This document shows, one piece after another, positions 1 to 64,000 of a stretch of 64,000 bases of DNA. Numbering within the stretch: position 1 is the stretch's first letter; each line of letters starts with the position of its first letter. Origin of the DNA: Stentor roeselii (lineage: Eukaryota; Ciliophora; Heterotrichea; Heterotrichida; Stentoridae). The notes beneath the pieces are model-generated. The model made no database searches. It saw only the letters and a program-made list of their open reading frames with translations, and had not been told where the DNA came from. The DNA lies in contig RSEH01000135.1 of NCBI GenBank assembly GCA_006503475.1, forward strand, positions 1 to 64,000. The letters run 5' to 3'. Made by a program: the position numbers and the translations under genes.

Positions 1-1091
1 AAGGAAAGGCAGAGATTTAAGAGAAATATTAACATTTATTAAAGTTTTTATTGTTTTCTTAGAATATTTGTTTTTTTATGCATTTAGGATTGATTAACTG
101 CCTGTTTTATGTAAGTTTAAAGATAATTGGATTTTAATTTCATTGATTTTATGAATGGGAAATTTGTTATTTGTTGGAAATTTTTAAAAGTTTTTTATGG
201 CGAGTAGATTTTTTTCAATGCAGGTTTTATTTTTTATACTCGGAAATGGTTGAAAAATAATAGTTACTGTTAAAAAAATATTGGGTTTATTTTTGTATTA
301 TTCACCTTACGCTGTAATCAGGTTGATTAATATTTTTATCAATCAGTGCGTTGTGTTATTATTCCCATAATTCAGAATTACAAGAAAAATTCTAGATTCA
401 ATGAAACTTAGTTTATTAAATAATCTTGAATATAGAGTTAAATAATCTTAAAAATAAAAAGATTAAATTAGTTCTTATTATTAATTGAACTCAATCCTAC
501 TTTTGCTTTAAGTCTTCAAGATTTTAAGATGAACTCAACAAATTATTTTCTAATCTTGAGCAAAGAATAAATATTGGTAATGAAAAAGTTCATCTAATAT
601 TCGATAGAAAAAATTAAGCTAATTGATGTTTTTGAAATAATAGAATTTTTAAGATTTCTGCCAGTTATTTTGATTAATCATAACGTTTTATAACTACTGA
701 TGGAAAATAAATGAAATTAATTTATTTGTATTTAATTTGCTAACTCCATAGCCATTCAGAGAATACAAAGAATGGTATTATTATAAAAAGGTAATGATTT
801 CAAGTAAGTTTAACAAATTTGTATTTTTTATATGAAGTTATTAGTAATTAATCTGAAACCATCAATTATTACATGATGTTTCCAAAAATGCTCTATTACT
901 GATCTATTACCTAACTTCTTGAACAATATTATTCATTCACTTAATTACCCCATAAATCCTTTAAACCCAAACCAAAAATCATTCAACTCCCAATAAAACT
1001 ATAATCAATATCAATAATTTATCAATAACAAAACCATTCCAAGAACTCTCTGATATTCCCTACTAAAATCCCTAATATTATCTAATAATCC
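1..1091. other. AT-rich intergenic region
   Basis: No open frame with coding character on either strand and no tRNA-like T-loop was found. The last 200 bases or so before the first gene are G-poor and C/A/T-rich on the plus strand. The same composition lies before the gene at 5676 and downstream of genes near 16.6 and 39.4 kb, so it is probably a general feature of flanking DNA here. Confidence 0.5.
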
Positions 1092-1691
1092 ATGGATCAC
1101 AACCACTTTCCCGGCACACACAACATTGAAATCGAAATCGAGGACCACCACAATCAAGCAGTGAACAGTCGAACAATGCAAGACCCTCAACGTCTCCGTA
1201 AAAACATTTCACTTATTCTGATTTTGTTGCTTGTCTTCATGCTCGTCTTCGTACTTCTTATTCAGGACGTCGCCATCGCTGCAGTTCTCGGGTCTGCTGA
1301 TAAACAATGCGAGAACATTGAAAGGTAAGGACTAAGAAGAAGCTGGTTGATCATCTGGGCAGTCATTAATTCAATCAGCAGTCTCATCGCTTTTCCTGTT
1401 AAAAAATTCGTCTTTGATGGCAAAGGGGATAAAAAAGGATGCCCTACTCTTTGGAAAGTTCTTTATTTTCTGCTTGTTTTGTTTAACTTCAGCTGGATTG
1501 TCGTCGGTAGTGTTGTCTTGTTTAATGACTTTGAGTGCAAGGAGGATAGTTATAATATCTATGCTATTATGCTTGCTATTCTTGTCATTTCTTATATTTG
1601 CATCGGGATTTTCTTTTTAACTTGCTGTGCTGCTGTTATTTTTGGAGTCGGGTTTTTGTCTAAATTGAGGAATAAAGGACAGAAACATTAA
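1092..1691 (+). CDS. Four-TM membrane protein, spliced (TMEM272-like)
   Basis: Two exons joined by a 15-nt intron (1325-1339) give 194 residues. Unspliced reading stops at TAA 1326-1328; after splicing the frame runs from NIE-R straight into SWLIIWAV. Residues 1-38 are polar and rich in His, Asn and Glu. Hydrophobic segments then lie at about 39-60, 78-98, 118-140 and 150-178, so four membrane passes with a cytoplasmic Lys-rich tail are likely. The Trp-Ile-Val-Val-Gly-Ser stretch, the following Cys and the Cys-Cys in the last helix recall TMEM272-type small membrane proteins. That family match is by pattern only and function is unknown. The start is the first ATG. Confidence 0.75.
1325..1339 (+). 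other. 15-nt spliceosomal intron
   Basis: GTAAGGACTAAGAAG starts with GTAA, ends with AG and contains a CTAA branch-like element. It interrupts an Arg codon (AG|A, phase 2) and carries the in-frame TAA that would otherwise truncate the protein at 78 residues. Removing it joins two frames that both encode membrane-protein sequence. Confidence 0.8.
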
Positions 1692-1999
1692 ATAGGATTG
1701 ATTTTTTAGTGGGTAATGATTAAAAGTTTATGGCTTGGTATTTAGTGGAATGTTGGTTTTGATGATAGAAATTTTCTGTTTGTTTTTAGATGTAGTTCTT
1801 TCTGTTTTAGTTATTATATAAGGTACAATATCAGATGAATTTTGTAATTTTTATTAAATTCTTATCGACTTAGATCTTGAGATGAAATAATTTATTAAAA
1901 ACTTTACTCAATCTCTTAACTTTAGAAATCCCAACAATGTTAAACATGAAAAACTAATCAACCTCTAATACCTTCACTACTTTAAAATAACATATTACA
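1692..1999. other. Convergent intergenic spacer
   Basis: AT-rich spacer between two convergent genes. It presumably holds both 3' untranslated regions. Nothing else was recognised in it. Confidence 0.4.
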
Positions 2000-3505
2000 T
2001 TAAAAAGTCTCATCAAGCTTCTTCAAAGAATACCTTTTCTTATTCGTAGCAGTAAATGCCGACCTAAGTTTCTGTATTTCAAAATTATCACTTTTTTTCA
2101 TAACAGAGATTTCATTCTTCTTATTCTTGAAGTCCTCAGCCATCTGCTTGATCCTCAAGTGCTCTTCAATGATTTTCGTCCTGAACTTGGCCTTATTTTC
2201 AAGAGCAGTTGAGTAATTCGCGCTATGATGTTCGAACCTGCTGAAGTTTTTCTGTTTTTTCGCTTTCATCGCTTCTTCGAACCTGTTCTTGATCTCATTG
2301 AACATCCGGGTCTTTTCATTTACCCGACTCTCGATTTTTTCGATTCTTTGGACTTCTAACTGACTCAGGCCTTCAAGTCCTCTGCTGGTTCTCACGAAAC
2401 TGGTTTTTACAGTGTTTTTCATGTTTGTTGAGCACTTTTGGCACTTTTCTTGCTTTTTCAGTCTTTTTTGTTCTAGTTCTACTGATTTTTCGATCATTTT
2501 AAAAAGGTTTTCCTCGTTTTTTCTGTTCGTGTCTTCTAAGGACCTGCAGAAAATTTTGTCAACTTTTTCGTTGTTTTCTTTGGCGTTGGAGATTTTTTTC
2601 TGGATGTTTTCTTCGTATTTTAAAAGTCTTTTCTGAACTTTTTGCTCTACTTCTTGGACGGAATTTTCTATTTCTTTAGCCTGTGCTTTGTAAAGTGAAT
2701 GATTTTGAGTCATTTTCAGGTACTCATCATCAACTTTTTTCCTAATTTTTTCCTGCTGTTGTTTCATAAGTGACACAACTCTTTTCTGATTTTCCTGACT
2801 TAAAGTTTCAAGTCTTTTTTTCAATTTATCCCCAAAATTTTTGAAGTTTTCTTCAAGATTTTCATTAATTTTCTTTTTTTTCTGTAGTATTTTATTTCGA
2901 TAATCTTCATTATTATTTGCATGTTTTCCCAAAGCCTCTTCTCGTTTAACCTGTTTTTCCATTGTTTTTTTATCCTTTTCCATGACTTTTCTAAGAAGTT
3001 CCTCCGCTTTTTTCTTTTCCTCAGCCTTAAGAACCTCAAGCCGTTTGATGACTTCGACACTTTTATTGAATTTCTTCCTAGTTTTTTCAATATTGTACTG
3101 AATCAAGTCATCAGGTTTATGAAAAACCGAAGAATTTTCAATGATAATAGAAGAGTTCATAGATTTCGTTGAAGAAGTAGGAATATCAAGTGACTTGTAA
3201 AGAGAAGTTAAACTAGGAGTGACTGTTTATCCCTTACATTCAATATTTTTTGCGACATCCGCAGCGACTTTCAAGATTTTCGCAAGTCTTCTTTCTTCAT
3301 AATGCACGAATCGATAAGTCCCTGTACTTGAAGGAGTCCCCTTCGCTGAAAACACGAAAAAGTCTTTTGGATGCAAGTCAGTCATGTTGATGCCCAAATG
3401 ACTGCAACAAGCTGTCAAGTCTTCAGAGTAGTTTTCAGACAATAAGTCCAAAAGTCTATCAGCCTGGTTCCGCTTAATCGTGTGCTTCGTGATAGGACAA
3501 TCCAT
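2000..3505 (-). CDS. Spliced coiled-coil protein, 496 residues
   Basis: Two same-frame open stretches separated by one TAA are joined by a 15-nt intron (3223-3237), giving 496 residues. The N-terminal 90 residues look globular and contain a Cys-Cys-Ser-His patch. The rest is a Lys/Glu-rich coiled coil with repeated EKKKAEE-type heptads and no recognisable catalytic motif. Such proteins are common in ciliate cortical and basal-body structures, but that role is only inferred. Start: ATG at 3503-3505, nine bases after the TAG of the upstream same-strand gene and in the same frame. The product could be structural; no family name is justified. Confidence 0.75.
3223..3237 (-). other. 15-nt spliceosomal intron
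   Basis: On the minus strand the sequence is GTAAGGGATAAACAG. It contains the in-frame TAA at 3227-3229 that separates the two open stretches. Splicing leaves T|TC (Phe, phase 1). The exon beyond it reads for about 22 sense codons before the first ATG of the downstream stretch, as expected of true coding sequence. Confidence 0.8.
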
Positions 3506-3514
3506 TTATTCAGT

Positions 3515-4021
3515 CTAATTTTTCATTAAAGTTGATGACAACTTGCCCTGGTACAGCCAAGGCGACATCGACCTTCGTAGCTCTTTAGGGTATTTTTTTG
3601 AGTAGTCAAAGACAAACGAAGGAAAACCCAGGATTTTTGGATTGACTTTTAAAAAATTCTTTACTTTTCGACTTGGTTTCAAAGTACTTCTTGCACGACT
3701 TGAGGATTTGCATGGACTCAGCAAAGGACTTGTCGGGGATTCAGGCTTTTTAAAAGAAATCTCGACTTCTTTGAAGATAACTGACGGGATGTCTTTAGAT
3801 AAGGAACTTGTCAGGTCTTTTATTTTTAGAGCTGTTTTCGTTAGTTTTGGTTTTTTCACTTTGAGTTTAGAGGACTTCGGAAGAAAGTTCACTGATGGGA
3901 AGATTTCTGCTTTTTTTTCGAAAACTGTGCCTGGAATGACTACTAAATGTGATCTGACCCATGGAAATTCAGTAGGCCTGGGTGGACTTTGACGGTGATT
4001 TCGAGTATAATATTTTTCCAT
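3515..4021 (-). CDS. Small basic hypothetical protein
   Basis: 168 residues from the ATG at 4019-4021. An open frame continues 57 bases upstream, but only to a TTG. The protein is Lys/Ser/Pro-rich with no recognisable domain. It has a conserved-looking C-terminal stretch around FPSFVFDYSKKYPKELRR, then SPWLYQGK. Ser-Pro dipeptides in the middle could be kinase sites. The stop codon (TAG) lies only nine bases before the ATG of the next gene on the same strand, in the same frame. The family is unknown. Codon use resembles the neighbours and supports a real gene. Confidence 0.55.
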   Translation of the reverse strand: MEKYYTRNHRQSPPRPTEFPWVRSHLVVIPGTVFEKKAEIFPSVNFLPKSSKLKVKKPKLTKTALKIKDLTSSLSKDIPSVIFKEVEISFKKPESPTSPLLSPCKSSSRARSTLKPSRKVKNFLKVNPKILGFPSFVFDYSKKYPKELRRSMSPWLYQGKLSSTLMKN

Positions 4022-4220
4022 AATATAAGAGTTAAAGTTGAGACCAAAATAGTGATAAAGACAGTTGAAAGAAAGCAATGTTCCAACTAGAATGTAAAAA
4101 AACTTTTTAAGTAATTTTTATTGATAAGCAACACCATGATAATATAATAATTCAATCAAAACGAATTCTCAAGAATTTAAATTCAAAGAGAAATCCACCA
4201 CGAATCCATTAAACTTAATA

Positions 4221-5141
4221 ATGATTTATTTTCCTTCGCGATCCTTTTCCAGTCCGAACCTGCTCTACCTCGGTCTTGGCGAAATGGGTCATCACATTGC
4301 AGGTTTCTTCAGCGAGCGCTTTCCTACTACAGTCTGGAACCGTACCTATTCAAAGACCCTTCTTCACGAATCTTTATTCAAAACCCGCGGATTGACCGGC
4401 TCGAATCCATTCATTCACGATATCTCGAAAGTAGACCTAATTTTTACATGTTTGCCCACTTCGATTGAAGTAGAAACCTTTGTGGATCTTTTTATTTCAA
4501 CCAACCCGCAACGGAAAGAATCTCTTGTCTGGGTCGACAACACCTCTGGACTTCCAACTCATTCTAAAAAAATCTCTGAAAAGCTCGCTGCCGCTCGCGT
4601 TGGGTTCATCGACGCTCCGGTCAGTGGAGGACGCGTCGGGTCAGCCAACGGGACTTTAGCTGTCATGGTCGGGGGCAAGTCTGAGCATTTTTTAAGGGCT
4701 GAGCCAGTCTTAAAGACTATTGCGAAGTCTTTGCTTCACATTGGAGAAGAAGTGGGAAGTGCTCATGCTGTTAAGAGTTATAACAACTTGCTTTATGGAT
4801 GCAACCTTGTTATGTCTATGAAAATCGCTCAATCGATTAAAAAAGGAGGAATGATGGAAAAAGGGTTGAAGAGTATTGTTGGTGCTTCGGGAGGGTCTTC
4901 TGCTATTGATAGAGTTCATCAATTTGAAGCTAATGATTTGAAGATTGGGTATAGATTCAAAACTTGCTTGCTTTTAAAGGATATGAATATTGCTTTTGAA
5001 CAATTGGCACTTGGGCCTGAGGATCCAATTTTAGAGATTTTTAAGGATTTTTATCGAATTTTTCATGATGGTGCGCAGGTTGATTGGGAAGAGCATGATG
5101 TTTTTGATATTTATCATTTCATTGATAAAAGTAGGGAATGA
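4221..5141 (+). CDS. 3-hydroxyisobutyrate dehydrogenase-like oxidoreductase
   Basis: 306 residues. An N-terminal Rossmann fold carries LGLGEMG (residues 17-23), the GxGxxG dinucleotide motif. The substrate-binding signature PVSGG lies at 133-137 with a following GTLAVMVGG. The catalytic lysine of the beta-hydroxyacid dehydrogenase family is Lys185 in AVKSYNN, followed by the expected all-helical C-terminal domain. Enzymes of this family oxidise 3-hydroxyisobutyrate (valine breakdown) or reduce small aldehydes with NAD(P). The short leader MIYFPSRSFSSPN is basic and Ser-rich and could be a mitochondrial presequence, which is inference. Glyoxylate/succinic semialdehyde reductase is an alternative. 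It ends with TGA, evidence that UGA is a stop here. Confidence 0.88.
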   Translation: MIYFPSRSFSSPNLLYLGLGEMGHHIAGFFSERFPTTVWNRTYSKTLLHESLFKTRGLTGSNPFIHDISKVDLIFTCLPTSIEVETFVDLFISTNPQRKESLVWVDNTSGLPTHSKKISEKLAAARVGFIDAPVSGGRVGSANGTLAVMVGGKSEHFLRAEPVLKTIAKSLLHIGEEVGSAHAVKSYNNLLYGCNLVMSMKIAQSIKKGGMMEKGLKSIVGASGGSSAIDRVHQFEANDLKIGYRFKTCLLLKDMNIAFEQLALGPEDPILEIFKDFYRIFHDGAQVDWEEHDVFDIYHFIDKSRE

Positions 5142-5675
5142 TAATATTAGCGTAAGTTTTGAATCAAATTTTTGGTTTTAGTTGGGATTGGAATATTTGA
5201 TTTAATTGATTTCAAGGAAATTATTTGAATCGACTGTCTGATAAACGTTATAAATGTTATCAGCAATTTTTACTTCTTTCATATTCAACTTAATAGAAAT
5301 CTGAATTCTCTTAAATAATTTCAATTTTCCCAACACATTCTCTTAGACCTCTCTCAAGTATCTAATTATCCTAATAATTTAATATTCATAATCAAATCAA
5401 CCATTCTAAGTTCCTTTAAATTCAACCAGCCTTTCAATTATCTGTAAGAAAATAATGAAATAAACTTCTAAAAGCTTCAAAATTTCCATAAAAAGTTTTA
5501 TAATCCCAATTTCATAAAAATGATTTCAAGTCTACAATATTTAAGTATCCAAAATCACCAACTTCCAGAAAAAATCATATAAAAAACTCTTCTCGTCTAT
5601 AAACCCAACAAATTCAATAAATTTTCTTCATCATCTAATTAAATATTCTCTTTGTAAATCCAGTTAATAAAAATA
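5142..5675. other. AT-rich intergenic region
   Basis: AT-rich with a G-poor, C-containing plus strand in the second half. No open frame with coding character and no RNA gene was recognised. It probably holds the 3' end of the dehydrogenase gene and the promoter of the micro-ORF at 5676. Confidence 0.4.
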
Positions 5676-5828
5676 ATGAACAGCGGGAACCTGGCGAGCT
5701 CAGATCAAAATGAAGAAGAAAAAATCGACAAGTCCCTAAGAAGAATGAAACCAATCCAAAGAAAAGACGCTGAGCCTGCTTCGCCAACTGAATCTCTGCA
5801 TACTGATTCAGAAGATGATGAGGAGTAG
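5676..5828 (+). CDS. 50-residue acidic micro-protein
   Basis: ATG to TAG, 50 codons, starting MNSGNLASSDQNEEEK. The composition is that of a gene: GC-rich codons such as GGG, CTG, GCG and AGC sit in a very AT-rich surrounding. The middle is basic (RRMKPIQRKD); the end is very acidic (SEDDEE) and preceded by a Ser-Pro dipeptide. No homologue is recognised. A continuation through a 15-nt intron was looked for at the TAG and not found, so it seems complete. Confidence 0.45.
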   Translation: MNSGNLASSDQNEEEKIDKSLRRMKPIQRKDAEPASPTESLHTDSEDDEE

Positions 5829-5883
5829 GTCTAAGTTAATAATTTTAGAGATTGACTTGTCAAGATGACTGGTTCACTTTCAC

Positions 5884-6021
5884 TCATCCAGTGAAAGTCT
5901 CAGAAAAATCGAATATAAACCTGATTCTTTTCCACCGACCCAAAACCTTAACTTTTCTCGAAACTTGACTTATCTTCTTCAAAATTCCTAAACTTGTTGA
6001 TCTTTTCTCATAGTTAAACAT
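5884..6021 (-). CDS. 45-residue basic micro-ORF
   Basis: A minus-strand ATG-to-TGA frame of 45 codons beginning MFNYEKRSTSLGILKK. The coding strand is purine-rich, as real genes here are, while surrounding intergenic DNA is not. The predicted peptide is strongly basic with a Trp and aromatic residues near the end (RFIFDF). It converges on the 50-residue gene at 5676-5828 with 55 bp between stops. No family is recognised and it could be a chance frame. Confidence 0.3.
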   Translation of the reverse strand: MFNYEKRSTSLGILKKISQVSRKVKVLGRWKRIRFIFDFSETFTG

Positions 6022-6101
6022 TTCTGACTTCAAACTAATAAATCATCTTTTGTTATCCAGAAATTTACCTATATTAACTAAGTTTCAAAACATTCAAACA
6101 A

Positions 6102-7952
6102 ATGAAGGTATTCCCAGATCAACAACCTAAAGTCCGTTATCAGCTGCTCTGGCGAAAAGTGATTAAAAAGGTGATTCTTAACCAAAAGATCATAAAACTG
6201 CTGAGATCTTCAATAACACCCGGAACAGAAGACCTGGACGAAAAAATCCGGCGATCATCAGGCCTGGCGAAATCTAAAAGTCAAGTCGTGGTTCCTTTTG
6301 GGCTCATCTTGCCAAGAACCTTACTGAAAGAAATCTGGAACCTCTTCATCGGTTTTTTGCTGATTTACTCGGCACTGGTCGTGCCCTTCACGAATTCTTT
6401 TTACGATCTTCAGTCAGGAGACATTCTATTGAACCTGGACATCCTGATAGACATTTCGTTCATCATTGATTTTATTATAAGTCTCAATACCGCTTATTAC
6501 AATGAAGAAAACGTTTTAATATTATCAAGGAAGTCAATTTTCCTTAATTATCTGAAAAATGGACTGGTTATCGACCTTTTTTCCAGTTTTCCTTTTAGTC
6601 TATTTGATGCGACTTCAACCGGGTACTCAAAATTTTTACGTATTTTAAGACTTCGAGCTCTGACGAAACTTTTAAAACTTTCTAAGATTTTCAAGATAGT
6701 CGGTAAAAAAGACCATTCAATCATAAAAAACTTGCAAGATCTGTTTAGTTTTTCTCATAGTTCAATGAGAATCATTAAATTTATTGGAGTTTTGGCTCTT
6801 TGCATTCATTTCACTGCTTGTGTCTGGCACCTTTTAGCGAAACTTGATGATTACGGGCCTGAGACCTGGGTGGTCCGCTCTGGACACCTTGACGACCCTG
6901 CATACAGGAAGTACCTGGTCTCTCTTTACTGGACCTTCGTTACACTTGCCACTATCGGCTATGGGGACATCACTCCTTTCACTATGAAAGAAAAGCTTTT
7001 CAGCGTATTTTGGATGATGTTCGCTCTTTACTTCCTTTCTTTTTCAATCAGCAGTCTCAGTTCAGTACTTTCTCAGATTGACTTGAAAAAAAACCTGGTA
7101 CGTCAAAAAATGGCCTTCATCGACGACTTCTCAAAAGAAGTGAATCTGTCGAAAAGACTGAAAAAAGAACTGCAAAAAATGCTGATTCACAGTATTGATC
7201 GGTTTAACTATTCTTATGATGACCGGGCTAAGTTGATCAGTGAGTTTCCGAATGACTTGAAGCTGGAAATCGCGAATATGATGCAGAAGGGAAAAGTGGC
7301 ACGATTGGACCTTTTTCAAAACGAAGATGACAACTTGTTACTCGAGGTCCTGCCACTTATGCAGAACTTAAACCTGACAGGGTGTCAGTCAGTTTACTCT
7401 TACGGCGAAAGTTCCACTAAAATTTTCTTTATTCTCAAAGGACGGGTTCACTTTTTACTGAAAAACGAAACAACAGTTTTTCAGGTCTTTTCGGAAAAAG
7501 GGTACTTTGGAGATTTAGAAGTGATTCATGGAATCCCCAGAATGAACTCAGCAGTGACTGCCACTGAATGTCGCTTCATCGTCCTAGGCTTGGACTTGAT
7601 TAAAAGGATTCAAAAGAACTACCCGATTTTTTACCATAAGATGAAAAGTGCTGCAAAGTACAGATATTTAATCTCGAAAAGGGCAAAAGTCGAGATGAAA
7701 GCCTTGTCTAAGCTAAGAAGAGATGAAATTATCACAAAGAAAGAATTTGGCAAGATCAGAGAAATCATTCGAAGGAAAACACTCGCTGTTGACTTAAAGA
7801 AAAAAATCATGGCAAATAAAATGATTCAGAAAAGTCATGCAAGGGAAAGTCTGAGACTCACGAATGACTTTTTGATGGAAATTCGAGATGACCTTGAACG
7901 AAACCGCTTTTTAATTGAGAAACTTAGAAGAATTAAAGCGAAAAGTCCTTAA
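6102..7952 (+). CDS. Voltage-gated K+ channel with cyclic-nucleotide-binding domain
   Basis: 616 residues with the EAG/HCN layout. A cytoplasmic N terminus is followed by S1 at about 82-100, an S4 with spaced Arg/Lys near 176-200 (FLRILRLRALTKLLKLSK), S5, a pore loop and S6. The selectivity filter TIGYGD is at residues 284-289, which predicts K+ selectivity. A C-linker leads to a cyclic-nucleotide-binding fold at about 420-520 (GESSTKIFFILKGRVHFLL, then KGYFGDLEVIHG). The canonical FGE and RTA positions are only partly kept (FGDLE, PRMNSAVTA), so nucleotide binding is uncertain. The C-terminal tail is highly basic. Ciliates have many such channels controlling ciliary and contractile excitability. 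Confidence 0.93.
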   Translation: MKVFPDQQPKVRYQLLWRKVIKKVILNQKIIKLLRSSITPGTEDLDEKIRRSSGLAKSKSQVVVPFGLILPRTLLKEIWNLFIGFLLIYSALVVPFTNSFYDLQSGDILLNLDILIDISFIIDFIISLNTAYYNEENVLILSRKSIFLNYLKNGLVIDLFSSFPFSLFDATSTGYSKFLRILRLRALTKLLKLSKIFKIVGKKDHSIIKNLQDLFSFSHSSMRIIKFIGVLALCIHFTACVWHLLAKLDDYGPETWVVRSGHLDDPAYRKYLVSLYWTFVTLATIGYGDITPFTMKEKLFSVFWMMFALYFLSFSISSLSSVLSQIDLKKNLVRQKMAFIDDFSKEVNLSKRLKKELQKMLIHSIDRFNYSYDDRAKLISEFPNDLKLEIANMMQKGKVARLDLFQNEDDNLLLEVLPLMQNLNLTGCQSVYSYGESSTKIFFILKGRVHFLLKNETTVFQVFSEKGYFGDLEVIHGIPRMNSAVTATECRFIVLGLDLIKRIQKNYPIFYHKMKSAAKYRYLISKRAKVEMKALSKLRRDEIITKKEFGKIREIIRRKTLAVDLKKKIMANKMIQKSHARESLRLTNDFLMEIRDDLERNRFLIEKLRRIKAKSP

Positions 7953-7960
7953 TGTATTGA

Positions 7961-8845
7961 TTAGTGCTTTTTTAATAGCTTATGACGCAACTCGAAGTAC
8001 TTTTTCGATGAGACATGTGAAGGGCTGAGAGAATTTGAAATGTTTTTACTTGATTTCGCTTCTTGCATGACTTTCTTGATCTTTGCCTGATAACTGATCT
8101 TTTCTTTACCCTCTGCACCTTTCATGTCGCGACTTTCTCTTACTTCCTTAGCTAAACGACTTGGATTCCTCTGAAGTTCCCTCAAGCTTCCCCCAGAGCC
8201 TTTCTTAGACTTAACAGGTGTCAAAAAGCTTCCTTGAAAACCTTCTTCTTTATGAAGAACAGACCGGGACCTGACCCCAAAGTTCTCAAAGTGCTCGATT
8301 TCTTGTTTCAGCCATTTGGTCTTCGAGGCCTTATGCCAGGACTCAGTTAAGACCTTGTTTTGCATGAAGTCTTTCATGTTTTTTTCCTGTTTTTCTCTTT
8401 CAAATCTTTCAAACATTTCCAAATTTTTCCTTTTTTCAGCCTCGATTTTTTCAAGTTTTTCTGAATGGACTTGGAAGTGTTTTGACCGAATTTGTTCTTC
8501 CAGGTCTTGCTTTACTTGAGACTTTAAAGACTTCTGCCTTTCTTTCCTTTGGTCTTCGGGAGTATGGGGAAGGTTTGGGTATCCGTTAAAAAAAGAAGGT
8601 TTTTTACTTTCAAGTCGCTCTTGAGCAGCTTTTTGATGCTTTTCCTTGATTTGACTGAGTAGGTCTAAAGCGTAGGCCTTTTTGTCAGGACTTTTACGTG
8701 GGGGTAGGTTGAGAGAAGTCATGTGCGGGGCAAGGGGAGATTGCTGTTCAAGTAGTTTTTCGAGGGAGTCAATAAGAAGGGCTTGTTCATGAAGCAAGGC
8801 CTGGCTTTGTAGGTCTTTGGCTGTCTTTTTATTTGGCGAAAACAT
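7961..8845 (-). CDS. Charged coiled-coil hypothetical protein
   Basis: 294 residues from the ATG at 8843-8845. It is Lys/Glu/Gln-rich with a likely coiled coil at about 105-175 (KLEKIEAEKRKNLEMFERFE) and low-complexity Ser/Lys tails. No domain is recognised. Its stop lies only 8 bp from the stop of the convergent channel gene, and its ATG is 43 bp from the divergent gene at 8889. A structural or ciliary role is possible but not shown. Confidence 0.65.
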   Translation of the reverse strand: MFSPNKKTAKDLQSQALLHEQALLIDSLEKLLEQQSPLAPHMTSLNLPPRKSPDKKAYALDLLSQIKEKHQKAAQERLESKKPSFFNGYPNLPHTPEDQRKERQKSLKSQVKQDLEEQIRSKHFQVHSEKLEKIEAEKRKNLEMFERFEREKQEKNMKDFMQNKVLTESWHKASKTKWLKQEIEHFENFGVRSRSVLHKEEGFQGSFLTPVKSKKGSGGSLRELQRNPSRLAKEVRESRDMKGAEGKEKISYQAKIKKVMQEAKSSKNISNSLSPSHVSSKKYFELRHKLLKKH

Positions 8846-8888
8846 GAAAATATAAAGATATTCAGTTGGCTCTTTATCGATAATAAAA

Positions 8889-9512
8889 ATGAAATCTTCC
8901 TTTCATTCCACCAACAACAGCCAGTTCCAGTCAATCACTTCAAAAAGCAGTAGTAGTTCAATCACTTCGATTTTACGTGATTCGTCACCTAATCGACCTA
9001 AAAAGAAAAACAATGTGCGCTTTGAAGACTCGCCAACTGTTTCAGTCTATTCAGAAGCAAGTCCTGCTGATGTGCGCTCCTCAGCAAGTCCATCAAGTCA
9101 AACAGCCTCCAAGTCTCCTTCCCCGGCTAAGCCTTGCACGGCTTTTCGTTCTACTCTGGAAAAAAAGCCGTCGAGTCCTTCTCCATTAAAGCGATCTCCA
9201 GTGAAACTGCTTCCGAGTCCTGAGTCTCGAAATGATTCTGAAGAAAAAAAAAATACTCCGAAGGTTATCAACTACTCTTTTCGAAACCAAGGATTTTATG
9301 ATAAATTGAACAGGTTCTACTCAAAAGACTCTAAAGACTCAAAAGACTCAGCGCCTAAAGAACCAGAAAGAATTTTCATAAAACTTAACCCTCAAGCCTT
9401 CGAGTCACCTGAGGTGAAAGTGATCCATCTTCGCCCTTGCTCAAGTCAAAACTGCCGTAACAAGAGCCGTGAGGGTAAAAAGCGCCTTCGAGGTGCAAAC
9501 ATCTTAAACTAA
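8889..9512 (+). CDS. Ser/Pro-rich disordered protein with possible PP1-docking motif
   Basis: 207 residues, largely Ser, Pro and Lys, with many Ser-Pro sites and no folded domain. The stretch RPKKKNNVRFED (about residues 36-47) resembles the RVxF docking motif of protein phosphatase 1 partners. The match is short and the spacing from the basic residues is loose. A nine-base repeat at 9321-9347 encodes three SKD units. Near the C terminus a Cys-Ser-Ser-Gln-Asn-Cys pair occurs. It may be a phosphorylated scaffold, which is inference only. It faces the calpain gene with 13 bp between stop codons. Confidence 0.6.
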   Translation: MKSSFHSTNNSQFQSITSKSSSSSITSILRDSSPNRPKKKNNVRFEDSPTVSVYSEASPADVRSSASPSSQTASKSPSPAKPCTAFRSTLEKKPSSPSPLKRSPVKLLPSPESRNDSEEKKNTPKVINYSFRNQGFYDKLNRFYSKDSKDSKDSAPKEPERIFIKLNPQAFESPEVKVIHLRPCSSQNCRNKSREGKKRLRGANILN

Positions 9513-9525
9513 TAATAATTTTTCG

Positions 9526-11523
9526 CTAGGCTAAGCGCGAACTAATAGAGTAAGAGTACCTTTTACATGACCTCTTGCAATGCAGGTGTTCAGCGATGAC
9601 CCAAGTATTCATAGGAACTTCAATTTCGCAAACAGGCTCTCGAATACAATAGTTCACATTTTGACTTTCACTTGTATCCAACATCACGCAATTATCACGT
9701 CCGGCATTATAAAGCACGATACTTACGCCATTTTCATGTTTAACAGTATAAATGCTCACCCCTCCCAATTTGCTCGCGGATTCTCCGCGAGCCTTACAGA
9801 TTTCACTCCAAGTCTTCAGATAAACCTCATCATTATTAGGAGCCTGTGTGATTCTCAAGTTATTCGTCGTGGAGTGTAATGAAAGTACCACCGCTCTTGA
9901 CTCAACCGAGTACAAACTCTCATCATACCCAAGTCGTGTAAGCCACTGTCTAATCATAGGTTCTTTATACTGTCCAAGTGCAACATAGAACATTTCATAA
10001 AATCCCTGCAAAGTGAGTCCTTCATCTGTAGAGGTGTATTTATTTCTAATCACACTGTAAAACTGCCGCTCATCACAAGGTAACCCGATTCGAGACATGA
10101 AGTCAAGGAACTGGCTACAGTTCATCACCTGGTCCAAGTCGCTGTCGTATTTACGGAAGATGTCGCGAAGGGTACTTTTGAAGATCGGGTCAAATTCGCC
10201 TGAGTCACTCAAAAGTGGCATCTCAGGAAGTCGCCCCTCTGGGCGGAAGACGCTTCCACCGGAGACTGGAACGAGAAGGTAACGGCCTGGCTGAAGACGT
10301 GCCTCGATTTGACGTTCACGCTCTTGGTTTGTCACTTGGCTGTACTGGACTAAACCGTAACCGTCTTCTAGAATTGCTAGGCCTAAGTCGAGGTAAGGGC
10401 GAAAACGCTCTACGCCTACTGATCGCTCGTCTTCTTGGTGAAGTTCTACTACTATTTGGGATTCTTCGAATAGATCTAGAATGAAGTAGTCTGATGGCAT
10501 TGCACCGTATAATGCGTTTACTTTTATTAAGGTCTTTTTACGCTCTTCTAAGGTGTAACCTAAATGGCCGACTACGATTCTTTGGAAGTTCTTTATGAAG
10601 TCTTCGAAAGTCATCCAGAAGGCACCGTCGTTTTTGTCGAATATTGGATGGAAGTACTGTTTGAACTCGGGTGTCCATTCTCGGGAGTTGTCGCTCCACG
10701 CACCGTTCCACTCGAATGACCCCCAAGGATTCCTAAGATTAACCAATTTGACTCCTCTAAGTTCTCCAACCCCAATAACAGTATAATAATGCGAAGCAAC
10801 AATACCAGCATCTTCAGAAGCCTTACTAGAAGTAGCAGCAAGCATGCACTGACTAGTAGAATGCCAAGTTTTCATATCCCTCCAAAACTCTCCACTATCA
10901 ATTTTTTCCCGAATCTTGTTAAAATAAAAGGTAAAAGCAGGACATCCCGTTAAATCCTCAAATGACTCTTGGGCCATTCCTCCCTTAAGTGCAAGATACG
11001 ACCCATGAAGTTTCGCATAAGCTTTTTCCAAAATAATAACCCAAAGTTCATTTCCATTATTCCTGCTAAATACCGGTTCTTTAGAAGCCTTACTACAAGG
11101 AATAAGGTCATCAACAGTGACAGTCTGCCATTCTCCATCTTTGCAGAGTCTAAGTCTATAGAAATTATGCTCGTTGTACTCAGCGTTTTGAAAGAGTTTC
11201 GTGATATACAAGGGCTTCGTTGCCAATGCACATAAAGTGCACATTAACCAGCAGTCTCCAAGTTCTCCTTGTTGAATGTCGCTGTTGTCGATGCCTCCTT
11301 CGAAGACATGAATTTGTCCCTTGAGGAACTCTGAAGGCCTTAGCCAGACCACAGGTCCAGAAACGCGAAACTGGGAGTCTCCATATAAGGAAGAAAGCCC
11401 TGGCGGGAAGTAAGGGTCGGTGAAGTGCAAGTTGTTCAGAAGACTGCTCAGGTACTCGATTCGCACATGGTCGATCGGGACTGACTGGATTTCATTTCGG
11501 ATTTTCTGAAGGTCGAGCGACAT
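9526..11523 (-). CDS. Calpain-type cysteine protease with C-terminal EF-hand region
   Basis: 665 residues. The papain-like calpain core carries the full triad: Cys91 in QGELGDCWLM, His245 in SHYYTVIG and Asn265 in NLRNPWG, with the oxyanion Gln in IQQGE. The core is followed by a beta-rich C2-like domain (about 335-435). An EF-hand-like segment with a DSDLDQVMNCSQF loop (about 455-485) follows, and a second beta-rich C2-like region ends the protein. Calpains cleave substrates in a limited, Ca2+-stimulated way; ciliates carry expanded families. Intact catalytic residues indicate an active protease. It diverges from the RING protein gene with 30 bp between start codons. Confidence 0.93.
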   Translation of the reverse strand: MSLDLQKIRNEIQSVPIDHVRIEYLSSLLNNLHFTDPYFPPGLSSLYGDSQFRVSGPVVWLRPSEFLKGQIHVFEGGIDNSDIQQGELGDCWLMCTLCALATKPLYITKLFQNAEYNEHNFYRLRLCKDGEWQTVTVDDLIPCSKASKEPVFSRNNGNELWVIILEKAYAKLHGSYLALKGGMAQESFEDLTGCPAFTFYFNKIREKIDSGEFWRDMKTWHSTSQCMLAATSSKASEDAGIVASHYYTVIGVGELRGVKLVNLRNPWGSFEWNGAWSDNSREWTPEFKQYFHPIFDKNDGAFWMTFEDFIKNFQRIVVGHLGYTLEERKKTLIKVNALYGAMPSDYFILDLFEESQIVVELHQEDERSVGVERFRPYLDLGLAILEDGYGLVQYSQVTNQERERQIEARLQPGRYLLVPVSGGSVFRPEGRLPEMPLLSDSGEFDPIFKSTLRDIFRKYDSDLDQVMNCSQFLDFMSRIGLPCDERQFYSVIRNKYTSTDEGLTLQGFYEMFYVALGQYKEPMIRQWLTRLGYDESLYSVESRAVVLSLHSTTNNLRITQAPNNDEVYLKTWSEICKARGESASKLGGVSIYTVKHENGVSIVLYNAGRDNCVMLDTSESQNVNYCIREPVCEIEVPMNTWVIAEHLHCKRSCKRYSYSISSRLA

Positions 11524-11553
11524 TATTATTAGAATGAAACTGAATTGGTTATA

Positions 11554-12384
11554 ATGAGCAGGTTAAATGAAAGTTTTATTAAAAACCTGGTTGAAACTTA
11601 TAACTCACTTGGAAAACTTGAGTTTTTTATCGCTGGGTATTGCTCTGCAATCACTTCGGTCTCTGCTGATATTATTTTGAAGTTCTTGTCAAAGGTTTCT
11701 ATACTTCAAGACCCTGCTGATCGGCAAGACATTCACTCGACTCTCATGATTGGAAAGTTGGGAAAGGCGAAAAGTCTTTTACATCAGTTGAATTCTCAGA
11801 ACTTTAGCCAGTTCAGAAGCTTTTTATTTAATGTTCCGAAAGATATCTGTAAAAAGTGTGGAAATCCTGCAGCTGATAAGGAAATCGAGTATTTAGAGTG
11901 CTGTGCTGACTTGTTTCATAAGGAATGTATTAAAAATTTCATTCATGAACAAATTCAGTTGAAGATTTACCCGATTACTTGTCCTGCGTGTCCGAAAGAA
12001 ATCTCTTCAGAGTACATAAAGATTAAAATTAGTGAGTTGGACTATGAAAATTATGTCAGAAATGAAATTTCTCATGCTATTGAAACCTTTGAATGCCCTG
12101 TCCCTACCTGCAAACACATCATTTCTTATAGCATTGAGACTAATCAGTTTAAGGTTCAGTGTGGAAAATGCTTGAATTTTGCTTGCTTGAATTGTGGGGT
12201 CAAGTTTCATGAAAATTTGACATGTGATGAGTATCTTTCTATTAAAAACAGGAAGTGCGAATTTTGTGGACTTATGATGAAAAGAACTGGATTGAAAATA
12301 TTTTGTGTTTGTTCGGCTGTTGTTTGTGGAATATGCTCTTTTCCTAGTAATCTTTGTAAGTGTAAATTTAGAAAGGGGGGGTAA
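11554..12384 (+). CDS. RBR-type (RING-IBR-RING2-like) protein lacking the catalytic Cys
   Basis: 276 residues from the ATG at 11554; the frame opens nine bases earlier at a TTG. RING1 begins CKKCGNPAADKEIEYLECC at about 95 and includes FHKECI and CPAC. An IBR follows with ECPVPTC, CGKC, CLNC and FHENLTC. A RING2-like unit starts at Cys235 (CEFC). In active RBR ubiquitin ligases RING2 has a Gly-Cys whose Cys accepts ubiquitin; here the matching position is Leu247 (RTGLKIFCVC). It may be a non-catalytic ubiquitin-system adaptor, or it may use only RING1. The N-terminal 90 residues are not recognised. Confidence 0.8.
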   Translation: MSRLNESFIKNLVETYNSLGKLEFFIAGYCSAITSVSADIILKFLSKVSILQDPADRQDIHSTLMIGKLGKAKSLLHQLNSQNFSQFRSFLFNVPKDICKKCGNPAADKEIEYLECCADLFHKECIKNFIHEQIQLKIYPITCPACPKEISSEYIKIKISELDYENYVRNEISHAIETFECPVPTCKHIISYSIETNQFKVQCGKCLNFACLNCGVKFHENLTCDEYLSIKNRKCEFCGLMMKRTGLKIFCVCSAVVCGICSFPSNLCKCKFRKGG

Positions 12385-13377
12385 TAATTGAATGGTTTAA
12401 TGGTTTTAGGTTTATTAGTTGGGTGATGATTTGATGATCGATTATTTTATGTAATTGGAGATCATAGAATTGATAATGAGGATAAATTATTGAAAATTTA
12501 GTATTATCTGTTTAATAGAAAATAAAAAAATTTAATATAAATTCAAGGCTTTTTATAATTTTTACTATTAAAGACTGGCAGCCTTGGAGGAAATAAAATT
12601 ATATTTATATAAGGTATTTATTTTTAAGTATCCTTAGATATTGTTTGTATTGATCAATCCCTTGAAAAATCTAAAAAATCACTAACGTTATTTTTATATC
12701 TAAAGTTTGAAATATCTTACTTAGTCAAATTTTCTAAAGAATAATTAAGTTTAGTCTATTAATCCCTTTTCTTAAATCAAAGGGGTAACTCTTTTCCTCT
12801 AAATAAACTAAATTCTTTTAATATGATTGATTATCTAGCAATTTATTACAGCTGAAAGTCTTGTTTGTGAACCTTGTTCGAATTGGAAAAATTTAATAAT
12901 CTGCCTGATGATTACTTTAATAGAAGCTATAAATTTAAGACTGATGATTTTATTTGTTATTATTCTTAAGGTATGAGTAAACTTAGAATATTATGAGACT
13001 GTAAAACAAGAAATTTTGATTTTTACTGATCTAATTGATGAAAATTTCTGAGCTAAACCACAAATTTGATTAATGAATTGACTAGCAGTATGAAATTCTT
13101 GATTTTCTTTTGATTTTATAGGTGGTTTAAAATAATTATCTAGTTTTAAAGGACTTCAACCATCAGCCCACCTAAATCATTTGATAAAAGATTACTTGTT
13201 TGAAAATTTAAGATTAGCTATATACTTGGTATTAGTCGCAAATGAAATTTCCTATGAATCTTAATATTTTCTTAGATTAATAAAATTTCTTTAACATAAA
13301 ACTCGCGATTTAGTCAAAGATTAAATACAACTATCTAATAAACACCTAATAAAAGAATTAATAATTAAGGTCATAAA
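12385..13377. other. Long AT-rich intergenic region
   Basis: About 1 kb with no convincing gene. A GTTCGAATT near 12875 recalls a tRNA T-loop, but its flanks do not pair. A 22-codon hydrophobic frame near 12910 is within chance expectation for such AT-rich DNA. Confidence 0.45.
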
Positions 13378-16356
13378 ATGTATGATGTAGAAGCCAGGTA
13401 CCAAAGACTTGAGGATGAAGGCTCATCTCTGAGTCTCGATCACAAAAAGCTTAGATCAGCTTTTATTCCTTATCTTGAAGGAGATCCTGCGAAGGGGATT
13501 GAAGAACTCCAAAAAATCGGACTTGAGAATATCGAGAAAAGTTTAAGGACAAATTTCGAACTAGGGATTAAAGACGACTTGCATATCTCTGAACGAGTAA
13601 AGTTATTCGGGTCAAACAAACCCCAGAAAAATGCTCTATGCTCATATTTCAGTGGTTTTCCAAAATCAAAACAAGCAGTGGCCTTAAGTCTTATATTCAT
13701 TTTAACTGTGTGCTATATAGTTTTGATAAACTTAGAAAATGATTCAAGCGACCTGCATTATGAGGCTTATGGATTGCTTGTAATCGTTATTGCAAGTTTA
13801 TTAATCTGCTTCTTTCAATTAATTCAAAATCGGGTATCTAATAATTTGAATCAAGTGCAGATATTTAAAGTAAAGAGAAATTGCACAATCCTAGAAATAA
13901 GCTCCGAAGATCTTCTAGCTGGTGATTTGATGTTACTTGAAATAGGCAACATAGTTCCATGTTACGGCTTAGTTGTCGACTCTTCAAACCTCTCATGTAA
14001 AGAATCATCTAAAACTGTCTCCAAAGCGCCCCTTACATTCTTCTTCTCCACTAAATACTCCGCTGCCCCATCCGATTCAACTCAGCCTTCTCCATTTCTG
14101 CTGATGAACACTATCGTGAGTGAAGGATTCGGCGAGATCATAGTCACAGGATTCGAAGATTTTTTGCCGAAATCTAAAAAATCAGAAAAAAATCCTTCAT
14201 CATCAAAGCCAATAAACAAGCTCAGCAAAATCATCAACAAAATAAGAATTTATTCAATATTCTTCATTTTTGCCGCTTTACTCACCAGGTTCTTGATAAG
14301 ACTGTCCACATACGAAGAATTAAGAATAGAAATCACGTATGAACTAATCGAAATAGCTTGCTTTATTCTCGCAGTTTCAACAATTGTATTTTCTCAGACT
14401 CCATTCTTCTTTCAAGTAAAATCTGAGTGCGAGACTATTCAAAAGCTTCTTGGTGAGAACTGTCTTGTGAAAAAGATGGAGGTTTTAAAAGCTCTGAAAA
14501 AAGTTAGATGTGTCTGCTTTGATAAAACAAATACTTTAACACATGAGTTCATGGAAGTTCAGCATATGGGCTGCTTTGATTCTAAGGAAAAGTTTGAAGT
14601 TAGAGATTCTTTTGAATTGATTTCGATTTTAAAGTCAAATCAGTGTTTTTATATGTTTATTAAAGAAGCTGTTTGTCTTGCTACTGGCGCGATGATTGGG
14701 TCTGGTAGCAACTCTGGAATTGGGTTTCGACGAGAACAGCACCTTATCAGGATGATCCATAAAGTTGATGGGAACTCGCAGGATTATCTTAGTTTAAGGA
14801 ATCATGCTAAGGATAGAGTGATAAAGATAAATGAATTTAGCTCTAGCAGGAAAAGATCTAGCACAGTTATTCAGACTAATGAAGGGAGATATCGAGTGAT
14901 TGTTATCTCGGATACTGAAGAAATTTTGAAATCATGCAGCAGGTTTCTTGATGTTAATTTGAAGACCCATCAACTTTCTACTAATGAAGAAAATGAAATT
15001 GCAGGATCGTTTAAAATTTTAAAAAGTGAAGGGCAGAGATTTTCAATTGTCACATATCGAGACTTTGAAGACGAATCCTTAATCGACTCAAAAGACGAAA
15101 AAGATTTTCCAATACTCGAATCAGAAAATCTCACATTCGCCGGATATTTCGCTTATTCCCAAGTTCCAAAACCAAATGCTTCCGAAACAATAAAAAACCT
15201 TCAATCCGCTGGAATCCATTCAAAACTCTTTACAGGAGACAACAAAGAAAACGCTGAATACATTGCTAACAGTTTAGGATTATCGAAGAACCCAAACATG
15301 TCAATAGATGGTCGAGGATTTTCCATGAAAGTTGAACTTGCAGTAGACTCAAAAGGTTCAAAAGTTATAAAAAACATGACAAATTTTGAAGAAATTTTTG
15401 AAAAAATTGATGTTTTTTATAGATTTAATCCTGATGAAAAATTTATCTTGGTTAAAGGGATCAAAGAACTTGGATACCCTGTTGCTGTTGTTGGAGATGG
15501 TAGTAATGATGCACCTGCTTTAATCGGGGCTGATGCCGGTTTTGCTATGGCGATTTGTGGAAGTGATATTGCGAAAGAAGCTGCTTCAGTGATTATTTTA
15601 GATGACTCGGTTTGGGCTGTTTTTAAGGCATTTAGATTGGTTCAGTGCTTGTATGCTAAGGTTAGAAGTGTTAAGGTTTTCATGAAAATTCATTGGTTGG
15701 TTGTAGGTTTTAGTTGCTTTATTGCAGCTGCGATTATTCAACAGACTTTGTTTTCACCTGCTCAGGTACTTTTTACCTTTTTTTTGTTGGATTTCGCAGC
15801 TGTTCAGGTTTTTGGGGATTTAAGGCCATCTAGGAAGCTGAAGCGTGAAAGTGTGAAATTCACTAAATATCTATTATTCCAAACACTAGCACAATTATTT
15901 ATTTTGCTTATTTTCACCTTCATCGGTGAGTACCTAGTGCTGGAATTCGACTCAAGTAGGACTTCATGTGTAAATCCTTCAAACGAAGGATACATTTGTT
16001 CAGGAAGATTTTACAAAATTAACGGTGAATATGACTACATCCATTATTATGCAGAATATGGGCCAAGCAGACACTTCACCTTTATTTTTAATCTTTTCTT
16101 CTTCATGCAGGTGTTCAATATGCTGAACATGACAAGGTCAAGAAAAAGGGTCTATAAGTTCAACAAGATGACTTTGAAAACTCTCTTTGTTCTAGTGTTG
16201 ACTTTGGCAGTTCAAGTTATTGCCACTCAGTTTCTGAATTTTTACCTGAATGTGAATGAAAATGGACTGAGCATAGTGCAGTGGAGTCTTTGTGTGGGGT
16301 ACGCAGCAGTTCCAGTTCTTTTGGATATTTTATACTGCTTAGTATTTAGGCGCTAG
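13378..16356 (+). CDS. Divergent P-type ATPase (Ca2+-ATPase-like)
   Basis: 992 residues with the overall P2-ATPase layout: N-terminal cytosolic part, M1-M2 near 100-150, actuator domain, M3-M4 near 300-350, large P/N domain and a C-terminal six-helix bundle. The phosphorylation site is Asp382 in CFDKTNTLT, where the usual DKTGT has Asn for Gly. TGD (619-621) and GDGSNDAP (706-713) are intact. The actuator TGES loop reads TVSK (213-216), so the dephosphorylation Glu is missing. The M4 PEGLP motif reads as TPFFFQ. It is either a pump with altered cycle or ion selectivity or a pseudo-pump. Layout and sequence suggest a plasma-membrane Ca2+-ATPase ancestor, but the substrate cannot be assigned. 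Confidence 0.85.
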   Translation: MYDVEARYQRLEDEGSSLSLDHKKLRSAFIPYLEGDPAKGIEELQKIGLENIEKSLRTNFELGIKDDLHISERVKLFGSNKPQKNALCSYFSGFPKSKQAVALSLIFILTVCYIVLINLENDSSDLHYEAYGLLVIVIASLLICFFQLIQNRVSNNLNQVQIFKVKRNCTILEISSEDLLAGDLMLLEIGNIVPCYGLVVDSSNLSCKESSKTVSKAPLTFFFSTKYSAAPSDSTQPSPFLLMNTIVSEGFGEIIVTGFEDFLPKSKKSEKNPSSSKPINKLSKIINKIRIYSIFFIFAALLTRFLIRLSTYEELRIEITYELIEIACFILAVSTIVFSQTPFFFQVKSECETIQKLLGENCLVKKMEVLKALKKVRCVCFDKTNTLTHEFMEVQHMGCFDSKEKFEVRDSFELISILKSNQCFYMFIKEAVCLATGAMIGSGSNSGIGFRREQHLIRMIHKVDGNSQDYLSLRNHAKDRVIKINEFSSSRKRSSTVIQTNEGRYRVIVISDTEEILKSCSRFLDVNLKTHQLSTNEENEIAGSFKILKSEGQRFSIVTYRDFEDESLIDSKDEKDFPILESENLTFAGYFAYSQVPKPNASETIKNLQSAGIHSKLFTGDNKENAEYIANSLGLSKNPNMSIDGRGFSMKVELAVDSKGSKVIKNMTNFEEIFEKIDVFYRFNPDEKFILVKGIKELGYPVAVVGDGSNDAPALIGADAGFAMAICGSDIAKEAASVIILDDSVWAVFKAFRLVQCLYAKVRSVKVFMKIHWLVVGFSCFIAAAIIQQTLFSPAQVLFTFFLLDFAAVQVFGDLRPSRKLKRESVKFTKYLLFQTLAQLFILLIFTFIGEYLVLEFDSSRTSCVNPSNEGYICSGRFYKINGEYDYIHYYAEYGPSRHFTFIFNLFFFMQVFNMLNMTRSRKRVYKFNKMTLKTLFVLVLTLAVQVIATQFLNFYLNVNENGLSIVQWSLCVGYAAVPVLLDILYCLVFRR

Positions 16357-16783
16357 TTAAAATAAGTTAGTATAATTGAAGGAATTCCAAAAATTATAGA
16401 AAAAGATTGGATTGTTAGGGAAAATTCATTAAATTTCTGGGGTGGTTAAATTTTGTTGAAGGATTTTTTTAGTTATAGAACAGGAAATAACTTTAAATAA
16501 TCATTAGAAATATTAAAGATTCTATCAATCAAAATAAATTCGATGCAAGTTCACAAATTCATTTACTTTTTCAGTTTATAATCTAAGACCTAAAACTTAA
16601 CCCAACTCTTACAGATCTATAATCACAATACAAACCATCATCCCAATAATAATATAAACAATCCTCTAAACAAAATCAAATCAAAAAGATCTTTAAATTC
16701 AATCCAAAAACTATCTACCTAATAAATCAAAAAGATCTTAAACTCAATCAAAACCCTTAAAATTCAATCCATAAACTATCTAC
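16357..16783. other. Intergenic region with a short duplication
   Basis: AT-rich spacer between the 3' ends of the ATPase and the COMMD gene. Its right half holds a tandem duplication of the COMMD gene end, given separately. No other gene was seen. Confidence 0.5.
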
Positions 16784-16793
16784 CTAATAAATC
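16695..16793. repeat. Direct duplication of the COMMD 3' end
   Basis: A 34-bp block at 16695-16728 recurs at 16760-16793 with one mismatch; the shared core is ACTATCTACCTAATAAATC. The right copy contains the TAG stop and last codons of the minus-strand COMMD gene. The left copy is therefore a duplicate of that gene's end in its 3' flank. A second shared word, ATCAAAAAGATCTT, precedes the left copy and follows it, so the duplicated unit was about 50 bp or more. Confidence 0.8.
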
Positions 16794-17278
16794 TTCTCAA
16801 TCTGCTGCACAGCAGCTTTTAACTTATAAACCAAATCCGCAAGTTGCGCCCTGGTGCAAGTAAAAGCGAATTCCTCAAACTCTCCCTTCAAATCCTGAAC
16901 AACAGGTTTAACAACAATAGCCGGAGCATGTAATTTCCTAATTCCAGAAGTAGACACTTCATGCACAGTTTTCCAATTAACATCAACAAGTCTATCAAGT
17001 GCATTTCCAGCTCTAATTTTCGGTAAACTATGAAAAGCATTTTGAAAGTCATGAGAAAACTCTTCAGGAAAGCCGATATTATTGAGAACTTCGACGATTT
17101 TATTGAGAGAATAGTTACTTGCAAGTAAGATTTGAAGAACAGTGTAAACTTCGCATTCAGTCCGGTCTTCAGTTTTGTCTCCTTTGATGAGAAGTTTGAG
17201 GACCTTGCGGCAGGTGTCAAGAGTGACTGACTGTGACCTGAGGTGCTCCAGGGTTGATGAAGGGATGATTTGGTTCAT
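16784..17278 (-). CDS. COMM-domain protein (COMMD family)
   Basis: 164 residues, the usual COMMD length. An N-terminal helical part of about 95 residues is followed by a C-terminal COMM domain at about 98-164. This begins LVDVNWKTVHEVS, which matches the LxDxxWxV signature, and ends with the amphipathic helix around QLADLVYKLKAAVQQIEK. COMMD proteins form the decameric ring of the Commander/CCC complex, which recycles membrane cargo from endosomes and influences ubiquitin and NF-kB-type regulation in animals. The particular paralogue cannot be assigned. The ATG lies 8 bp after the stop of the coiled-coil gene upstream on the same strand. Confidence 0.83.
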   Translation of the reverse strand: MNQIIPSSTLEHLRSQSVTLDTCRKVLKLLIKGDKTEDRTECEVYTVLQILLASNYSLNKIVEVLNNIGFPEEFSHDFQNAFHSLPKIRAGNALDRLVDVNWKTVHEVSTSGIRKLHAPAIVVKPVVQDLKGEFEEFAFTCTRAQLADLVYKLKAAVQQIEKIY

Positions 17279-17286
17279 TTATATTA

Positions 17287-18654
17287 CTAAGGGTTTAACT
17301 GCGACAGTAAACTCATGGCTTGACTGCGGATTTCTTCGAAGGTCATCGGGTAAGTCGTTTCTTCTATCGGCAGGTCTTCAATGTCGTAAGTGCTCACTGG
17401 CGCTTTTGACTCTTTTGTCTCTTTTGGCTCTTGAAGATGCTTTTTCTTTCCTAGTCCTGAAAGTAAGGACTCGATTAGCTCTTCTAGTTTGTTTAGATGA
17501 ACGATCACGTTTGTTGAGTTTAAAGATGGGTCTTCTATTATGTCGAAGGACTCTGCTTTTAGATTGAGGGATTCTAGTTGTTTTATCATTTTTAAAACGT
17601 TTGGAGAGATTTTCTCGATTTGACCTTCTTGGCTGTCTTTGATGGTCAGACAGTCTTTTGACATTTTTTCGATTTTCATGACTTCTTTTTCGATTTTAGT
17701 TAAAATCGCAGTTTTTTTAGCCTCTTTGCTTTGACTTCCTTCAGAGACTTTTTTCATCATTTCATTTGTTTTTTTGACGTTTCTCTCAATATTCTCGATT
17801 TTTTCAGAAATTCTTAAAAAGTTACTTCGTAGGTCTTTTTCTTGCTCACAACTGTCGATGAAGCTCTTGACAGCGACGGTGAAACTTCCGGTATTGATGA
17901 CGTTTCTCATCACCTCTAAGGTTTCTTCAAGTCCGAACATTTTTTCACGATAGTCGTCGATTTCTTTTTCTTTGTCACGGACTTTAATGCTCCATTTTTT
18001 GTGCATTTCTTTCAAAACTCGGATGTTTTCGGCTAGTTCTGAGTATGGCGTTCGGGGTCGTTTGAAACCGGATGGAGTTACTGAATTTGACTCTTTTTTG
18101 AATATTTCTTCTAGTTTAGAGACACGGTCGTTTATGTTCATTCGCGTTGATGTGAAACTTGAGTTCAGCTTTTCTATTCGCGTTCTGTGGGCTGATGCTA
18201 GTTTATGGTTAGCTTCACTAAAATTTTGAAATTCTTTAGTTTTCGTCTGTATCGATTGCAAGTTACTAGTCAAAGCATTTAACTCACGATGAGCTCCAGA
18301 TGCATTTCTCCTAATAATCTGAATCTGTTCCCTCAAGTTTTCATTTTCTTTACGTAGCTTTCCGTATTTGACTTTCAAATTATTCAGTTTCCTCTCATAG
18401 TTCTCGATTTGTTTATAATTCTTATCAGAAGGTTTCCACCTCAAAGTATCTTTCAAGTAAGTTTTAGTATCACTGAGTTCCTTTTTAGCTGATTTGATGA
18501 AATTATCAAGTTCTTCCGACCTTCGGCATTCAAGTTCATATTCCAACAGAAACTTTTCAGCTTCATCTTTAGCTTTAACGTCCATAGTAGTATCTTTCGA
18601 CAGAAGATTCTGATACTCTTTAAGCAGCTTGAGTTGGTCTTCTTGTTGTGTCAT
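17287..18654 (-). CDS. Long coiled-coil protein, 455 residues
   Basis: The frame is open from 18774, but the ATG at 18652-18654 (MTQQEDQLKLLKEY) is preferred. The upstream part would overlap the divergent B55 gene, whose WD40 sequence is clearly real. The protein is nearly all coiled coil (heptads at about 1-170, 200-290 and 300-400). A short break contains a basic, Pro-rich patch (TPSGFKRPRTPYSEL). The C-terminal 50 residues are acidic and end with SLLSQLNP. No family is recognised; size and make-up fit a cytoskeletal or basal-body component, which is inference. Confidence 0.7.
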   Translation of the reverse strand: MTQQEDQLKLLKEYQNLLSKDTTMDVKAKDEAEKFLLEYELECRRSEELDNFIKSAKKELSDTKTYLKDTLRWKPSDKNYKQIENYERKLNNLKVKYGKLRKENENLREQIQIIRRNASGAHRELNALTSNLQSIQTKTKEFQNFSEANHKLASAHRTRIEKLNSSFTSTRMNINDRVSKLEEIFKKESNSVTPSGFKRPRTPYSELAENIRVLKEMHKKWSIKVRDKEKEIDDYREKMFGLEETLEVMRNVINTGSFTVAVKSFIDSCEQEKDLRSNFLRISEKIENIERNVKKTNEMMKKVSEGSQSKEAKKTAILTKIEKEVMKIEKMSKDCLTIKDSQEGQIEKISPNVLKMIKQLESLNLKAESFDIIEDPSLNSTNVIVHLNKLEELIESLLSGLGKKKHLQEPKETKESKAPVSTYDIEDLPIEETTYPMTFEEIRSQAMSLLSQLNP

Positions 18655-18673
18655 TTCTGAATATTGGTTATAA

Positions 18674-19720
18674 ATGATGGAGTTTCCGATGTACTCATTT
18701 GGAGTAAAATGTTTGAAGTTTTCAAAACAAGGAAATTTGCTTTTTTCCGGAGACTCTTCAGGAACTCTAAGCATTTTCGATTATCCTTACAAAAACCATC
18801 ACTTTATAGAAAAATCGAATGATTACCAAGAATGTGAAGCAGATGATTCCAGCTTACTTTCAATAAATCGACTTGAAGTCCACTGTTCATCTGAAACTCG
18901 TGCATATTTAACAGCAGCAATCGACAAATCAATAAAATTTTTCAAAGTCCATCGTGAGCCAGGGGAAGAAGGAAGTCGCTACACAGGTAAAATTGACAGT
19001 TCACTAGAAGGTGTTCATGAATGCACAATAAACAGTTTGTCCTTCTGCTCTACAAATTCAAGTTTTATCTCATCAGACGACTTGAATCTTTACCTTTGGG
19101 ACCTAAGCCGTCGTGATCAAGTTTTCCATTTGGTGAGTCACAAGCAGACAGTGCAAGAAATCGATGAAGTGATAACATCTTCTAAGTTTCACCCAAGTCA
19201 TTCTTATGAATTCCTCTGGACCAGTACAAACGGCACTATTCGTGTCGGTGACTTGAGAACAAAGCTGATAATGGACAAACCTACTCAATCTTTTAAATAC
19301 TCCTCAAGTTCAGCTTGGCTTTATGAAGACCTGGTGAAAAGTATCTCATATGCTGAGTTCTGTAAAGAACATTGCTCTATTGTCGCTCGAGATTATTTCA
19401 CTGTAAAGTTCTGGGATGTTAGAAATTCTTCTTCACCTTACCTCGTCACTGATATCGTCGAGGATAAGAACTTGACTATGAGGGAGGTCTATGAAAGTCA
19501 AGTCATTTATTTGGACTTTGAAGTTAAAGATTGTTTTGACTCAGAATTTGTAGTGACTGGAGGAAAAGGAGAGATTTTAATGATATCTAGAAATAATGGA
19601 AATATTCAAAGGCTTGAAGCTCTCACTCATGAGTTTGTGGTGCATGTTGATGTGAATGAAGAAGGGGTTGCCGCGTATGCGGCAACGAATTGTTTAGGGC
19701 TTTGTAGAGTTCATGTTTAA
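18674..19720 (+). CDS. PP2A regulatory subunit B55 (PR55-type WD40 protein)
   Basis: 348 residues of WD40 propeller. Diagnostic PR55 features are visible: ISSDDLNLYLWDLSRRD (B55 usually SADDLRINLWHLE), then ITSSKFHPSHSYEFLWTSTN followed by GTIRVGDLRTKLIMD (usually SSSKGTIRLCDMRASALCD). RDYFTVKFWDVRN (usually RDYLSVKIWDLN) and VVTGG near the end complete the match. B55 directs the PP2A phosphatase to mitotic and cytoskeletal substrates. At 348 residues it is about 100 shorter than animal B55, mostly through reduced loops. The start is the first of two adjacent ATGs; only 19 bp separate it from the divergent coiled-coil gene. Confidence 0.85.
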   Translation: MMEFPMYSFGVKCLKFSKQGNLLFSGDSSGTLSIFDYPYKNHHFIEKSNDYQECEADDSSLLSINRLEVHCSSETRAYLTAAIDKSIKFFKVHREPGEEGSRYTGKIDSSLEGVHECTINSLSFCSTNSSFISSDDLNLYLWDLSRRDQVFHLVSHKQTVQEIDEVITSSKFHPSHSYEFLWTSTNGTIRVGDLRTKLIMDKPTQSFKYSSSSAWLYEDLVKSISYAEFCKEHCSIVARDYFTVKFWDVRNSSSPYLVTDIVEDKNLTMREVYESQVIYLDFEVKDCFDSEFVVTGGKGEILMISRNNGNIQRLEALTHEFVVHVDVNEEGVAAYAATNCLGLCRVHV

Positions 19721-19742
19721 GTAAAATTTGTGTTAGTTAGAG

Positions 19743-20831
19743 TTAAGGCTTCAGACATGAACAAAAAATTTTTTTCCATTCACTCGGCCTGGTGACTGAA
19801 AGTTCGAAAACTGATGAGCCGTTTAAGAACTTTTGACTTGAACCCACCATCAAATTAAACGATTTTTGGACTAGGACTGAAAAAAACATCTGATTTTTTT
19901 TGTTTTCGGCAAGGATTTCATTGTCGTTTATCAGGATTTTTAAACTGTTTTTTAACTCTTTGGTGGAAAACTCGTAGTTTTTGCCGATGAAGAACTGGGA
20001 AAGGTTGGAACAGTTCACGAGGAATAAAAAGTTTTTTTTTGAATTGAAGACTGGAGGTTTTAATATCATCAGATATTTTGAATAAATTGTGAAACGGGAA
20101 AAAATGTTGTAGGTGGATGAAGGGAAGGAGTAGTCTTCGTGGATTTTAGATAAGCAATTTTCGCAGTAGAGGTTTTCCCAGATTACTTCGGTGTAGAAAC
20201 CTTTGGGGGTTATTTGGAATTTACTGTTGATCCACTGGTCGAAACAATTTAAGTGGATGAAACCCATGCCTCCTGAACATTTACAAGGGTTGAAGAATGG
20301 ATCTTCAGGAGTATCACTTGTTTCCAAACAAATTCTACAGAAATTTTCACTATAATGTAAAATATCAGGATTACTGGTCAAACTATTAAGGCTCATTCTA
20401 TCCAGTGTTGGTTTGAAAGGAGAAAAACAGGCATCAAAAATAGATTTTTCAAAGTTAGTCACACAATTATCAGTAAATCCAGAAACTCTCTTCAAAATCA
20501 TGACTGAACCAAAAACCTGAAAAGTGTCTCCCTGAGCAAGTCTGAAAACATTTGAACTTTTCTTTCCAACAACCATCCAAAAATCATCAGAATAAGAAAG
20601 AATCTTCGTTTCTTGATGTTTAAACTCGAACCCATCATTAATTTTCTTTATTTTCGCCACTTTTCTAAAGTTCCCACAAGAAATTTCATTGTTTTCTAAA
20701 GGTAATACCTGAAATTCTCTTTCAAGTTTCATGATAACAACAGTTTGATCCCAGACCTGTTGTCTAATGACAGATCCTTCTTTCCAGTTCTTTTTGTTGA
20801 AATCTTTAATTTTCAGATGTAAAGAAAACAT
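19743..20831 (-). CDS. RING-CH (RINGv) ubiquitin-ligase-like protein
   Basis: 362 residues. A C4HC3 RING-CH finger is complete: Cys165 and Cys168 (FCRICLE), Cys183 and Cys185 (NPCKCSG), His193, Cys196, Cys223 and Cys226 (LYCENC), with the typical Trp200. MARCH-type enzymes with this finger carry membrane helices; none is seen here, so this is a soluble relative. The segment before the finger (about 25-115) is beta-rich and ends GDTFQVFGSVMILKRV. The tail (about 245-350) is also beta-rich. Either could be FHA-like, as in some ciliate RING-CH proteins, but the key FHA residues are not clear. The ATG lies 13 bp after the anoctamin stop on the same strand. Confidence 0.8.
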   Translation of the reverse strand: MFSLHLKIKDFNKKNWKEGSVIRQQVWDQTVVIMKLEREFQVLPLENNEISCGNFRKVAKIKKINDGFEFKHQETKILSYSDDFWMVVGKKSSNVFRLAQGDTFQVFGSVMILKRVSGFTDNCVTNFEKSIFDACFSPFKPTLDRMSLNSLTSNPDILHYSENFCRICLETSDTPEDPFFNPCKCSGGMGFIHLNCFDQWINSKFQITPKGFYTEVIWENLYCENCLSKIHEDYSFPSSTYNIFSRFTIYSKYLMILKPPVFNSKKNFLFLVNCSNLSQFFIGKNYEFSTKELKNSLKILINDNEILAENKKNQMFFSVLVQKSFNLMVGSSQKFLNGSSVFELSVTRPSEWKKIFCSCLKP

Positions 20832-20844
20832 TTATATCTCCTAA

Positions 20845-22896
20845 CTATTCATTATCCTTAAAGTGAACTTGTATATCAGTAGTAAATGCGCAGTTATGAG
20901 CTTTTTTCCCTCCACTAAGACTAACGTTCTTATAAAAATACTGATCCTTTAAAATTTTATGCTTTTTTTCCAGGTCAAGAGTGACTTTAAAATTTTTCGG
21001 GTAATATTTCAAAATCATGACCATTAAAAATATCGACAAATGTTCAACTACCACAAAAACCTTCCATCGTCCTTCAAGTGGCAAGTCAAAAATATTCGCT
21101 GTGAAGATCATCAAGGCCGTATTGGTGACGACTCCAACAATAGACAAAAAGTGGATCACATCTTCCCAGACTCCAATATTTTCAGCTTGTCTTGGGAAGG
21201 GTCTTTTGAAGAGAGTGAAGAATTTAAAAGCGTCTCCTTTGATTTCTAACACGTTGAAGACCCAGTAAATAATAGGGCCTAAAGGGAAGGCTACACAAAA
21301 GAAGATGATGTACCCGAGGTTCATGACTACTTCGAGGTACTCGTTTAAAATGACTAGTGTTTCTTGCTTGCCTTGACGTTCGGCTGATGAGATGTCTAAA
21401 CGCGCTTGTTGACCTTGTTGGACCATTTTTTGGACTTTTTCTTCTTCGCTCTTCCAGAGAGAACGGGCTTTTAGAACAGGTGAACCGATTTCGATCACGT
21501 TGAATATCATATTCAGACCGAACATCACCCAGAGGTTGTAGTTTAGTTCTTTCATGCAGTTGTTGTTATCGCAACCGTCCCAGTGCTCCTTTATGAATGC
21601 GATGTAATAAAGACTGATGAAGTAGTTTACGAACTGGTAACCTACTTTCTTTACTATCAATCCGTTCTCGTATTCAGTCTCAGTCTTATGATTTTCCCAG
21701 TCGTTCAACCTCACCGCCATGGCATCGTAAACCAAGTTCATAACATAAATCTGAAGAGTATTCAAAGTCGCAATCAACATCGGTCCCCACCCTCTTTCTC
21801 CCCCTTTAATAAGCAAAGCTCTATAAAAAAACAATGACAAAGTAAAAGCAACAACAAGTCCAACCATAAAAAAAGTACTTAAACTTGTCACTATCTGTCT
21901 CTGTATCTTTATTTTACGATCAAAAACCTTTTCAAGTTCTCCAGTCACCGAGTTTCTCACAAGTTTCCCTAAAAACTGTTCTCTTTCAATTTCTTTTAAT
22001 TTACACCCACGAGTTCCAAACTTTAAAGAAAGAAGATTCGACTTTCGCTGCCATTTTATCTGAAACATTGCACACCATAAGCAAACAAGTAAGGCAAAGG
22101 CGAGTTCGACCCATCTGTAATAAACTCCTTCGTGATCTGAGCCCCAAAACCACCCGATGAGCCAGACAAGGATTCCCAAGATTCCTAGAAGAAGAAGTTC
22201 TTTTGCGTAGAACTCAAGCCAGATGAAGTAAAGACAAAGCTTTTCACCGAAGTAGTCTCTTAGTTTTGATATGTCGAGACTTTTAAGATTGAAGGATAAG
22301 AGATGATCTTTTAGAGAGGTTAGATCTTCTTGGTTGTGAAGAGGGTAAAAGTCGATTAGGATCTTGTATTTTACTAAAGCTTCTATTTTTATGTGACCAC
22401 GGATTATTTCTTCCATTAAGTGAATCCGGTCCACATCCCTCAACAACTTTCCATTAAATCTCTGATAAATCTCAACTTTCTTCGCTTCAAAGGGTACATA
22501 CGGCATATTCTCCTGAACAATCTCATTATCACCAAGTTCCTTCTTAACCCTCATCAAAAAGCAGGTACTTTCAGCTTCCCTCAACAAAACATCATCATCA
22601 TACTGCACCTTGCAAAATATTTCATCATTATCCCTGCTCCTAAAGCAATAAGTCCCCATTCCACAATGTTGATGCAAGATCTCAACAACAGCTTCTCTCA
22701 TTTTTTCCAATACCGAAAACCAGTCACTATCCTTCATCATGTAAAGTTCATTCAAAGAGGGCATCGCAGAAGGATTTTCAAACTTTTCAATAGAATCTTT
22801 TCCGAAGACTTCCTGTAAGATCTCAGACAACCCTTCAACTTTTTTGCTTTTGTGGCTTTCATCAGCTTTGTTGAAATGCAAAACGAGCAAAAACAT
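20845..22896 (-). CDS. Anoctamin (TMEM16-family channel or scramblase)
   Basis: 683 residues. Family hallmarks include RDYFGEKLCLYFIWLEFYAK (about 208-227) at the first membrane helix, and RLNDWENHKTETEYENGLIV (about 400-419) before the pore helices. QFVNYFISLYYIAFIKE follows. About ten hydrophobic segments are visible. TMEM16 proteins are Ca2+-activated chloride channels or lipid scramblases; conserved Asn/Glu-rich helices suggest Ca2+ binding, but channel and scramblase cannot be told apart here. The N-terminal cytosolic domain is about 200 residues. It diverges from the WD40 gene at 22915 with 18 bp between ATGs. Confidence 0.92.
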   Translation of the reverse strand: MFLLVLHFNKADESHKSKKVEGLSEILQEVFGKDSIEKFENPSAMPSLNELYMMKDSDWFSVLEKMREAVVEILHQHCGMGTYCFRSRDNDEIFCKVQYDDDVLLREAESTCFLMRVKKELGDNEIVQENMPYVPFEAKKVEIYQRFNGKLLRDVDRIHLMEEIIRGHIKIEALVKYKILIDFYPLHNQEDLTSLKDHLLSFNLKSLDISKLRDYFGEKLCLYFIWLEFYAKELLLLGILGILVWLIGWFWGSDHEGVYYRWVELAFALLVCLWCAMFQIKWQRKSNLLSLKFGTRGCKLKEIEREQFLGKLVRNSVTGELEKVFDRKIKIQRQIVTSLSTFFMVGLVVAFTLSLFFYRALLIKGGERGWGPMLIATLNTLQIYVMNLVYDAMAVRLNDWENHKTETEYENGLIVKKVGYQFVNYFISLYYIAFIKEHWDGCDNNNCMKELNYNLWVMFGLNMIFNVIEIGSPVLKARSLWKSEEEKVQKMVQQGQQARLDISSAERQGKQETLVILNEYLEVVMNLGYIIFFCVAFPLGPIIYWVFNVLEIKGDAFKFFTLFKRPFPRQAENIGVWEDVIHFLSIVGVVTNTALMIFTANIFDLPLEGRWKVFVVVEHLSIFLMVMILKYYPKNFKVTLDLEKKHKILKDQYFYKNVSLSGGKKAHNCAFTTDIQVHFKDNE

Positions 22897-22914
22897 TATA
22901 AACTATTTTAAACT

Positions 22915-25900
22915 ATGTCTGGAGACCCTTCTCAATACATAAGAAATCGTGAAGAGACTTTAGAAAGTTCTTCAGCGAGTTTAGATGATTCTCATGAAGA
23001 GCAGATGGTTCCTTATAAAGGGAAATACTCGGCTGAAAGACTCATGATGATGCTTGATAAGGAACGTTTGGAGGCACTTGAAGAAGAGTTTAATGAACAT
23101 CCTGATGGAATTGAATTGCATAATTTTATTTGGCTTATGAAGTGCGCCATGACTGTCGCTCCTGAGGAAAAAGCTGACTTGGTACTTGGACTTTATTATT
23201 TGTTTCAAGAAATTGATATTAATGGAGATGAGCATATGGAATGGTCCGAGTTTACTCAGTATATTATTGATGCTGTTATGGGCCAACAGACCAAAGAACG
23301 TTCAGAAGACAAAGACCTGACCCCAGCTGAAATAATGGAATTAGCCCATTCACACAAGTCTCGAAGATACCAGCTTTCCAAGTTGATTGACCGTAACTTC
23401 CACGGCGGTTTCTTGAAGCAAGTGACTTATCACCAGGCCTTAGACTTAGTAAGTGTCGTTGAGATGGGTTCTGACTCAGTGAAGTTATTCAACACGTTAT
23501 CAGAGTTAAAAGTGACAATAACTCCTAAATACAAGACAAACGGCTTCGTCCTTTCAATGGCTTACTCCGAACGTGAGTATTTGATGGTCCTGGCTTCGAG
23601 TGACCGTCGTTTTTATTGTTATGAAAAAGAAAATAACAGTTATCGCTTTTTGAACTCCTTTCAAACAAATTATATTCATCTTATTATTTGGAACTTTGAA
23701 CTTAATAATGTTTGGGCTACTGCTTGTGATGATTTCTCAGTTAGGTGCTGGGATATGCGGAAAGGAGAGGAAATTTGTAGGTTTTTAGGACATTCACAAA
23801 CTATTCTAGATGCTGTTGAGATCAAGAATCCTTTTTGTTTTGCTACTGCTTCACTTGATGGAATGATTTTTTTGTGGGATTTGAATGAGAGAAGGAGTCT
23901 TGGAACTCTTAGTGGAAAACATGTTAGAGGCGTGAGATCAATCGACTACAGTTCAGAATACGGAGGTAACATCGTAAGTGTCGGTTACGAGCGAGACATC
24001 CACGTATGGAGTCCAGAAGTGACATTATCCAAATGTTACACAGGTAAGCTAGAAGGACACAACTGTCCTGTGGTAAGTTGCAAGTTCTTCAAAGGCCGTC
24101 CGATCTGCGTATCAGTCGACGAAAAGTGCAACACAAGAATTTGGGACATCCGGCAACTGACCTGTCTACAAATCATAACTCACGACAAAGGAAAAATCGA
24201 GGTATCAAAGTTAGTCACAATCACAAAGCACGACAAGTTCATCATCGCAGGGCGAAGACTTATCTGGTACGAGCTGTTAAAAGACTCTCTTCTAAAAAAC
24301 AACTATAAAGACGTAAACCCTATTTATGCAGACTTCAACACTTATTACTTACAATTCGTAGTTCTTACTAAATTTGACATGCGGGTTTACGACTGTATCA
24401 ATGGAAAACTTCGGAAAATTTACACGGATATGCAAGACCCTCGCACTGAATCAGAACTAAGCGCAATGGTACTTGACCACCGTCATCGAATCAGCATCAT
24501 TGGGGATAATTCAGGGTCGATTAGAGCTTATAACTTCGCAAATGGTGCACTGATGAAAAAGATCAACAATGAAATAAAAGAAAATATTTTCGCTTCAGAT
24601 GAAGAAGAAGCTGAAACTGAAGAAGTAAAAAAAAAAGCAGATGATTGGAATTCTGAGATTTCTGCACTTTTTTTTTGTAATGAAGATAAAATTTTAATCG
24701 CTTCTAGTTGGGACTCGAGTATTATGGTTTATGATATGAAGGATATTGAAGAGGTTAATTTGTTGAGGATTATGAAAGGTGGACATGCAGGTTCTGACAT
24801 AACCTGCATTACTTATTCACCTTTTCTTTCTTTAGTCGCTTCTGGGTCGAGTAATGGAATAGTCTCGGTTTGGGATTTTGAAATAGGAAAATTAGAAGGA
24901 TCTGTTTTTGGACATAAACGCGACATCACCTGCATCGCTTTTTTAGAACCTTACCCAGCGATGTTAACTTGTTCTTTAGACGGAATGATTTGCTTGTGGA
25001 ATGTGAAACCTAGTTTAGGAAAACAAGGATTTCGTTGCATTGGACGTTTTAAAAACATGTCCTGGAGTGGTTCACTTGATGAAAAAACTCCGATTACAGT
25101 AGCGGCTAATGTGATTAGCACCTGCAAAGGCATTCGACGTATTAAGCGAAAAAAGTACATCAGGCAAAAAATCATCGACCCGAAACATAACCAAGAAAAA
25201 AATTGTCAAACTTTTAAAACTCGAGAAGGCGAAAAACTCGTTGAAAGCGATGAAGAAAGTCTTTATGAATGGGTTGAAGACCCGGTGAATGAAGTGATGG
25301 AAGACCCTTTCTCAAAAGAAGTCCGAGAACGTTCTTTTGTTTACATTGCTGACTCGAAAGGCTTCGTCAAAATCTGGTCCTTTGAAGGTCTTTTATTGAA
25401 GAAAAAGATAGAAAAACTTGATAGAATGGCAAGAGACAAGGCTTCTTATAACCCGAGAAGAAAAGATATAAAAAATGCAGAGTCTGATGTGAAGTACTGG
25501 AGAAAAGAACTGGAAAATGAAGACTTTCCGATTATTGTGGATTCTGAGATTGATGTATTGGTTAGAGAATGGAAGGCACATGATGAGTTAATTATTACTC
25601 TTAGGCCTATTCTTGAACCGAAGACTGTCATGACCTGCTCACAGGACAGGTTTCTTAAAGTCTGGAGTCGGAAAGGAAACTTGATGGGAGTTATTAACTT
25701 ATGCTCACCTGAAGTACCCAAAAAGTGGAAATTTCCTTATGACTGGGATGCGAAAAGACTTGCTGATATTAATAAAGTCGTTGAGGTTCTCTCACTTATT
25801 GAGGAAAAAGTTGATATTAATCCGAATTTAATACCTGCCGGACCTGCCAAGAAAAAAAAGAAATTAAAAATTCAGAAAAAGACGACTAATGTCGTTGTTA

Positions 25901-26601
25901 GTAAAAAAGTTAGTGCTAGTCAACCTGCTCCTTATGATTTAGAAGATTTTTATGAAGATGATTATGAAGAACCACCGGAACGACCTGGTCACTTAAATAG
26001 AAAATTAGAAGATCTTGACCCAGAATTAAAAAAACTTCTTGACGACCTTGACGAGAAAAGAAAAGCTGAATACGAAGACCTAGGCCCAAAAGATTCCAAC
26101 AAAAAGCACCAAAAGCCCCGAAGAGGTTACGAAGAGCCTCGAAAGCAAGACCCAAAATCCAACAAACTTCCAAAAATCCATTCAGGAAGAGTAAAAAATA
26201 AACCATCTCATGAAAAAATCGAGCCAAACACTGCAAGACTATTAAAAAAAGAAAGTAAACAAGTGACAGACACCCACTTGCATCATAAAATCCACGAAGT
26301 TAAAAGACCTATCATCGGTGCTGCTCCCAATGGCCTTAACAGCAACTTTTTAATGAAAAAGTTAGGAAAAGCCAAGTTTAAGAAAGAATTAACCTGCGAT
26401 GTTCGCTTTCAACCTGGGGAATCAGTTCGCATGTTGAACAGGGCGATTTCCACTCAGAGCTTTTTACAGTCCTCGGTCTTATCGCCTTATACGGAAGATT
26501 TGAAGACTTTGATTAAAAAGAACGAGACTGTTAAGAATTTGACGAAAAATAATCAGGTCAAAAGCAGTGAAAATTTGAATTTATTGACGCGAAGAAACTA
26601 G
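22915..26601 (+). CDS. EF-hand plus WD40 axonemal-type protein (WDR49/CFAP337-like)
   Basis: 1228 residues. An N-terminal EF-hand pair region has one canonical loop at 101-112 (DINGDEHMEWSE). At least ten WD40 repeats follow (for example VWATACDDFSVRCWDM, FATASLDGMIFLWDL, AMLTCSLDGMICLWNV, TVMTCSQDRFLKVWSR), forming probably two propellers. The C terminus is long, Lys/Glu/Pro-rich and disordered. EF-hand followed by two WD40 propellers is the layout of WDR49/WDR64 (CFAP337) proteins of the ciliary axoneme; that assignment rests on architecture. A 15-mer at 23449-23463 (GTAAGTGTCGTTGAG) has intron-like ends but lies in frame without a stop, and is kept as coding. Confidence 0.85.
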   Translation: MSGDPSQYIRNREETLESSSASLDDSHEEQMVPYKGKYSAERLMMMLDKERLEALEEEFNEHPDGIELHNFIWLMKCAMTVAPEEKADLVLGLYYLFQEIDINGDEHMEWSEFTQYIIDAVMGQQTKERSEDKDLTPAEIMELAHSHKSRRYQLSKLIDRNFHGGFLKQVTYHQALDLVSVVEMGSDSVKLFNTLSELKVTITPKYKTNGFVLSMAYSEREYLMVLASSDRRFYCYEKENNSYRFLNSFQTNYIHLIIWNFELNNVWATACDDFSVRCWDMRKGEEICRFLGHSQTILDAVEIKNPFCFATASLDGMIFLWDLNERRSLGTLSGKHVRGVRSIDYSSEYGGNIVSVGYERDIHVWSPEVTLSKCYTGKLEGHNCPVVSCKFFKGRPICVSVDEKCNTRIWDIRQLTCLQIITHDKGKIEVSKLVTITKHDKFIIAGRRLIWYELLKDSLLKNNYKDVNPIYADFNTYYLQFVVLTKFDMRVYDCINGKLRKIYTDMQDPRTESELSAMVLDHRHRISIIGDNSGSIRAYNFANGALMKKINNEIKENIFASDEEEAETEEVKKKADDWNSEISALFFCNEDKILIASSWDSSIMVYDMKDIEEVNLLRIMKGGHAGSDITCITYSPFLSLVASGSSNGIVSVWDFEIGKLEGSVFGHKRDITCIAFLEPYPAMLTCSLDGMICLWNVKPSLGKQGFRCIGRFKNMSWSGSLDEKTPITVAANVISTCKGIRRIKRKKYIRQKIIDPKHNQEKNCQTFKTREGEKLVESDEESLYEWVEDPVNEVMEDPFSKEVRERSFVYIADSKGFVKIWSFEGLLLKKKIEKLDRMARDKASYNPRRKDIKNAESDVKYWRKELENEDFPIIVDSEIDVLVREWKAHDELIITLRPILEPKTVMTCSQDRFLKVWSRKGNLMGVINLCSPEVPKKWKFPYDWDAKRLADINKVVEVLSLIEEKVDINPNLIPAGPAKKKKKLKIQKKTTNVVVSKKVSASQPAPYDLEDFYEDDYEEPPERPGHLNRKLEDLDPELKKLLDDLDEKRKAEYEDLGPKDSNKKHQKPRRGYEEPRKQDPKSNKLPKIHSGRVKNKPSHEKIEPNTARLLKKESKQVTDTHLHHKIHEVKRPIIGAAPNGLNSNFLMKKLGKAKFKKELTCDVRFQPGESVRMLNRAISTQSFLQSSVLSPYTEDLKTLIKKNETVKNLTKNNQVKSSENLNLLTRRN

Positions 26602-26674
26602 TCGATAGAATTATTCGGTTTTTATGTTTTCTTTATTTTCATTATTAATTAGGAAAAATTCAAATATATCACTA

Positions 26675-27790
26675 ATGGAACCTAAGAGAAGAACTAACAA
26701 TACAAAGGCTGTGGTCCATAATATTTCTACGGCTTCAGCGAAGGTAGGGGAAATTAACAGCTCGCTTCAGAGACTTTCCATTAATGAACGAGTCAGTCAC
26801 ACCTATACATCTGATAAAGTTGTCGGAAACGGCACTTTTGGAGTGGTCTACCAGGCAACAATAGCCGAGACAGGTGAGAAAGTAGCAATAAAAAAGGTAT
26901 TCCAAGACAAGCGGTACAAGAACCGTGAATACGAGATAATGAAAGAGCTTTCACACAACAACGTAGTAGGTCTACGCCACGCGTTTTACACTCAAGGCGA
27001 GAAGCCCGACGAGGTGTTCCTAAACCTGGTGATGGAGTACTTTCCAGAGACTCTCTACCGAGTAGTGAAGAACTACGGCCGTACCCGTCAGCCTATTCCT
27101 CCAATAATAGCAAAACTTTACAGTTACCAAATTCTTCGATCACTTGGTTACATCCACGCAATGGGCGTGTGTCATCGAGACATAAAGCCTCAGAACCTTC
27201 TGGTTGACACTTCAAGTCACAAGCTGGTCTTATGCGACTTCGGCTCTGCAAAGAAGCTGGTCAGGGGCGAGCCGAATGTGGCTTACATCTGCTCCAGGTA
27301 CTACAGAGCACCTGAGTTGATATTCGGCGCTACGGATTATACCACCGTGATCGATGTTTGGAGTGCTGGGTGTGTCATTGCGGAACTCTTCTTGTTTCAA
27401 CCTTTGTTCCCGGGAGAAAGCGCGGTGGACCAGTTGGTTGAAATTATTAAAGTTTTGGGAACTCCGACTCGAGAACAGATATTTGAGATGAACCCGAATT
27501 ATACTGAAGGAAGGTTCCCCGATATTAGACAAACACCTTGGGCAAGGGTGTTCAGGGGAAGGGCACCGGCGGATGCTATTGACTTGTTGTCTACTATGCT
27601 TGTTTATAGTCCTAATCGAAGACCTTCTGCTTATCAACTTATGGCACATCCTTTCTTTGATGAACTTAGGATGCAGGATGCTAAACTTCCTAATGGAGAA
27701 CCTTTACCTCATTTGTTTAATTGGAGTGATGTTGAAGTCAAGACTCACCCTGAACTTATAAGGAACTTGACTCCGAGTTGGTTTAGTTAA
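26675..27790 (+). CDS. GSK3: Glycogen synthase kinase 3 (GSK3/shaggy)
   Basis: 371 residues from ATG 26675 (MEPKRRTNN). An in-frame ATG at 26624 adds 17 hydrophobic residues in AT-rich DNA and is less likely. All kinase motifs are present: [12 protein letters not shown]-binding Lys73 in [18 protein letters not shown] and [10 protein letters not shown]. The GSK3 activation segment [13 protein letters not shown] keeps the autophosphorylated Tyr and the Arg residues that bind primed phospho-substrates. It ends LTPSWFS, close to the usual end of the conserved GSK3 core. Roles in eukaryotes include microtubule, glycogen and developmental control. It lies 73 bp after the WD40 gene on the same strand. 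Confidence 0.96.
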
Positions 27791-27834
27791 GTAGAGTATT
27801 TTAGTGATTTAATCATTGAAAGTTAAAGTGTAAA

Positions 27835-28683
27835 TTAAGAATCAAGCCTTTTCAAACTTTCTCTTATCGATGCTTGGTGACGCTTTTTTAAGTCGAAGAG
27901 TTCTAAGTTTTTAGATTCAAGTTCTTGAGTTAGTTTGGATAGTTGTTCTCGAACTGAATCGATTTCTCCTGAGTCACTTTTTGAAATAAGAACTTTGTAT
28001 CTGCCAGTCAATTCAACAACAATCAACTCTACCTTTTCTATTTCCTTCTTCAATTCTTCATCTCCAAATCCAGAAGAAACATCTACTTTCTTTTTATCAT
28101 GAAAACATGACCCAGACCTTGAATTTTTCATCAAGGGTTTTTTTTCATTCATGCTCTTATTTTTATCTAAAATTTTTCCTCTTTCATCATTTTTTCTAAT
28201 AAGTTCACTTTCCCTCTTCTTCATTTTTTCAATCAAACATTCAAGGTTCAAAGTTTTTTTATTAGCGGCTGATTTGAATAAATCAAATTCTTTTTTAATC
28301 TGCAAGAGTTCTGAAGTAAGTTGTTCATTTTTCAACTGAAGCTCTTTATTAAAACCTTTAACTTTTTTCAGTTCATTTTTGAGAGCTTCATCATTCATCG
28401 GTTTTTGTATCATTTTTTTCAAATGCTGCATCTCTAAGGACCAGTTTTCTTTATCAATATCATATTGATCCTGAATTCTTTTAGTTTCTGATCTTGCAAA
28501 GTTGCACTGTTCCTGAAGAAATTTCACTTGTTCTTCAAGTTTCTCAACCTTAAGATTATGGGTCTGAACCGGGCTAGGCTTTCCTCTGACACTATGACTC
28601 AAAGTGGATTGATCTGATTTTAAAAACTCTTCTAGTTCGTGAAGATCCATCTCTTTTGCTGATTTCAGTTCTGGTTTATTCAT
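27835..28683 (-). CDS. Coiled-coil hypothetical protein
   Basis: 282 residues, ATG at 28681-28683. Predicted coiled coil at about 45-155 and 205-275, with a Lys/Ser-rich hinge around 160-200. The first 20 residues (MNKPELKSAKEMDLHELEEF) look like an amphipathic helix. No family is recognised. Its stop lies 44 bp from that of GSK3, which converges on it. Confidence 0.6.
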   Translation of the reverse strand: MNKPELKSAKEMDLHELEEFLKSDQSTLSHSVRGKPSPVQTHNLKVEKLEEQVKFLQEQCNFARSETKRIQDQYDIDKENWSLEMQHLKKMIQKPMNDEALKNELKKVKGFNKELQLKNEQLTSELLQIKKEFDLFKSAANKKTLNLECLIEKMKKRESELIRKNDERGKILDKNKSMNEKKPLMKNSRSGSCFHDKKKVDVSSGFGDEELKKEIEKVELIVVELTGRYKVLISKSDSGEIDSVREQLSKLTQELESKNLELFDLKKRHQASIRESLKRLDS

Positions 28684-29617
28684 AATAATCGATTATTTGA
28701 AGGAAGTTATTAATTTATGAGAATGATGCTGAATAATTGTTTCTGTTTTCTTTTAATAAGTAAATGATTTAAGTGTTATAAACGATTTAAACCTAGAAAT
28801 TTATTTATGATTAGTTCTAATTTATTAAAAGAGATATTATTCGAGGAAAATTGAGAAAGTTTTTTATGTACTAAGTCATGAAAAATTAGATAATTTGAAG
28901 CCTATTAATGAATTTAATAATCTCAATGGTCTGAATGTGGTTTATTCTTTCATCTTACTTGAATAATAATGTCTCGAAGGTATTGACAAATATGAATAGG
29001 AACATGATTGCTCCTTCAGTCATTACATCAAAATCTAAATCAAATTTATGAAAAAGATTACTTCTCTTTGATATAATTAGCCAAATGGTTAACATGTTTT
29101 AAATCATGACAATTAAGTTTGGTGTTTATTTATGAAATAAATATATGAAAAAATAACCTTATTCATATTAGACTCTAGATTAATATTAGATAACTCTCTC
29201 AAGCTAATCAAGATAAGTTATATTTGATAAATATACTTAAATTCAAAAAACATAAAATAATTTCCAATCATTTTCAGTATCGAATGATTCCAGATAGAAA
29301 AATAGCCTTAGTTGACTTGAATCTTATTTAGAGTCCATTAAGAACTTGGAACTTCTGCAAAAGGATTTAAAGTTAATAAATAAATGAAATTAAGAGGTAT
29401 CCTGATTCATTTACTATTATTGTCTCAATAGAAAATTGTATCTTTGGTAAAAATCTGAAAATCAGCTTCAGTAGAATAAAGCTCAATATAAAATATTGAA
29501 ATCATAAAATCTCTAAAATAATTGAACCCCTTAAGATATTCATAAAGGGTTATAAGATGAGTACTTTGTTGTGAGTCTAAATGATGTAGAGAAAGTCTTT
29601 GAAATAATTAGCTTAAG
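28684..29617. other. Long AT-rich intergenic region
   Basis: About 930 bp, very AT-rich, with no coding-like frame and no tRNA. A weak hairpin (AACCCCTT paired with AAAGGGTT) near 29525-29551 was noted but is too short to name. Confidence 0.45.
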
Positions 29618-30382
29618 CTACCTAAAGCTTTTAGTGGCTAGTGTACAAGGAGTGATTAGAAGGTCTCTTCTTAAAGCACTGGTGTCCAGTGATACGTGAC
29701 GAGCTCTTCGTTTGGTTTTTTTTCCCATGAAATCCATTTTTGTCTTGTTCAGGTTGATTTTAGGAGTTACGAAGTTGTCGATACTTGTGTATCTGTCCCT
29801 CTTGGTATCATTTAAAGATGTATGAACTACTTTTGAGAGGCTTTCTTCTTGGCCAAGATCTTCATTTACATATCCAGAAGCAGCAACCATCTCACACTGA
29901 CAAGGATTTTTTCCACATTCCGAGCAATTATAAGCCTTTTCAATAAGATTCATCAACTTATTCATTTTCCTAAACTCAGCATCAAATTTAAACATCTGAT
30001 TCTTCCTAACATTTTTTTTAACTTTTCCAAGTTTCAGTCGATGTACTTTGACAGGTTTCAACAATCTAAAAACTTCTAAAATATTACATCGTTGTTCAAG
30101 TTCAGGGTTAAGAGGCGAAGTTGGATAATAAGAAACCTGATAATTTCCCATTGAACTACTCGGTTTACTCTGTGACAATTCAGGAAGATTCGGAGGTGAA
30201 ATAAACTCTTCTCCAGCAGTTCTTTGAATCTCACAAAGACGTCTTATTCCAGGAGTTTTCGTGATTTTTCTATTTCTAAGAGGTGCCTGTTCTATATGAG
30301 CCGCATGATTTCTAATCAAAAACTGCCTGGGCTTGTTAAACACCGGGTACGAGTCAGGGTAAACCGTGAAGTCAAGACTCAT
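29618..30382 (-). CDS. Hypothetical protein with a Cys-rich knuckle
   Basis: 254 residues, basic, with a small Cys cluster at about residue 157-167 (CSECGKNPCQC) that could bind one metal ion. The first 50 residues have a proline-spaced pattern (TVYPDSYPVFNKPRQFLIRN), and the tail is basic (KKTKRRARHVSLD). No domain is recognised. Its ATG lies just 9 bp from the ATG of the divergent gene at 30392, so both must share one tiny promoter with almost no 5' untranslated region, or transcripts that overlap. Confidence 0.65.
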   Translation of the reverse strand: MSLDFTVYPDSYPVFNKPRQFLIRNHAAHIEQAPLRNRKITKTPGIRRLCEIQRTAGEEFISPPNLPELSQSKPSSSMGNYQVSYYPTSPLNPELEQRCNILEVFRLLKPVKVHRLKLGKVKKNVRKNQMFKFDAEFRKMNKLMNLIEKAYNCSECGKNPCQCEMVAASGYVNEDLGQEESLSKVVHTSLNDTKRDRYTSIDNFVTPKINLNKTKMDFMGKKTKRRARHVSLDTSALRRDLLITPCTLATKSFR

Positions 30383-30391
30383 GATTAATAA

Positions 30392-31735
30392 ATGGCTGAA
30401 TCATTTTTAAAGCAACTTCTTCTCAGCACTCACGGGACTCAAGAGGTAAAATCGATGATGACTCTTCTTTTTCACAAGGTAGAACAAAAAATTCTGATAG
30501 AAATGAAGCGAAAGTACTTTAAACTCGCAATGAACCAGGGAAACCCTCTGAAAAAATCTAAAAAAACAGCCATTTCCAACCAACACTTGAAACAAACCCG
30601 AGCTGCAAGTGAAGAACCAGCTGAAACTCACAGAAAAGAAGAAGAAATCCGAGTTTTTCTTCAAAAAGTCAAAAGCGAACGGCTGGAAAGGGTGAAAAGA
30701 CAACAAGACCGAGAGGAAAAACAACGACAGAAGCAGATGATCGAAGAGCGATACTTTCAAAGACTCAAAGAAGAAGACCTTCAAAGAAAAGAAGAGAAAA
30801 AAATAAAGCAACTCAGTGAAATGCGTTCAAAGTCCCTTCAAAGAAAACGTGAAATCCAGGACCTTATCGATTTCGGCAACTTTGAATACAAAAAAGTCAC
30901 AACTTCTAAACCTTTATATGAAAAAATCGAGGAAGAGTACTTTAAAAGAGTACTTGCACCTGAACTTCAACGTCACAAATTTGAACTTGCTAGAAAACGA
31001 GAACTTTTTCAACCTATTGACCGTTCAGCGATTTTACAACATGCGAGAAAACATGACTTGCTGATGGAGGAACATGAGATTCAGAAGTTGAGTATTTCTC
31101 ATGATTCTTGTTATGACCCTGCAAAACTTAGGTCTAAGTTCACTTTAGCTTATATTGAAGAGCAAAAGCGATGCAAGATAATGAAAGAAAGAGGATTCAT
31201 TGATAAAAAAGTCTTAGCTGATAAAAAAAAACATTACGCGAATCTTGTACTGCAAATGTATACACCCACTGTTGACCCTGCAAAGAAAATTGAACTTGAA
31301 ATGATTCGTGAAAGACTTGAAGGAGGAGATTTGGTTAAAAAGAAGTCGGTTAGAAGTTTAGAAGCTAGAGAAAATCATAGTGATAATGAAAGAAGTAAGA
31401 AAAGGAAATGGAAACCGAATTTAATGATACCTCCTCAGACTGTTAAGAGGGAACCTGTTAAAGTTGATTGGCTTGCTCAGCAGAGACAGGTTAAAAAAAA
31501 TCATTTTTTGAATGAGAAGCTTTTGGGAGATGAGTGGGATAAAGATGCTAGTGTTGATTTGATTAAAAAAAAGGTTTGGGAAATGGAGGAGGAGGTTAGG
31601 AAGAAGGAAATTAAAATTCAGATTTTAAACCCTGGAGTTTTGAAAGGGGTGAAGGAATCTCAGGCTATTGGCGATCTACTTATCAATAGTATTAAAGGAA
31701 AACTTGCAATTTTAGATAAAGACAATGAGATATAA
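30392..31735 (+). CDS. Charged coiled-coil protein, paralogue of the 59166 gene
   Basis: 447 residues, Lys/Glu/Gln/Arg-rich, with coiled coil at about 85-160. Three blocks match the gene at 59166-60590. One is LAPELQRHKFELARKRELFQ with the following PID. The second is RSKFTLAYIEEQKRC. The third is KKKHYANLVLQMYTPTVDP near the middle, with INSIKGKLAILDK at the C terminus. In the other protein these read LPLLEQQKAELAKKRIKYQP, QSKFTAAVLEEERLK, KKNQYAKLVKEMFPPIINE and LNSIKTKLALLDK. They therefore form a family of unknown function, probably cytoskeletal. The start is the first ATG. Confidence 0.7.
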   Translation: MAESFLKQLLLSTHGTQEVKSMMTLLFHKVEQKILIEMKRKYFKLAMNQGNPLKKSKKTAISNQHLKQTRAASEEPAETHRKEEEIRVFLQKVKSERLERVKRQQDREEKQRQKQMIEERYFQRLKEEDLQRKEEKKIKQLSEMRSKSLQRKREIQDLIDFGNFEYKKVTTSKPLYEKIEEEYFKRVLAPELQRHKFELARKRELFQPIDRSAILQHARKHDLLMEEHEIQKLSISHDSCYDPAKLRSKFTLAYIEEQKRCKIMKERGFIDKKVLADKKKHYANLVLQMYTPTVDPAKKIELEMIRERLEGGDLVKKKSVRSLEARENHSDNERSKKRKWKPNLMIPPQTVKREPVKVDWLAQQRQVKKNHFLNEKLLGDEWDKDASVDLIKKKVWEMEEEVRKKEIKIQILNPGVLKGVKESQAIGDLLINSIKGKLAILDKDNEI

Positions 31736-32821
31736 ATTAGTAGGTTTTAATTGATTTTGGAGATGGTTTTTTCATATTTTTTATTTGAATTAAGGTGAGT
31801 GGTTTTTTTTGGTTTATGTTTAGTTACATTTAATCCTCATATGAGAAATGATAACTTTTAGAGGTTTTATTTATTGGAGATTGCTTAATTTTAATCAATT
31901 TCTTAAAGTATCGGTTAATAATTGATTAGTAATTCGGCAATATTTATTCTTTGAGTCCTCAAGGGCCTTAGGATGAAAGACAATACTTTATGAAATTTTT
32001 ATCAATGAATCTCTAGACAATAAACAAATCATTGATTCGCCGAACAATCTCAATGAAGAGTGAATCCTATATTTGAAATTTGAATTTTTCGGTAATAATA
32101 AAAACCAAGAGTCGCAGGTTAAAACCTAGCTTGAATTATTTGCTATTCAATAAATCGACAACAGCAGAATTAAAGAATCGTTTAATACAATCAGATTCGA
32201 ACTCAGAACTGAACTTACCGACTGACCTGATTGAAGCCTTTAATAAATTCTTCGAAATATTTTCATTTAAAAACTTTATCACTTGGGCTGACTGTTTCTT
32301 AAAATTGATTCAAAGACACTTTTAATAATTACATCTCAAAATAGATTAGAAAATTACATAAAGTGAAATTCGCTTTAGGAACGAAATCAAGGATTGACTG
32401 ATAATAGGATACTGAAATCTTAGTTAATTGTAAGACTACGCATTACTGTAGATCAAGGCCTTGGTGTTACATGTTTTAATCCAGTACCTTAATAGTAAAG
32501 ATGAAAAATCAGAAATGAACCATATTATGGATTTTCTTGATTGTAATTAAATATATGATAAGGTAAGCTGTTCAATTTATTTGATTGTATTATTATTAAG
32601 TTTAAATCGTTGTAAATGAAAATAGCAGATTCACAAAGATTATAAGTGATGATCATCTGAACATATAATCGTTTAACTACATAAATGTTACTTTATTTGT
32701 AATCAGTAAAAAAATTTATAACTTAAGTTATATAGATATGAGTATCTCATAGTCATTATATAATTCAAATCATCATAATCTTTGTTGATTAAAAAAATAT
32801 AAAAAAGAAGCCATTTATCTA
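31736..32821. other. AT-rich intergenic region
   Basis: Nearly 1.1 kb between the coiled-coil gene and the stop of the AT-rich propeller gene. Apart from the open frame at 32080-32325, listed separately, nothing gene-like was found on either strand. Confidence 0.4.
32080..32325 (+). other. Open frame without ATG, possible gene remnant
   Basis: 81 codons open from a TTG to TAA. The conceptual protein has amphipathic helical character (LIEAFNKFFEIFSF, then ITWADCFLKLIQ) and a Lys/Arg-rich start. An ATG lies in frame 27 bases upstream, but a TGA at 32074-32076 separates it, and no 15-nt intron removes that stop. It may be a decayed gene end, a missed exon of something larger, or chance in AT-rich DNA. 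Confidence 0.2.
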
Positions 32822-35800
32822 TTAGAAATTATGGTAATCATAATTAAAGAGAGCACTATTTTTGTTTTTGATAAAAAGATTTCCTTCATCAGAGATATAT
32901 AAAACATCAAAATAAAAGCTTAAAATTCGGTTTTTTACACTTTTATCAATCAAATTAATCATGAACACTCCTTCTGCCTGAGTTTTTAATAAAACAAAAT
33001 TTGAATTCTTTGAAATAAAAATCTTTGGGAATGCACCTGCTTTTATTGTTTTATTGAACTTTAGCTTGTAAAAAATTTCACCCTCAGATAAACTTATAAT
33101 ATAAAATTTATTCTTATAAACTACAAATAAGTACTTTAACAAGCAATCAGTCAAAGTTTTATATTGGTTTTCAGATCCCTCATATACGAGTATCATCTTA
33201 ATAATGTTTTTTTCATCTTTCCTATTACTTGGATCAAATAAATGTGTGGTTCCCTTCATATTGAAAACTTTATATGTATCAAAACAAAAGACTTTAAACT
33301 TATAGCATTTAATGATTTTTACTTCTATTATGTCAGAATTTTCAAAATCAAAATATTTCACTTTTATGTTTCCACGATATGATATCAAAATTATATATTT
33401 TTCATTTAAAACATAAAATTCTTTTATATTATTATCTAGAACATGTGAAACAGTTTTGTTACTAAATTTTTGTATACATTTTAGTGAATTTTTCTTATTA
33501 ATCAATATTTTTTTACCATCTTCTGTCATATAAATTCCCCGGGACATGAGATATGAAGAATTTTTTCCTTTATAATATTTTTCTAATATTTCTAATGATT
33601 CAATTGAATTTATTCTCGATAAAATTGATTCTTTGTAATTCTCATTTATTTCAATAAGTTTATAGCTAAATGTTTTTGAAATTTCAAACATCATAATTTT
33701 TTTTGGTGTAGAGAATATAATTCGATTTGCTAATATATTAAATTGCCTAACAGGCTCAAATGATTCAATTTTTTTACAAATTTCAAATGTTTCAGAATTA
33801 ACAATACAGAAAACAAAGCTGACAAAAGTTTCACCACATCTAGTTCTAGGATATTTTGTTAATGTAGCATTTGATAATAGAATGATGAAAAAAATTGAAT
33901 TTTTAAAATTGTAAATTTCATGGATTTCATTGTAATAAAAATTGTGACTAACAGTTCCTAATAAGTTTAATGTTTCTGAATCATAAAAAAAAGTTACTCC
34001 ATCACCTGCAATTATAACCTTTTGATTATCTGAAGAGAAGGCAACTTGATTTTTTGACATTATAACTATATTAAAAATTTTTCCTTGTTGAGAGAGGTTT
34101 TTATTCATGACTAGGGCAAAATTGTTGGAGATTAAAATAATTAAAGAATAATCATATGAAAATTTCACATAATATAAAGGATCAAATTTGTATTCTAAAT
34201 AATTATCAATGATGAATGTATTTTTATTGAATAATAAAGCTCTGAAATTTGTTATTATCAAAATATGATGTTCAATCAACTTCATAATTAGAGAATCAAG
34301 TTCGATTTTTTTAATGCTTTTGATCATAATAGTTTTGTTTTCTGTTAAACTAAAAACTTGCATGGAAAATTGCCTCAGAATAAAGATGAAATCATGATGA
34401 TCTCTTGTGAATTTTATTACTTTCGCATTATGTAAACCCATTTTTTCTCTAGTTGTAAATTTTAATGTAATAATCATTTCTAAACTTGAGAAAACGATAT
34501 ATTTTTTTGAATCAGTAATCTGAAAGCTTTTTGAAAAATCTTTCTTAAAGTCTAAATAATTGAAGTTTAGATACTTTTCTTCTATATATTCCTGATTCAA
34601 CATATCAAAAACAGCGATGCTATCAATTAAATTTAAATAAAGATAGTTCAGATTTTTATTGATGGCTATATTTGAACTTCCACATTGTATCCGAATTAAT
34701 TTTTTTTCATTCTTATCATTGAAAACTTTCATTTCAAAGCTATCAGATAAGGAGTGTTCTGAAGTTATTAATAATTTTGTATCTAAGACTTTAAAATAAT
34801 GTGATGTTTTAAAGCAGGTAAAACAATTAATTGGATATTTTGCCAATTTACTTGTGTAAATACTTTTCACTTCTAAACCCTGAGGAGTAATTTTAAATTT
34901 ATGCTTATTTTTTATCGTTTTTCCTTTGATCATATGCTGAAAATAAAAGTATTTTGAATTATTAGTATCCATGAGATTAAACCAATCAGAATTTTTGTAA
35001 CATTTCTTTTCTTCACATTGATTTATGTCGTAAACTATCCCTGATTTAAATAAAATATAATCTCCAGTTCGATCAAGTAAAAATTTTGAATATTTAATAG
35101 AAAAAATAATATTTTTGTTTAATAGTGACAGACATTTAATAATACTATCAGTGGAAAATAAAACTTTTGTATCATCTTTAATCAGAATTAAAATTTGGAT
35201 TTCTTCCTCGCAATTAAAATCAAAATTTTTTGAACTTTCTTCTAAGTAATTAACAAAAATTTCATTATCAAAGTGGATTATAAAATCATTTCTGGAAGAA
35301 ACCATTAAATTTTTGTAAAATTTTTTAGATTTTATGACAATTTTCTTATTTTCATTCTTAATTAGATTGAATATAGCAATGGAAAAATCACAATTTACAA
35401 AAATTTTTGTTTTATCATCGGTAATTACAAAAAGTAAATTTTCTTGATTTCTTAATGAAAACTTATAAATAATATTATCTAGCTCAAAATTGATGACTAA
35501 TATAGAATTCATGCCAGAGTTAAAAATTAGATATTTGAATTCCTCAATGATGCCCAAGGATTGTATATCCTTTTGTTTTTTGCTAAAAATGATCAATTTC
35601 TTTGGTATTTCATAAACTGAGACATTGAAACTAGTAGAATAAGCAATATATTCACCATCAGATGCAATTGTTTTTAGTGAATAACTCCTATTAAGTTTAC
35701 TATCTAGCTCATAATAAATCTTTAACATATTTCCCATATTTGTATTGCCCTTGAAATGTTTACATTTCTTTATATCATAGAATTTTTGGTATTTACCTTC

Positions 35801-36193
35801 ATGATTTAAAGAAAATCTAGTGAAAAATGCTGTTTTTTCAAGATAAATTAATTGATTTATTGAGAATTCTTGAATACTTTTCAATTTCAAGAACTTTTTA
35901 TATTTCTGATTTAATATGAATAGATTCTTGTTGGAAGTCTCTGTGTTTCGGTTAGGTTTATCTTGAACAAGTTTATTCATTCCGATTTGCAATTTAATTA
36001 TATTTCTGTCAAGAATTTCAAAAATCATGGAATGAGTATCATCAGCTAGCTTAAAGAGATGATTAGAAGATTTAGAGAGTTTTTTGCATAAAGTTAAGTG
36101 AAGTACTATATCTTTTGATGAGACTTTCTTGTTGCATAGAGTACAGATATAAGTCACTGAAGTGATCCAGCATTTATCCTGATACATTTCCAT
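32822..36193 (-). CDS. Very AT-rich 1123-residue protein: C2HC zinc knuckle plus beta-propeller-like repeats
   Basis: The N terminus has Cys17-x2-Cys20-x11-His32-x3-Cys36, a C2HC zinc-finger pattern. About 900 residues of short beta-rich repeats follow, with alternating hydrophobic strands and turns of the type SSDNQKVIIAGDGVTFFYDS. This resembles strongly diverged WD40 or similar propeller blades. There are no membrane helices. Composition is extreme (Ile, Asn, Lys and Phe in AAT, AAA, ATA and TTT codons) and unlike neighbouring conserved genes, which use more G and C. It could be a fast-evolving, lineage-specific member of a family. Function is unknown. Confidence 0.7.
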   Translation of the reverse strand: MEMYQDKCWITSVTYICTLCNKKVSSKDIVLHLTLCKKLSKSSNHLFKLADDTHSMIFEILDRNIIKLQIGMNKLVQDKPNRNTETSNKNLFILNQKYKKFLKLKSIQEFSINQLIYLEKTAFFTRFSLNHEGKYQKFYDIKKCKHFKGNTNMGNMLKIYYELDSKLNRSYSLKTIASDGEYIAYSTSFNVSVYEIPKKLIIFSKKQKDIQSLGIIEEFKYLIFNSGMNSILVINFELDNIIYKFSLRNQENLLFVITDDKTKIFVNCDFSIAIFNLIKNENKKIVIKSKKFYKNLMVSSRNDFIIHFDNEIFVNYLEESSKNFDFNCEEEIQILILIKDDTKVLFSTDSIIKCLSLLNKNIIFSIKYSKFLLDRTGDYILFKSGIVYDINQCEEKKCYKNSDWFNLMDTNNSKYFYFQHMIKGKTIKNKHKFKITPQGLEVKSIYTSKLAKYPINCFTCFKTSHYFKVLDTKLLITSEHSLSDSFEMKVFNDKNEKKLIRIQCGSSNIAINKNLNYLYLNLIDSIAVFDMLNQEYIEEKYLNFNYLDFKKDFSKSFQITDSKKYIVFSSLEMIITLKFTTREKMGLHNAKVIKFTRDHHDFIFILRQFSMQVFSLTENKTIMIKSIKKIELDSLIMKLIEHHILIITNFRALLFNKNTFIIDNYLEYKFDPLYYVKFSYDYSLIILISNNFALVMNKNLSQQGKIFNIVIMSKNQVAFSSDNQKVIIAGDGVTFFYDSETLNLLGTVSHNFYYNEIHEIYNFKNSIFFIILLSNATLTKYPRTRCGETFVSFVFCIVNSETFEICKKIESFEPVRQFNILANRIIFSTPKKIMMFEISKTFSYKLIEINENYKESILSRINSIESLEILEKYYKGKNSSYLMSRGIYMTEDGKKILINKKNSLKCIQKFSNKTVSHVLDNNIKEFYVLNEKYIILISYRGNIKVKYFDFENSDIIEVKIIKCYKFKVFCFDTYKVFNMKGTTHLFDPSNRKDEKNIIKMILVYEGSENQYKTLTDCLLKYLFVVYKNKFYIISLSEGEIFYKLKFNKTIKAGAFPKIFISKNSNFVLLKTQAEGVFMINLIDKSVKNRILSFYFDVLYISDEGNLFIKNKNSALFNYDYHNF

Positions 36194-36560
36194 TAATTAT
36201 AGACAAATATTTCGCTAGTAATGTTTAATCTAATATTAGTATGGCTATATGAAATAAGATAGTTAAAGAAATTAGAATTCTGATATAAGTATTCATTCTA
36301 ACACTAATAAATTCAAACACTTAGCGAAAACTGCTGAAAGTATTTGAAAACTTGAGAGAATAGTACATATAAGCTTAATAATATAGACAATATCATAAAA
36401 ATGATCTGGAATCTTACTCAAAGATCAGAATAACGAGGAGGACCATAAGTATGTTTAGCTAATCGAGATGAATCTTATCAAAATAATCATATTCTATCTA
36501 ATTTCAATATAACAATAAATCTTTAAGTTTAAATGTATTAAGCATTATGATAAAATTAAT
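36194..36560. other. AT-rich intergenic region
   Basis: Spacer between the propeller-like gene and the Atg8-like gene. No open frame or RNA gene was recognised. Confidence 0.4.
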
Positions 36561-36866
36561 CTAATTAAAGTTAACTCTGTATCCCAAATATGCTTCTGAT
36601 GAAATATGAACGTATAAAACATCATCGTCACTTTTGAATTTTTCATACAATTCCTCGATACTATCATTTAATCCAAGTATCTGTCTTCCCTCGATCTCCA
36701 CATAAATAACATTATTTTGTTTAATGTTTTTAGATCTCCTGTAGAAAAAGATAAACTGATTCAAAGTTAAGTATCTTGATGCTAAAAATTTTGTGATCTC
36801 TTCCCCATTAATACAGGCAATCGGGACCTTGCTTGGGTGTTTCTCGATAATTTGTTGAATTTCCAT
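36561..36866 (-). CDS. Minimal Atg8/LC3/GABARAP-like protein
   Basis: 101 residues. IIEKHPSKVPIACI matches the IRxKYPDRVPVI segment of Atg8. RYLTLNQFIFFYRRSKNIK matches [20 protein letters not shown], with a four-residue deletion in the loop. Then come LNDSIEELYEKFKSDDDVLYVHISSEAYLG, here read in two parts: the helix LNDSIEELYEKFK and the strand DDDVLYVHISSEAYLG. The family's two extra N-terminal helices (about 20-25 residues) are absent, and upstream DNA has an in-frame stop. A Gly sits at the position normally exposed by ATG4 cleavage (AYLG|YRVNFN), but the residue before it is Leu, not Phe or Tyr. It may act in autophagy-like membrane conjugation, or be a repurposed ubiquitin-like protein. 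Confidence 0.72.
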   Translation of the reverse strand: MEIQQIIEKHPSKVPIACINGEEITKFLASRYLTLNQFIFFYRRSKNIKQNNVIYVEIEGRQILGLNDSIEELYEKFKSDDDVLYVHISSEAYLGYRVNFN

Positions 36867-37409
36867 TTTAATTTGAATATATATAAGGAATTATAGGGTT
36901 TATTACTATTTGAGTCAGAATGAATATGATTAACATTTGATGCTTATTTCTAATTAAATATAAAATTTTTGAGTTTAGAATGAGCAAGATATTTAAACAT
37001 TTTTATCATTGAATACTTAGATGTGAATAAAAATTATGAATTTTTAACTAATACTAAATTTTGTAAATGGTTCTAGAAAATGCTTCATTCAGATGAGAAA
37101 TTCTGTAATCTTCAAATTTTTATGAATAATTCAAAGACATTGTAATATATTTTACTCTGTATCTTCATTCTAATCTTATTTTATAGAATTTACCTCATAT
37201 GTATTTCAATTGATCATTTTATATCATTTTCATAAGAATTATTTAGAGATAGCTACAAAATTAAAGAAAAAGGCCTAATTTAGTTAAAATTTAATTTTGT
37301 AAAACAAATTTTTACATAGAATGTATAGAAATCATATAAAGCTTAAAACTATAATTTTCATTAACTATTTCTAAAATAAACTTAAAGTAATCACTCTACT
37401 GTAATATAA
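36867..37409. other. AT-rich intergenic region
   Basis: Divergent spacer between the Atg8-like gene and the gene at 37410, much longer than the other divergent spacers here. No gene or RNA was seen. Confidence 0.4.
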
Positions 37410-39032
37410 ATGGAATTACTAGGCTCATCCGACTCAGATTCACACGAAAAACTATCTCATTATTCATCTGAATCTTCAAAAACGTCTGAAATAATATATT
37501 CAAATGCAACACCAAAATATCAAGAGTCCTCTAATCACAGAGAAAAACTGTCATCAAATAGAAGTTCTTCAATAGAAAAAACTCCTTTAAAAGATTTTGA
37601 AAAAGCTGACTCATCGATCTCAATCACAAAGAAACAGCCAACGCCAACTCCTGAAAACCCTATGAACAAATCAGCAGATTTTTTAGAAAATCGAGTCAAA
37701 CAATCAATCAAAAAACTCCCAAAAAACTCCTCAATATACATTTTTGACGAAGATCCCAAGAAATTCCTTGAAAAAATCGAAAATAACCGAAAATTCTTCG
37801 AAAATTCATCATTTCAAGACCCTTCATCAGCCCTTCGGTTATTTTTAACGAAGTTTAAATTCTCCTTCACATCCCAAGACCTTGAAAGTTTTGATCAAGA
37901 ACTAAAATTAGCTGACCAGTTCTCTTTAAAAGTGACAGAAACAGGTAGAAAACCCGTTTTTCGTTATGAAAACTTCAAAAAAGCTTGTTTTAGCTGGTTT
38001 CTTTTTTCAAAAACTCCGAATCTATTTAGGCAAAAACTTATCCAGTCATTATTAGAATTTTCTAATCTCAAACAACTCGCCAAAAGTGAGCAAGAATCAA
38101 CTTTTATTGGAGAAATAATCGAAAAATGCTTGGCACAGCTAGACCTAATCGAAAAAACCGTAATTTCAGAAGAAAATCCAGAAAAAACATCAGAAAACTC
38201 TGAAAAGTTGATAAAAAAAGTGTTTAAATTTTACGTTCAGCAGATTAGAGGAACATCTAAAAAGTCTAGCATTGAATCACTTGATCAAGATTTAAATTTT
38301 CTCACTTTTTCTAAGTTTTTGTTTTTTTGCAAGGATTTCAAGCTGCTGAAACCAAGAAAAAACCCAAAAAAGACCTCAGGACAAATTCAACACTTTCAAG
38401 AAATCTTCCAAAAAACTACGAATTTCTCCAAAAAAATGAATCAAGATCAGTTCAAAAAGGCTTTACTTGAATTAAGTAAGAATTTCATTGAAAAAACAAC
38501 AGATAATGAGGAAAATTTGAACCGTTTTCTTCAATATTTAGGAATCAATCAAAAATTACAGAATAAATTAGATCAGATTAAGAGAAACCTTGTCAAAGAC
38601 TCTAGAATCTCTGAGAATGACTTGTCGAAAAAGTTCAAACTTGATGTTGTTAAAATGAAAAAAATGAAAGATTTGATACAGGATTGGAAAGGAAAAAAAA
38701 AACAATCTGCTAGTTTTGATGGGTTTATTGAGACTGGGGAGGAAAAGAGGAATCAAAATACGAAAATTACTTTTGAATTACTGAAGAAAGCGAGGAAAGA
38801 AGATTTTGATCTTAGTGAATTGATTCAGGAACAGAGCAGTGATGAAGAGCTTTACAGTAAACTTGAAAAGAAAAATAAAGTTAACTTGAATCAGAGTATT
38901 TCCAATAAAATTTTGATAAGAGCGCAAGAATTAGGAACATTCCAGCAAAAACAAGAAGAAAAAAAAGTTGAAGATATACTCAAAGGTTCTTCAAAATACT
39001 TTACAAGAATTTTTAAATATTCTAAAAAATGA
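37410..39032 (+). CDS. Lys/Ser-rich hypothetical protein, 540 residues
   Basis: A disordered Ser/Lys-rich N terminus (1-90) is followed by a helical region rich in Phe and Lys, with no recognised domain. FRYENFKKACFSWFLFSK (about 190-207) and FLQYLGINQKLQNKLDQIK (about 371-389) look like parts of a helical-bundle fold. The middle third repeats short amphipathic helices, which recalls EF-hand-derived or ARM-like folds, but calcium-loop residues are missing. It ends with TGA, again showing UGA as stop. Codon use is AT-rich but less so than the 32822 gene. Confidence 0.6.
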   Translation: MELLGSSDSDSHEKLSHYSSESSKTSEIIYSNATPKYQESSNHREKLSSNRSSSIEKTPLKDFEKADSSISITKKQPTPTPENPMNKSADFLENRVKQSIKKLPKNSSIYIFDEDPKKFLEKIENNRKFFENSSFQDPSSALRLFLTKFKFSFTSQDLESFDQELKLADQFSLKVTETGRKPVFRYENFKKACFSWFLFSKTPNLFRQKLIQSLLEFSNLKQLAKSEQESTFIGEIIEKCLAQLDLIEKTVISEENPEKTSENSEKLIKKVFKFYVQQIRGTSKKSSIESLDQDLNFLTFSKFLFFCKDFKLLKPRKNPKKTSGQIQHFQEIFQKTTNFSKKMNQDQFKKALLELSKNFIEKTTDNEENLNRFLQYLGINQKLQNKLDQIKRNLVKDSRISENDLSKKFKLDVVKMKKMKDLIQDWKGKKKQSASFDGFIETGEEKRNQNTKITFELLKKARKEDFDLSELIQEQSSDEELYSKLEKKNKVNLNQSISNKILIRAQELGTFQQKQEEKKVEDILKGSSKYFTRIFKYSKK

Positions 39033-39534
39033 GGTTTAGTTTATGATTGATTGATAAGTCATACTTAATCTGAGTCAACTTGAACATATTTCTATCAATG
39101 AATAAAATTATCTTAAACTTATTGGTTAACAGAAAAATTTTAAGAACTTAATTTTAATGGTAATTCTTCATTCAAGACCTTAAAACCTACTCAATGATAA
39201 TTTTTTTAATACAACTCTTATGAATTTCTAGATTTATAAATATAATGAAAACTAATCTTATTAGTTATCATGCCTAAATAACCTACTTTACCCAATAGCT
39301 GATCATTCGATCCATCAAATAAATTAAACCCAAAATCATTAATTATTTAATAATCCAATCCCAATCAACCCAAATAATCCCTTATCAAAGCCGCGACCTA
39401 CAAATTTTCAAATATCCAAATTTTCTAAACCAAAATCAACAATTTGACATACATCCCTATTAAACTATAAACCTAAAAACCTTATAACTCATATAAACTA
39501 AAAAAAATCACTATACTTAATATTACACCCGAAA
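39033..39534. other. AT-rich intergenic region
   Basis: Spacer between two convergent genes. The right half is strikingly G-poor on the plus strand, with many CCAAT, CCAAA and CCCTTA words. No open frame or RNA was recognised. Confidence 0.4.
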
Positions 39535-39828
39535 CTATTCTAAATTAAATTCTTCATTTGTGTGAATCAGCTCAGTTTGTCGATGAGTCAAGCTAGTCTG
39601 TAAAAACGCATGTTCAAAGTCACCACGATGAAGTGAGAAACTAGTAGACCGTGTATAATAAACAACAGATTCATGCAGATGCGCTGCACAAGTCTCCTGA
39701 ACCTCATCCGATGGTGAAGACAAGCTAAGATCATTGAACTCTTCAGTCTGTGCAGGAACAATTTGCTTTTTATTTAATTGGTTTAAGTCAATCTCAGAAA
39801 TTTCAAGCTGTGTCTGGCAGCAGCCCAT
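39535..39828 (-). CDS. Small MGCC-starting, probably lipid-anchored protein
   Basis: 97 residues starting MGCCQTQLE. Gly2 followed by Cys3 and Cys4 is a typical N-myristoyl plus palmitoyl anchor, predicting membrane attachment. The rest is acidic and Ser/Thr/His-rich with no domain. A pair of Tyr and Arg residues in SVVYYTRSTSFSLHRGDFEH may be a functional core. It is the last gene of a six-gene same-strand run and starts 35 bp after the RCC1 gene stops. The family is unknown. Confidence 0.65.
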   Translation of the reverse strand: MGCCQTQLEISEIDLNQLNKKQIVPAQTEEFNDLSLSSPSDEVQETCAAHLHESVVYYTRSTSFSLHRGDFEHAFLQTSLTHRQTELIHTNEEFNLE

Positions 39829-39863
39829 TAATTATAATAAAATTTCTTAAAAAATCTAACAAC

Positions 39864-42218
39864 TCACTTTGGAGCGACCAGCATGCTATTAGGAACCAAA
39901 TCATACGGAGGGAACAATGTAGGGTAAAGTAAAGAAGGACCATGAGTGACCCTAGAGGCACTTTGCATTCTTTCATAATAAACAGGTCGACTAGCAAGTT
40001 CTTCATTATTCCCTAAAATCCTCGGCTCTACCCTTGCGCCTTGATTACTAGCGACGGCCATCACGTCTCTCAAGTCAAGTTCAGCCTTTGCTACTTTTTT
40101 CAAACTTGGCTTTGCAAACATGGTGACTACATGTTGTCTGCCTTGTCGATAGTAAACCGGATTTGAAAACCTGACAACAGTTCTATCATCCAATCTTTCC
40201 ACATTCAAATTACTTTCCTCCCAAAAGGCATAATAACTCTCAGGTACACCCTTGATTTCCAAATGAGCCTTCGCAGGTGTGACCTGAGCTTTAGGACTTG
40301 AGACACTTCTTCCAATTTCCAAGTTTCTTTCTTGTTCTACTTTTTTTACAAGTTGTTCCCGTTTGAGGTCTCTAATAAGTAAAGAAAATCGATAATTTGC
40401 GAGTTCTTGCATATGTCGCTCTTCATATAGAAGTGACCTTTTCCAATGTGCGAAAAGACTTGAGTTTTTTTCAGGGTGTTCATTGGCTGTGATGAAGAAA
40501 GACGAGTGGCGGCCTGCACATGTTGCAGTGACAGGACTTCCCAGTAAAGAGTCGATGAGTCTCGGGAGTCCTACTCGGCGGTACTCTTTGGCCAGGGTCC
40601 CGATGGCGAGTTGGCCTTTCGTGTTGCTTCCCCAGGCGTAGAGCAGGCCGTCAACAGTGATGGCGGTCGAGTGCTCCCAGCCCAGTGACAAGTTAATCAC
40701 GCCTCGGCCGCTCAAGTACTCGACTTTGACCGGGTCTGACATTGAGTGGAACATTGTGCTGGACAGTCCCAGTTGGCCTGAAGTGTTGTAACCCCAGGCG
40801 TAGACTTCTAACTTTTCAGTCAATGCACATGTATGACGACCTCCACAGTAGACTCCTCTCAAACGCTCACCGGAAATGTTGTCTATTGTGTGAGGAGAGG
40901 GACCTCCTAACTTTTGGTCGGAATTACTCCCGAAAAGAATGGCTTTACCTGAATAGGTCACTACTGCTGTGTGGTTTAAGGATGAGGATATGTGGTGAAT
41001 GTCTTTTAGAAATGGAATTTGAGATGGGGATAATGTTTTTGTCTCGTGTCCTGAGGATCCTTCGCTGCTTTCTCCGCAACTATAGACTGTTTTGTTTTCT
41101 AGGATGAAGAAAGAGTTGTGGTAACCTGCTGCGATTTTTGTTACTTTTGATGGGATTTCGATTTTGTTTGGAGTTGTCCAGGATACTTCTGTTTTGTGAC
41201 CCAGTCGGCCTCCTTCTCCGAGGCCGAAAGAAAAGACGTCTCCTTCTTCACTAAGTATCAAAGAATGAAAAAGTCCACAAGCAACAGCAGTAACTTTAAA
41301 CTTCAAATGAACCTGCACCAATTTCGGTACAATCGCCATATAAGGCAGATGCATTTTCTCAACAGTATCCTTCAAGTTATTCGGCATTTTATGATAAAAC
41401 AAAACCTTCTGCATTTTCTGTGTCCAGATCTTTTTAAACTTAGGTTGAAGCATCTCCTTCTGCACAGCGACAAAGTCCTCAACAGGTAATCCAAGTTGTC
41501 CAAAAATTCCATTTCCCCAAGAATAAAGCCTTCCATCCTTAGAGCAGCAAATTCCATGAATCTCTCCAACAGCGACATCAACCCAATAAGGATACTCAAC
41601 ATAACACTCATCTTTTTTACTCGTCAAAAAAAGTGTCTCAAAATTTTGATAAACTTTTTCCGCTGAACTTTTCACAACTTTTTCAGTCACTTTATGCGCA
41701 TCTGAAGTTTCCAACGCGAATTCCATCTGTTCCAGAAGTCGACTAACAGAACATTGTTGCGCCAACATGAAGAACTCATCAGATCCAGTCGTTCGGAGCT
41801 CGGTTCCTTCAGAACCTAAAATAAATACTTTTTTAACAAAGTACTTCTTTGCTTCATGGTTGAGATGAAGAAGCTCTACTTCACAGTTGCAGTTATTTTC
41901 AGAAGTTAGAACAATTGTCTCGTTTTTTTGCTTTTTGTTGAAGGTAAGTCTTTCATTTGAAATCTTTAAACTTGCGGGTCGACGCATGCTGATGTGGATC
42001 TGGACTTCTGTGTCTTGTTTGTAGATGATTTGGTAGGAATCTGGATGACCTGTTCCTCGAAGAAGTACTTTTTCTTGACTCACTGTGAATCCCATATCTT
42101 CTGATGAAGACTCCTGGTAGTTTGAGTATAAAGTAAAGGCTTTTCTCATTAGGAGGTCATTTGGTCTTATTAGAGTTGTTCTTCGTCCTGGTCTAATGGG
42201 TGACTGGTTTAAGTCCAT
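39864..42218 (-). CDS. RCC1-repeat protein
   Basis: 784 residues. The central region (about 215-590) has six or seven RCC1 blades, each with a hydrophobic-Ala-Cys-Gly-x-x-H core and a WG/FG turn. Examples are GICCSKDGRLYSWGNGIFGQ, VACGLFHSLILSEEGDVFSF, CGGRHTCALTEKLEVYAWGY and LGWEHSTAITVDGLLYAWGS. This forms a seven-bladed propeller. The N-terminal 200 residues and C-terminal 190 residues are not recognised; the tail is rich in Arg, Val and Pro. RCC1 proteins include Ran exchange factors and many scaffolds; without the Ran-specific beta-wedge the latter is more likely. It starts 10 bp after the stop of the Ras gene. Confidence 0.88.
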   Translation of the reverse strand: MDLNQSPIRPGRRTTLIRPNDLLMRKAFTLYSNYQESSSEDMGFTVSQEKVLLRGTGHPDSYQIIYKQDTEVQIHISMRRPASLKISNERLTFNKKQKNETIVLTSENNCNCEVELLHLNHEAKKYFVKKVFILGSEGTELRTTGSDEFFMLAQQCSVSRLLEQMEFALETSDAHKVTEKVVKSSAEKVYQNFETLFLTSKKDECYVEYPYWVDVAVGEIHGICCSKDGRLYSWGNGIFGQLGLPVEDFVAVQKEMLQPKFKKIWTQKMQKVLFYHKMPNNLKDTVEKMHLPYMAIVPKLVQVHLKFKVTAVACGLFHSLILSEEGDVFSFGLGEGGRLGHKTEVSWTTPNKIEIPSKVTKIAAGYHNSFFILENKTVYSCGESSEGSSGHETKTLSPSQIPFLKDIHHISSSLNHTAVVTYSGKAILFGSNSDQKLGGPSPHTIDNISGERLRGVYCGGRHTCALTEKLEVYAWGYNTSGQLGLSSTMFHSMSDPVKVEYLSGRGVINLSLGWEHSTAITVDGLLYAWGSNTKGQLAIGTLAKEYRRVGLPRLIDSLLGSPVTATCAGRHSSFFITANEHPEKNSSLFAHWKRSLLYEERHMQELANYRFSLLIRDLKREQLVKKVEQERNLEIGRSVSSPKAQVTPAKAHLEIKGVPESYYAFWEESNLNVERLDDRTVVRFSNPVYYRQGRQHVVTMFAKPSLKKVAKAELDLRDVMAVASNQGARVEPRILGNNEELASRPVYYERMQSASRVTHGPSLLYPTLFPPYDLVPNSMLVAPK

Positions 42219-42228
42219 TTATGTTAAA

Positions 42229-42798
42229 TTAGAATATTTGACACACGCAGCAGGCACTTTGTCCTTGTCGGCTGCTGTTCATCTGAAGTTTGATAAGTTT
42301 CACACAGTCTAAGAAAGCGTTTTCGAGATTGTTTCTTTCTTTTGCGCTTACTTCCCAGAACTTGCAGTTCCATTCAGTGGCTTGTTTAACACCCTGATCC
42401 GTTGAAATAGCTCTTCTTTCTTCTTTGTCCATCTTGTTACCCACTAGGACCATTGGGACTATTGAGCAGTTTTTTACATTTAAAATTCGATCTCGGAAGT
42501 CTTTGGCCTCCCGGAATGAGTCGGATCGCGTGATGTCGTAGACTAGAAGGTAACCTTGTGCTTGTTTTATTAGAGCGTTTAAATTTGTTAGGTTTCCTTC
42601 TTGACCTGCAGTGTCGATTATGTCGAACATCACATTTTCCCCTTCAAACATAATCTGTTTGCGGTAATAATCCTCAATAGTTGGTTCATAATTTTCAGGG
42701 AACTTATTCCTTGAGAACTGAAGACAAAGACTGCTCTTTCCAACTCCAGTAGATCCAATGATCGCGACTTTATAATCAAGAATAACAGGACTGACCAT
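42229..42798 (-). CDS. Ras-family small GTPase with CAAX box
   Basis: 189 residues. P-loop GSTGVGKS (15-22), switch I PTIEDYYRKQ, switch II DTAGQEG (62-68), NKMD and EVSAKE are all present, so GTP binding and hydrolysis are expected. Effector-loop and switch sequences are closest to Ras/Rap rather than Rab. The C terminus CCVCQIF has a CAAX box with Phe at the end, which predicts geranylgeranylation, plus two cysteines that could be palmitoylated. It sits between a pseudokinase (20 bp upstream) and the RCC1 gene (10 bp downstream) on the same strand. Confidence 0.93.
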   Translation of the reverse strand: MVSPVILDYKVAIIGSTGVGKSSLCLQFSRNKFPENYEPTIEDYYRKQIMFEGENVMFDIIDTAGQEGNLTNLNALIKQAQGYLLVYDITRSDSFREAKDFRDRILNVKNCSIVPMVLVGNKMDKEERRAISTDQGVKQATEWNCKFWEVSAKERNNLENAFLDCVKLIKLQMNSSRQGQSACCVCQIF

Positions 42799-42818
42799 TT
42801 AAGAGTTATTATTAGAAG

Positions 42819-43826
42819 TTACTCACTATCAGCTTCAGGTATCGCATTATGACAGTCTGCAGTTCTGCTCAAACTCGCTTTAACACTATCATCTCCATAA
42901 TCATAACTGAACTTTTTCCCTGAAATAAACTCATGTTTCATCAGGTCTTGAATCATAAGTCTTTCAAAAGAGTTCGAAGAAAGACAAGAAGTTAAAAATG
43001 AGTGAATTTTATGAGAAGCCTTTGGAAGAGGGACTTGAATTCCTCCTAAAGCGACTTGTTTCATTATCTGATTGTTGTCCTTGCCCAGACTATCAAGAGG
43101 CGAGTTGCCAGTCATCATTTGAATCGCGAGAAGACCCAAGGACCAGACGTCTGAATTGTTGGACTTTCCGCCTCGAAGGACTTCAGGAGCAAGGAAGACG
43201 TGATTGTCGAGTACTTTATTTGTGAGCTGGTCTAATGAGTCTTCATGAAAGGTGAAGTTTTTGAAGCCTGAGAGTTTTACCACCCCTGAAGATGTGATGT
43301 AAATGTTTTGACTTTGTAAGTTGTTGTGAGAGATTCCTTTGGATGAAAGGAAAGCTAGGACTTCACATAACTGTTTTAAGTAGTTTTTGACGATTTCTTC
43401 TTCAAGCCCACCGTATTTTGTTAATATCTCTTCGAGACAACCTCCTGGAATGCACTCCATTACAAGGTCAACACTTTCATTGGAGGTTTCAATTTGAAAC
43501 AACTTGATGATGTTTTTATGTTCGAGTTTTTTTAGGATTTCAGCTTCTTTCTTGATTTTCTTCAACTCTTGGATAAAATTCGAACTGCTTCGATAAGTCG
43601 GGTAAGACTTGATCACTAGAAGCTCTCCTGTCTTCATGTTGATGCATTGGTATACTTTGCAAAACTTCCCTTCTGCAACTAGTTCTCCTAACTTCCAACG
43701 AATCATTTTGCCTGAATTGAAACATTCTGGCAGGTTTTCCTCGGCTATTCCTGGACATTTTGAATTTAGAGAAAGTTTGATAGACACTTCTCTACCATGT
43801 CGTTTATGAAAGCAAGAATTTCCCAT
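42819..43826 (-). CDS. Myristoylated-type protein pseudokinase
   Basis: 335 residues. The N terminus MGNSCFHK fits N-myristoylation plus palmitoylation. A full protein-kinase fold runs from about 43 to 310 and looks most like the MAPKKK/STE group (NFIQELKKIKKEAEILKKLE, then EVLRGGKSNNSDVWSLG). Catalytic residues are lost: the Gly-rich loop is AEGKFCKV, the HRD motif is HNN (167-169, Asp to Asn) and DFG reads GFK (187-189). Lys73 and the helix-C Glu remain. Catalytic activity is therefore unlikely and a scaffold or allosteric role is expected. It starts 18 bp after the Piwi stop. Confidence 0.88.
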   Translation of the reverse strand: MGNSCFHKRHGREVSIKLSLNSKCPGIAEENLPECFNSGKMIRWKLGELVAEGKFCKVYQCINMKTGELLVIKSYPTYRSSSNFIQELKKIKKEAEILKKLEHKNIIKLFQIETSNESVDLVMECIPGGCLEEILTKYGGLEEEIVKNYLKQLCEVLAFLSSKGISHNNLQSQNIYITSSGVVKLSGFKNFTFHEDSLDQLTNKVLDNHVFLAPEVLRGGKSNNSDVWSLGLLAIQMMTGNSPLDSLGKDNNQIMKQVALGGIQVPLPKASHKIHSFLTSCLSSNSFERLMIQDLMKHEFISGKKFSYDYGDDSVKASLSRTADCHNAIPEADSE

Positions 43827-43844
43827 TATAAGAACAAAATTTAA

Positions 43845-46166
43845 TTACAAAAAGTAAAGACATCTTGTCGTCCCCCAGTGCGTGTGTGGAGCAGGAGGTA
43901 CAGTTTTTTCCGCTCGTTCTCCATACTGATAAGCCAATTTATGAGCATACTGACAAGGTGCAGGAACTCTGATAGATCCACTCCAATTATAATAAGAGTA
44001 ACACATTCGATAAGCCAGTTGCTGAATTTCATCAGATCTCAACCCAGAGTCATCAAAAATGACATGAAAATGAGTCGGTGTCATCGCTCCTTGAGTAGCT
44101 TTCGCAGGCATCACATAAAAGTCATACCCGTTCTTCTCCACCACTGCACGGTCAACAAGAGTGCCAAGAGGCGGGTTATTCACCTTACCCCCTTGATTCG
44201 TGTAGAACCTCGCATTGATCCTTTTATTAACAACCAGATGTACCAGCTTAGGGTCATCTGTCAGCTTTCCTTCAGTCCTAAGCTTTTCAAAAGCTCTTCG
44301 AAACTGAGGAATTTCGCCTTCTAGTACAGCAGTGCGCTGTGAGTCGCTGACACCATCTCTAAAAATAATGATTCTCGCAGGGGTCCTTCCATTTTCCTTG
44401 CAAAATTCAGAACAGGCTTGATAAACACATTCACTCAACTGGGAACAAATCTCTTCACTTGGAGCGTTGACCTTCGGCAAAGACACGTATTTGGAAAAGT
44501 GTCTGTCAGTTGTAGCGCAAAAGCCTAAAACACTATGAAGCCCTTTCTTGTGAAACACGTCGATTCCCACGACCATTGTCGGCTGGTCTCCTAAAGGCAA
44601 GTTCTGAAGAGCCCAAGGAACACCTCCTACTTTTGCATTGATCTGCATGATGACTTTGTTAACCACTGAACGAAGTCCTTTGTCTTTTTTGAGGGTCGCG
44701 TTGAGAATGACTTGACTAGGAACAGGTAAAGTAGAGAAGGTCATTCGCTTTAAATCGTCGTATAACTTGGACTTTCCTCGATTTCCAGGCAAAATGCAGA
44801 CAATCATCTTGATGCCAGGGTTCAACGTCGACTTCAACAGACTATCCCAATCGCCCCATCTGTCAGATTTAACACCGAAGAGGGCAGGTTTGCTGCATTG
44901 GACCTTATAAGTCCCGATGACTTGATTCAAGGTTGTCATGAAGGAGGTTTCTACAAGTTTTCGGTCGTTTTCACAGAAAAAAACTCCCCATTTGTCGAGG
45001 TTGGGCTGGGAAAACATCACGTTTTGAATGTCTCGGTCGAAACTTCCAGTCTGCTCGTTGATCTTGAAGTTCGCGTTCGCCCCCAGCATGATTGAACCTG
45101 CGGGTAACACCCTGCCAGTTGTGGCGACTGGCTCCACTGAGATGTCAGCTTTCCAGTTTAAGAGGTCAGTGTTCGCTGTTGGAGAAGATTTTATCGCCTT
45201 TATTAGACCTGCTGACTCCTCTAAACGCATTTGAGGCTCTTTCTTTGTCGCTTGCGCCATGTCTTTCATTATGTTGAAGTCGGCTCTTATCTCGTCGGTT
45301 AAGCCTGTCATCACGCAGAACTCAGGGATTAAAAGACATTCGTTCATCTTGTTTTTTGATTTTAGAAGAGGCTGGTCGTCGTGGACGATGTTTTTGGACC
45401 ACTTGCTGGAGTAGTAGGCTTTGAATGTGTGGGTGTTACCGGAATTGTCGGCAAAGCTGCTGTTTGGGTTCAAGTCCCAGTCGATATCGTCAACTTTATA
45501 ATTCTTTTTATTATAAAGCGTAAGAACAATCGCTCCAATCAACAGTCTCGAAACCGCATTTCTAAAGTCACTAGGGTTTTTCGATCGCAGTTCATTAATC
45601 TGGTCATAAAGCGTGATAGTCCTAAGACACCTATGAGAAATATCAATATTAATCATACAACCAGCCTCAAAAGTCCCAACGGCACTTGCATACCCAGGCC
45701 AAATTGCCATTTTATGCTGAGGTAATTCAACAGGTCTCTCCGGATTAAAGAACTTGCGACCAATCATGACGAGATTAAGTTTTCCCTGGACACTATTAAA
45801 GAACTTGTTATAAAATGCGCGAGTTTCTGCGTCACTTTCAACTGTTCCAGTGGGAGTCACAGTAATATTGTAAGAGACTCCATCATAGACACTTGTGAGA
45901 CTCACTTCCGATGAAGTCTGTGCACTGAAGAGCGATGTAGTCGCGAAGACGTATTTTCCGATGTGCTCTATCAGCTGAGCTTTGACCTTCGACAGGACTT
46001 TTTCCCGTTGTTTTGAAAGACTGTCAGCGATTGCAGGGTCGAAGGTCACTGAGTACTTCTGGATCTTGTTTTCACGGACTGCCAGTTGGAATGAAAAGAA
46101 ATTCGCCAAAATGTTGATACTTTGACCTGACTCGCAGTAGTTAGGACGTCTTGCAAGAGAAAGCAT
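43845..46166 (-). CDS. Piwi-clade Argonaute protein
   Basis: 773 residues. It starts close to the usual Piwi core (RRPNYCESGQSINILANFFS), with no long Arg/Gly-rich N terminus. A PAZ-like region lies at about 170-285, the MID region at about 430-520 (GNRGKSKLYDDLKR) and the PIWI domain at 525-773. Slicer residues are intact: Asp536 (GIDVFH), Asp604 (FRDGVSD) and His742 (AHKLA), with Glu571 or Glu572 as candidate glutamate finger. The protein ends YFL, the usual Argonaute end. In ciliates Piwi proteins bind small RNAs that guide DNA elimination or silencing. Whether this one is vegetative or developmental cannot be told here. Confidence 0.94.
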   Translation of the reverse strand: MLSLARRPNYCESGQSINILANFFSFQLAVRENKIQKYSVTFDPAIADSLSKQREKVLSKVKAQLIEHIGKYVFATTSLFSAQTSSEVSLTSVYDGVSYNITVTPTGTVESDAETRAFYNKFFNSVQGKLNLVMIGRKFFNPERPVELPQHKMAIWPGYASAVGTFEAGCMINIDISHRCLRTITLYDQINELRSKNPSDFRNAVSRLLIGAIVLTLYNKKNYKVDDIDWDLNPNSSFADNSGNTHTFKAYYSSKWSKNIVHDDQPLLKSKNKMNECLLIPEFCVMTGLTDEIRADFNIMKDMAQATKKEPQMRLEESAGLIKAIKSSPTANTDLLNWKADISVEPVATTGRVLPAGSIMLGANANFKINEQTGSFDRDIQNVMFSQPNLDKWGVFFCENDRKLVETSFMTTLNQVIGTYKVQCSKPALFGVKSDRWGDWDSLLKSTLNPGIKMIVCILPGNRGKSKLYDDLKRMTFSTLPVPSQVILNATLKKDKGLRSVVNKVIMQINAKVGGVPWALQNLPLGDQPTMVVGIDVFHKKGLHSVLGFCATTDRHFSKYVSLPKVNAPSEEICSQLSECVYQACSEFCKENGRTPARIIIFRDGVSDSQRTAVLEGEIPQFRRAFEKLRTEGKLTDDPKLVHLVVNKRINARFYTNQGGKVNNPPLGTLVDRAVVEKNGYDFYVMPAKATQGAMTPTHFHVIFDDSGLRSDEIQQLAYRMCYSYYNWSGSIRVPAPCQYAHKLAYQYGERAEKTVPPAPHTHWGTTRCLYFL

Positions 46167-46257
46167 TTATCTTTGATTGAAGACTCGTGTTAAATACACT
46201 GGGGCCGCTTTCTAAAGTGTCATGTTTTTAGTCAATAGCGAGAAGGGGGTTATTAAA

Positions 46258-47244
46258 TTATTCATCATTCCATTTAACTAGTTTTCCATCTTTCCAGAGT
46301 CCTTCTCTCATTTCTCCGTTTTCTTGAACGATCATTCCCTTGCCGTCCATTTTCCCAAGTCTCCAAGTTCCTTTATACTTTTTTCCATTAGGCCAAGTGT
46401 AGATTCCCTGGCCACATCGTTTATCACTTACAAACTGACCTTCATAAACTCTTCCATCAATCCACTTCAAAATACCGAATCCATGCATTTTCCCCATAAG
46501 CCAAAATCCTTTAAAAACTCTTCCATCTCCCCATCGATAAGTGCCAAGTCCTTGAATTTTATTATCCATCCAAAATCCATGATATTCTTTTCCATCTGGC
46601 CATGAATACCGTCCAAATCCTTCTTTTTTCCCTTGTTTAAAGAACCCTGAATAGCAGGACCCATCAGGCCATTTCTCAATACCAAAGCCTTCTTGCATAT
46701 CGTTTTTCCAGTCGCCGGTGAAGGTATTTCCATCAGCATTCATGAAAACTCCTTTTCCGTTCGCTTTATCTGCCGACCAGGAGCCTTCATAGACGTTTCC
46801 GTCAGTGTAAAAAAAAGTGCCGTGGCCTTCAGCTTGGTTGTCCTGCCACTCGCCTTCATACTTTGCGCCGTCAGGCCAAACCTGCCGTCCGAAGCCGTGT
46901 CTTAATTTGTTTTTCCAGTACCCGGTGTAAACTGCTCCAGATTTAAAAGTATAAGACCCGTATTCTGAAGACTTCTTTCGTTTTGGCTCATTGTTTATTA
47001 AGTTTTCAGCGAAACTTATCCGCTTTTTAGACCTTTTCAGAGATTTTCGAACTTTGTAACCTCGCCAGACAGCTTGAAGCCGAATTACAAGAGGTTCGAT
47101 TTTTCTAATGTTTTTTGAGTTGATGACTGAATTTTGATTTGTTTCGAGTTCCATTGAGGTCTTTTTGTTCTCAGATTTTAATGTGAACTCAGTGTCTGGC
47201 TCTTTGTTGTGGCAGTTGCAAGAGGTGCAAGCTGATTGTCCCAT
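46258..47244 (-). CDS. MORN-repeat protein with IQ motif
   Basis: 328 residues. MGQSACTSC predicts N-myristoylation and several palmitoylation sites. An IQ calmodulin-binding motif lies at about 54-68 (IRLQAVWRGYKVRKSL). About nine MORN repeats then run to the end (YEGEWQDNQAEGHGTFFY, YEGSWSADKANGKGVF, FKGFWLMGKMHGFGILKW and so on). MORN proteins sit at membranes, often binding phosphoinositides or organising cortical and basal-body structures. Combined lipid anchor, IQ and MORN suggests a calmodulin-responsive cortical scaffold, which is inference. It is the first gene of the same-strand run and diverges from the gene at 47300. Confidence 0.9.
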   Translation of the reverse strand: MGQSACTSCNCHNKEPDTEFTLKSENKKTSMELETNQNSVINSKNIRKIEPLVIRLQAVWRGYKVRKSLKRSKKRISFAENLINNEPKRKKSSEYGSYTFKSGAVYTGYWKNKLRHGFGRQVWPDGAKYEGEWQDNQAEGHGTFFYTDGNVYEGSWSADKANGKGVFMNADGNTFTGDWKNDMQEGFGIEKWPDGSCYSGFFKQGKKEGFGRYSWPDGKEYHGFWMDNKIQGLGTYRWGDGRVFKGFWLMGKMHGFGILKWIDGRVYEGQFVSDKRCGQGIYTWPNGKKYKGTWRLGKMDGKGMIVQENGEMREGLWKDGKLVKWNDE

Positions 47245-47299
47245 AAAAACTATTGTTAACCTGCAGAATGGGTCAATTAATGTGAGTGCATGAATATAA

Positions 47300-50200
47300 A
47301 TGAACTTTAAGATTGAAAAGGATGAAAGTGGCCGGAAAGTCTTTCTGGATCATCAGTCGAAGTTTGAGAAGAGATTGTTTCAGAGCATGATGAAAGTTTT
47401 TGAAAGAAGTGAAAATTATTCGAGTTTCAGGGTCTCGAAGTACTATTTTGTCCTGCTTTATGTTATTTTGTATTTACAATTTTCAAGTCTGCAATGGAGA
47501 CCTGGAATGAATCTTAAAGATTGGAATTACTTCCAGGTTTATTGGGAAGTTTTTTCATTTGCGAGGATTGACACGTTGGTTTATAAGTTTGATCTGCAAT
47601 TTCCTGCTTATTTGTTTTTAAGTGCTTGTATCTACGTGACTTTCGCATTGATTTCGATTATTTTTGCCTTTGCTGTTAAGAAGAAAGAACCTCCACGAAT
47701 TATTTGTGTTGTTGTAGGAAAGTTGTTGAAAGTAGAAAGTTCTGTTTTATTGATACCGATTCTGACTTTTTATTCTGTGACTTTGAGTCAGTTTATCAGC
47801 TATTCCCAGTTTTACCCTTCAGAGGTGCCTTTACCACTGAGTTCCTTTTACATGATAAACACAGTTTTTTGCCTGATTCTTCATCTCTTTCACATTTTCA
47901 TCACAGAGTCAATGTCAGTCGAGCTTCGTCACAGTTTTCGTGGGAAAGTATTTGAAGCGAAAGCAAGTTGTTCAATAGACTTAAAGCGAGTGCTTTCACG
48001 AGTGATAATAGTGGAGCTTTACTGTTACTTCTCATCTTCGAACATAGTATGGCTTCACTTGATGTGCTGTGTTGTTTGTAGCTGGTTAGGTTCGATGTAC
48101 ATTCTTTACATTCCTTACTACAACAAAGGTCCTAATTTCATCACTTTTACTAAAATTTCCTGCGAATTCGTCACTAGTGTCAGCTTTTTAGTCGCTCGGT
48201 ACTTGGACAGCAGCTCGTTTTTGCTTTTGTTTAACTTGTTCGTAGTTCCACTTGTCGGGTACCTTTCATTTGAAGTCGTCACTTGGAGGTATAAACATCT
48301 CGCTGGATTAAAATTTGAAGATATTGGAAACCCGCTACTTGTGGAAATCTTTTTAAGGCAAGAACTTTGCAAAAGTGAAGGAAATTCATCGATTATTGAA
48401 AAATTTACCAGGTTTTCACAGCAGAAAAAACATGATTTGGGGTTAATTGCTATTTGGGAATGTAATTATTGCATTTATTCATTGGAAGATTTTCGACTGG
48501 CTTATATTAAACTGGCAAAAGTTAAGAAATCGAATTTTTCATTTGAAATTTCTTTTCAGGAGTTCAAGTGTTTCAAGATTTTAAAGGAAAATGGAAGGGA
48601 CTTGTTGGAAGACTTGAACTTTTTGAATTATATTTTTAAATTGACAAGGGCGAAGCAGGTTGATAGAACAATCGCAAAGGCTTATGTCAACTTTTTGACT
48701 GAAATTGTTTCAGCTGAACCTTCTGTGATTGCTTTAGAGGAGTACTTAGCTGCTTTGTATCAACATTTGAAGTCTTTGAAGAGGTCTTATGAGTCTTTAT
48801 GCAGCAAGTACCATAAAGGAAATGAAAGTCGAAAACTTTGGACGACTTTTAATGAAGATATTTTTGAATATGCTGATCCATTGACTATTTCAAAATTGAA
48901 GTATAAAGAAACTGATAAGATTTTCATGAATGTTATTAACTATTTTGATGAAAGTAATGGAATTATGCTGGTTTCAGCTGAAAAGGAAACTGCGGGGAAT
49001 ATTTTATATGTAAATGAACAGTTTGCAAGGCTGATTGAAGGAAATGTGCATACTTTGACTAACACCCAACTCAATACTTTGATACCTGTTCCTTATTCAA
49101 ACGAACACAACTCATTTTTGGTTAACTATGCTGATCGATGCATTAAAAGTAGTGTTGATTTTCCTTCAGCTTTATTTTTATTAACTGACAGAGGGTTCCT
49201 AGTTGAGTGCTTTTTGTCCATTTCTTGTGCATCTCTTAATTGTCATACATTTTACCTTGTTTTAACTAAAAAAATGGCGAATTGCAGACAAATCGCTTTG
49301 ATTAATTCAGAAGGACTGATTTATGAACATAGTGAAAACTTAAAATTCTTCATTTCAAACCAAAGAACTACCTTTAAAAAATCCTTTATTCAAGAGTATC
49401 TCCCAAATTTGGATCTGCAAGCTCTTCACGCTGGAATCCCTCATGAGTATAAAGACAAGAACCATGATTTTTTTATTGTAAAAACAATAAAAACCATAGG
49501 AAAGCGCGAAATCATTCTCTTGAACTTTGTTAAAGATGAACGAGGACTTAGTGAATTCATGCAACTAGAAAAAACTGAGATGATTGATGAAAATGAAGGC
49601 AGTTTATTTAATACCATCAAAAACATGACTTTTGAAAAAGGAAAAGTAAGGTTTGACAAAAACGACCCAGCAGATGAGAACACTGAATATTTTCATGTGC
49701 TTGAAGAGCGAGACAAAGATAAAACAAGAAGCGACTCTACAGGACTTAAACTTGATGGAGTAGTCCTGGCAATGAACAAAGGTCTATTCTATGGAATCAA
49801 ATATGTCAGAATTGTAAAATGGATGATGATCGGAATAGTAAAAATTATTTAGATGGTCATATCAGTCTGTTCTAACGCGATTTATGTTTACTTCATAAAT
49901 GACCAGGTCACTCTAGCAAACGACGACTATCTTATCGAGCACTTCGGAAGTCTCATCAGTTTTGTTTTGTCTTCAGCGACTTCAGTCAATTATCTTCAAC
50001 TTTCAATCGACCTCAATCTTGACCATCTCCAGATAATGAAGCAAGCCAGCGACAAAGTTACTGACCTAGATGATAAAATCAAATCAGAAAAAGGTACCTG
50101 GAGCCAATGTCATAGAATCTCAAGAATCTTCAGTAAAGACTATCTAAAGGTCTTGTCTTCTGATAGACCTGATCCTATCAAAATGAATTTACAGAATTTT

Positions 50201-51358
50201 TTTCTGAAATTTAAAGAAAATACTGATTCTTTTATCAGAAAAGCTGAAAAAAAAATAAATAATGATTATGAAATGCAGTTTATTTTAAACAATTCTGTTG
50301 TTTTTATTGTGGATCAGTTGGAGAAAGACTTAGATGATATCAGACTCTGTGGAAATCAATGGCTCGGCGAGTTCAGAAAAATGAAAGAAATTTTGTTAGC
50401 GATTCAAATAATCGTCGTTTTTTCGTATTTTTTTCTGATGGTTTACGAGTCTTACAAAATCACAGAAATCAACAACTTTGTCTGGAATAAAATAAGTGAA
50501 AGTACTTATCATTCATTTTATGATATCAGGAATAAATGCATTCATCGACTCACCTCACTTCTGGATACGAATGAAGAAGAAGCTAATCTTTTATTTGACT
50601 GTAATCGGGTGAAAATCAATCAATTTCCTGTAAAGTTTAGACAAATGTGGATGTATCTTTGGAGAATCGGAATTTTTGTATTGATTTCAGCTCTTTATTT
50701 TGTTGTTTTAGCTGTTGTTGTAGGCACTGATATTGAAACTGCGATTTCTAGACATAATGATTTAAAAATTCTTTTATACCAGAAAGTTTTTTTAACTCAA
50801 GAAACTGAATTTTTCACGATTTCTCCATATTTTAATTATTTTCCGAAAGATTTCACGGATGAGCGATTTTTTAAGCTTATGGATCAATATTATGGAATTG
50901 ACCATCAGCTGATGTCAGAAAAGTATCTGGATAGTTTTCATCAAAATACAGATGATTACCTTCTGAAGTATTATAATCGATCTATCACTCACGGCTTACT
51001 GAATCACGATAAAATCGTCCGATTAGACAGTTTTTATTTATACAGTACCAATTACTCATCGGGTATCAACTCTTACAGCATCAGAGTCAATGAATTATAT
51101 AACCTGAACCTGAAAATCATTGATTTGATTAATAAAAGTTCGAAAGATTTGATAAATTCAAAGTACAAAACAATTATCACAGGAATTATTGTATTTTCAT
51201 TGTTTTATATATTGATTTATGGATTTTTTTACTGGCCTTACTTTAACAAAAAAATGAATCAAATGAGGAAAATGAAAAAGCTTTGCCCGATTTTCATGTC
51301 ATCTGACCTTACATCTCATACAAATGACAAAAGTATGAAAAGTCATAATAAAAATTAA
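47300..51358 (+). CDS. Large multipass membrane protein with PAS-like domain, spliced
   Basis: Two frames of 846 and 501 codons are joined in phase 0 by a 15-nt intron (49838-49852), giving 1347 residues. Six or more hydrophobic helices lie at about 50-325, then a large soluble part. A PAS-like domain follows at about 555-665 (NGIMLVSAEKETAGNILYVN begins it). A membrane helix is assembled across the splice site (KWMMIGI|MVISVCS). Three more helices lie near residues 1025-1045, 1115-1140 and 1295-1320. This layout matches the ciliate TmcB-like PAS-containing membrane proteins, putative sensors. The name is by architecture only. It may be sensory or mechanosensory. Confidence 0.8.
49838..49852 (+). 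other. 15-nt spliceosomal intron
   Basis: GTAAAAATTATTTAG, phase 0. It carries the TAG that would end the first frame. Splicing joins GGAATA to ATGGTC directly. The join lies in the middle of a continuous hydrophobic helix, which strongly supports removal. Confidence 0.88.
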
Positions 51359-51418
51359 TAGATTTCATTTTAATCAATGATCCTTAATACTTAATTAATT
51401 CAATAATAAACAAACTCA

Positions 51419-52414
51419 TTATAAATGGGAAGTCATGTTTGACCCAGTTTCATCTTTTCCTGTTATTGACAAACTAAGGACTTTTACTTCGGAATTCCAA
51501 TCGTGATGACCTTTTTTAGCATTTGTTTTGTTCAAGTAAGACTTTTCAACGTCTTTTTTACTTGTGAAAATCCCAACTTCTTTGAGTTTCGCTTCAAACT
51601 TATTGATTATCATTTCATCTTCGATAAGCAGTAAGGTCTCTTCGAAGTTATAAGTAAAATCTACAAATTCTGGGTTGAGAAGCAAATAAAAACACTCATA
51701 AAATTCTTTTATTGACCTGTTTCGATTTGCTGAGCATAAGATTTGTAAGGCATTTTCACCTTTTAAGTTCTTTTTATTGAAATCTGCTCCTGCATCTTGA
51801 AGAAATTTTATTAAAACGTAATTTCCTTTCCTGCTTGCAATTAATGCACAGTTTTCTCCGTTGTAGTCATCAATATATTCTATGTCGAATTCATGAGGAA
51901 CTATGTGGAAAGATTGTCTGTAAGAAAGAACAAATGAAAGCAAGTGAACGTATCCATATTCACAAATAAGCTGAATAGAATTATAAGAGTGGTGATTATA
52001 CAACTTGTCTTTAAAATTCTCATAACCCGATAAAGAAAACTCAGGCCCTTTGATATTAAAATTCAACTTCGTCTTCCTAACATAGTACTTGAAAATTTCT
52101 AAAGACCCACACTGCGAAATAAGATGAAGAGGGTAAATCCTTTGAGCAATAAGAAGAGTTTCCATCTTTTCCAAAGAGGCTCCAAGCATCTTATGAAGAA
52201 ACTTAAAGCACTTAGAACTACCAGAAACAATCGCATATCCAAGTGGATTAAAATAAACATGAGAAATTTCAATAAGCAGTTCATCAACATCACTTCCAGC
52301 GATAATCGCAAGTTCCTTAAGATTTTTCTCATTTTTCTCTTCAATCTCCTTAAAAAACCTGCTAGTGACTTCAACTTTCGTCATCTGGGGACTTTTATTA
52401 TTGCTGCATCCCAT
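51419..52414 (-). CDS. Ankyrin-repeat protein with MGCS lipid-anchor signal
   Basis: 331 residues. MGCSNNKS suggests N-myristoyl/palmitoyl attachment. Ankyrin-type helix pairs are visible: NPLGYAIVSGSSKCFKFLHK, YPLHLISQCGSLEIFKYYVR, NSIQLICEYGYVHLLSFVLS and NCALIASRKGNYVLIKFLQD, then GADFNKKNLKGENALQILC. The repeats run about 55-230, with a helical tail. It is probably a membrane-bound scaffold; the partner is unknown. Its ATG is 92 bp from the divergent Rab gene. Confidence 0.8.
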   Translation of the reverse strand: MGCSNNKSPQMTKVEVTSRFFKEIEEKNEKNLKELAIIAGSDVDELLIEISHVYFNPLGYAIVSGSSKCFKFLHKMLGASLEKMETLLIAQRIYPLHLISQCGSLEIFKYYVRKTKLNFNIKGPEFSLSGYENFKDKLYNHHSYNSIQLICEYGYVHLLSFVLSYRQSFHIVPHEFDIEYIDDYNGENCALIASRKGNYVLIKFLQDAGADFNKKNLKGENALQILCSANRNRSIKEFYECFYLLLNPEFVDFTYNFEETLLLIEDEMIINKFEAKLKEVGIFTSKKDVEKSYLNKTNAKKGHHDWNSEVKVLSLSITGKDETGSNMTSHL

Positions 52415-52506
52415 CTTCTAAATATATCCAAATTCCCAAAAAAATCTTCTAATTAAAACTTTTAATCAACTCTCTCCAACCTAGCATTAATAAAAGTGAT
52501 CCAGCA

Positions 52507-53100
52507 ATGGACTGCGACATCCAAGTGAAAATCATTATTTTAGGTGAAGCCAACGTGGGAAAGTCCTGTTTGCTTCAGCGATACCTAACAGGTGAGTACA
52601 TCGAAAGTCAAGAAAACACAGTAGGAGCGAAATTCTTATCAAAGAAAGTGAAATACTACAACAAACAAGTAAAACTCAACATCTGGGACACTGCAGGGCA
52701 AGAACGGTATCAGTCTTTCTCGAAAATGTACTGTCGAGATGCAAAAGCTGTCATTTTGGTTTATGACTTGGCAAACCCTGAGTCAATCGAAGGAATGAAG
52801 CGTTGGTACAACATCATGAATCAAGAAACTCTTCCTACTGATTGTCTCGTCTTCGTCGCTGGAAGCAAGTCTGACATCGCTGATCCTTCTGAAGCCGTTC
52901 AAGATGAAATCGAAAATTTTTGCCTTGAAAATCGTGCTGAAAATTTCCTCGTCTCAGCGAAAACAGGCTCTGGAATTGAAGAACTCTTCGGAAAAATCGT
53001 TGAAAAATATTGTAAAACTATCACTGCTGCTAAACAAAGTATTGTTTTGAGTCACCAGAGTCAGAATAGCAAGAAAGGTAAAAAGTCAAGATTTTGCTAA
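52507..53100 (+). CDS. Rab-family small GTPase (Rab5-like)
   Basis: 197 residues. P-loop GEANVGKS (13-20), the switch-I Thr in ENTVGAKF, WDTAGQE (60-66) and the Rab-type YRDA-like YCRDAKA are present, with VSAKTG near the end. The guanine-specificity motif reads GSKSD (119-123), with Ser in place of the usual Asn of NKxD, which may weaken GTP affinity. The C terminus KKSRFC has a single terminal Cys instead of the common CC or CxC, so prenylation efficiency is uncertain. Sequence around switch I is most like Rab5/Rab22. Its stop lies 5 bp from the convergent stop at 53106. Confidence 0.9.
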   Translation: MDCDIQVKIIILGEANVGKSCLLQRYLTGEYIESQENTVGAKFLSKKVKYYNKQVKLNIWDTAGQERYQSFSKMYCRDAKAVILVYDLANPESIEGMKRWYNIMNQETLPTDCLVFVAGSKSDIADPSEAVQDEIENFCLENRAENFLVSAKTGSGIEELFGKIVEKYCKTITAAKQSIVLSHQSQNSKKGKKSRFC

Positions 53101-53105
53101 TTTAA

Positions 53106-54824
53106 CTAATTTTCTAAAGAATTCAAAATCGCTTTTAACATCTCGAAACGGGTTTTGTAAGCTTCGAGGAGAAGGTCTTGGAAAGAGTTTTCTAATGTGA
53201 AGGGGTTTGATTGGTGAAGGCTTTCGAGGATCAAGATTTGGTTCTCGATTGACTGAAGCTTGAAGAGTGGCTCTGATGTTTTGAGAAGATGAAAGGATTC
53301 TTTGAATAAAGAGGAAATATTTGAGATATTCGGAAGAATTGAACAGGTTTTCACCAGTTCTGGGTTGATTGAGTAAGTATCTATCAGCATTTGTTTGGAA
53401 TCATAGAGACTGTATAATTGGGTGTAGTCTGTGTAAATGTAAATCGAGGATTGCACTGGAAGGACGGTCTTGTAATTGTTAAATGGAAACTCGAAAACCT
53501 TTCTTTTCAATGAACCTGAAATTTTTTCAAACACGTCAAATCGCACCTGGAACTTTCGGCTTAAAGTGAAAAAATCGAAGTTATCAGCCTGGATCAAGTA
53601 ATTCGAAAAATCTTCGAAAAACGAAAGGTTCAAGATAATTATTTCGAATAAATAAATAAATTTGTATTGAATCTCGTAGTGACTCAGTAATTTTCTTAAA
53701 AAATCAGAAATTTCCAGATAAGACAACGGGACATTTCCTTGATTTATGTAATTTTCTAGATCTTGAATTAAGAGATTACACTGAGAAAAACTTTCACCTC
53801 GACAGTAAGCTTCAAGGATAGCGACTAAGATGAAAAAACTCGCAGAAATCGATTTGGATAAGTTTAAAAGTTCTGAATTCACCCAAAAAACACCTTCAAT
53901 TTCAGGAGCTAGGGTAAATAACTTGCGGGTTGTGTAAACTAATTCACCTGGTTTGTAGTATTTTAGATTAACTCCGCAGGTTTTTTGGTCTTGAAGAGAG
54001 GAGGTTTCTTCGAGGTTGCCTGAGTTGTTTGATGGGGAAACTATTGATCGACTTATTTTTTTCGCTCTTAGTGTTTTGGCTAAGTCTTGATGACAAATGG
54101 AAGGTTTTGACTGGAGGTTTATTGAAATATCGCTTTTCAGAAGATTATTGGTGAAAATTTGAGCTATCAATTTTCCGTCTTTTATGAGAATCTCAGCAGA
54201 TGTTCCTATTAAATATTTGACTTGGCTTTTTTCTATTGGAGTTTGGGATTGATAGTTGAAAACATTCTGTGATTGGACAAAGTGTGAAAAGGAGTGAGAG
54301 TCTTTAAAGTGAAACATTTCGACTTCTTCTCTTTTCATTGAGTCTTTATTGAAATCTTCTAGTTTCACTGAGATTATATCATTGAGTGAGATGTGCTGGG
54401 CCTCGAGTACTTCGGAGTTGCTTTTGGTATATATTCGATACCAGTCTCTTTCAATTGATGGGTTAAAGTTCCTAAAATCTTTAAAAACACCACCTTGAGT
54501 AATTTTCTCAAAAGAAACATTAAAAATGAAAAACTCATTTCCAATTCTACAAAACTGATTCTCAAAAACATCCCGTATCTGTCCATAAAACACCTGAACA
54601 CAATAATCCTTGCAAACATAAACATTTTTCAGTAAATTGTTGCAAACTTCAATATAAATCTGAGTATTCGGTTTGACAAGTTCTCTAGGAGCAGGTCCAT
54701 CTCCAAACCTAATCCTCGAGATTTCAAAGCAACTCTGCTTAATTATCTGACTATCATCCTGAGGTGTGAAAGAGAACTCAACACAATTTCCACTGACCTT
54801 AGTAATAAATCCATTAGAGTTCAT
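53106..54824 (-). CDS. Hypothetical protein, 572 residues
   Basis: The N-terminal 270 residues are beta-rich (KVSGNCVEFSFTPQDDSQ, FIFNVSFEKITQGGVFKDF). The C-terminal half, from about 290, is helical with many Phe, Leu and Ser. There is no signal peptide, membrane helix or catalytic motif I can name. The order, a beta-sandwich followed by alpha-helical repeats, is typical of vesicle-coat or tethering subunits, but no family signature was found, so no function is claimed. It follows the PPKL gene by 36 bp on the same strand. Confidence 0.65.
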   Translation of the reverse strand: MNSNGFITKVSGNCVEFSFTPQDDSQIIKQSCFEISRIRFGDGPAPRELVKPNTQIYIEVCNNLLKNVYVCKDYCVQVFYGQIRDVFENQFCRIGNEFFIFNVSFEKITQGGVFKDFRNFNPSIERDWYRIYTKSNSEVLEAQHISLNDIISVKLEDFNKDSMKREEVEMFHFKDSHSFSHFVQSQNVFNYQSQTPIEKSQVKYLIGTSAEILIKDGKLIAQIFTNNLLKSDISINLQSKPSICHQDLAKTLRAKKISRSIVSPSNNSGNLEETSSLQDQKTCGVNLKYYKPGELVYTTRKLFTLAPEIEGVFWVNSELLNLSKSISASFFILVAILEAYCRGESFSQCNLLIQDLENYINQGNVPLSYLEISDFLRKLLSHYEIQYKFIYLFEIIILNLSFFEDFSNYLIQADNFDFFTLSRKFQVRFDVFEKISGSLKRKVFEFPFNNYKTVLPVQSSIYIYTDYTQLYSLYDSKQMLIDTYSINPELVKTCSILPNISNISSLFKESFHLLKTSEPLFKLQSIENQILILESLHQSNPFTLENSFQDLLLEAYKTRFEMLKAILNSLEN

Positions 54825-54860
54825 TATAATTCAATTAAAGCCTTTTTGCAATCTATTAAT

Positions 54861-57056
54861 CTACTCATAAGACTTTTTCCTGGTATCAGTATTTCTCCAC
54901 CTCGGAGGAGTTGGAGGTCTTTTCTTGAGTGACTCTTCAGTTTCGATCCAGTTGGATCCATAGGGATTATCAACAGGGTAGATAAGTTTCGGTTTTATCT
55001 CAAGATTTTTCTTGAAAAACAAGACAGCTCCAGCATTTTTATGTCTTCCACAATAGTCAGTAGCAGAAAAGACAGTGATCAAGTCTCCTCCGGCGAACCT
55101 TTCAAAGCCATCCATGACGCATTCATGAGCCCTGATGATAAGACTGAGCCCGTTGGTATTCAAGAAGTCTTTCACCCTGTCAGGTCCGAATTTGACGATA
55201 TTCCCGGTGCCGTTGGGATCACGAATGACGTTTGGTTGAATTCCGATTTCCATGTCACTGTCTGTGGGGTCGCTCCATAAGATGTCGACTACGAGTTGCT
55301 GCATGTCGTTTGAGACCTCGTGGATCACTTCTAAGGGACGCGGTAGGGCATCGATTTGGTCTATTGTCTCTAGGGAACTACCGATACCTCCGTGAATGCA
55401 GATTACTTTGTCTTCTATTACTGCCGCTAGAGGAAGGTACTCGAAAAATCTGTTGATTCTTGCGAAGACGGATTTAGGGTCGTTTGGGTCTTCACCGAGG
55501 CGGACTTGGCACTCGTCTGACAGGCCGAAGGCATTGTTGATCCATTTATCTTCGTGGTTTCCTCTTATTAGATGAATGTGTTCTGGGTACTTGCACTTTA
55601 AAGCCATTAATAAGCAGATGGTTTCCAAGCTATGAGACCCTCGATCAACAAAATCCCCTAAAAACAAATAATCAAATCCTTCCAAATCCCCTCCTTCCTT
55701 TTTATTCTCAGTAGGACTTCCATACAAATCAAAAAACCTCATCAAATCCCTATATTGTCCATGAATATCTCCAAATATCTTAATAGGTGCTCTAAGTTTA
55801 AGTACCATGGGTTGATTTTTCACGATATTTTCACATTCTTCAGCCAAAGCAAAAATATGTTCACGACGAAATCCAAACCGAGCATTAGCCGGTGTGTCCC
55901 ACTCAGCAGGTCGCAGCAAATGATTAATAAAAATATTTTGCAAGGGATTTCCCCGATCAGTCGGATTGCTAACAACACTAATCGCAGTTTTTTTCTCAGG
56001 GGCCTGAGGCAGAGGTCGTTGTTCAGGTTTAGGTGAATTTTTCCCTTTATTAGCAACTTGTGAATTATTTCCAAAAATCCTTGACAAGTCAATTTTAAGC
56101 ATTTTACTTGTAGGGACATTTGGAGTTTCATGCTCGAAGCCGCCGTGAACGTATAGAATTGAGTCTAGGGCGACACAAGTGTGTCGAAACCGAAGGACTG
56201 AGTTGTACCTGAACCATTCTGCGGACTCTGTGTCGTAGATCTCGAAAGGAACTGACTCGCCCACAGTGTTGGTTCGGCCTCCCACGACGATCATGATTGA
56301 GTCTATGAAAAGCGTTGTGTGCTGGTATCTGTGGGTTGGAGTCATCGTTGCCTTGTATGGAGCACGGATCCAGTCCCAACGGCCGTCTCGGTGCTTTCGA
56401 AGGCCCCAGGAATCGTTCAATGCACTCTGGTCTACCGCTCGGCCTCCGAAGGTCACCATCATACCGGCTGCTGAACCTGTTGAACACAGAGCTGATGAGT
56501 GGTATACTCGGCCTGGAGGAGGACTTGTCACCTCAATTTTATTCCAAGCAAAAGGCGACCTCTCTACATTCAAAGTCCATACATCATTAATAGTCTCTGA
56601 TCCAGTATTCCCTGCAAAAATAATCAAATTTGGTTTAGAAAACACCAAAGTATGCCCATACCTTCTTCCAGGAGTGACTCCAACAACAGGAACAATCATC
56701 CAAGTAGCTGCTTTTTCTCCATTCCTAATATCAAGTAAAAACATATCATCACTAGCAAGACTTCCGCCTCCAGTAGCTCCTCCATAAATAACAAGCTGCA
56801 GTGATTCAACAGCAGTGGCAGCGTGAGCCGCTCTGGGTGTAGGAGAAGTTCCAGTCGCTTCAATTTTAGAAAAGGTGCGATTGAGCAAATCAAGACAGAA
56901 GGTATCTCCAGTGATAGAATATTTTCCAGTGTCCCCAGTGGCTCCTCCGAACAAAATAGCTTTTGTCTTGCTAACTAAAGTGATTGTATGTCCGAATCTC
57001 GCAAGTGGGACTTCTCCTCTTGCATCAAAGTTTTCAATAATAAGTTCTTTGGACAT
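54861..57056 (-). CDS. Kelch-repeat PP1-like Ser/Thr phosphatase (PPKL/BSU1 family)
   Basis: 731 residues from the ATG at 57054-57056 (MSKELIIENF). The frame is open 40 codons further, but that part overlaps the divergent kinase gene. Kelch repeats occupy about 15-340 (RFGHTITLVSKTKAILFGGA, RYGHTLVFSKPNLIIFAGNT, HSSALCSTGSAAGMMVTFGG). A PPP-family phosphatase domain follows (about 415-700), with GDIHGQ, GDFVDRG, RGNHED, HGGIG and RAHE, all metal and catalytic residues present. PPKL phosphatases are known from plants (BSU1, brassinosteroid signalling) and alveolates such as Plasmodium, where they affect cell polarity and morphogenesis. No regulatory tail is evident beyond residue 705. Confidence 0.94.
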   Translation of the reverse strand: MSKELIIENFDARGEVPLARFGHTITLVSKTKAILFGGATGDTGKYSITGDTFCLDLLNRTFSKIEATGTSPTPRAAHAATAVESLQLVIYGGATGGGSLASDDMFLLDIRNGEKAATWMIVPVVGVTPGRRYGHTLVFSKPNLIIFAGNTGSETINDVWTLNVERSPFAWNKIEVTSPPPGRVYHSSALCSTGSAAGMMVTFGGRAVDQSALNDSWGLRKHRDGRWDWIRAPYKATMTPTHRYQHTTLFIDSIMIVVGGRTNTVGESVPFEIYDTESAEWFRYNSVLRFRHTCVALDSILYVHGGFEHETPNVPTSKMLKIDLSRIFGNNSQVANKGKNSPKPEQRPLPQAPEKKTAISVVSNPTDRGNPLQNIFINHLLRPAEWDTPANARFGFRREHIFALAEECENIVKNQPMVLKLRAPIKIFGDIHGQYRDLMRFFDLYGSPTENKKEGGDLEGFDYLFLGDFVDRGSHSLETICLLMALKCKYPEHIHLIRGNHEDKWINNAFGLSDECQVRLGEDPNDPKSVFARINRFFEYLPLAAVIEDKVICIHGGIGSSLETIDQIDALPRPLEVIHEVSNDMQQLVVDILWSDPTDSDMEIGIQPNVIRDPNGTGNIVKFGPDRVKDFLNTNGLSLIIRAHECVMDGFERFAGGDLITVFSATDYCGRHKNAGAVLFFKKNLEIKPKLIYPVDNPYGSNWIETEESLKKRPPTPPRWRNTDTRKKSYE

Positions 57057-57111
57057 ATTTATAACCTCATAGTGAAATCTTTCTATTCTCACCCTTCTAA
57101 GTAATTCAAAT

Positions 57112-58815
57112 ATGTCCAGTCGAAAAGTGGAAGAAGACCAACCAGCCATCATCGAGGAAAAGATCGTTCGGGTCAACGGAGAAGTCGCAATTCGGCAGTA
57201 CTCAAAAGGAAGGTTCCTTGGAAAGGGAGGCTTTGCCAGGTGTTACGAGTTCACCAGCATGGAAACCCGGAAACTGACTGCAGCGAAAATAGTACCAAAG
57301 GCTTCTCTCACCAAGTCAAGGGCAAAGCAAAAACTTATGACTGAGATTAAGATTCATAGAAGTCTTCATCATCCTCATATCGTCGGATTTGAACACTTTT
57401 TTGAAGACTCGGAAAATGTTTACATTTTACTTGAACTTTGCACCAATCAGACTATGAACGAATTGCTGAGGAGAAGGAAAAGATTGACTGAACTTGAAGT
57501 TCAGTGCTATTTGTTGCAGGTTATTTCTGCATTGACTTATTTGCATAGTCACCGGGTTATTCATCGAGATTTGAAGTTAGGGAATTTCTTTCTTAGTGAT
57601 AAGATGGAGATTAAAATAGGAGATTTCGGACTTGCCACGAAACTTGAATTTGATGGAGAAAAGAAAAGAACGATTTGTGGAACTCCGAATTATATTGCGC
57701 CTGAAGTGCTTGATGGAAAAACTGGACATTCTTATGAGGTTGATATTTGGTCTTTAGGGGTTGTTGCTTATACTTTACTTGTTGGAAAACCGCCTTTTGA
57801 GACTTCGGATGTTAAGACTACTTATAGGAGGATTAGGATGAATGCTTATTCGTTTCCTGAAAATGTTCCTTTGAGTGAGTCTGGAAAGAATCTTATTACC
57901 AGGATACTCGTCACTGATCCTAGCAAGAGACCTACTCTTGCGGAAATTCAGCAACATGAGTTTTTTAATCAGGGAAATACTATTCCGAAAATTTTACCAC
58001 CTTCGACTTTGGCTTGCCCGCCGTCAGCTAGCTATTTGAGACAGTTTCTACCTGCTTCAAGTTCTACTGCTTCTATTAGTCATCGACTTGCTGATACTAC
58101 TCCTAATCTTGCTAGGAGCGCATCACGAGGTCTTAAAGACGATTTCATCAGCACCGACCGTCCTCAACGAAAAGAAGAAAACCGACAAATGAGAAGCAGT
58201 GCCTCAACAGTCGGAAACGAAATCTGGGTAAAAAAATGGGTAGACTATTCCAGTAAATACGGACTAGGCTACACTCTTTCAAACGGAGCAACCGGAGTAT
58301 TTTTCAACGATTCAACAAAAATCATTCTAGGAGCAAAAGGCGACAAATTCAAGTACTTCGAAAGAAAAGGAAGCGACAAGCAAGACATTTGCAGCCAGTT
58401 TTCACTGACAGACTATCCGAAAGAGCTTCAGAAGAAGATAACATTGCTTCAGCACTTTAGAAGTTACTTAGAAGGTGACGGGAAATCAGATACAGCGGAA
58501 GCTGTTGTTGATGAAAAAGTGGAAGAAAACTCGATTTATGTTAAAAAATGGATGCGCACGAGACATGCGATCATGTTTAGACTCAGTAATAAAATCGTGC
58601 AGGTTAACTTCCAGGACCATACTGAAATCATTCTTTCGAGTGAGAGCCGAATGGTGACTTATGTCAATAAGAAAAGGGAAAGAAATACTTATCCTTTGGC
58701 AAGTGCCCTTGAAAGCACTAACTCGGAGATGACTAAAAGACTCAAATATACCAAAGAAATACTGTCGAATATGTTGAATGGACCTAAAAATCAAGATAAA
58801 GACCTGGAAGTTTAA
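57112..58815 (+). CDS. PLK: Polo-like kinase (PLK)
   Basis: 567 residues. The kinase domain is at about 30-285: GKGGFARCY, Lys59, HRD 151-153, DFG 171-173, and the activation-loop Thr187 in KKRTICGTPNYIAPE, equivalent to human PLK1 Thr210. A linker with Ser/Pro leads to two polo boxes. PB1 starts VKKWVDYSSKYGLGYTLSNG (about 372) and PB2 starts VKKWMRTRHAIMFRLSNKI (about 480). Polo boxes bind phospho-primed targets and place the kinase at basal bodies, spindle poles and kinetochores. All catalytic residues are kept. It diverges from the PPKL gene with 55 bp between start codons. Confidence 0.95.
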   Translation: MSSRKVEEDQPAIIEEKIVRVNGEVAIRQYSKGRFLGKGGFARCYEFTSMETRKLTAAKIVPKASLTKSRAKQKLMTEIKIHRSLHHPHIVGFEHFFEDSENVYILLELCTNQTMNELLRRRKRLTELEVQCYLLQVISALTYLHSHRVIHRDLKLGNFFLSDKMEIKIGDFGLATKLEFDGEKKRTICGTPNYIAPEVLDGKTGHSYEVDIWSLGVVAYTLLVGKPPFETSDVKTTYRRIRMNAYSFPENVPLSESGKNLITRILVTDPSKRPTLAEIQQHEFFNQGNTIPKILPPSTLACPPSASYLRQFLPASSSTASISHRLADTTPNLARSASRGLKDDFISTDRPQRKEENRQMRSSASTVGNEIWVKKWVDYSSKYGLGYTLSNGATGVFFNDSTKIILGAKGDKFKYFERKGSDKQDICSQFSLTDYPKELQKKITLLQHFRSYLEGDGKSDTAEAVVDEKVEENSIYVKKWMRTRHAIMFRLSNKIVQVNFQDHTEIILSSESRMVTYVNKKRERNTYPLASALESTNSEMTKRLKYTKEILSNMLNGPKNQDKDLEV

Positions 58816-59165
58816 TAAGTAATTAGAGGTGTTTAAGTAGGTAATCATTGCTTTGTAACGTCTCTTTGATTTTTGGAACAATGAAGTTATTGATAGTTTA
58901 AATCAATTAAATTTGATTTTTTTTCATTTTAAAGGAAAAAAACTAAATTCTCTTGATTCTTAGATTTATTCATTTTGATTCTGGTAGTATTTTAAAAGAA
59001 ACAAGGAAAAATTTCTTAATATTCAAAGACCATTAATTTTAATCCTGTTGTATTTTAAGCCCAACTGAAAAAACTCATTAAAAAGACTACAATCAAACAA
59101 TAACTTTTTTAGTCATTAGAAATCTCAATAGCCCAATTCACTAATATTCAAAATATAAAAATAAC
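58816..59165. other. AT-rich intergenic region
   Basis: 350 bp between two tandem plus-strand genes. No coding frame or RNA gene was recognised. Confidence 0.4.
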
Positions 59166-60590
59166 ATGGACATCTCAACCTACTTTCACAACCAACTTTC
59201 AAGAATCCACCAAGAAGAAGTTAAAGAATCCGTAAAATCTCTAACTTTTACCTTAACCTCTGACTTCAAATCAAAAATCATCTCATCCTCAATCAAAATC
59301 TCAGAAAAGCGGAAAAGATTCATCCCGAAGCAAGCGAAACCGATACCCGAAGAAGACCCTCCATTAGAAAAGCCAAAACACAACAAGCAAGAACGTGAAG
59401 AGCACTTAAAAGAGCACCAAAAGAAGGTGGAAGAAACAAAAGAATTCACTAAAAAGCTGATAACCGAGCGGCTTCTCAGAGAAAAGCGCATTCAAGAAAA
59501 AGACGAAAATCTCAAGTCCAAAGCTGAAAAAGACCTGGAAGAGCAACGAAAGCGTCAAGAAGAAATCCAAAGAAGACTCGAAGAAGACAAACAAAAGCGT
59601 CTTCAAGAAATGATTCAAAAGTCAGAAATACGAAAAAAACAAATAGAAGAACTTAAAGATCAAATAAATTCCAGAAAACCTTCTCAAAAACCTCTTTACA
59701 AGCAAATGGAAGATAACTTCAAACAACAGTTCGAACTTCCTCTTCTAGAACAGCAAAAAGCTGAACTCGCCAAAAAACGAATCAAGTACCAACCGATTAA
59801 CCCTGAAGAAATCAAAGAACATTCAAAAAAACATGAAGAAATCCGAAGAGAACAGGAATATAAAAGAAAAAAAGAACTTGAACAAAGAAATCTCGAGGCT
59901 CAAGTCAACCTTGTTTCAAACAATCTTCAATCAAAGTTCACAGCCGCTGTATTAGAAGAAGAAAGGCTGAAAAGGGAAGAAAAAGCTCGACAGGAACAAG
60001 AAAAAAAATCAATGATGCAGAAAAAGAACCAATACGCAAAATTAGTAAAAGAAATGTTTCCTCCAATCATAAATGAAACCAAACGACTCGATATCGACGA
60101 CAAGAAAAGATCTCTAAAAGTTCTTAGATCTGCTAAAAGTGGAGACCATGCACGCGAAGGCAGCATTGTTGGGGGCAAATATCGACCAGGTGACTATAAA
60201 AGTGAAGCAGGAGAGCCTAAAATACAGAAAAGGGTCTGGAAGGAAAACAAAATGATTAAAAAACCTGAACCGAAACGAGAAGGAAAAATAATTGACTACC
60301 TTCTGGAAAAAAGAAATGAGAACAAAGACAAACCCAGATCAATCGACCCTATTCAAGTCAATATTCAAGATGAACTCCTTGATGATGATTTCGATGAAAT
60401 TAAAGCGAAAAGAATCAAAGCCAAAGCTGAGAAGTTGGAAAAAATTGCACATAAGCAGGAAAGACTGATGGCGATAGGGAAGGTTGATAGTGTTACTAAT
60501 TTGAGAGTAGGAGATCAGGTTAATGACTTGATTTTGAACTCGATTAAAACGAAACTTGCACTGCTTGATAAGTTCACGCTTAAGAATTAA
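59166..60590 (+). CDS. Charged coiled-coil protein, paralogue of the 30392 gene
   Basis: 474 residues, Lys/Glu/Arg/Gln-rich. A coiled coil runs at about 75-170 with repeated LEEQRKRQEEIQRRLEEDK-type heptads. Conserved family blocks shared with 30392-31735 are LPLLEQQKAELAKKRIKYQP, LQSKFTAAVLEEERLK, KKNQYAKLVKEMFPP and the C-terminal LILNSIKTKLALLDK. It lacks any catalytic signature. Its stop is 7 bp from the convergent coiled-coil gene. It is probably a cytoskeletal component; the family is unnamed. Confidence 0.72.
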   Translation: MDISTYFHNQLSRIHQEEVKESVKSLTFTLTSDFKSKIISSSIKISEKRKRFIPKQAKPIPEEDPPLEKPKHNKQEREEHLKEHQKKVEETKEFTKKLITERLLREKRIQEKDENLKSKAEKDLEEQRKRQEEIQRRLEEDKQKRLQEMIQKSEIRKKQIEELKDQINSRKPSQKPLYKQMEDNFKQQFELPLLEQQKAELAKKRIKYQPINPEEIKEHSKKHEEIRREQEYKRKKELEQRNLEAQVNLVSNNLQSKFTAAVLEEERLKREEKARQEQEKKSMMQKKNQYAKLVKEMFPPIINETKRLDIDDKKRSLKVLRSAKSGDHAREGSIVGGKYRPGDYKSEAGEPKIQKRVWKENKMIKKPEPKREGKIIDYLLEKRNENKDKPRSIDPIQVNIQDELLDDDFDEIKAKRIKAKAEKLEKIAHKQERLMAIGKVDSVTNLRVGDQVNDLILNSIKTKLALLDKFTLKN

Positions 60591-60597
60591 TTAGGTG

Positions 60598-62340
60598 TTA
60601 GAATTTGTTTAAGTCTATTGGAGATTCGGACTTGTTTGTTAGGTCGGTATTCAAGATCACGGCCTGGTTCAAGTCGTCTTGGCTGTCTAGAGATGACTCT
60701 GAGTTTATTGAAAATATCATCGCTGGGGCTCTTCCTCGGCTTCTTCTTTGCAGAGTTTTTACTCCTAGATCGATTTCGCAGTTTATGAACTCTTCGAAGA
60801 TTGTTGATATGAATTCTTCGGTGTTGTGGTCAATTAGGTTTTTTCCTTTTTTGGATAAGTTCATTGGTTCTCGTCCTCGATTCCCAAAGTTAAATCCTTG
60901 ATTTTTTTCTTCTTTGGATTCAAAATTCATGACAACAACAGTTTCTTCAATTTTATTTTCTTCCTTTTTCATTTTCATCTGTTCATTTTTCCATTTCTCT
61001 ATTTTTCTTTGATTATCATCTTCCAATCTTCTTTCAAGTTCTTCTAATTTCGCTTCAAGTTTTGAAATTTTCTTCAAAACTTCTTCTCCGAACTTTTCAT
61101 TGTCCTTAGAGATTTTCTGCAATTTGATCATATCTTCTTTAATGCAAAAGTCCTGCAAAGACTTCTTAATTTTCTCAATTTCAGCTTTTCCAGCTGAGGC
61201 CATTTTGAGTACTTCTATTTTTTTTGATAAATTATTCGAAATTTCTTCAAGGTCCGTCTTTTTGACGTATTCGTAAAGATTTGGCTTCAAGTCGTTGATT
61301 TTTTTTAGTTCTTGCTTTGTTGCTAAGGAAAAGTTTTGCTGACTTTCTGAAAAAGACTGAGACAACTCTAATAATTCCTTCTTTTTTGAAAAATCTTCAA
61401 AATTCGGTAGTTTTAATTGTTTTTCTTTCAAAAATGAAATCTCATCTTGCAAACTCTGAAATTTTCCCTGATCTTTCATCAGTTTTTGATAGTCTCTGAA
61501 GTTTTCAGCTACAATTTCATCTATTTTTTCGAATCTTTGCAAGAAATCTTCAGTGATTTGATTGATTTTTTTATTAAGATTTGTAAGGTTTTCATTGAAA
61601 TTTTGATTTTTTGTCTCAATTAACTTGAAATTTTTTTTTTTGCTTTTTTCGATTTTTTCTTGAAAATTTTTGTGAAAATTTTCAAGTTTTACTTCGAATT
61701 CTTCGACTTGCCCAGCGACTGACACAAGTGAAAGTCTGACATCATTCGAAATATTTTCTTTCAATTTCCTGACATCGTCACTATTGAGGTGTTTTTTCTC
61801 GAAACTTCTGATTTTTTCTTCAAGTTCATCAATTAAAATATCCTTAAGACTGAAGATTGTTTGTTTGATATCCTTGAAGTTCAATTCAATTTGAAGAGAC
61901 TTTTCATAGTTGTCCGATTTCAGTTTTTCTTCACTGATCCGAAGCTTGTCGAATGTAACAAACTGCTGAGAGTTGCTTTCCAGTCTTCTCAACTCACTTA
62001 AGCATCTTTTTTCAACATTTTCAATAGCAAGGTTCAAATCTTCTTTATACTCGAAAAACTCCGAGTCTAGCTGGTCCTTCACACAAAGTTTCTTATGAAT
62101 TTTCTGTATTTCTAATGAATTTCCTTTCAAATTTTCAATCACGAACTTTTTAAATTGCTGGAAATCAAAAGAAGTTGCTAATAAGTCTTCTTCAGTCCTT
62201 CCAGAGTAATAAACACTTTCACTGAAACGAGTCTTCCCCAGGTTTAATGATTGTTGAGAGAAGTTACGAGATAAGTTATTTTCAGTCTTTTTCAGAAGTC
62301 CTGATATCTTGTTAGACCATTGAGAGGACGAGTAGTCCAT
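60598..62340 (-). CDS. Long coiled-coil protein, 580 residues
   Basis: An N-terminal Ser/Asn-rich 60 residues is followed by near-continuous coiled coil to about 460. After that comes a disordered tail with short clusters such as LQRRSRGRAPAMIFS and Asp/Ser-rich ends. No family is recognised. Its ATG lies only 13 bp from the first exon base of the AMPK-type kinase gene, so the two divergent transcripts share one small promoter. Confidence 0.68.
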   Translation of the reverse strand: MDYSSSQWSNKISGLLKKTENNLSRNFSQQSLNLGKTRFSESVYYSGRTEEDLLATSFDFQQFKKFVIENLKGNSLEIQKIHKKLCVKDQLDSEFFEYKEDLNLAIENVEKRCLSELRRLESNSQQFVTFDKLRISEEKLKSDNYEKSLQIELNFKDIKQTIFSLKDILIDELEEKIRSFEKKHLNSDDVRKLKENISNDVRLSLVSVAGQVEEFEVKLENFHKNFQEKIEKSKKKNFKLIETKNQNFNENLTNLNKKINQITEDFLQRFEKIDEIVAENFRDYQKLMKDQGKFQSLQDEISFLKEKQLKLPNFEDFSKKKELLELSQSFSESQQNFSLATKQELKKINDLKPNLYEYVKKTDLEEISNNLSKKIEVLKMASAGKAEIEKIKKSLQDFCIKEDMIKLQKISKDNEKFGEEVLKKISKLEAKLEELERRLEDDNQRKIEKWKNEQMKMKKEENKIEETVVVMNFESKEEKNQGFNFGNRGREPMNLSKKGKNLIDHNTEEFISTIFEEFINCEIDLGVKTLQRRSRGRAPAMIFSINSESSLDSQDDLNQAVILNTDLTNKSESPIDLNKF

Positions 62341-62353
62341 ATTAATATTCTAA

Positions 62354-63919
62354 ATGTAATTCCCAAACAGGTCAGAAAGCAATCAATTGCCTACAACTTT
62401 TACCCTTGGGCACTACTTAATCGGCAGAACAATCGGAAAAGGAACTTTCGGGAAGGTGAAGTTAGGAACCCATTCACTCACTGGCGAAAAAGTAGCAGTT
62501 AAAATATTGGAAAAAGATAAAATCAAGGACTCTTCAGACGTCGAACGAGTCTCTCGTGAAATAAAAATATTGAAATTAGTGAAACATCCGAATGTTATCG
62601 CCTTGTATGAAATCATTGAAACTCAAAAACAACTCTACTTGATCATGGAATATGCTTGTGGGGGAGAACTCTTTGATTATATCGTCGCTCGTAGCAGACT
62701 TAAAGAACAGCAAGCTTGTCTCTTTCTTCAACAGCTGTTGTCGGGAATTGAATACTTACAGAGAGTTGGAGTCGTTCATCGTGATCTCAAACCGGAAAAT
62801 CTTTTACTTGATGAAAATAAAAATTTGAAAATTGTTGACTTTGGACTTAGCAACTTGTACAAAAATGAAGAAACTTTAAAAACTGCTTGTGGAAGTCCTT
62901 GCTATGCTGCTCCTGAAATGATTGCTGGGAAAAGATATCATGGAAGTCGGGTTGATGTTTGGAGTTGTGGAGTTGTACTTTTTGCTATGATTTGTGGGTA
63001 CCTACCTTTTGAAGACCCCAACACTTCCGCCTTATACAAAAAAATCTTAGGAGGAGAGTACAAATGTGCTGCCTGGGTCAGCATAGAAGCCCAAGACCTC
63101 CTAAAGCGTATTCTAAACACGAACCCAGAGTCAAGATACACTGTTGATCAAATCAGGTCACACATCTGGTACCTAAAACACTGCAACAAGAACTTCATCA
63201 GTTACCCAGCAGGGGAACTATTAAAACTAGATGAAAACATTCTAAAAAAAGTAGAGCAGTTAGGACTGAACATAGAAGTAACAAAAGAAAGTCTAATAAA
63301 AAATAAGCATAACAAGTTCACTTCGACGTACCTGCTCATTCAAAAAAGAGAGAAAAACCTGGAAATTGATCAAAATTTGACTGCGAAAATTGCTCAGCCT
63401 CAGCCACCGTCGAATCCGAGGGGCGATAGTCATAGCATCAACCCGCGCATTAAAAAGTTGTTTGAATATCGCGAAGTAGAGAAAGAAGAGAAAAAAGATG
63501 AAAAAAAAGAAGAACCTCCTAGTCCTTCTAATTATCAGATTCGAGTTAGGGAGGTTAATGTTGCTAAACAACCGAGAAGAAAGGCTTATTATAGCTCGGC
63601 TGATAGGAATAGAGCGGTTAGCACTGGGTATCCTGGAAATCGACCTCATTATATGATGCCCATGGCTCCAATGTCCCAGATGGTTCCAATAGCCCCAATG
63701 GTTCCAATCGCTCCAATAGCTCCACCAAAAGAAGTTCCAAAATCAAAGCACAGTAACCGTCGCAACTTTCGCCCAGTGCATGTACGAACTCCAGTATCCT
63801 ACGCCGAGAACACAAACATGAGCCTGAACCTATCAATCAGGAATTCAAGTCCTCGAGCAGGTACAGCACTAGACGTAAGTGCAAGACGAAGCGAGTTACG
63901 AAACCTTACACTTAAATAG
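62354..63919 (+). CDS. AMPK/SNF1-type Ser/Thr kinase; start codon split by intron
   Basis: 516 residues after removing a 15-nt intron (62356-62370). The uninterrupted frame has no ATG near the kinase start, only a TTG at 62387. The nearest ATG (62354-62356) is followed at once by TAA. Splicing AT|G forms ATG and gives MSESNQLPTTFTLGHYLIGR. Kinase motifs: GKGTFGKV, VAVK (Lys45), HRDLKPEN (Asp139), DFG (157-159), and activation-loop Thr172 in LKTACGSPCYAAPE as in AMPK. A UBA-like segment follows the kinase (about 290-330). The tail is Lys-rich, with a Pro/Ile/Ala minisatellite and no clear KA1 domain. It is likely a stress or energy kinase; MARK/SIK-type is an alternative. Confidence 0.9.
62356..62370 (+). 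other. 15-nt intron splitting the start codon
   Basis: GTAATTCCCAAACAG, flanked by AT on the left and G TCA GAA on the right. Its removal creates the ATG and an open frame of 516 codons. Without it the first ATG is followed by TAA, and the kinase would lack any ATG near its start. Confidence 0.85.
63659..63727 (+). repeat. In-frame 18-bp minisatellite in kinase tail
   Basis: Two 18-bp units at 63680-63697 and 63698-63715, each coding MVPIAP, followed by a half unit coding IAP. Degenerate units such as MAPMSQ precede them. Third-position differences between units show they are not a recent copy-number change. Confidence 0.75.
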
Positions 63920-64000
63920 TGTTAATCTAAAGTAATAACTAAGAACTACCTTCTTCATTCTTCTCACTCTTAACATTGAGTTGGTCCTCAACAATGAATT
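63920..64000. other. Window end, no gene seen
   Basis: 81 bases after the kinase stop, C/T-rich on the plus strand. They are too short to judge; a minus-strand gene could begin beyond the edge. Confidence 0.2.

Follow-up and report, generated by a model that had tools for sequence, protein, structure and literature searches.

A 15-nt intron predicted to split the start codon in a clade of AMPK/SNF1-like kinases of Stentor roeselii

How is translation of a kinase begun when the nearest ATG ahead of its conserved domain is followed at once by a stop codon? This question is posed by a kinase frame of 515 codons followed by TAG (62372-63919) in the window, the whole 64,000-nucleotide stretch of Stentor roeselii DNA analysed here. 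A preliminary description of this DNA had noted that no ATG precedes the conserved kinase start, that the nearest one is read ATG-TAA, and that removal of 15 nt would assemble a start codon in frame with the kinase. The reading frame bears out each of these points, and the letters given there for 62354-62371 are correct (Table 1). Positions 62348-62380 read TTCTAA AT/GTAATTCCCAAACAG/G TCA GAA AGC. Without splicing, the kinase frame is ATG TAA TTC CCA AAC AGG TCA; excision of 62356-62370 gives ATG TCA GAA AGC in the kinase frame and a protein of 516 aa with the N-terminus MSESNQLPTTFTLGHYLIGRTIGKGTFGKVKL. Downstream, the first in-frame ATG comes at codon 93 of the spliced protein, within the kinase domain. 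The locus is accordingly the trap for gene callers that it had been said to be: a caller blind to the split starts the kinase 92 residues late, inside its domain. We hold it highly probable (roughly 0.93) that an ordinary 15-nt intron splits the start codon as AT/G, that the spliced ATG is the only usable start, that a retained intron leaves AUG UAA, and that the arrangement was likely gained once in the clade to which this kinase belongs.

Table 1. Positions of the split start site and its surroundings in the window
Feature	Position	Strand	Basis or remark
First two bases of the start codon, AT (predicted end of exon 1)	62354..62355	+	Same AT in 14/25 clade members
Predicted 15-nt phase-2 intron GTAATTCCCAAACAG	62356..62370	+	GTAA, A10 and AG kept in 14/14 paralogous introns
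Putative branch-point A, intron position 10	62365	+	By analogy with published Stentor 15-nt introns
TAA right after ATG on intron retention (start-stop AUGUAA)	62357..62359	+	Sequence
In-frame TAA adjoining the start codon on its 5' side	62351..62353	+	Sequence
Predicted exon 2: start-codon G and AMPK/SNF1-like kinase frame to TAG	62371..63919	+	516 aa including Met
Head-to-head neighbour ORF, 580 aa, ATG 13 bp from the split start	60598..62340	-	Context, outside the mechanism

The product is a protein kinase (Pfam Pkinase PF00069, E 6e-78). Its best PDB chains are AMPK alpha-1 and -2 (E 7.8e-89 downwards), with MARK (4.4e-86) and SNF1 close behind, and the AMPK/SNF1-like assignment is one of comparison against solved structures only. 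The best aligned stretches among the 60 PDB matches listed end at query residue 359 of 515 or earlier, and no Pfam domain was found after the kinase domain when the AMPK C-terminal beta/gamma-binding domain was sought. The ORF on the opposite strand has no Pfam match at E 0.001. Its ATG is separated from the split ATG of the kinase by 62341-62353, a gap of only 13 bp; hence, either promoters and 5' UTRs extend into coding DNA of the neighbour, or one of the two starts is misplaced.

In the proposed mechanism, the spliceosome would excise the 15 nt by means of the 5' GTAA, the branch-point A at position 10 (A10) and the 3' AG, and would join AT to G. Translation would then begin at the rebuilt AUG of ATG TCA GAA, the sole usable start. 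Where the intron is retained, the ribosome would meet AUG UAA and the kinase frame would yield no product. It follows from this anatomy that translation would depend on splicing, provided that the intron is real. The preliminary description went further on two points. It held that the initiation codon exists only in spliced mRNA, which is right for a usable start, but the unspliced RNA has an AUG too: this one takes the first base of the intron as its G and is followed by UAA, and splicing rebuilds AUG with another G. It also held that unspliced transcripts cannot start here; a start is possible, but it would be stopped after one codon.

In its length, its 5' GTA, its 3' AG and its A at position 10, the window intron agrees with the 15-nt introns of heterotrichs; together with the standard genetic code, such an intron would fit a Stentor-like heterotrich. 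Tiny spliceosomal introns of 15/16 nt are described from Stentor coeruleus (PMC9505925) and Blepharisma (PMC9942806), and according to the former account, 8005 introns, or 90.90% of the total, are 15-nt introns whose branch-point A occupies position 10. The present intron shares its tiny length with both sets, and with that of S. coeruleus also the 5' GUA, the 3' AG and the branch-point position; unlike the introns described in these accounts, it lies within an initiation codon, and neither account uses the term "start codon" in its main text. It sits in codon 1 and its removal leaves an in-frame ATG, as is the case for introns that disrupt the start codon, which are relatively rare, especially in plants (Nielsen & Wernersson 2006, PMC1626468). 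What it has in common with the introns set out in that paper is a place in codon 1, in phase 1 or 2; what differs is that a 15-nt intron is here shared by 14 of the 25 members of a kinase clade and that its retention in those 14 would give AUG-UAA.

The form of the intron stands out from the background of the window. ATGTAA occurs there 42 times (18 and 24 on the two strands), and the site at 62354 is the only one with AGG placed as a 15-nt intron requires. We further built a matrix from 12 internal introns of 15 nt that kinase homology had validated, four from the clade and eight from outgroup kinases, which were recognised as 5-codon, stop-bearing insertions relative to the query kinase. These are 12 of 13 distinct internal introns; the one excluded lies in the gene neighbouring a clade member (L028) and also has A10, as do 11 of the 12 that entered the matrix. 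Three of the 127,970 15-mers of the window, the start intron itself counted, score as high as the start intron. Scores of the split-start introns of the clade range from 6.9 to 14.8 and those of the internal introns from 9.9 to 16.4, with six of the 14 split-start introns below the lowest internal one. These homology-checked introns replaced, as evidence, a scan for ORFs joined through 15-nt GT..AG stretches. That scan is weak alone: it found 17 cases, where the other GT..AG lengths tried had 5-11, but controls with other dinucleotides reach 11 at 15 nt and 22 at a different length. As a separate observation, GTAAAAATTATTTAG at 49838-49852 of the window joins two long same-strand ORFs of about 850 and 501 codons; it ends in TAG and is followed by ATG, and is thus either a phase-0 15-nt intron in one gene or the junction of two genes without a gap.

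The conservation of the split start was followed in the paralogues of the kinase. A protein search of its own genome (44.4 Mb, 522 contigs), in which 84 of 1288 first-look candidates were scored, gave 84 matches; 30 of these were taken with their flanks and 40 more by their start region, and 14 were left out. The window's own gene was masked in the genome copy, so the search did not return it. In the resulting tree, the window gene and 24 paralogues (L006-L029) form a clade of 25 with a support of 100/100; given that only 84 of the 1288 candidates were scored, the clade may have more members. AT/GTAA-N5-A-N3-AG/G is present at the homologous place in 14 of the 25, namely the window gene, L007, L009, L010, L012, L013, L017, L018, L019, L020, L021, L022, L023 and L028. 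GTAA, A10 and AG/G are invariant in all 14, and the interiors have diverged: positions 5, 6 and 7 show four letters each, and positions 8 and 9 three each (n = 14). Residue 2 after splicing is Ser in ten, Thr in three and Ala in one, and the next in-frame ATG lies at codon 22-173. The matched frame has no other stop-bearing intron in 12 of the 14; stop-free introns are invisible in this count, as 15 nt preserves the frame. The split start looks like a shared and old trait of the clade, judging from these alignments, and its intron is almost certainly spliced in the cell.

A scan of the window, L002, L003 and L006-L035 returned 149 ORFs of 120 codons or more, which are mechanical ORFs and not checked genes. 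Twelve are delimited upstream by a stop that is itself preceded by ATG, and all 12 come from the kinase clade; L019 and L020 drop out, their frames being cut short by an inner intron. None of the six outgroup kinases (L030-L035) has a split start, all having plain ones. Likewise, an in-frame 15-nt AT/G split was found in none of 40 more distant kinases, 14 of whose frames left the examined sequence before the start was reached; one of the 40 (L053) has an A/TG-type stretch lacking A10. Of all the kinases examined, only members of the clade have the split start.

As a genome-wide habit, split starts were considered and dropped, the pattern counts being in modest excess or none and only one of 17 inspected matches being a clear start. 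AAAATGTAAN5AN3AGG has 20 matches against 4 for its reversed control, AAATAGTAAN5AN3AGG 9 against 13, and AAATGTAAN5AN3AGGTC 7 against 2. The 20 matches of the first pattern include four kinase clade members (C63, C208, C224 and C407). The 17 non-family matches inspected, 16 from this pattern and one from AAATGTAAN5AN3AGGTC, comprise one clear gene start (L037), one ambiguous case with an in-frame ATG upstream (L038), and 15 that look like chance matches or inner introns, their frames downstream being 5-73 codons long. The clear one, at 403-730 of L037 (G000:C52), is an ENY2/SUS1 homologue (PF10163, E 3.5e-25) whose start is split too, as AT/GTAATCCCTAGAAAG/G AAC CAA. Split starts are hence also present outside the kinase clade, though they looked uncommon among the loci examined.

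TAA is reassigned in many ciliates, and the same letters might be read with no intron at all: TAA at codon 2 would then be glutamine, or be read through, in a protein beginning M-Q/X-F-P-N-R-S. The M-Q start of the closest paralogue (L006, M-Q-S-L-D) made the glutamine reading worth serious thought. The window as a whole speaks against it, with 39 ORFs of at least 150 codons bounded by TAA, TAG and TGA covering much of its length; so does the matched frame, which is stop-free in 20 of the 24 close paralogues and in the other four has stops in 5-codon GT..AG insertions. Moreover, a coding reading fits badly since position 10 would be a fixed third codon base beside first and second bases (positions 8 and 9) that vary, which is not coding-like. 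We consider this reading highly improbable. Just as improbable is that the ATG belongs to a 5' UTR or an inner exon and that the true start lies further upstream behind other introns. Tiny introns are easily missed, and our scan was restricted to the 15/16-nt GTA..A..AG forms; however, an in-frame TAA adjoins the window ATG, and the ORF of the opposite-strand neighbour begins 13 bp upstream. In all 14 members, no in-frame ATG lies between the split ATG and the in-frame stop 0-21 codons upstream of it, and no match to the scanned forms occurs in this open part. The split start codon put forward in the preliminary description thereby gains support from its presence in 14 of 25 clade members whose intron interiors have diverged, from the invariant A10, which is the branch-point position published for S. 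coeruleus, and from the lack of an upstream in-frame ATG or tiny-intron match in 14 of 14.

A different kind of alternative grants the intron and gives it a task: a regulated splicing gate, in which retention and ribosomes halted on AUGUAA would turn the kinase set off under some condition. In favour of such a gate, 12 of the 14 genes show no stop-bearing intron in the matched frame apart from the start intron, and about half of the clade has kept it. Yet every retained phase-2 GTAA intron yields a stop, and nine clade members manage without the split start. In the cDNA-recombination model, introns are lost from the 3' end first and the 5'-most intron goes last. That intron is expected to survive if introns were lost in this way, and the 12 of 14 fit a neutral cDNA-loss model as well as they fit the gate; keeping the 5'-most intron may be neutral. 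A further point for the gate comes from Arabidopsis, where ribosomes stall on AUGUAA, the minimum uORF of the NIP5;1 5' UTR, and decay of the mRNA is triggered (PMC11915504). Unspliced kinase RNA would show ribosomes the same hexamer; unlike that of NIP5;1, which is described as boron-responsive and lies in the 5' UTR, the kinase hexamer would be present in unspliced RNA only, and ribosome stalling on it is a guess from this analogy. On balance we think the gate unlikely. A wider form of it is slightly less likely still: translation of at least 14 kinases would be switched as one by shifts in spliceosome activity, as in starvation or regeneration for example, and AUGUAA on unspliced RNA would serve as a stall-and-decay element. 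If this shared gate were true, paralogues that have lost the stop and kept the splice signals would be natural mutants escaping it. Under the reading we prefer, that of an ordinary start-codon intron, it would be retained without a special regulatory role.

The members of the clade without the split start bear on how it was gained and lost. A plain ATG is present in nine of the 25 (L006, L011, L014, L015, L016, L025, L026, L027 and L029), including the closest paralogue of the window kinase, L006, which begins ATG CAG TCC TTA GAC. L025 (ATG ACT) and L026 (ATG TCG) are placed in starred groups with split relatives, and both look like precise intron losses from their positions in the tree. Two further members are of intermediate form. 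L024 (G000:C505), the starred sister of L017, reads ATGTACCAAATATCTAGG: GTA (as GTAC), A10 and AG/G are kept and the stop is gone, so it could give a protein spliced or unspliced. At the start of L008 (G000:C56), which reads ATGCTCGACGCAGAGAGG, GC replaces GT, A10 and AG/G are kept, and the unspliced frame is open. For L006 and L008, we tentatively suggest an exonised intron. With nine plain starts and two frames that are open unspliced (L008 and L024), the split start is not required for function. The trait needs at least seven changes on the tree, a count that was seven both with L008 and L024 omitted and with the two set to split. As the outgroup starts are plain and at least seven changes are needed, the most likely course would be one gain at the base of the 25-gene clade followed by about six losses, on a tree several of whose deep forks are weak and 12 of whose 28 inner branches are starred.

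One further copy of the region was met through an exact 17-mer match on contig C428 (L001/G000:C428, about 7371-9264). This is a broken copy of the divergent locus, with both neighbour ORF and kinase, which has 75-82% identity over the aligned pieces, many indels and one inverted piece. The longest identical run, 37 nt from 62353, spans the split start; the number of runs of at least 36 nt expected in the comparison is about 0.04. We give it little weight as a sign of constraint, since nothing obvious would hold a decayed copy under constraint.

Start-codon introns, though rare, were already known; what is new here is one that is common to a gene clade. Among the matches listed from the open-licence literature, none described split start codons in a family of ciliate kinases. 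For heterotrich gene callers, the clade is a warning of split-start genes with no visible ATG before the kinase domain. For the biology of the family, a single genome holds natural variants of the trait: starts from which the intron was apparently lost with precision, a stretch that kept the splice signals but not the stop, and possible exonisation. By virtue of these variants, a comparison of sister genes within the same genome can test how a start-codon intron affects expression.
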